IMG/VR virus record: IMGVR_UViG_3300022902_000075
Span: 1-23,905 of that record
DNA: 23,905 nucleotides
Strand: one strand, 5' to 3'
Origin: a virus
A program made the translations under genes and the position numbers. Below the pieces are notes generated by a model. It did not search any database. It saw only the letters and a list, made by a program, of their open reading frames with translations, and was not told the origin of the DNA. Positions 1 to 23,905 of this stretch are shown here, piece after piece. Numbering within the stretch: the stretch's first letter is position 1; each line of letters starts with the position of its first letter.

Positions 1-333
1 ACCGTCCGCCGGTCGGCCCGTCACGACCTTCCCCGGTTCCAGATGGCGCGCGATCTCCTATACGCCACGGACCATGTGATGACCGTGACCCCGCGCTTCC
101 TCCGCCGTATCCTGGTTGCGTTGTTCTACGAGTCGCGGTTCCTGATCCGTTCGGGGTTCGGCCAGGTCCGTGGCGAACACATGGCCGGGGTCAGGGCGGA
201 CCTCAAGTCCGGGTTGATCGGACAGTGGCCCGACGCGGCGCCCATCCTTCGCGGACTCGACGCGGACCTCCTGGCGGAACTGCGCGATCCCCTTACCCCT
301 TGCGAACATCCCCCGCAGGGCCTACAATCCTAG
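1..333 (+). CDS. Unknown protein, 3' part of a gene cut by the left edge
   Basis: I do not recognise this protein. The frame is open from base 1 to the stop at 331-333, giving about 110 visible residues. The first internal ATG is at 43, but no Shine-Dalgarno sequence lies before it, and codon use is already G/C-ending from base 1, so the true start is probably upstream of the window. About 80% of codons end in G or C, the same as in the following gene and clearly more than in the overlapping minus-strand frame (58-309), which is why I chose the plus strand. The middle is moderately hydrophobic and Arg-rich, without clear signal peptide or cysteine motifs. Its 3' end overlaps the promoter at 300-328. 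It may belong to the same early recombination cluster, but that is only context. Confidence 0.6.
   Translation, partial: TVRRSARHDLPRFQMARDLLYATDHVMTVTPRFLRRILVALFYESRFLIRSGFGQVRGEHMAGVRADLKSGLIGQWPDAAPILRGLDADLLAELRDPLTPCEHPPQGLQS
300..328 (+). promoter_or_regulatory. Sigma70-like promoter for the rad52-like gene
   Basis: TTGCGA at 300-305 (4 of 6 matches to TTGACA) is followed after exactly 17 bases by TACAAT at 323-328 (5 of 6 matches to TATAAT). A start of transcription near 335 would leave a leader of about 30 bases before the ATG at 365, which carries a GGAAGG Shine-Dalgarno at 351-356. The promoter overlaps the last codons of the upstream gene. This is a consensus match by eye only. 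Confidence 0.55.
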
Positions 334-364
334 AACCGAACGGACTCAACGGAAGGAACGAACG

Positions 365-1270
365 ATGGCGAACGACTCACAACGCGCGACCCTGGCGGAC
401 CTCTGGGTCCCCGTCCCCCCTGACAAAGTCAAGACGAAGCCCGGCGGTCCGCAACGCCCGCCAGTGGACTATGTGGAATGGCCGGTCGCATGGGCCCGCG
501 TCCTGGAATGCGATCCCCACGCGAAGTGGGAAGTGATCGACGTGATCGCGGAACCGCCCGTGGTCATCGTCCACGGACGCCTTACCATCACCGACCCCGA
601 GACGGGGACGCTCCTGTCCCTGGACGCCATCGGGGATGCGCCGCTCCGTGAGAACGGGGCGCCCACTGCGGAGAGCCAGGCGCTCAAGCGCGCGTGCGGG
701 AAGTTCGGCGTGGGGATCAGTCTCTACAAGGCCGAGCTGAACTATGAGGACACGCCGCTCGCGAAGCAGGCCCAGGCGGGGATGAGCGTCCAGGAGGAAC
801 CGCCCGCTCCCCTTCCCGCCGCCGACTCCGTGGCCCCGGCCGTGTCTGAGGCCGTGCGGGAGGTCCGCGAGACGGCCACGCGCCGGGAGAGCGCCCCCGC
901 GCGACGCAACGGCCCGTCCTCGGATCTCCTGACCGGGGACGAACTGCGCGAGATCGCGGACGAACTCCACATACCGGACGATTCCCCCGACGGGACGGAC
1001 CGGCGGAATCGGATCGCCGGGCGGTTGCGGGCCATCTACGGGGATGCAAAGCCGATGGTATCCACCCGTCTCGCAGACCTGCTCCAGGCGAGCATCACCC
1101 CGGCCGCGTTGGAGAGCATCCTCGGCCTACGTCAAGCCGCGATGAACCCCCTGGCGATGACCATCCTGTCCCGTCTCTGCGCCGTCGACGCTCAGTGGGA
1201 CTCCGAAGAGTTCCAGGAGTGGACGCGCGACCTCTGGACCGACTTCCGCAGCGTCCGCCGCTCTGCATAG
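365..1270 (+). CDS. Rad52-like single-strand DNA annealing protein
   Basis: Predicted recombinase of the phage Rad52/Sak-type annealing proteins, which bind single-stranded DNA and pair complementary strands during phage recombination. What is seen: 301 residues. An N-terminal core (about 38-125) runs from YVEW through a VHGRLTI strand and AIGD to TAESQALKRACGKFGVGISL, the signature by which this family is usually recognised (xSxALKRAxxxFGxGxxLY). Residues about 135-185 are a Pro/Ala/Glu-rich linker, followed by a C-terminal part (186-301) I cannot assign. That C-terminus may bind SSB or another partner, as in other annealing proteins, but this is inference. The ATG has a good Shine-Dalgarno (GGAAGG) and a promoter at 300-328. 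No companion exonuclease is visible. DUF1071-type annealing proteins are the closest alternative assignment. Confidence 0.75.
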   Translation: MANDSQRATLADLWVPVPPDKVKTKPGGPQRPPVDYVEWPVAWARVLECDPHAKWEVIDVIAEPPVVIVHGRLTITDPETGTLLSLDAIGDAPLRENGAPTAESQALKRACGKFGVGISLYKAELNYEDTPLAKQAQAGMSVQEEPPAPLPAADSVAPAVSEAVREVRETATRRESAPARRNGPSSDLLTGDELREIADELHIPDDSPDGTDRRNRIAGRLRAIYGDAKPMVSTRLADLLQASITPAALESILGLRQAAMNPLAMTILSRLCAVDAQWDSEEFQEWTRDLWTDFRSVRRSA

Positions 1271-1278
1271 ACTGATGT

Positions 1279-1322
1279 CCGCCAGGGCCCACGCCGTCCG
1301 GGGCGTATGGGTCCTCTGGCGG
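1279..1322 (+). terminator. Strong hairpin after the rad52-like gene (terminator or RNA-processing element)
   Basis: The 74 bases between the Rad52-like gene and the next gene fold into a long stem. CCGCCAG (1279-1285) pairs with CTGGCGG (1316-1322), and the pairing continues inward through GGCCCA and TGGGTCC with small bulges to an inner CGCC/GGCG stem. No clear run of T follows, so termination could be weak or absent. It could equally stabilise the 3' end of the message. Confidence 0.45.
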
Positions 1323-1344
1323 TCCTTCGTGAAGGGACTGAGAC

Positions 1345-1560
1345 GTGAGGTATCCAAACGAAGGGCCTAAGATCCGGGGCCCTGAATGGACCGGCACTTG
1401 CAAAGCCTGTGGGCTCACGTTCATCGCGGACGCGCGGGACTTCTCACATGGTGTCCTTACATGCCCCATGCTTGGATGTAGTGAACGGTTCACGAATGAC
1501 CCAACGCGCGGGATCGAGAAAGTCGACCCCCGGCCCTTCGCTGGAAGGATAGTCCGATGA
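1345..1560 (+). CDS. Small zinc-ribbon-like protein
   Basis: A 71-residue protein starting with GTG at 1345, preceded by the purine-rich GAAGGGA at 1331-1337. It carries two cysteine pairs, C19-x2-C22 (CKACG) and C40-x4-C45 (CPMLGC), about 18 residues apart, the layout of a zinc ribbon or treble-clef-like finger. The tail after residue 50 is basic and Pro-rich. Zinc binding is inferred from the cysteine spacing, and no specific family is recognised. Such small proteins in phage early regions often bind nucleic acid or host proteins, but nothing here shows a partner. Its stop at 1558-1560 overlaps a spurious ATG at 1557. Confidence 0.65.
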   Translation: MRYPNEGPKIRGPEWTGTCKACGLTFIADARDFSHGVLTCPMLGCSERFTNDPTRGIEKVDPRPFAGRIVR

Positions 1561-1566
1561 CCTTGT

Positions 1567-1612
1567 GGCGGCCGAGTGGTTCCATGTGCAGGGTTCGATT
1601 CCCTGGGCCGTC
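1567..1612 (+). other. tRNA-like element (acceptor stem plus T-arm; possible attP core or tRNA remnant)
   Basis: In the 159-base gap between two genes, bases 1589-1605 form a perfect T-arm: a five-base stem CAGGG/CCCTG around the canonical loop TTCGATT, with GGTTCGATTCC matching the B-box consensus. Directly after it, GGCCGTC (1606-1612) can pair with GGCGGCC (1567-1573), seven pairs with one G-U, exactly where an acceptor stem would stack. The 5' side, GGCCGAGTGG, resembles the D-region of Ser/Leu tRNAs. Only 15 bases separate the two halves, so there is no anticodon arm and no encoded CCA. It is not a normal tRNA. It may be a decayed tRNA, a tRNA-derived integration site, or a tRNA-like RNA. 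Confidence 0.45.
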
Positions 1613-1666
1613 TCACGCGGTCGACCTGTTCGTAATGTGCAGGTCTTCCACATCGTGCAAGTCCAA

Positions 1667-1698
1667 GGCCGGGCGTTTCCACAACAGGGCGCCCGGTC
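1667..1698 (+). terminator. Hairpin with CTCTTT tail before the 228-residue gene
   Basis: GGCCGGGCG (1667-1675) pairs with CGCCCGGTC (1690-1698), nine pairs with one G-U and a 14-base loop, and is followed by TCTTT. It lies 21 bases before the ATG at 1720. It looks like a weak intrinsic terminator or attenuator and shares its CCCGGTCTCTTT end with the two other strong hairpins of the window. It would also end a short RNA made from the tRNA-like element upstream. Confidence 0.45.
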
Positions 1699-1719
1699 TC
1701 TTTCAACGCGAGGAACACC

Positions 1720-2406
1720 ATGAGACAACGGAAGACACCGGCGCAACTGGACACGATCGCGGCCGACGGTCAGGTCCGCCTGGGGACTGAGGTCCATCCA
1801 GGGCTCAGAGAAGCGCCGAACTATGAGGCCATGGCCGAACGACTCGGGGAGGACGTGGTCAGTCACCTCTGTCACCGACGGGACGGGTTCCTCTGGCCCC
1901 AGGGAAGTGACGGACCCATCGGCGCCGCGCAGGCGGTCAAGCAGCGGATCGCTTTGTTGGAGCATCAGGCGAAGCACGCGGGGAGCGCGAGACAGGTCAC
2001 ACTGGATCTTAGCGGAGACTCGATGGTGAGTCTGGCCGTGGGCAAGCGGAACGCCGCGCGCCACTGGCTTGATGTCACGGTCCTGGCGATGCGCGCCTAC
2101 TTGGACGCGCTCGGGTTGCAGGAGAAGGAGACCATCCGCGAGATTCAGGAGCGCGAGGAACGCGAAGCGAAGGAGGCCCTGGAACGCGCCGAACGGAAGC
2201 GGACCAGGATGGCTAGAGAAGCGGACGCCGCACAGTCCGCCGAGACCATGTTCAAAGAGGAAGGGGACGCGGCGGCCGGTCACGAGTCCGGCGAGCCCGC
2301 CCCGGATGAGACCCCTGGCGAAGCGAACCGGCGGAAGGCCGCCGAGATAGCCGCCGCCGCCCAGGCGAAGGTGGACGAACGCAACCCGGAGAGCCCGTCC
2401 GCATGA
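1720..2406 (+). CDS. Unknown charged protein with long C-terminal helix
   Basis: A 228-residue protein that I do not recognise. The ATG follows CGAGGA at 1709-1714. Residues about 1-130 look globular and contain HLCHRRDGF near residue 50 and KQRIALLEHQAKHA near 74. Residues about 130-172 are almost entirely Glu, Arg, Lys and Ala (repeated EREEREAKEALERAERKR-like heptads), which predicts a single long helix or coiled coil. The last 55 residues are Ala/Pro/Glu-rich and probably disordered until a final Ala-rich helix. It ends in an ATGA overlap with the next gene, so the two are probably translated together. Its place behind the Rad52-like gene suggests a role in early phage metabolism, nothing more precise. 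Confidence 0.65.
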   Translation: MRQRKTPAQLDTIAADGQVRLGTEVHPGLREAPNYEAMAERLGEDVVSHLCHRRDGFLWPQGSDGPIGAAQAVKQRIALLEHQAKHAGSARQVTLDLSGDSMVSLAVGKRNAARHWLDVTVLAMRAYLDALGLQEKETIREIQEREEREAKEALERAERKRTRMAREADAAQSAETMFKEEGDAAAGHESGEPAPDETPGEANRRKAAEIAAAAQAKVDERNPESPSA

Positions 2407-2645
2407 TCGCCCTTCCCACCATGCGCGCCGATGTGTCCCTCACGTCCTTCGTGTTCGATGAGGGACGTGAGTGGCGTCAGGCGCTCGCCACGACCCCGAC
2501 CACTGAGGACGCAGCCACCGAGGCCGCGATCGTGATCGCAGGAGTGCAGGAGTTCACGCGCGACGCGTCGCCGATGACCGAGGCCCTACTGATCGCGTCG
2601 TTCGTCCGGGGAGTGAGCGCGGCGGGCCTACCACTCGCAGACTAG
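2403..2645 (+). CDS. Unknown small protein, coupled to the upstream gene
   Basis: An 80-residue protein whose ATG overlaps the stop of the preceding gene (ATGA at 2403-2406), typical of translational coupling. It is acidic and Ala/Thr-rich with no cysteines and no membrane segment. The second half (EAAIVIAGVQEFTRDASPMT and onward) looks like two amphipathic helices. No family is recognised. Codon use is G/C-ending like its neighbours, which supports it being real. The next gene starts 11 bases after the stop. Confidence 0.6.
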   Translation: MIALPTMRADVSLTSFVFDEGREWRQALATTPTTEDAATEAAIVIAGVQEFTRDASPMTEALLIASFVRGVSAAGLPLAD

Positions 2646-2656
2646 GAGCAGAGACC

Positions 2657-3505
2657 GTGCCGAAGACTGACATCGAATGGGCCACCCATTCCCTCAACCC
2701 GATTCTCGGATGCTCCCTTGTGTCCGAGGGTTGTCGGAACTGCTACGCGATGGCCCGCGCGCATCTGACCGAGCATAATCCCGCCGTCCACGATGTCGAC
2801 TACTTCCTGGCCGGGGAGACGGAGGTCACGAACGGCCACCCATACGCGGGCCTGACAACTGACGCGCGGAAGTGGTCGGGCGAACTCCACTACATCCCCA
2901 ACCGGGTCGATGAGATCGCGCGATGGACGAAGCCACGGCCGCGCGTGTTCGTCGGGTCGATGTCGGACGTGTTCCACGAGTCCGCGCCGCTCAGGTGGAT
3001 CTCGGAGATCATGGCGGCCGTGCGCGAACGCCCGGACTCGTCGTTCCTGTTCCTGACGAAGCGCCCCGAACGCCTCCTGGAGTGGCAGGCCTACATGGGC
3101 GGGGACTTCCCTCACGATCACGTCTGGCCGCCTAATGCGTGGATAGGCGTGAGCGTGGAGAACCAGGAGACGGCGGACGTGCGAATTCCCATCCTCTCCC
3201 GCGTCCGGGCTCGGGTGAAGTGGTTGAGCATGGAACCCTTGCTCGGGCCCGTGGATCTCGCGCCGTTCCTTCTGCACACGGTAGCGCTCGGTCCCGACCG
3301 CCGCGCCCTGGCTGATTCCGTCCCGGACATCGCGTGGGTAGTAGTCGGTGGGGAGAGCGGCCCCGGCGCCCGCCCGATGGAACCGGAGTGGGCCCGCGAT
3401 CTACGGGATCAATGCGTGGCCCAGGACACGCCGTTCTTCTTTAAGCAGATGACCAAGAAAGGGACCATCCCCCCGGACCTTCTCGTTAGGGAGTTCCCAC
3501 GATGA
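2657..3505 (+). CDS. Phage Gp37/Gp68 family (DUF5131) three-cysteine protein
   Basis: A 282-residue protein with the hallmarks of the phage Gp37/Gp68 family (Pfam PF07505, DUF5131). It opens with IEWATHSLNPILGC and then C19-x6-C26-x2-C29 (CSLVSEGCRNCYA), the three-cysteine motif that likens the family to radical-SAM-type iron-sulfur proteins. Further conserved-looking blocks are PRVFVGSMSDVFH (about 94-106), FLFLTKRPERL (about 130-140), WIGVSVENQ (about 161-169), KWLSMEPLLGPV and WVVVGGESGPGARPM, then FFFKQ near the end. The length is usual. The biochemical activity of the family is not known to me. The GTG start at 2657 has AGGAG twelve bases upstream. A TcmP partner, often found next to this family, is not visible here. 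Confidence 0.85.
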   Translation: MPKTDIEWATHSLNPILGCSLVSEGCRNCYAMARAHLTEHNPAVHDVDYFLAGETEVTNGHPYAGLTTDARKWSGELHYIPNRVDEIARWTKPRPRVFVGSMSDVFHESAPLRWISEIMAAVRERPDSSFLFLTKRPERLLEWQAYMGGDFPHDHVWPPNAWIGVSVENQETADVRIPILSRVRARVKWLSMEPLLGPVDLAPFLLHTVALGPDRRALADSVPDIAWVVVGGESGPGARPMEPEWARDLRDQCVAQDTPFFFKQMTKKGTIPPDLLVREFPR

Positions 3506-3524
3506 GCGCGTAACGCCCGGGATC

Positions 3525-3668
3525 GTGGCGTTCCACCTCGAGCCGTTCACTGACTGCGGGATGTCCGCAACACAGTTCGAAACGTGTCTCTGCCAAGAGT
3601 GCCACCGCTGGCGAACGGGTGGGCCACCCCTGGAGCCAGGAGCAGAAGCGCAAACGCCACCCACATGA
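3525..3668 (+). CDS. Possible 47-residue Cys-rich small protein
   Basis: A short GTG-started frame just after the Gp37/Gp68 gene encodes 47 residues containing four cysteines: C11, C21, C23 and C26 (DCGMSATQFETCLCQECHRW). The spacing is compatible with a small metal-binding knuckle. The first two thirds have G/C-ending codons like the neighbouring genes. The Shine-Dalgarno is weak (CGGGA), the start is uncertain (an internal ATG at 3561 is possible), and the C-terminus is a Pro-rich tail. It fills most of the 209-base gap before the late operon. It may be real or chance; the clustered cysteines are the main reason to list it. Confidence 0.4.
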   Translation: MAFHLEPFTDCGMSATQFETCLCQECHRWRTGGPPLEPGAEAQTPPT

Positions 3669-3679
3669 TCCACCCTCCT

Positions 3680-3707
3680 GAGAGCCCCGGTAACGGCCGG
3701 GGCTCTC
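3680..3707. terminator. Bidirectional terminator between early and late gene blocks
   Basis: GAGAGCCCCGG (3680-3690) and CCGGGGCTCTC (3697-3707) form a perfect 11-pair stem with a six-base loop, followed on the plus strand by TTC. It sits exactly between the end of the plus-strand cluster and the convergent stop of the minus-strand late operon at 3715, so it can stop transcripts from both sides. Confidence 0.85.
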
Positions 3708-3714
3708 TTCGCGA

Positions 3715-4470
3715 TCACTCAGGACCGTAGACACCGAGCAAAGCGGCCGAAGCCTGGAGCGTGGCCGCGTCGGCCGCACACGCCACCCGGATGTCCGTCT
3801 TCTCGGGGAACGTCCAGAGCCCGCCGAAGTCGATGGTGTGGCTGTCCGCCACGACCAGGACCACTGTCTTAACTTGCCAGACCCCGCCGAAGGGACGCGC
3901 CAACAGGCGGAACGTGGCCTCCTTCGTCGGTTCGCTCGATGTCACGAGCAGGCGCCGCAGGAACAGCACGGCCCCGTTCGGGACGGTCCACCCGCATTGT
4001 TGCGTCTGATTGTCTCCGATGGCGATCGTGGCATGGACCGTTGCGGCCACGTCGGCCGTGATCGTCCCGGCGGCCGTTCCGCCCGACCCCGCCGTTAGGA
4101 CCGCCATCCGCTGAAGGCGGATGTATTCCCCAACAGTGGGCACGTCCGTTGTCCCGTCCAGGGACACCACTTCGGTCTGCTCATCATAGGACCCGTCGAG
4201 TCCCCAGACCTGGACCGTCCGCGCGCCGGTCCCGGCGGCCGTGTCGTTTACGTCACTGCTCTTGATGTCGTGGACGGCCGCCGCCGCTTCCCAGGCCAGG
4301 ACGGCCCCCGCCACCGATATGTCCTCTTCCGTGGTCCCTACGGACGCGTTGTAGCCGAACTTGTCGAGCTTCCCCCACCCATCCGCCGCGAGGTGGCCGG
4401 ACGCGACCGACATCTCCAACGGCCACCTGGACCCGATGACGCCGTCCCATTGCGGTTCATGTGTTCCCAT
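3715..4470 (-). CDS. Putative virion protein (tail- or head-associated beta protein)
   Basis: 251 residues, last gene of the late operon. It resembles beta-rich virion-associated proteins common in environmental phage genomes, with blocks FGYNASVGTTEEDI (38-51), a GTGARTVQVWGLDGSYDEQ stretch (80-98), TEVVSLDG, an IRLQRM strand, IAIGDNQTQQCGWTVPNGAVLF, and a closing WTFPEKTDIRV. There are no enzyme motifs, signal peptide or membrane segments. The role is inferred from family resemblance and from its place at the end of the tail module; a receptor-binding or decoration function is possible. The ATG comes two bases after the previous stop (TAACGATG), with GGTGAG as ribosome binding site. Residues 92-98 (DGSYDEQ) also occur in the tail hub encoded at 8063-10006. 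Confidence 0.6.
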   Translation of the reverse strand: MGTHEPQWDGVIGSRWPLEMSVASGHLAADGWGKLDKFGYNASVGTTEEDISVAGAVLAWEAAAAVHDIKSSDVNDTAAGTGARTVQVWGLDGSYDEQTEVVSLDGTTDVPTVGEYIRLQRMAVLTAGSGGTAAGTITADVAATVHATIAIGDNQTQQCGWTVPNGAVLFLRRLLVTSSEPTKEATFRLLARPFGGVWQVKTVVLVVADSHTIDFGGLWTFPEKTDIRVACAADAATLQASAALLGVYGPE

Positions 4471-4472
4471 CG

Positions 4473-4808
4473 TTACTCACCTTCCCGTGGTTCTGGCGCC
4501 GGCATCGGCGCGTTCGTCAGTTCGCCCGCCACGACACTCGCGAGGAACCCGCGCGCCTCTACCATTCCATGCTGGAGACTGTCCACACGGGCCGGGATGT
4601 CGGCCCCGGCGAGCGCGGTCTCCGCGTCCCAGACTTCGCCGAACGTGTCGGCGCGCTCCGGGATGACCGTGACACGGAGATCCGGGAGCGATGACGCGCC
4701 GTGAGCGGCCACAAGGTCCGGGGAGTCCGCGTATACCCCGACGATGTCCCCGTCATAGGCCGGGGCGCGTTGAACGCCCTCGCTCGGGGACGTGAGAACG
4801 AACAGCAT
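4473..4808 (-). CDS. Unknown small late protein
   Basis: 111 residues with no family I recognise. It has a very good ribosome binding site: AGGAGG lies in the final codons of the upstream glycosyltransferase gene, just before the ATG at 4808. The N-terminal half looks beta-rich (MLFVLT, DIVGVYADSP, DLRVTVIPE), the C-terminal half helical (AGADIPARVDSLQHGMVEAR and ASVVAGEL). Between the glycosyltransferases and the terminal virion protein, it could be a tail accessory, chaperone or minor virion component. The next ATG follows its stop by two bases. Confidence 0.6.
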   Translation of the reverse strand: MLFVLTSPSEGVQRAPAYDGDIVGVYADSPDLVAAHGASSLPDLRVTVIPERADTFGEVWDAETALAGADIPARVDSLQHGMVEARGFLASVVAGELTNAPMPAPEPREGE

Positions 4809-4810
4809 GG

Positions 4811-5917
4811 TTAACCCTCCTGGAACAGCGCCTCGATGGCGGGGAGTATGATCTGGGGAACAACCTCATCCTCGGTCAGATGGGCCCGCGCGAACTCCCG
4901 ACCGGCCGCGCCGATTGCTTCCCGCCGTTCCTCGGCCTGCAGATACTGGCGACACTTCTCCACGGCGTCCGGGATATCCTCATACGTGACCAGGTGTTCC
5001 CCGTCGACCAGTTGGCGGGTCTCGCCGTTGACTTCCCACGGAACGGCCAGGCTCTCCGCGTTGTCCGTGAGACACATGGCGCCGGACAGGAGCGTCATCG
5101 GGACCCGGTCGGACCAGTAGCCTGACGGGTTGATGATGGTGTTTGGGGAGATGGCGGACGTGTTCACCACGATCTTAGACATCCGCGCGACCTTCACCGT
5201 CTCATGGACGGACGCCTCGGGCCGGATGTAGGGCCCGAGTTCCGGGTCGGCCCTATGCCATCCGTTGTGTTCTGGCTCAGGGTGCCCGCCGTAGAGTCGG
5301 ATATTCGTGATCCCTGCGTCCAGGAGCGCGAGCGCGAGTTCCACCCGGTCAATGTCTGTCGGATGGGTCACGGGGTCATACATCGTCCCCCAGGGGAGCA
5401 GGACATCGCACGTAAGACGCGGGAAGCTCGCCGAGTCCGGGAGATCACAGATCATCGGCGTGGCGAACGATGGGTAATAGACCGCGTGGCCGCCGTATTG
5501 CTCCATGTGGCGGACGCTCTCGTGACACTGGCATAGCAGCATGTCGAACGCCGCGCCCTTCTCCACTGCGCCCATGTCGCGCGTGATCCCTTCCCACAAC
5601 GCGTATGGGTGGTATTGGCTCAGTTCCACCAGTTTCGTGGCCGGGAACTCTCGTCGGAAGTCCTCGATGGCGCCGACGGTCGGAAAGAAGGTCGGGAGCG
5701 ACCACCCGAGGACCACGTCCGGCTTCAGCACGGACACCCGCCGCTTCAGTGACTCGAACACATGCTCGGTGGGGTCCGTGTCCGTTCCCCTTGCTTCGTC
5801 CTGAATCGACAGGCGCGGGAACACACTGACCTGGTGGCCCGCCTTCCGCATTCCCTCATGGAGACCGGCGGAACACCTGTCCGCCATCGTGTAGTAGATC
5901 CCGAATAGAATCCTCAT
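4811..5917 (-). CDS. GT-B glycosyltransferase (CgeB / glycosyl transferase group 1-like)
   Basis: 368 residues. The N-terminal half begins MRILFGIYY and has the GT-B Rossmann pattern (a GLHEGMRKAGHQVSVFP helix-strand unit, then KPDVVLGWS at about 66-74). The C-terminal half has the donor-binding layout: GTMYDP near 199, LYGGHPEPE, a SKIVVNTSAISPNTIINPSG stretch, then SDRVPMTLLSGAMCLTDNAE and a closing EEREAIGAAGREFARAHL-like helix. This resembles CgeB-type glycosyltransferases (Glyco_trans_1_2), which use nucleotide-sugar donors. Donor and acceptor cannot be read from sequence. The gene overlaps the upstream double glycosyltransferase by ATGA (5914-5917), so both are probably co-translated and act on the same target. 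Its place in the tail module suggests a phage structural protein as acceptor. Confidence 0.75.
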   Translation of the reverse strand: MRILFGIYYTMADRCSAGLHEGMRKAGHQVSVFPRLSIQDEARGTDTDPTEHVFESLKRRVSVLKPDVVLGWSLPTFFPTVGAIEDFRREFPATKLVELSQYHPYALWEGITRDMGAVEKGAAFDMLLCQCHESVRHMEQYGGHAVYYPSFATPMICDLPDSASFPRLTCDVLLPWGTMYDPVTHPTDIDRVELALALLDAGITNIRLYGGHPEPEHNGWHRADPELGPYIRPEASVHETVKVARMSKIVVNTSAISPNTIINPSGYWSDRVPMTLLSGAMCLTDNAESLAVPWEVNGETRQLVDGEHLVTYEDIPDAVEKCRQYLQAEERREAIGAAGREFARAHLTEDEVVPQIILPAIEALFQEG

Positions 5918-8061
5918 AGATCGCCCCTCTCAATCGCTTCCAGTGTATCGCGAAGCGCGCGATGACGGTAGTCCACCAGTTCCATGGCCGAGCGGATCAT
6001 CAGGGAGTGGAACCAAGGCTCCTGAGCGTCCTGGATCGCCTTCCACGCCATCTGAGCAATTAGGATCGGGTCCGTGGGGTCATCGACCACGAACGACCCC
6101 TCCATCCCGAACCGTCCCGCAGGTGTGCAGGGACCGACCAGGCACGGGGCGCCCAGGAGATAGGACTCCATCGCCGTGTAGTTGAAGGACTCCGCGTGCG
6201 TGACCTGTAGGTTCAGGTCCATCCCGCCCATCTGCTCATAGTAGTCACGTTGGGGAGCATAGCGCGTCTCGAATAGGGACACGTTCCCCGCTATGGCCAT
6301 GTTTAGGGAGTTGAACTGCATTGGGCCGTGGATCTCCACCGGCCGCCCGCTGATCCGGCTCAGTTCGCGTGCCGCTAACATCTGGGTCCAGGTGTTTTTC
6401 CGGGGACTCCACGTGTTCCACATGCCGACCCGGAGTGGGTTCTCCGCTTCCCGTGGACCTCGGCGAAGGCGTTCCAGGGGGTCCGTTCGGATCGGGACGG
6501 GGAGCCATCGACACCCGAGCGCTCGAGCCATCGGAGCGTGGCCGCACAGGACGTGGGACGGCCCCAACGGGATCACCTGCTCGAATACACCGTGTTCTCC
6601 GTCTATCTCTCCCTGGGCCATCGGAGAGTGCAGAACCGCGAACGGGTGGACGCCGCCATCGCGCAGAAGCGCGAACATATCGGCCTGACCGTCGGACCAG
6701 GAGTGCAGAAGGCAATAGCGGACCCCGTCGGGGATCGTTCCCCCAGGGTAGTCTGTGAGGCCGAAGACATCGACCATAGACGCGTTCAGATAGGCCACGC
6801 TGGTATGCTTGACCCCGGAATAGGTCGCGATGGTCGGGAACTGCTCATCCCCCAGGGGACGCCGATGTTCCGTGTCTGCGCGTCTCATTACGCCCTCCAG
6901 TTGGCGAAGCGCGTCCCGCTTCCGAAGCACGGGCCCCGTGACCGACACGCGTCCGCTCAGGACGGACTCCGTGGCCGCCACCCATGCGGGAAGGTCGGCC
7001 GTCGACAACGCGATCTCCGCATGGTCCCGGAGCGCGCCGTTGTCGCTCACGATCGTCGGGATTCCCCACTTTCGGGACTCTTCGACGGCCATTCCGTAGG
7101 TCTCCGTGACCAGGGACGGCGCCAGTAGCGCCTTCGCGCGCGTGAAGTAAGGTCTGGGGTCGGCCCACCCAACGGACTCGCAGTTCTCCGAGTGAATCGC
7201 CGGACTGTCCCCGATGATGACGAACCGTTCCTCGGGGAAGTGGTCCGCCACGCGCCGGACAATGTCGGTCCCCTTCTCGAACCCGGCCCCGATCATCAGG
7301 ATCGCGCCGTCACGCGTCGACGTTCCGAGCGCGTCCTCGGTCGGTGGGGTCAGGACCTCAATCTCACGGCCAGTGGAATGGGCGAACCGGCGCGCGGCAA
7401 ACTCGGAATTGAGGACCAGAGTGTCCGGCGCATCGAACAACGCGCGCCACTCCGGCGCGCTCTCCGGGTCTTCGGGGATTGCGAACGTGTCCGCGTCCAT
7501 CCCCATCCAGAACTGTTGATAGCACAGGAGCGGCGCCAGGCCGCTCAAAGTGGTTAGGCGTAGGTTGAACGCTAGACCCCACCCGAACGTGGTCCAGAGC
7601 GCCACGGGGCGCGCTTCCTGCGACCACTGGCGTATATACGGGATGGCCGCGTCCTGGGGGACGTAGTGATACGCCATCCCCTCCACGTCCTTCTGATCCG
7701 CTTCAGGAATCGGCCGCACGGTCCCGGACCCGTAGGTCGCGCGGACCCATGCGAAGACGTGGACCTCATACCCCATCGTCTGGAGATGCGCCCCGACGGC
7801 TTTCCATACGATCTCCCCGCCGCCGATGCAGTCCGGCCACGCCGTCCCGATCACGAGCCCGACGCGGGCCCCGACGCTCGCGGAGACCTCCACGCCCGGC
7901 GTGTCATACTGCGGCCCCACTACGCGGAAGAGCCGAGGGTCCAGACGGTGAAGGGCCAGGAGTTGCGCGCCCGTCTTCGACGCTAGGCGCGCGGGGATCG
8001 TCATCCGGGATTCATCGCCCGTGACAACGTGGCGGATGGTCAACGGGATACGCCGCGCCAT
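5914..8061 (-). CDS. Double-domain GT-B glycosyltransferase
   Basis: 715 residues from the ATG at 8061. That start lies one base after the stop of the tail hub gene (TAACATG) with GTGGGG upstream; the longer frame starting at 8193 would overlap the hub gene by 131 bases in another frame and is unlikely. The protein contains two GT-B units. Unit 1 (about 65-400): VGLVIGTAWPDCIGGGEIVWKAVG with the glycine loop at 80-82, ILMIGAGFEKGTDIVRR (254-270), VIIGD, and an E-x7-E motif at E320/E328 followed by a WGIPTIVSDNGALRDH block. Unit 2 (about 540-715): LRVGMWNTWSPRKNTWTQ, then E-x7-E at E624/E632 and LLGAPCLVGP. Both E-x7-E motifs are typical of GT4-like retaining enzymes. Tandem units may transfer two successive sugars. 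Confidence 0.8.
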   Translation of the reverse strand: MARRIPLTIRHVVTGDESRMTIPARLASKTGAQLLALHRLDPRLFRVVGPQYDTPGVEVSASVGARVGLVIGTAWPDCIGGGEIVWKAVGAHLQTMGYEVHVFAWVRATYGSGTVRPIPEADQKDVEGMAYHYVPQDAAIPYIRQWSQEARPVALWTTFGWGLAFNLRLTTLSGLAPLLCYQQFWMGMDADTFAIPEDPESAPEWRALFDAPDTLVLNSEFAARRFAHSTGREIEVLTPPTEDALGTSTRDGAILMIGAGFEKGTDIVRRVADHFPEERFVIIGDSPAIHSENCESVGWADPRPYFTRAKALLAPSLVTETYGMAVEESRKWGIPTIVSDNGALRDHAEIALSTADLPAWVAATESVLSGRVSVTGPVLRKRDALRQLEGVMRRADTEHRRPLGDEQFPTIATYSGVKHTSVAYLNASMVDVFGLTDYPGGTIPDGVRYCLLHSWSDGQADMFALLRDGGVHPFAVLHSPMAQGEIDGEHGVFEQVIPLGPSHVLCGHAPMARALGCRWLPVPIRTDPLERLRRGPREAENPLRVGMWNTWSPRKNTWTQMLAARELSRISGRPVEIHGPMQFNSLNMAIAGNVSLFETRYAPQRDYYEQMGGMDLNLQVTHAESFNYTAMESYLLGAPCLVGPCTPAGRFGMEGSFVVDDPTDPILIAQMAWKAIQDAQEPWFHSLMIRSAMELVDYRHRALRDTLEAIERGDL

Positions 8062-8062
8062 G

Positions 8063-10006
8063 TTACCCCACCCGACTCGGACGGTAGATACGGCCCGAGG
8101 CCCACCAGTTGATATGCGCCTTGTATTTATGCGTCCCGGATGTCCGCTCATATCGGATGGTGAGCGTCCGCTCCAGGACCCGGATGTCCACAATCCTGAC
8201 CACTGTTAGGGACTCTTCCGGGCTGTAGAACAGACCCGACGTGGTGTCCTCAATCTGGAGTATGACCGCGCCCGAAGACTCTTCCGACGGCGTGAAGTCC
8301 AGGAGGACATCCTCATCATAGATCGAGCTGGTGGTCCGCTCCGGCGTGATGTTGACACCCTGTTGGGTCCGCTCGATGGAGTCCGCGACCGCGTTCTTGA
8401 GTCCCGCCAGTTGAACCCCGAGGTCTTCCAGGAACGGCTTCGGCTTGTTCTCCAACCGAAGGCGGACGCGAACCCCGCCGTCCGTGGCCCTGCGGTTCTC
8501 TTCCAGAATGCGGAAGTCCTTCGCGATGTCGTTCCCGTCGTGATCCGTGTTCAGGAACGAAGACACGGACACAAGGTCGCCAGGAGCGAAGGACATCAGA
8601 CCATCCGGCGTGTCATATACGTCCAGGACCATACTCTCACGCGGGTCCTTATTGGCCGCCAGATAGGCGTCCGCCTCGGTCTTTAGCTCGGTCATCGTGT
8701 CGACGTTGAACGCCACCGTCTTCTGACGCAGACCGTAGTCCCCCTGACTTGTGGCGTCCTGTAGGACCACGGTGATGGCGTTCCCGCCGGCGCCGGTTCC
8801 GGTGGCGACCAAGTAGTTGACTAGGTCCTCATCATCTCGGTCATAGGCCGTGATGTTGACGTGGTGGCCTTCGATCAGATGATACGTGTCACGGCGATCC
8901 GTTCCCCAGGTGGCGCCCACTGCGCCGGTCGCGGGCTCGGTCTGCACGTCCACTTCCCCGGTCAACCGGACCCGCCATTCCAGTCCGTAGGACTCCGCGA
9001 TACGGTCCAGGACGGCCAGAAGCGTCATCCCGCCGACGGTGAAGTTATCTTCGACCGTCTGGGACACCACGGTCCCCTGCGTTATCCCCGGAATGTCCCG
9101 CCGCGCGATGACCTCGAACCAGTAGATGGCCGGGGTCTTCCGCGTTGCATCGTTCGGGGAGAACTCAAACCTGACGGCAAAGTATCGGCGATCGAGCAGT
9201 CCCGTTATGTCCTCGCCTGCTCCTGACGGGAACGTCGGGAACTGAGCCACCGGGAAGGACCGCCCGGCGATCGCAATATACGTCTCCACGGACCACTTGA
9301 CCTCTTGCTCGTCGTATGAGCCATCGAAGCGCAGAACGTCCATGTCATCTACGGCCGAACCCCAATCATATATGGGGGACTCATAGACCCCGGACCCGCT
9401 GTATGGCGGGATCTCGTTAATCCCGTCCCCGTCGTCGTCCGAGGCCCCGGCCAGGGTCAGGGTCCCGGTGGCGTCTTCCGTCGCGTCCTCGCGGATCAGG
9501 TCCCATACGATCGCGCCGCTCAGGAGCAAGTAGTCGGAAGAGTTCGCGCTCGCCAGGTATCCGTTCCAGGAACACAGTTCGTTAGCATCGTGCGTTATGT
9601 CGCTCGGCGTGGTGGACGTGATCCGCCGATAGTCATAGGACTGCGTCAGGCGCTTCGTGTTCTCCACGGATGAGATGTCCCCACTGAGGACGTAGTCCGC
9701 CGGGAACTCGGTGTCCGCCAACCGCGCGGACAACCCCTCTGCCTCATATCGCACGAACCCCTGGGGCCCGAGCGAGATGACCCCGGCGATCTGTCCGACG
9801 GCGTGGTCCGTCTCGGTCTCGGTCTCATAGGCCCGGACCACTGTCCCGTGGGTGAGCAGGCTGATCTGCGCGTCATCGCGTGGGATGGCGAACCGTATCT
9901 CGCGGGTTCCCGAGTTCGTCCGCGTGAACTCCACGTCCGTCGCGTTGACCAGGATGTCGGCTCGAGACGCGTTCCCTGAGTTGTAGACGTGGATCTGGTA
10001 AGGCAT
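8063..10006 (-). CDS. Tail hub / tail-associated protein
   Basis: 647 residues encoded directly after the Dit-like gene, the usual place of the tail hub (gp27-like or Tal) in siphophages. The N-terminus (MPYQIHVYNSGN, then TDVEFTRTNSGTREIRFAIPR) and the middle part (a QTVEDNFTVGGMTLLAVLDRI helix, EVDVQTEPA, TYHLIEGHHVNI, then MVLDVYDTPDGLMSFAPGDLVSV near 490) match the pattern of siphovirus ReqiPepy6 Gp37-like hub proteins. An inserted domain (about 180-320) contains a calcium-loop-like D190-x-D192-x-D194-G-x-x-E198 and DGSYDEQ at 228-234. The C-terminus is beta-rich. No peptidase or muramidase motif is seen, so lytic activity is not supported. It likely caps the tail tube and links to receptor-binding parts. 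Confidence 0.7.
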   Translation of the reverse strand: MPYQIHVYNSGNASRADILVNATDVEFTRTNSGTREIRFAIPRDDAQISLLTHGTVVRAYETETETDHAVGQIAGVISLGPQGFVRYEAEGLSARLADTEFPADYVLSGDISSVENTKRLTQSYDYRRITSTTPSDITHDANELCSWNGYLASANSSDYLLLSGAIVWDLIREDATEDATGTLTLAGASDDDGDGINEIPPYSGSGVYESPIYDWGSAVDDMDVLRFDGSYDEQEVKWSVETYIAIAGRSFPVAQFPTFPSGAGEDITGLLDRRYFAVRFEFSPNDATRKTPAIYWFEVIARRDIPGITQGTVVSQTVEDNFTVGGMTLLAVLDRIAESYGLEWRVRLTGEVDVQTEPATGAVGATWGTDRRDTYHLIEGHHVNITAYDRDDEDLVNYLVATGTGAGGNAITVVLQDATSQGDYGLRQKTVAFNVDTMTELKTEADAYLAANKDPRESMVLDVYDTPDGLMSFAPGDLVSVSSFLNTDHDGNDIAKDFRILEENRRATDGGVRVRLRLENKPKPFLEDLGVQLAGLKNAVADSIERTQQGVNITPERTTSSIYDEDVLLDFTPSEESSGAVILQIEDTTSGLFYSPEESLTVVRIVDIRVLERTLTIRYERTSGTHKYKAHINWWASGRIYRPSRVG

Positions 10007-10014
10007 GAACCCGC

Positions 10015-11310
10015 CTAGAGATATAGGTCCTTGTGTCGGATCTCAACGTCCAGGTTCCCCGCAGTGGGCGGGGAAAACTCAATATGGTTCAGTCCGGGGA
10101 CAAGCTCGAAGTAGTGGCCGTTTACTTCGTCGTTGTTCTCTTGCCACGACCCGGAGCGCAGGAGTCGCGTCCGCGCGCGGACGTTGTCAATCGCCAAAGA
10201 GTCGGCCGTCGCGTTCGTCAGTTGGGCCGGGCTCTCCAGCTTGAATGAGACGTGTTTGTAACGGGGTTCGCTGGTATTGATGAACTCCCCGGCCACGGAA
10301 CCGCGCTCCAGTTGGAAGTCATCCGCGTAGATCTCTTCGGAGTTGTTGACCACGCGGATCGTGACCGCGAGGAAGGCCGCCGACGCGTGGGACGTATGCG
10401 CTCGGGACGCGCGTTGCCAGGATGTTCCCGTGACCACTGTGTCGCCGGTGGAATTGCTCAGGAACCCGAGCGCCGCGTCGAGTGACTGAATCACGATCCG
10501 CGCCGTGGCGCCTGCGCTCACCCGCGCCACGTAGGCGCTGAACACGTATTGGGTCGACGCGTCACACGGGATGGTTTGCCCCAGGTTGTGATGGGTCCCC
10601 CCACCCGTGCGATGGACCCGGAGACACCGGCCGCCGGTTCGCCCCAGATGCTCGATCACGTCCGGGTCTGAACTCCCGGCCGGGGCGGTCCAGTCATCCG
10701 GCGTGGCGCCGACTCCTTCCTCCACGGATGAGTTCACCACCAGGTTACGGCCCTTCCAGATGACCTCACCGTTTCCCGACGCGGGCCACGTCGATGAGGA
10801 CGGCGTCAGAATCAACTGCGCGGGCCCTGGGACGCTCCCGGCGTATTGAGGGTGGGCGTATCTGATGAGCTTCGTGGAGTTGATGCTCGCCGTTGTAACG
10901 GAGTGGGCAAAGTTCCGATCTAGACCCCAGACCCCGAGCGGGACGATTAGGCGGATCGTCACCTCACGGATGAACGCGTGAAGCCGGTCGGTGTAGCGGA
11001 TGCCACTGAGCCAGACCTCGGCGTGACGGCTCAGGGTATTGTCCGTGAGCGTCATCGCTGTTCCAAAGGTAAAGACCCGCATCAGGACCTCGGTCTTATC
11101 GTCCAGGTCCACCGCGTCCGTCCCATACAGGCGGCCGAACAGCGTGATCTCCTTCTGCCCAATGGGGTTCCCGTATGAACGGACGTAGACACCCATCCGC
11201 CCGGCGATTCGTTCCCCTCGGACGGACGTGACGGTCGACTCCCGCACGATGTCAAACCCCGTGGGGAAGTCATAGAAGATCGTCCCGGAGTCAATCGTTA
11301 GGCGTCCCAT
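10015..11310 (-). CDS. Distal tail protein (Dit-like) with carbohydrate-binding-like insertion
   Basis: 431 residues. Residues 1-150 (MGRLTIDSGT, KEITLFGRLYG, VWLSGIRYTDRLHAF, EVTIRLIVPLGVW) correspond to the N-terminal ring-forming part of Dit proteins, and the end (HYFELVPGLNHIEFS, 399-413) to their C-terminal galectin-like beta domain. Between them, residues about 187-348 look like an inserted jelly roll of the CBM_4_9 type: GRNLVVNSSVE, DDW, GGRCLRVHR, QYVFSAYVA, SWQR and YADDFQLERGSVAGEF. Such evolved Dits with carbohydrate-binding inserts are known in other siphophages and bind the host surface. The ATG at 11310 overlaps the tape measure stop (TAATG). Dit forms the ring between tail tube and hub. 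Confidence 0.75.
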   Translation of the reverse strand: MGRLTIDSGTIFYDFPTGFDIVRESTVTSVRGERIAGRMGVYVRSYGNPIGQKEITLFGRLYGTDAVDLDDKTEVLMRVFTFGTAMTLTDNTLSRHAEVWLSGIRYTDRLHAFIREVTIRLIVPLGVWGLDRNFAHSVTTASINSTKLIRYAHPQYAGSVPGPAQLILTPSSSTWPASGNGEVIWKGRNLVVNSSVEEGVGATPDDWTAPAGSSDPDVIEHLGRTGGRCLRVHRTGGGTHHNLGQTIPCDASTQYVFSAYVARVSAGATARIVIQSLDAALGFLSNSTGDTVVTGTSWQRASRAHTSHASAAFLAVTIRVVNNSEEIYADDFQLERGSVAGEFINTSEPRYKHVSFKLESPAQLTNATADSLAIDNVRARTRLLRSGSWQENNDEVNGHYFELVPGLNHIEFSPPTAGNLDVEIRHKDLYL

Positions 11311-14138
11311 TAGCGCCGTATCCCCTTCGTCCGCTTCGCCTTCGCGAAGGCCCGGCCGAGCCCCACGTCAAACTGGTCCTGTATGATCCCGTCGAGGTCA
11401 TCCAGGTCGGCCACCGTCTGGACGTGGACGTTCTCCACATGGATTGTGGTCCCGCCTATGTCGCCAGGACCGCCCCCTGCTCCCGCCGTGGCGAGTTCCG
11501 CCCCGGTGTCCCCGCCTAATGCTCGGATACCGTCACGGATCTCCGTGAGCAGGTTGTCGCGCCTGTTCCCGAGCGTTGTGAGAACGTCACGGAACGCGCC
11601 GCTGATCGTCGTCACCGTTACCCCGGCCGGTTTGCCCTGGTCGGGAGCAGGAACCGGGAGACCCGTCTCGGGGTTGATCGTGGTCCTCACGAGCCGATCG
11701 TCATTCCGCGTGACGTTCACATGAGCGAACGGGTTGAACTGGTTCTCCAGTTGCTCATCCGCGCCCCGTGCTAGTTGGAACGCCCGGTCCCCTGCATTGA
11801 ACACGGCTTGGAGTTGTTCCCGGAACGCCGGGTCGGTCAGGATGTCGTTCGGGTTGCGCCGAGCCCCACCACCGAGGTCCACGTCGATGAGCTTCCCGAG
11901 TTTCTCAAGCTCTGGCTTAATCAGGGAGTCCACGACCTGAGCAGTGATGGACGCGCCCACTACTTCCTGCATGAACGCCTGGATGGACCGCGTGGCCTGG
12001 TGGCCCGTGAACCCTGCGTCGATCCCCTTCTCAATCGCGCCCGTCAGGGAACCGCTCACCTGGTTCGCGAACCCGGACGCGTCGAAGTCCCCGCCTAAAA
12101 ACTGCTTGGCCGCGTTGATGGAGTTCGTCAGGAACCCGCCCACGTCTCCCTGAGCGCCGCTCACTACGGCGCCCGCCAGAGACCCGCCAACGCCTCGGAA
12201 CCCGCCGGTCATCTCGGAGAGGACCTGTATCCCGATGTCCCCCCACTCGGTCAACGCGTCGGCGAGCTTCCCGAACACGCCTTCGACCTTCTTCCCGAAG
12301 GAGTCGGACCCACGCCCGGCGCGCATGGCTGCAGTGTGAACATCGTCCAGGCTCTTCCCGACGTTCGCCACGTCCTGAGCGGTCCCACGGAAGTCTGCGC
12401 CCTCGATCTCCATCAGGAACGCGCGGAACGCCTGCATCCCTGGATCATTCTCCAGTTCCGTCTGGCGGGCCACGTTCGCGATCTGGTTCCTGGCGCCGAA
12501 CAAGGCGGCCTGTGACGCGCTCCCCGGCTGCCGCCCCATCGAAACGCGCCGATCCGCTGCGGCCTGGGCCGCGCCCGATGGATCTCGCAGGAACCGCGCC
12601 CCGCCCTCGATCATCTCACGCAAAGCGCGAGGAACCACCGACAGAGATGACTGGCGAGCCCCGTGCAGGGCCCGATCCGTGGCGCGTGGGAGTAGTCGGT
12701 TCTCGGGAGTGATGCGCGCCCCGGCCCTCGGCCGTCGACGCGTCAGAGTCGGAGCGACGATGGTCGGGAGATCCTTCGCGGCCGCGTCGGCGAGCTTCCG
12801 CGCCTTTGCCGCTTCCGCGAACGCGTCCCGCTGGATCTGCTCAAAGCTCTTGGGCCGCTGGCTCAGGACGTTGTTCCTGAGTGCTGTCACGGTGGCCGCG
12901 TCGGAGCCAGGTGGGACCGCGAAGTTCCGCAGCGCCGTTACGCGTTGCTCGGACGCCTTCGCGGCCGCTGCCTGTTGCTTCGCCAGGGTCTCCTGGACCT
13001 CAGTGGTGGGGAGTCCCTTGAGGAACAACCCCGCGGGGGAGAACCGTCCCAACAGGATCGCCGCGTCAACCATCAGGGCCAACGCTTCCGCCGTCTTCCC
13101 TGCGACCGTCGCGATCGCCTTCAGGGACGTGACTATTTCATCCTTATTGCCCTCTAGGGCCCGCGTCAGGCGTTCGATTGCGTTCCCGAGCCCCTTCTCA
13201 CCTTCAACCTGTCCGGCCGCTTCGTTGAATATGTCCCCGACGGCTCGGGCGAAGTCGCGAAGCGCGGGCATGGCGCCTTCGGTCAGGTTCGCGACGAACG
13301 TCTCCCAGGCGTCCCCCATGTTGGAGATCGCCCCGACCGTGGTCTCGCTCATCCGGTTCGTGGCGCCCGCAATCGGGCCCTCGGTGTTGACCATCGTGTC
13401 CAGGAGCGCCGCGCGGAACTCGGGGAGCGTCAGTTTCGTCAGGTCCTCAATGCCCTTGAAGGACTTGATTAAGTTGAGGATGCCACGCTCGCGCAGGATG
13501 TCGGCCGCGCCCGCGCCACCGGCGAACGCGCGCCCCATGGCGGATGCGCCCTCGGTCGCGGACAGACCCATGAAAGCCGACAGGTCCGCGACCGCCTTCG
13601 TGGTCCCCTCGATGTTCTTCGTGAATTGCCCACCCATGAACGCCGCGAGCGTGGTCCCGGCCTCGGACACGTCCCGGACGCTGAACGCCGTAGTGGCCGC
13701 GATCCGGCGGAAGGCGTCCATGGCCTTCTGCGCCCCGGCCGCTGATCCCACAACGCCCTGGAGACGGACCTCCATGGTCTGAAAACTGAGGTTGAGACCT
13801 ATACCGGCCTTGTGAGCGTCCACGATCCCGCGCGCGAACGAACTGACCACGCGCAGGGCGCCGCCGACGGCGCGGTCCACCAGGGAGAACTGGAGCGCGA
13901 GCTTCGATAACGACCCGGTCATCTCCTTCGTCTGGGCCGTCGCCTTCCGCTGGCGGCCACCGTAGTCCTGGATGGCCTTCCCCACGTCATCTATCTCGCC
14001 TTCGGCGTCCTGTCCTTCGTTGGCGAGCGCGGAGAGCGCCGTGGTCATCTGCTTGGACGCTTTGACCGCCTGAGACATCGCGCGGGAGAACCCGCGCGTG
14101 TCGCCGTCTATCTCGAATTGCAGGTGTTCATCGGCCAT
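11310..14138 (-). CDS. Tape measure protein
   Basis: 942 residues; the protein lies inside the tail tube, sets its length and is ejected with the DNA. The N-terminus is helical and Ala/Gln/Lys-rich. Residues about 105-290 carry the conserved tape measure domain, with a LSFQTMEVRLQGVVGSAA stretch, FRRIAATTAFSVRDVSEA, LAAFMGGQ, LSAFMGLSATEGASAMGRAF and an AISNMGDAWETFVANLTEG block. After that come long helical, Ala-rich stretches and Gly-rich segments (about 640-740), followed by a C-terminal region with NPFAHVNVTRND. At the usual 1.5 angstrom per residue the tail would be about 140 nm long. It starts one base after the stop of the frameshifted T frame and is the longest gene of the window, as in other long-tailed phages. 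Confidence 0.93.
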   Translation of the reverse strand: MADEHLQFEIDGDTRGFSRAMSQAVKASKQMTTALSALANEGQDAEGEIDDVGKAIQDYGGRQRKATAQTKEMTGSLSKLALQFSLVDRAVGGALRVVSSFARGIVDAHKAGIGLNLSFQTMEVRLQGVVGSAAGAQKAMDAFRRIAATTAFSVRDVSEAGTTLAAFMGGQFTKNIEGTTKAVADLSAFMGLSATEGASAMGRAFAGGAGAADILRERGILNLIKSFKGIEDLTKLTLPEFRAALLDTMVNTEGPIAGATNRMSETTVGAISNMGDAWETFVANLTEGAMPALRDFARAVGDIFNEAAGQVEGEKGLGNAIERLTRALEGNKDEIVTSLKAIATVAGKTAEALALMVDAAILLGRFSPAGLFLKGLPTTEVQETLAKQQAAAAKASEQRVTALRNFAVPPGSDAATVTALRNNVLSQRPKSFEQIQRDAFAEAAKARKLADAAAKDLPTIVAPTLTRRRPRAGARITPENRLLPRATDRALHGARQSSLSVVPRALREMIEGGARFLRDPSGAAQAAADRRVSMGRQPGSASQAALFGARNQIANVARQTELENDPGMQAFRAFLMEIEGADFRGTAQDVANVGKSLDDVHTAAMRAGRGSDSFGKKVEGVFGKLADALTEWGDIGIQVLSEMTGGFRGVGGSLAGAVVSGAQGDVGGFLTNSINAAKQFLGGDFDASGFANQVSGSLTGAIEKGIDAGFTGHQATRSIQAFMQEVVGASITAQVVDSLIKPELEKLGKLIDVDLGGGARRNPNDILTDPAFREQLQAVFNAGDRAFQLARGADEQLENQFNPFAHVNVTRNDDRLVRTTINPETGLPVPAPDQGKPAGVTVTTISGAFRDVLTTLGNRRDNLLTEIRDGIRALGGDTGAELATAGAGGGPGDIGGTTIHVENVHVQTVADLDDLDGIIQDQFDVGLGRAFAKAKRTKGIRR

Positions 14139-14139
14139 A

Positions 14140-14738
14140 TCAGTCCCCCATCACCTTCCCGAACTTCTCGGACCACTCCGAGGACGTGGGGATGGCGGCC
14201 AAAAGACGGCGCGTCTGGGTCGGAGTAAGGGCCAGGAAGTCGTTCAGGGAATGGTGGTAAAAATGGCAGAACATCCCGCACAGTCCCCAGAGGTCTAGGT
14301 CGCGGGGTTGTCTGTCCCCGCTGGTTCGTTTCCCGCCGTCTCCCCGTCATCGTCCTCGGGGACCATGTCGCGGCCCGTCGACGTGATCGCGTAGATCCGC
14401 CCTAGCAGGCGGTCATGCTCGGGGTCATCCGGCGTGAAACACCGCGCCACGTCATCGAACCCGAGGTCCGGGTAGGTCTCGCGGACCCCGACCGTGGCCG
14501 TGGCGAACATCCGCCGCATGTTGCGGAACGCGCGGGCGGGGTCTTCTGGCGTGTCGGGGTCCAGGAGGTCCACCCATTCTACGTTCGTCCCCTCCACGCC
14601 CATCGGGGTCAGGATGTCCTGGACCGCGAACATCTCGAGCCAGGAGAACTCCCGGAACGTGCAGGCCCCGATACCGGGGACCTCCAGGGTGATCCCCGCG
14701 TTCGTCATCTCCCGCCCCGTTGCTTCCATCGTCGCCAT
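14140..14738 (-). CDS. Tail assembly chaperones G and GT (programmed -1 frameshift)
   Basis: Two products are predicted from one start. G (14295-14738, 147 residues) opens with EATGREMTNAGITLEVPGIG and has the small alpha-beta look of siphophage tail chaperones. GT (about 199 residues) arises when ribosomes slip back one base at GGGAAAC (14334 to 14328), which lies in phase as G GGA AAC. G codons 1-137 are then joined to 62 codons of the -1 frame that end with TGA at 14142-14140. The T part reads DLDLWGLCGMFCHFYHHSLN and then LTPTQTRRLLAAIPTSSEW, the kind of helical T domain expected. It ends just before the tape measure start. GT binds the tape measure and recruits tail tube subunits in lambda, and the gene order is the same here. 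Confidence 0.88.
14302..14334 (-). promoter_or_regulatory. -1 ribosomal frameshift signal (slippery heptamer plus hairpin)
   Basis: On the minus strand GGGAAAC (14334-14328) matches X XXY YYZ in the frame of G. Six bases later GCGGGG (14321-14316) pairs with CCCCGC (14307-14302) around an eight-base loop, a suitable stimulatory stem. The G stop codon TAG follows at 14297-14295. Lambda uses GGGAAAG at the same place. Confidence 0.85.
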
Positions 14739-14764
14739 ATCCCTGCTCCAGTGTCTGCGTTGGA

Positions 14765-15412
14765 CTAGTTGTCCTGGTTGCGGTAGTAGATCGTCCCGGT
14801 TCCGCGCATGTTGATCGTGGCCTCGGTCACGGCTCCCGCGCGCGGGCCCGCCACGGCGTATTCCTCGATCAGCATCAGCGCCACGTATCTCTGGACCGCG
14901 CCCGCCGTCGTGTTAATGAAGAACTCGACGGGGAACTCCCGGTCATCCATGTCCCGGAGACCGGCCGCCGCGCTGACGCTCATGTTTTCATCCTGCCAAT
15001 GGCGTTGACAGACAGCCGACATCCCCACGACGGACCTCTCGAACTGCTTCCACGAGTCGCCGAACTCGGTCACGTCGATGAGTTCGGAATCCACGGTGAG
15101 CGCGAACTCGTGGAATCCCGCCACCTTCGCCATCGTCCACAAGGCGCTTCCCGTGGACGTAACCGTTGTGGTCGCGCCCGCGCCCGTTATCTCTAGCTCC
15201 CCCACGGGCGGATTCACGGACACAACGCTCCCGGCCGCTGGCGTGAAGTCCCCGGGAACTACGTCATAGTTGAAGGATCGCAGGATGCGCGTGGCCTCTG
15301 TCTGCACGACGTAGAAGTCCGTGGCGCCGATCTGCGCGAAGGTCACGCTGGACATATCGCTCAGGCCGACCGGGGCGTATATCGCCCCGGTAATGCCGGT
15401 GTAATGGGCCAT
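14765..15412 (-). CDS. Tail tube protein, second paralogue
   Basis: 215 residues beginning MAHYTGITGAIYAP. It resembles the preceding gene product in order and motif: a strand followed by SELIDVTEFGDSWKQFERSV (about 109-128) against KELLEATELGDAFRQYAQGV in the other, and FPVEFFINTTAGA (near 159-171) against VNFFIDTTASA. These features fit beta-barrel major tail proteins, which polymerise into the tube. The extra length lies mainly in the N-terminal half (about 20-90). It is followed by the chaperone genes G/GT, the normal context for the major tail protein. GAGGGG precedes the ATG. Which of the two copies builds the bulk of the tube cannot be told; the other could be a minor variant or decorate the tube. 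Confidence 0.75.
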   Translation of the reverse strand: MAHYTGITGAIYAPVGLSDMSSVTFAQIGATDFYVVQTEATRILRSFNYDVVPGDFTPAAGSVVSVNPPVGELEITGAGATTTVTSTGSALWTMAKVAGFHEFALTVDSELIDVTEFGDSWKQFERSVVGMSAVCQRHWQDENMSVSAAAGLRDMDDREFPVEFFINTTAGAVQRYVALMLIEEYAVAGPRAGAVTEATINMRGTGTIYYRNQDN

Positions 15413-15430
15413 CGCTCGCGTCCCCTCGGT

Positions 15431-15916
15431 TTAGAGCAAGGTTCCGCCATAGAGCGGGGTCCCGTTGCCGGTGAGTTCCACGGTCATCGTGGTCAGACCC
15501 GCCCCGGCCGTGATGTTGACCTGACCGACGAACATTGCCCCGTAGTAGGCTTTCCCCGCGCTAGCCGTCGTGTCGATGAAGAAGTTCACCTGGATCTGGC
15601 CGGGACTCCCCGCCGTCACGAGCGTCCCGCCGAAGGACGCCGCCATGATTCCCTCAAGCAGTTCGTCCTGCATCACTGTGACATCGTCGGCGTCATAGTG
15701 CATCGTCAGGGTTCCGCTCCACTCCCCAACGCCCTGAGCATACTGGCGGAAGGCGTCCCCGAGTTCGGTAGCCTCAAGGAGTTCCTTCCCGATCGTCAGG
15801 TCGAACGTGGCAGTCTGTCCGGCCACGGTCGCGATCGTCGCCGTGGTCGGCGCAGTCAAGGTCCCACTCGGCGTGAGCAGGCTAACCTTCGCCTTGATCT
15901 GTGTGTAATGGGCCAT
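15431..15916 (-). CDS. Tail tube protein, first paralogue
   Basis: 161 residues beginning MAHYTQIKAKVSLL. It shares the MAHYT start, the ELLEATELGDAFRQY helix-turn (about 46-60) and the NFFIDTTASAGKAYYGAMF segment (about 110-128) with the next gene, showing a duplication. The compact beta-rich layout with one conserved helix is that of siphophage tail tube proteins. Its ribosome binding site GGAGGGG is strong and lies at the end of the upstream gene, consistent with high expression. It is shorter and simpler than the paralogue, so it is a reasonable candidate for the main tube subunit, but the sequence alone does not decide this. Confidence 0.75.
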   Translation of the reverse strand: MAHYTQIKAKVSLLTPSGTLTAPTTATIATVAGQTATFDLTIGKELLEATELGDAFRQYAQGVGEWSGTLTMHYDADDVTVMQDELLEGIMAASFGGTLVTAGSPGQIQVNFFIDTTASAGKAYYGAMFVGQVNITAGAGLTTMTVELTGNGTPLYGGTLL

Positions 15917-15917
15917 C

Positions 15918-16211
15918 TCATCCCCTCCTGATGTAGTCGTCTAGGCGTTCGCGCTTCGTGGAACCAACCGGCCCCCACCCGATCTCCGCGAACCACTCGC
16001 TCAGGTCGGCCGAGGACAACGCCTCAAGGCTCTTCCCAAGTGCTGCCGCGCTCTCCGCGTAGTCCGTAGAACAGGCCAGGAGGTCCGCCTCGATGGGGTC
16101 AATTCGTCCTGCGCCCCAGGACGTTACCCGGCCAATGTCGAGGCCCTGGGACTCCGCGAGCGCGGTCTCACGGGCCCGGCGTTCGTCCCTCAGTTCCGCC
16201 AGTGTTTTCAT
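15918..16211 (-). CDS. Unknown small protein between tail terminator and tail tube genes
   Basis: 97 residues from the ATG at 16211, which overlaps the upstream stop (ATGA) and has GGAG upstream; the longer frame from 16256 would add 15 residues inside the upstream gene and is unlikely. The N-terminus is helical and charged (MKTLAELRDERRARETALAE). A C-terminal block LSEWFAEIGWGPVGSTKRERLDDYIRRG looks like a small helical bundle. No family recognised. Its position, just before the tail tube genes, would suit a tail completion or assembly factor, but this is inferred only from context. Confidence 0.6.
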   Translation of the reverse strand: MKTLAELRDERRARETALAESQGLDIGRVTSWGAGRIDPIEADLLACSTDYAESAAALGKSLEALSSADLSEWFAEIGWGPVGSTKRERLDDYIRRG

Positions 16212-16708
16212 CCGCCCACGCTCCTGAGACAGAGGACATCCAGATGAGCGGCCCACAGTTTCGTGGCCGCGCTATCCGATGGCGCGGGCCCCGTTATCAG
16301 GCGCCCGCATCGAAGGTAATACCAGAGTCCGTCCGCTTGCCGGACTCGGTTCGCGTTGAGAACCGCTTTTACACGATCCCCGAGGTCCGCGACCTGGGCC
16401 TCTATCGTCCCGTCGTTTTTCGCGCCCCGCTGGTAGATGTAGAGACGGAACCGCTGGCGCAGCTCCCGGACGTTCCCGAGTTCGCCATCGTCCTCATCCG
16501 TCCCCAGGTGTGCGATGTATACCGTGGGATAGATCGCCTCCTTTCGACGGGTTCCGATGTGGATGTTCGTGACCACGTCACCGCCCGTTCCGGCCAGGAG
16601 GACCGCCAGGTTATCCGGTTCAATCAGCGTCAGACGGAGCGCCGCGCGCGTCTCGTCGGTGTATTGAGCGGCCGCCGCTGCGACCTCGGTGATGGTGGTG
16701 ATCGCCAT
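16208..16708 (-). CDS. Tail terminator-like protein (Mu gp37 / minor tail U-like)
   Basis: 166 residues. The order strand (NIHIGTRRKEAIYPTVYIAHLG), strand (RQRFRLYIYQRG, about 84-95), helix (AQVADLGDRVKAVLN), then a final strand LWAAHLDVLCLR is the alpha-beta pattern of tail terminator proteins (Mu gp37/DUF1834, lambda gpU). These cap the head-proximal end of the tail tube and join it to the head. The position, after gp36-like and gpG-like genes and before the tail tube, fits. Sequence similarity is weak, so the assignment leans on context. The ATG at 16708 overlaps the upstream stop as TGATG. MAITTITEVAAAAAQY could be a short N-terminal helix; it is not a signal peptide. Confidence 0.55.
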   Translation of the reverse strand: MAITTITEVAAAAAQYTDETRAALRLTLIEPDNLAVLLAGTGGDVVTNIHIGTRRKEAIYPTVYIAHLGTDEDDGELGNVRELRQRFRLYIYQRGAKNDGTIEAQVADLGDRVKAVLNANRVRQADGLWYYLRCGRLITGPAPSDSAATKLWAAHLDVLCLRSVGG

Positions 16709-17085
16709 CAGGCAGCCTGTTTCTTACGCCAGAGGCCGAAGTGCTCCAGGATGCTCCTGGCAAGCGCGGGCCCAATTACCGCTGGCCGACCACGCGTCAG
16801 AAATCCGTTCTCATCCCCCGTCCACACAACCGGCGTGTCCGAGTGCCACTCACGGCCGCCGTCCTGGGCCTCTTTGAACCCACGCGGATCGGAACTCGGT
16901 GGGGCGAGGAAGGGTTCACCATCGCGATCCCGAATTGCCCACCCGTTCAACGTAATGACGCCCGGTAGTTCCACATCGACGTGGGCCAGAACCGGCATGG
17001 CCCCGACCATCCCTTCCCAATCCTCGGCGTGAGGGTGCGGCTCCCGGAACGTGATCTCCCATACACTCGCAGGCATCAGAGCCAT
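16708..17085 (-). CDS. Unknown protein in head-tail joining region
   Basis: 125 residues. It contains a block AHVDVELPGVITLNGWAIRDRDGEPFLAPPS at about 34-64 that faintly recalls the SpoVG fold (strand, strand, then a dGxpFvapPS loop), but I would not assign that family on this alone. The end, ARSILEHFGLWRKKQAA, is a basic helix. It starts in TAATG overlap with the gpG-like gene and ends in TGATG overlap with the tail-terminator-like gene, so it is expressed as part of the head-tail joining block. An accessory rather than structural role is possible. No equivalent stands at this place in Mu or lambda. Confidence 0.6.
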   Translation of the reverse strand: MALMPASVWEITFREPHPHAEDWEGMVGAMPVLAHVDVELPGVITLNGWAIRDRDGEPFLAPPSSDPRGFKEAQDGGREWHSDTPVVWTGDENGFLTRGRPAVIGPALARSILEHFGLWRKKQAA

Positions 17086-17591
17086 TATCGTGTCCCTCCT
17101 GAGATCGCCCGCCTAATCCAGACCGGGATCTGGTCCTCGAACACGCGCGACACGACCGGCGCCAGTTGCGCGGCCTGCAGAATCTTTCTCTGGGGGACTC
17201 GGATTCCTTCCTGATGCGCGATCGCATACGGGACCGATGTCCCGTAGGTCATCCCGTCGGAACGGATGTCCTCGACGTGTCCCGCCGCGTGTCGGTTGAC
17301 CAGGGACTCCCTCATCACGCCGGTCTGATGCAGGATCGGGTGGCGCGGCCCCACGCTGATCTCCCCACGGTCTATCCGGTCCTGGCGTTGTTCGACCGTC
17401 GCCTCTGCCAGATCCGGCCAACCAGGCCCCTCTGGGTCGAAGGCTTCGCGCGCAATCGCAGGCCCGAGGACTTCCGCCACTTCCTCGAACACGGGGCGCA
17501 GGTCCTTCACCGTGCGTTCCAGGAGCGGGAACATACGGCTCATCCGCTCGCCGTCGGCGAAGTCCATGCTGATCTCAAAATACCTGGGCAT
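17085..17591 (-). CDS. Phage virion morphogenesis protein (gpG / HK97 gp10-like)
   Basis: 168 residues. The central motif GPGWPDLAEATVEQRQDRI (about 55-73), followed by HPILHQTGVMRESL (about 84-97), is the signature of the phage virion morphogenesis/tail completion family (PF05069, Mu gpG and P2 gpS type). Then comes YGTSVPYAIAHQEG with HQEG near 129-132, also typical. These proteins act in head completion or head-tail joining. The N-terminal half is a helix-rich segment (MFPLLERTVKDLRPVFEEVAEV from residue 20). It ends in IRRAISGG. The next gene starts inside its stop codon (TAATG). Confidence 0.8.
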   Translation of the reverse strand: MPRYFEISMDFADGERMSRMFPLLERTVKDLRPVFEEVAEVLGPAIAREAFDPEGPGWPDLAEATVEQRQDRIDRGEISVGPRHPILHQTGVMRESLVNRHAAGHVEDIRSDGMTYGTSVPYAIAHQEGIRVPQRKILQAAQLAPVVSRVFEDQIPVWIRRAISGGTR

Positions 17592-17594
17592 GGA

Positions 17595-18077
17595 TCACCA
17601 GTCATCCGCGCGTTTGAAGGACGTGACCATCTCGGCCTCGGACTCTTCCGTCGTCAGTTCCGTGTAGTCCCCGAGGACGCCGAGTTCGATGGGCGATGTC
17701 CGCGCCGTGTCCAGTTGCGTGGACCCCGCCACGATCCCGGCCAGGAGTTCCTTTGCTTCCCTGCGCCACCTGGACGCCGGGTCCATCGGGTCCTCTGGGG
17801 AGTTTGCAGCGTTGGCGTGGGTCTCGTAAATGATGTCGTGAACTTCGGCCGCCACCATCCGCTTAGAGATCGCGCGCAGGAGCGGCGTGTCATCAGCGTC
17901 CACGACCGGGATGGTGTCGTAATGAGGACGGAGCGCGGCATTGATGACCGCGTCCGCCTCGGGGATGAGGTTCGACGTGACCCGCGCGTCTGTTATGCCG
18001 TTCGCGTCGGAGTCCGTGTCCAGGGATGATATCCCTGGGAACATCTCCAGCACGTCGGCTAGCAAGCAGTAGGCCAT
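17595..18077 (-). CDS. Head-tail connector, Mu gp36-like (DUF1320)
   Basis: 160 residues. It begins MAYCLLADVLEMFP and continues NLIPEADAVINAALRPHYDTIPV (about 36-58), then LLRAISKRMVAAEVHDII (about 66-83) and PASRWRREAKELLAGIVAG (about 100-118). This succession of helices (YLxxxdlxxxfg, then I..Ad..InayL..RY, then rdia.y.L, and r..yk.A...L..i..G) is that of the Mu gp36/DUF1320 adaptor proteins that dock below the portal. The position next to the gpG-like gene supports this. The N-terminus has a GITDARVTSNLIPEAD loop instead of a longer insert. It starts one base before the previous stop. Confidence 0.75.
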   Translation of the reverse strand: MAYCLLADVLEMFPGISSLDTDSDANGITDARVTSNLIPEADAVINAALRPHYDTIPVVDADDTPLLRAISKRMVAAEVHDIIYETHANAANSPEDPMDPASRWRREAKELLAGIVAGSTQLDTARTSPIELGVLGDYTELTTEESEAEMVTSFKRADDW

Positions 18078-18078
18078 G

Positions 18079-18288
18079 TCAGTGATCCAAGAAGTCCGCC
18101 GCGCCTATGTCGGCCTGGGGGACCATTGTGTGATCGTGTTCGTCATCCACCTCGGTCGCGTGAGCGAGCGCCGTCCTAATCCGGGTGATGGCCTCGGACA
18201 TCGAACCCGGCCACGAGTAATCGTGCATCAGGGCCCGAAGCAGAACCGCGTCCGCGTGGTCCAGGACAACGGTGGTCGGCCCAGACAT
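18079..18288 (-). CDS. Unknown small protein
   Basis: 69 residues, acidic and His-rich in its second half (EVDDEHDHTMVPQADIGAADFLDH). The first half, VVLDHADAVLLRALMHDYSWPGSMSEAITRIRTAL, predicts helices. No family recognised. The ATG overlaps the upstream stop by one base (TGATG), and the next gene starts one base after its stop, so it is part of the tightly coupled head-completion block. Confidence 0.55.
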   Translation of the reverse strand: MSGPTTVVLDHADAVLLRALMHDYSWPGSMSEAITRIRTALAHATEVDDEHDHTMVPQADIGAADFLDH

Positions 18289-18515
18289 CAGGACTTAACC
18301 AACATGAGGACCACGCCAACGACGATGGGGACCACTATCAACTGCGCGAGCGCCGTGATCCCCGCTAGTTTGTATCGACCGATCTCAAGGGCCCGTATGC
18401 GTCCCTCTTGATCGGCCGATGTGTCTACTAGGTGGCTCACCTTCTCCGTCATCGTGGCCACGGATACCGTGAGGTCTTCCAGGAGCGACGTGATTCTCTG
18501 CGTGTCTGCGTCCAT
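18288..18515 (-). CDS. Small coiled-coil protein with C-terminal membrane segment
   Basis: 75 residues from the ATG at 18515, preceded by GAGGGG eight bases upstream; the ATG at 18530 would sit before that site and is less likely. Residues 8-46 form a heptad-rich helix (ITSLLEDLTVSVATMTEKVS and on to IRALEI). Residues about 50-72 (a GITALAQLIVVPIVVGVVLMLV segment) form one membrane helix, ending in KS. This N-cytoplasmic coiled coil plus C-terminal anchor layout is seen in XhlA-type and similar holin-associated proteins, so a membrane role in lysis is possible. In the middle of the head genes it could alternatively be a minor virion component. No endolysin is present in the window. Confidence 0.6.
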   Translation of the reverse strand: MDADTQRITSLLEDLTVSVATMTEKVSHLVDTSADQEGRIRALEIGRYKLAGITALAQLIVVPIVVGVVLMLVKS

Positions 18516-18542
18516 AGGTGATCCCCTCATGGACTCGTTGGT

Positions 18543-19736
18543 TTACGCCTCGGGAAGTGATCCGCCTTGCCAGGTCACGCCGTCACACCAGAGGACGCCG
18601 ATCTCATCCTGGTCAATCACGACGATGGTGGACGCCCCGTCCTTCACGGTCAGGGCCTCGGCCGCGTTGGCCGCGTTGGCAATACGGAACTCCAGTCCCG
18701 CCAGAGCGATCGCGGCCACCGGGAGCGTAACGTCCCGAGCCGCGCCGCCTGGGTCGAGTGTCTGGAACTTGGGCGAAGTCGCCGCGAGGACGTGGGTGGC
18801 CGACAGGGTCTCGATATTCACGGCCCCACGGGTGTCTCCTGGGATGAACACATGCCACCCGGTCCCGTCGGACAGGAACTCCCCGATCATCCCCGCGCCT
18901 AGCGTGGCCTGGATCGTGGTGTCGCTGTCTTCGTAGACGTTCAGGAGTTCGTTTGCGTCCGCCGAGTTCTTGACCGTGAACCGGATACCGATGGCGCTCG
19001 CCTCGGTCGGGAGTGTCACGGTTCTGTCCGCGCCACCTGGGTCTAGGATGTGCGTGGGCGGCTCGAGCAGCGTCAGGACCCGCGTGGCGGCCAGCGTCTC
19101 GATGTTGATCGCCTCGGCGCGGCCCGTGAGGCTGTATTGCCACGCCACACCGTCCGACACCACGACCCCGGTCATGTTCGGCCCGATGGCGAACTGTGCC
19201 GTGGCCCCGGCGTTCTTGACCGTGATGATCTCCAGCGCGTTCGCCGCGTTGGTTATCGAGTAGGCGATCCCGATGGACGCCGCCACGGCCGGGAGCGTCA
19301 CGTCCCGATCCGCCGCAGGGTCTAGGATCTGGAAGTATGCGGACGCGGCCGTGAGCGTCAGGTTCGCGGCCAGCGTTTGCTTGTTGACCTCGGCGCGGCC
19401 GCCTTCGCCACCGCCGCTGAAGTCGATCCAGGAAGTCCCGTCACACCGCAACGTGGCCGCCTGACCGCGCCCGAGCGTGGCCACCGTGGCGGCCGCGTCA
19501 TCGTTGATGGTCAGGGTCTCATCCGCGTCGGCCGCGTTGTAGAAGTGCATCGCCAGGCCGTCGCACACTGATTCCGCCGGGAGCGTGACCGTTCGGTCTG
19601 CCCCACCCGGATCTAGGAACTGGATCATCGGGGACGACACGGTGAGCGTGGTCGCGCCGGTGAGGGTGGTGGTGGCGTGAGCCAGGAACACACCCTCGCG
19701 GAACTCCGTCGGACGCCGGATCAGATCACGAGACAT
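18543..19736 (-). CDS. Four-repeat virion surface protein (head fibre or decoration type)
   Basis: 397 residues from the ATG at 19736, which has GGAAGGGGG upstream and overlaps the previous gene by 11 bases; the longer frame from 19871 is an out-of-frame shadow of that gene. After 17 N-terminal residues the protein is four imperfect repeats of 93-97 residues (about 18-112, 115-205, 208-300, 304-397). The repeat core is LDPGGADRTVTLP, then a strand, NAADANE, LTV, a hydrophilic turn and CDGTSW. Beta-solenoid or beta-sandwich units are likely. It follows the capsid gene and the 64-residue gene, so a head decoration or fibre, perhaps attached through the short N-terminus, is the best guess. No enzyme motif is seen. 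Confidence 0.65.
   Translation of the reverse strand: MSRDLIRRPTEFREGVFLAHATTTLTGATTLTVSSPMIQFLDPGGADRTVTLPAESVCDGLAMHFYNAADADETLTINDDAAATVATLGRGQAATLRCDGTSWIDFSGGGEGGRAEVNKQTLAANLTLTAASAYFQILDPAADRDVTLPAVAASIGIAYSITNAANALEIITVKNAGATAQFAIGPNMTGVVVSDGVAWQYSLTGRAEAINIETLAATRVLTLLEPPTHILDPGGADRTVTLPTEASAIGIRFTVKNSADANELLNVYEDSDTTIQATLGAGMIGEFLSDGTGWHVFIPGDTRGAVNIETLSATHVLAATSPKFQTLDPGGAARDVTLPVAAIALAGLEFRIANAANAAEALTVKDGASTIVVIDQDEIGVLWCDGVTWQGGSLPEA
18620..19690 (-). repeat. Four imperfect tandem repeats of 279-291 bases inside the surface-protein gene
   Basis: The plus-strand anchor TCTAGG (or TCGAGT) begins at 19612, 19321, 19042 and 18754, spacings of 291, 279 and 288 bases, all multiples of three. 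A nearby GGGAGCGTnAC segment recurs in each unit. The limits given are approximate. Confidence 0.75.
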
Positions 19737-19920
19737 TGGCGGCCCCCTTCCTGCGCGACCGCGTAAACAGGTCCACGAAGCGCCGCCGCTGGAGACCGTC
19801 CACCTTCCTGGCGACCTTCGGGTCCGCCATGTTCGGTGAGAAACGGTCCCCGGCCGCGTATTCGACTCCATCGAACCGGAACGGGCGCCGCGCGTATAGC
19901 GTGTCGGTCGGAGCGTTCAT
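19726..19920 (-). CDS. Unknown small head-region protein
   Basis: 64 residues from the ATG at 19920, which has AGAGGA upstream; the frame is open to an ATG at 19947, but that start has no ribosome binding site. The sequence DTLYARRPFRFDGVEYAAGD at about 6-25 looks like a small beta unit followed by a basic C-terminal half (RKVDGLQRRRFVDLFTRSRRKGA). Phage proteins of this length with an FxxxG-xxYxxGDxF element are often found after the major capsid gene, but their job is unknown to me. The basic tail might touch DNA or the capsid interior. Confidence 0.6.
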   Translation of the reverse strand: MNAPTDTLYARRPFRFDGVEYAAGDRFSPNMADPKVARKVDGLQRRRFVDLFTRSRRKGAANVS

Positions 19921-19947
19921 GGTCGGTTCCTCTCTGCCAGGGACCAC

Positions 19948-20946
19948 CTAGTTCGTGTCCTTCCAGAGATACCCCGCCCCGGCGTGGATCTGTTCGATCC
20001 CGTCGGTGATACGGACCTCAACGACCCACGCGCGCCGTTCCTCGGAACGCCAACGCCTGACCGCGAACTTCTGACCGCGCTGGATCATCCACGACCCGAA
20101 CTGAACGGACATCAGCGTCGGGTTCGGGTCCTTCACCAGAAGCGCCGCGTCATCGCCCCAGATGCGCGCGAACGCGTCCGTCTGTCCACGGTTTGACGTG
20201 GTGTAGGTCTCGCTCATCACGATAACCTCGCGGACCATGATCTGCTCCGCCAGGGCATTCATCATGGCCGCGATGGGCGCCCCGTTCCCGGTCCCGATCA
20301 CGTCCCGGATGTCCTGATGCTTGATGAGGTCGAGCATCGTGGTTCGGCCGATTGCGAACGTCTCGGGCCAACGTCCGACATCGACCTCTATGTCTGCGGC
20401 CTTCGCGCGGATGGCTTCCAGCGGGGAGCTGTTCTGATCCGACCACTGGTCCGCGCCCGCCAGCGTCTCGGAGTTCGTGTAGTTCCCCGTGGTGGTGGCG
20501 TAATCACTTATGGCCTTCGCGCGGCTCCGGGTCAGTTGGTTCGCCACGATCCGCGCGCCGTCCTGCAACGGCGAAAGCGGAGAGTCGGCGTTGCGGATGA
20601 CCCGGTCGGATACCATGATCTTGAGACCGCGCTCATCCAGGGCGTAGGTCCCCTGACTGATCCCGTATCCGATCTCCGACGCAACCCCGGCGTCCGGGAT
20701 CTCGTCGGCCTCGGCCCGGCGCGTGTCGCCGAAGTCGTATTTGTGATAATTGTCCGACTCGTGGACAACCGTGACCTCGCCGAACAGGCCCAGGGCCGGG
20801 AAGCCCTCACCCATCGCGGCCACGGTCATGTTCTGGAGTGCCTTGTCAACGTGGATCTGTGAGAGCGTGGGTTCCGAACCCGTCAGCGGTTCGATCACCA
20901 TCCCCGGCTGGATCTCCCACCCACCGGCCTCAATTCTCGGGTCCAT
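19948..20946 (-). CDS. Major capsid protein (HK97 fold, Mu-like)
   Basis: 332 residues. The order MDPRIEAGGWEIQPGMVIEP, DKALQNMTVAAMGEGFPALGLF, then KIMVSDRVIRNADSPLSPL (about 109-127), an RSRAKAISDYATTTGNY helix, TLAGADQWSDQNSSPLEAI and the MVREVIVMSETY strand is that of the phage major capsid proteins found next to Mu-like protease and gpD-like decoration genes. The length is usual for the fold without a fused scaffold, which is here encoded by the protease gene. AAGGGGGACC stands before the ATG, the strongest type of ribosome binding site in the window and shared with the nested scaffold start. Hundreds of copies would build the icosahedral head. Confidence 0.88.
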   Translation of the reverse strand: MDPRIEAGGWEIQPGMVIEPLTGSEPTLSQIHVDKALQNMTVAAMGEGFPALGLFGEVTVVHESDNYHKYDFGDTRRAEADEIPDAGVASEIGYGISQGTYALDERGLKIMVSDRVIRNADSPLSPLQDGARIVANQLTRSRAKAISDYATTTGNYTNSETLAGADQWSDQNSSPLEAIRAKAADIEVDVGRWPETFAIGRTTMLDLIKHQDIRDVIGTGNGAPIAAMMNALAEQIMVREVIVMSETYTTSNRGQTDAFARIWGDDAALLVKDPNPTLMSVQFGSWMIQRGQKFAVRRWRSEERRAWVVEVRITDGIEQIHAGAGYLWKDTN

Positions 20947-20976
20947 AATGGTCCCCCTTCTGGCGTCTGGCGCCGT

Positions 20977-21369
20977 TTACACGGATGCGACCTGCGTCCC
21001 CACTGCGGACTGAAGGAAGCGAACTTGGTCCCCATCCGCCGCCGCCGCGTCGATCAGGACGCCGAGGATGTAGTCTTCGTCAGTTGTCTTCGCGACCAGT
21101 TTCCCGGCCGCCGTGGTCCCTACCACTGCGCCCGCCGCGATCGCCCCACCGGCGATACCGATGGCGATGTCTCCGGCGCCGCTCACGCGAACGGCGTCCC
21201 CTGCGGCCTGGCCGGGGTCCAGGAGAACCCCAAGCGGGAGATCCGTGGCCCCATCGCACACGTCCACCGTCCCGGCGGTCGCGCCGAACTCAACCGCGTA
21301 ATACAGCTTCGCGCTCAGATCGTTTTCCGCCGTCCAGACCGAGATGTCGTTCCTGATGACCGTTCGCAT
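20977..21369 (-). CDS. Capsid decoration protein (DUF2190 / gpD-like)
   Basis: 130 residues. It is Gly/Ala/Val-rich with repeated G-V and G-A-G turns: LPLGVLLDPGQAAGDAVRVS (about 44-63), then DIAIGIAGGAIAAGAVVGTT, and at the end LGVLIDAAAADGDQVRFLQ. This pattern, with the DxxxGxxV repeat at both ends, is typical of DUF2190-type capsid decoration proteins that sit on the capsid surface as trimers and stabilise it. The position between the protease-scaffold gene and the major capsid gene is the usual one. No signal peptide or cysteine pair. The start ATG (21369) has AGAAAGGG upstream. Confidence 0.75.
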   Translation of the reverse strand: MRTVIRNDISVWTAENDLSAKLYYAVEFGATAGTVDVCDGATDLPLGVLLDPGQAAGDAVRVSGAGDIAIGIAGGAIAAGAVVGTTAAGKLVAKTTDEDYILGVLIDAAAADGDQVRFLQSAVGTQVASV

Positions 21370-21393
21370 GTGCGGCCCTTTCTTCGGTGTCGC

Positions 21394-21945
21394 TTAGCCG
21401 GTTGCGGGGATGTGGTAGACCTTCGCGACCAGCGCCGGGTCCGCGACCTTCACGATGTCCACGGCCGCCTGGTAGGTCGGAGCGCCGTCCGCCTGGGCCT
21501 TCGCGATCGCGGCCTCGAACGTCGCCATGGCGTCCCCGCCCTCGCCGCCGCCTGCGGACGAACCGCGCGTGCTGAAGTCCACCGTGACCGGGAAGGTCGC
21601 GACCGCGAGGTCGAACGCCTCGGGGTCACTGGTGGCGAGCGCCGCGAGCGCGTTGGGCTTGCCGTCGGCGTGCACGAGATGGCCGTCCGTCAGGCGTCCG
21701 GCCGCCTTGTGCGCGTCGATGACCTTCTCGGCCTTCGCCGTCAGGATCTCGGCGGCCTGTTCCGCGTTCTTCGTCTCTAGGGCCGTGACGCTGGCGCGCA
21801 TCCCGTCCAGGGTCGCTTTCATCGCGACCAGTTCGCCGTCAGTGTTCGGATCATCCGCATTGGCGGCCGTCGCGGCCGCGAAGATCTGTTCGTCGGTGGC
21901 GTCCTCGGGAAGTCCGAGCGCCTTCGCCATGAGCTTGGAGTCCAT
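21394..21945 (-). CDS. Nested scaffold protein from an internal in-frame start
   Basis: The ATG at 21945 is codon 196 of the protease gene and is preceded by AAGGGGGACCGAC, almost identical to the AAGGGGGACCATT before the major capsid start. It would give a separate 183-residue scaffold with the same C-terminus as the protease, as in Mu (gpI and gpZ) and lambda (C and Nu3). The product is rich in Ala, Lys and Glu with a coiled-coil stretch near its middle and a Gly-rich GGGEGG linker. It should assemble with the capsid protein in the procapsid and then be degraded. Confidence 0.75.
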   Translation of the reverse strand: MDSKLMAKALGLPEDATDEQIFAAATAANADDPNTDGELVAMKATLDGMRASVTALETKNAEQAAEILTAKAEKVIDAHKAAGRLTDGHLVHADGKPNALAALATSDPEAFDLAVATFPVTVDFSTRGSSAGGGEGGDAMATFEAAIAKAQADGAPTYQAAVDIVKVADPALVAKVYHIPATG

Positions 21946-22530
21946 GTCGGTCCCCCTTGTTGGTTCCGCGTTGTCAGGCGTCTCAGACCCGCCCGCGAGT
22001 TTCGCGGCCAGTTTGACCGCTTCCATGTCTTTGATCCTGGGATAGTTCGTGACGGACGCGCCCCAGAGAGTCGCGCCCCAGGTCTTCCCCTCGGGGTCCT
22101 TGTAGGTGGTGTTGAACATGACGCTCATGTGACGGAACTGATCGTCCCGGAGCATCCTGACCCCGGCCGCGTTCCAGGTCACGGCGGCCATGAGCTTCCC
22201 GTCCGCGACCGTGAGACCGTCTATCCACCCCACGGCCTCGCGCGTCTCGTGGTCGATGTCGACGGGGAGTGACGCCGGGGAGCCGTCCGCGTTCTTCCCC
22301 CGCGCCCCGGCCGCGTAGTTCGCCTGGAACGCCGCCATGAGGTCGGCGTCCACTTTGATGATGTTCTCGGTCCACCCGCCGAAGTCGAACGACCCTTCGC
22401 GCAGTATCTCGACCTCGGCCGCGAACTCCGTCGGGGAGCCTTCGGCGGCCAGGAGCGCCGCGCGTGCTTCGCGCAGGTCTATTCGATCGTTGGAACGCCC
22501 ACCGGCGATGAGCAAGTTGGGATCTGGCAT
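21394..22530 (-). CDS. Mu gpI-like capsid maturation protease with C-terminal scaffold
   Basis: 378 residues from the ATG at 22530, preceded by GAGAGGGGAC; the frame upstream to 22701 lacks a ribosome binding site and has non-coding character. The N-terminal part has the Mu-I protease pattern: PVDIDHE with H94, then AVGWIDGL, GKLMAAVTWNAAGVRM (111-126) and FRHMSVMF with S136. His and Ser are the expected catalytic residues of this peptidase class. Residues from about 196 onward are helical, Ala/Lys/Glu-rich (MDSKLMAKALGL, then a MRASVTALETKNAEQAAEIL coiled coil) and form the scaffold. The protease would cleave the scaffold away during head maturation. The scaffold is also made from an internal start (see 21394-21945). 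Confidence 0.85.
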   Translation of the reverse strand: MPDPNLLIAGGRSNDRIDLREARAALLAAEGSPTEFAAEVEILREGSFDFGGWTENIIKVDADLMAAFQANYAAGARGKNADGSPASLPVDIDHETREAVGWIDGLTVADGKLMAAVTWNAAGVRMLRDDQFRHMSVMFNTTYKDPEGKTWGATLWGASVTNYPRIKDMEAVKLAAKLAGGSETPDNAEPTRGTDMDSKLMAKALGLPEDATDEQIFAAATAANADDPNTDGELVAMKATLDGMRASVTALETKNAEQAAEILTAKAEKVIDAHKAAGRLTDGHLVHADGKPNALAALATSDPEAFDLAVATFPVTVDFSTRGSSAGGGEGGDAMATFEAAIAKAQADGAPTYQAAVDIVKVADPALVAKVYHIPATG

Positions 22531-22636
22531 GGGTCCCCTCTCGGGCGTAACGGGTGAGGATCGTCCCCGGCAGAGGTATCGCCCATGCCTGGAGAACATG
22601 AGCGACACCATTCGCAGACACGAGCTTGTATTCAGC

Positions 22637-22662
22637 GTGATACATGGGCGGGAGCATGTCAA
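22637..22662 (-). promoter_or_regulatory. Candidate promoter before the protease gene
   Basis: On the minus strand a perfect TTGACA (22662-22657) is followed after 14 bases by TATCAC (22642-22637). The spacing is shorter than the usual 16-18 bases, so this is only a candidate. It lies just downstream of the terminator at 22702-22736 in the transcription direction and upstream of the protease ATG, a sensible place for a promoter that restarts the head gene operon. Confidence 0.3.
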
Positions 22663-22701
22663 CGGATCAGGGGATACTTCCCCAGGGAAGAATTCGGGCA
22701 C

Positions 22702-22736
22702 GAAGAGACCCCGGACCTGTGCGCCGGGGTCTCTTC
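22702..22736. terminator. Strong hairpin terminator between HTH gene and protease gene
   Basis: GAAGAGACCCCGG (22702-22714) and CCGGGGTCTCTTC (22724-22736) form a perfect 13-pair stem with a nine-base loop. It begins four bases after the stop of the small helix-turn-helix gene. The remaining 170 bases to the protease start contain no other gene I can support, only the candidate promoter. Confidence 0.8.
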
Positions 22737-22740
22737 CGTG

Positions 22741-22959
22741 TCAGGTCGGGAGTTCCCTTCCCCACCATCGCCGGGTGTCCTGCTCCCACTCTTCGCGCTT
22801 CCAGATGTCCAACGCGGCTCGAGTGATCACCAGGCGCGGGCCCTGATCCGTCCACTCAGATCTGAGCGGTATCCGTCCTTCCTGCGCCATCTGGCGAACC
22901 CGCCGGGGCGTTCGTTGGATCTCCCGCGCCACTTCCGCCGTGGTCAGAGTTTCGGACAT
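22741..22959 (-). CDS. Small helix-turn-helix DNA-binding protein (Xis/MerR-like)
   Basis: 72 residues. LTTAEVAREIQRTPRRVRQM (5-24) followed by AQEGRIPLR is the winged-helix start of excisionase, MerR and AlpA-like proteins, and the rest (RLVITRAALDIWKREEWEQD) fits a wing and a final helix. The ribosome binding site AAGGGGGAG is strong. It lies inside the head gene operon rather than near a recombination or lysogeny module, and its gene overlaps the upstream gene by 104 bases in a different frame. It may control late transcription locally, perhaps at the adjacent terminator or promoter. No operator is recognisable by eye. Confidence 0.7.
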   Translation of the reverse strand: MSETLTTAEVAREIQRTPRRVRQMAQEGRIPLRSEWTDQGPRLVITRAALDIWKREEWEQDTRRWWGRELPT

Positions 22960-23233
22960 CCGCTCCCCCTTCCTCTGCTAACCAGGCCCCGTCCGGGTCC
23001 TCAACGTAGACCAGGTTGCCACTTTCCGACACGAGCCAGCCCGTTGGCGTCCTCACGGCCCGCATGGACACGTAGGCGATCGCCGGGACCGAGACGGATC
23101 TTAGGTGGACCGCTTCCCACGTATGGTCCGGGTCCGGGACGAAAACCGGCGGGGACGTGCTAGTGTGCGCAAGCCACCCGGTCGGAGTCTGCATTGTGTA
23201 GACGGCCAGGTCCGGGATGTATTCGCGGATCAT
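22856..23233 (-). CDS. Unknown protein with two TPTGW repeats
   Basis: 125 residues from the ATG at 23233, which has GAGGGGAC upstream; earlier codons back to 23326 lie inside the minor head gene. Two similar units are visible: TMQTPTGWLAH and then FVPDPDHTWEAV (about 13-42), and RAVRTPTGWLVSES followed by VYVEDPDGAWLAEE (about 58-88), each about 45 residues, probably small beta units. Residues after about 92 are Gly/Ser/Asp/Pro-rich and lie in the 104-base overlap with the helix-turn-helix gene; they look like readthrough of non-selected frame. The family is unknown to me. It is presumably a minor head or accessory protein because of its place. Confidence 0.55.
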   Translation of the reverse strand: MIREYIPDLAVYTMQTPTGWLAHTSTSPPVFVPDPDHTWEAVHLRSVSVPAIAYVSMRAVRTPTGWLVSESGNLVYVEDPDGAWLAEEGGADVRNSDHGGSGAGDPTNAPAGSPDGAGRTDTAQI

Positions 23234-23905
23234 CGTGATGTCCCCTCTCGGGCGAAGGCAGGACCTCCGGCGAGACAGTCCTCCACGCCTTCCCAGAAGA
23301 GATACCCCACGCCTCTCGCAGTCCATCCGCGCCTCTCCGCCTCTGCGTCGGTGTCCTGTCTGATCTGGTCTACGGAACGCGTTCCCATCTGCTCACTGGC
23401 CCAGTCATACCCCTCGGTGTAGGCGTCCAGGTCATTGACTGCCGCTTGTCCTGCTCCGAACCGCTCAGACATTCTGGTCTGTTCCAGGGACGGAAGTGAC
23501 TCAACCGGCGTCGGGACGGGTTGCGGGGTCTCATCGTCCAGGATGGGGATTCCCACGCCACGACAGAGCGACCCGCCCAGACACGAGTGGGGCGGTGCCA
23601 CGGACGGCCAGGCTTCCTTAGTGAACACCTCGCCGTCCAGGGTCCGACAGTTGCGGCATGTGTTCGCGTCCAGGACCTCGGAGCGTTGAACCAGGGTCAC
23701 GCGATCGTCCCGCAGGGTTGCGTTGAACCCGACGTGGATCGCTTCGCCCACGGCCACCTTCGCCTGGGCCACCAGTTGGCCCTGCTTGATCCGCGCATAG
23801 TTCGCGCGAGCGTCCCCGAGGACACGGTTGATGGTGGTGGTCCCGACGGTCCCGGTCGCCATCTCATCCCGGAGCGCGGGGTCGCGTCGGACCTTCCTGG
23901 TCAGT
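23230..23905 (-). CDS. Minor head / head morphogenesis protein (Mu gpF / SPP1 gp7-like), C-terminal part
   Basis: The frame stays open to the right edge, so the start is missing; about 225 residues are visible. The characteristic C-terminal core of phage minor head proteins is seen: VQRSEVLDANTCRNCRTLDGEVF, then PPHSCLGGSLCRG. It comprises a CxxC pair, a PP-H and two further cysteines, which probably bind a metal. In relatives this family is associated with the portal and procapsid assembly. The rest, after GVGIPIL, is a Pro-rich linker and a helical tail unlike any domain I know. The portal and terminase are expected just outside the window. Its stop overlaps the start of the TPTGW-repeat gene by four bases. 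Confidence 0.75.
   Translation of the reverse strand, partial: LTRKVRRDPALRDEMATGTVGTTTINRVLGDARANYARIKQGQLVAQAKVAVGEAIHVGFNATLRDDRVTLVQRSEVLDANTCRNCRTLDGEVFTKEAWPSVAPPHSCLGGSLCRGVGIPILDDETPQPVPTPVESLPSLEQTRMSERFGAGQAAVNDLDAYTEGYDWASEQMGTRSVDQIRQDTDAEAERRGWTARGVGYLFWEGVEDCLAGGPAFAREGTSR

Follow-up and report, generated by a model that had tools for sequence, protein, structure and literature searches.

In phage lambda, the tail chaperones G and GT are made at a ratio of 30:1, with the G part binding the tape measure protein and T binding the major tail protein (PMC5009743). Although their sequences show low similarity, long-tailed phages widely conserve this G/T frameshift (PMC5009743). GGGAAAC has been proposed as the slip site of the chaperone gene preceding the tape measure gene in Caulobacter phage Colossus (PMC3556154) and Burkholderia phage KL1 (PMC3483164), and the g-t shift site of Haloarcula virus HCTV-1 is G_GGA_AAC (PMC5009743). 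In Lactococcus phage TP901-1, whose gpG precedes the tape measure gene, the heptamer at the 3′ terminus of gpG is GGGAAAG, and both gpG and gpGT have been shown to be necessary for infectious phage (PMC4493119).

We analysed a 23,905-base virus record (IMGVR_UViG_3300022902_000075, hereafter the window) of 65% G+C that carries its structural genes on the minus strand; its source phage is uncultured, and the group to which it belongs is represented only in metagenomes. In this phage, both G and GT are very probably produced through a programmed -1 ribosomal frameshift at G_GGA_AAC, close to where the tail-chaperone gene ends. Position, phase, heptamer, hairpin, -1 coding signature, filled intergenic gap and the layout of relatives all fit a lambda-type G/GT system, which supports the interpretation put forward in the original prediction.

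The locus resembles lambda G/GT in gene order, in the -1 direction and in the placement of an X_XXY_YYZ heptamer late in the upstream open reading frame (PMC5009743; Xu et al. 2004 cited there), and in a second frame that ends at the start of the tape measure gene, H in lambda (PMC5009743). Unlike in lambda, a hairpin directly follows the slip site, T comprises only 62 aa, and no sequence similarity was found between the two systems. We take the lambda heptamer to be G_GGA_AAG, whereas the heptamer here ends in C. TP901-1, whose genome is low in G+C, likewise differs in the last heptamer base and has a longer T. Colossus and KL1 share GGGAAAC with G of the window, although KL1 has an extra gene ahead of its tape measure gene, and HCTV-1, which has an archaeal host, shares G_GGA_AAC; these three are likened to the present locus by published site alone. 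As the second slip codon, AAC is less effective than AAG in E. coli (A_AAA_AAC versus A_AAA_AAG; PMC5009743).

G, the zero-frame product of 147 aa (14295..14738, minus strand), was assigned by its open reading frame, its coding score and its location, with tail-tube-like genes on one side and the tape measure gene on the other. The tape measure gene (11310..14138, minus strand) encodes 942 aa and was recognized by matches to phrog_167 (E 7e-10) and TMP_3 (8.6e-9, under the TMP_3 Pfam cut-off). A gap of 156 nt, otherwise unfilled, separates G from the tape measure gene and is occupied by the T frame (14140..14328, minus strand). As originally described, this -1 frame runs for 62 codons to a TGA (14142-14140); the stop lies one base from the tape measure ATG at 14138, not two.

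Codons 135-137 of G read GC[G GGA AAC], placing G_GGA_AAC (14334-14328, minus strand) in X_XXY_YYZ phase, 37 nt ahead of the G stop. The six-base spacer (GAACCA, 14327-14322) and the perfect six-pair stem (14321-14316 with 14307-14302) that had been predicted along with this phase were likewise confirmed. The sequence 3′ of the spacer is GCGGGG-ACAGACAA-CCCCGC, in which the stem GCGGGG/CCCCGC encloses an 8-nt loop (14302..14321, minus strand), followed by the four nucleotides GACC and the TAG stop of G (14295..14297, minus strand). RNA folding assigns the isolated hairpin a predicted energy of -11.3 kcal/mol, making it a candidate frameshift stimulator; stimulatory RNA structures of this kind are common among G/GT systems, though not universal. 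A perfect 6-bp stem at such spacing occurs in 1.5% of shuffles and at 2.7% of positions, which is moderately unusual, and the fold of the whole region is ordinary (MFE z only -0.89). By eye, the loop could also form a possible pseudoknot with downstream sequence (ACAG with CUGU), of only 4 bp.

The heptamer alone is unsurprising, as GGGAAAC occurs in 3 copies in the window against 3.14 expected. In-phase heptamers with A or T as second triplet are rare, numbering 3 among 7510 codons. We examined the 44 ends of open reading frames of at least 80 aa on the minus strand of the window: a -1 extension of 35 codons or more is present at 25 of them, and only one of these 25 also has an in-phase slippery heptamer. 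That single end is G, before the tape measure gene. Each feature is weak by itself, whether heptamer frequency, open off-frame or overall fold, and the joint evidence is stronger. A second in-phase G_GGA_AAC lies inside a distal-tail-like gene (10771-10777, minus strand); since the -1 frame there closes after three codons, this copy is probably either a chance occurrence or the source of a truncated by-product.

Read from 14328, the T frame encodes RTSGDRQPRDLDLWGLCGMFCHFYHHSLNDFLALTPTQTRRLLAAIPTSSEWSEKFGKVMGD. Its assignment combines translation, codon signature, an AF2 model and the control for extensions and heptamers described above. Past the G stop, G+C content by codon position in the -1 frame is 0.51/0.47/0.82, compared with 0.58-0.70/0.45-0.51/0.75-0.85 for reference genes other than G, and the codon score of this frame, +0.17 bits per codon, exceeds the 99th percentile of wrong-frame windows, yet is low among in-frame windows. 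Only the -1 frame combines the phage codon-position pattern with a positive codon score in this region; judged by this signature, T is protein coding. G itself scores 0.52 bits per codon, with a GC3 of 0.89. A +1 or -2 shift was also considered and rejected, the corresponding frames past the G stop having no coding signature.

The single-sequence AF2 model of T predicts three helices (pLDDT 79.5), the first spanning residues 13-32, and comparison of this model with PDB structures gave no match; the corresponding model of G (pLDDT 45) is unreliable. The fusion is predicted to comprise 137 + 62 = 199 aa, with DMVPEDDDGETAGNR as the predicted tryptic junction peptide of GT and DMVPEDDDGETAGNEPAGTDNPAT as the C-terminal peptide of G. 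Ordinary gene finding would miss T.

Searches with the whole tape measure protein retrieved no relatives. A query restricted to its conserved domain recovered 26 loci, most of them 52-57% identical in residues 110-280. Every locus with enough upstream sequence, except the very weak match L039, has a G-like open reading frame overlapped by a -1 frame, whose end falls within a span from 5 nt ahead of the tape measure ATG to 17 nt past it. Sorted by eye into eight apparent groups according to how closely their G and T sequences resemble one another, the relatives have an in-phase X_XXY_YYZ heptamer with A or T as second triplet in six of the eight groups (A_AAA_AAG, T_TTT_TTC, T_TTT_TTT or A_AAA_AAC). 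In nine representatives scanned over their full length on the tape measure strand, each such signal falls at the gene preceding the tape measure gene and nowhere else. The T segments of relatives are longer, most exceeding 100 aa, compared with 62 aa here.

L034 and L036 have the overlapping -1 frame and no in-phase X_XXY_YYZ heptamer with A or T as second triplet; these two may use a non-standard slip site or express the -1 frame in some other way. In the group of L021 (for example, L023:5364-5376), the G stop overlaps a T-frame ATG (TTAATG) a few bases past A_AAA_AAG. This arrangement suggests that T could arise there by both slippage and coupled initiation, and that re-initiation may operate on top of frameshifting in this group of tape measure relatives.

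The G and T proteins of the relatives do not align with those of the window even in HMM-HMM comparison, and the support they provide is therefore architectural and not a matter of sequence homology. Searches of G and T against IMG/VR, a phage collection, Pfam, PHROGs and PDB sequences found no sequence relative. Two scans of bacterial and archaeal genomes likewise gave no relative. The search for T-domain homologues, named beforehand as a check, was thus negative in every collection searched. At the level of sequence this is literally the outcome named beforehand as a refutation; yet chaperones of this kind are known to have little sequence in common from phage to phage (PMC5009743), and the gene layout is retained in the tape measure relatives. 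Searches with the capsid protein and the tail-tube candidates did recover closer kin, of which L003 and L005 are identical and L004 and L010 are about 75% identical in the capsid protein. The contigs of all these kin stop ahead of G, those of L003, L004 and L010 just before it, and no DNA-level relative spans the slip site; isolate phages with a related capsid have no tail gene in common with the window at E 1e-3.

The main competitor to frameshifting is that T is a separate 44-aa protein, which would begin MFCHFYHH, made without any frameshift by coupled re-initiation at an in-frame ATG within T (14272..14274, minus strand), 20 nt past the G stop. The claim that T has no start of its own in a good context proved overstated: an SD-like GGGG lies about 10 nt upstream of this ATG, and its predicted SD duplex (-5.5 kcal/mol) is approximately equal to that at the start of G (-5.6 kcal/mol). 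Initiation at 14274 would nonetheless drop 18 residues, the first third of T, and cut the predicted helix 13-32 after six residues, and it leaves the in-phase heptamer and the stem unexplained. Tape measure relatives moreover carry heptamers at the equivalent place, which counts against this reading. We consider this explanation improbable.

Even less plausible is that the open -1 frame and the heptamer coincide by chance in a 65% G+C genome, leaving the 156-nt gap untranslated. An open frame of this length is weak evidence by itself, as 17.5% of off-frame stretches of 62 codons contain no stop, and the heptamer is no more frequent in the window than expected; against chance stand the codon signature, confined to the T frame, the occurrence of the combination at 1 of 44 reading-frame ends, and an equivalent blind outcome in related loci. 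The locus is known from a metagenomic contig, so that a one-base sequencing or assembly error might have split a single continuous gene. The site of such an error would have to coincide exactly with a textbook in-phase heptamer that has a stem behind it at typical spacing; the two-frame layout also recurs in related loci, leaving this the most remote of the explanations.

Under programmed frameshifting, most ribosomes would terminate at the TAG of G, giving the 147-aa protein as the main product. A minority, stalled by the downstream hairpin, would re-pair from GGA/AAC to GGG/AAA, moving back one base, and continue through T to produce the 199-aa GT as a minor product. By analogy with lambda, the role of G would be to coat the tape measure protein, and that of the T tail in GT to recruit tail-tube subunits. 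The occurrence of slippage, its ratio and these chaperone roles are inferred, while the site, its phase, the predicted fold of the hairpin, the coding -1 frame and the layout conserved in relatives are seen in the sequence itself.

The mechanism has been known for decades, and what is new here is a G/GT pair without detectable sequence relatives. The pair is peculiar only in having a short T, in lacking sequence relatives and in lying downstream of two similar tail-tube candidates. It is conceivable, though unlikely, that G and T represent a previously undescribed chaperone family whose T arm, at 62 aa, is unusually short and which works with two paralogous upstream tail-tube candidates, T perhaps choosing between them or initiating a two-subunit tube. 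The result provides a well-supported G/GT pair for phages that are represented only in metagenomes, and its main use is in annotation: a slip signal combined with a tape measure gene can locate chaperones where no profile matches.

The two adjoining genes upstream of G (14765-15412 and 15431-15916, minus strand) encode paralogues of about 29-32% identity, both starting with MAHYT. Their products gave no match to a named family; only their position and their similarity to each other mark them as tail-tube candidates. Among the kin, L003 and L004 likewise carry both.

Several further features of the window were observed outside the chaperone region. In a short module on the opposite strand (365-3505, plus strand), one product may be a single-strand annealing protein (phrog_3290, E 2e-4), and another is a strong member of phrog_2045, a family of unassigned function. 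Two large genes lie at the end of the tail module (4811-8193, minus strand); the second matches phrog_2170, phage glycosyltransferases, weakly (E 6e-5). Because 131 bases of the longest reading of this second gene overlap with its neighbour, translation probably begins further inside. The gene after that of the capsid protein (18543-19871, minus strand) contains about four similar repeats, with four stretches matching phrog_32934. Its counterpart in L004 (7003-7725) appears shorter, and the number of repeats seems to differ among kin.
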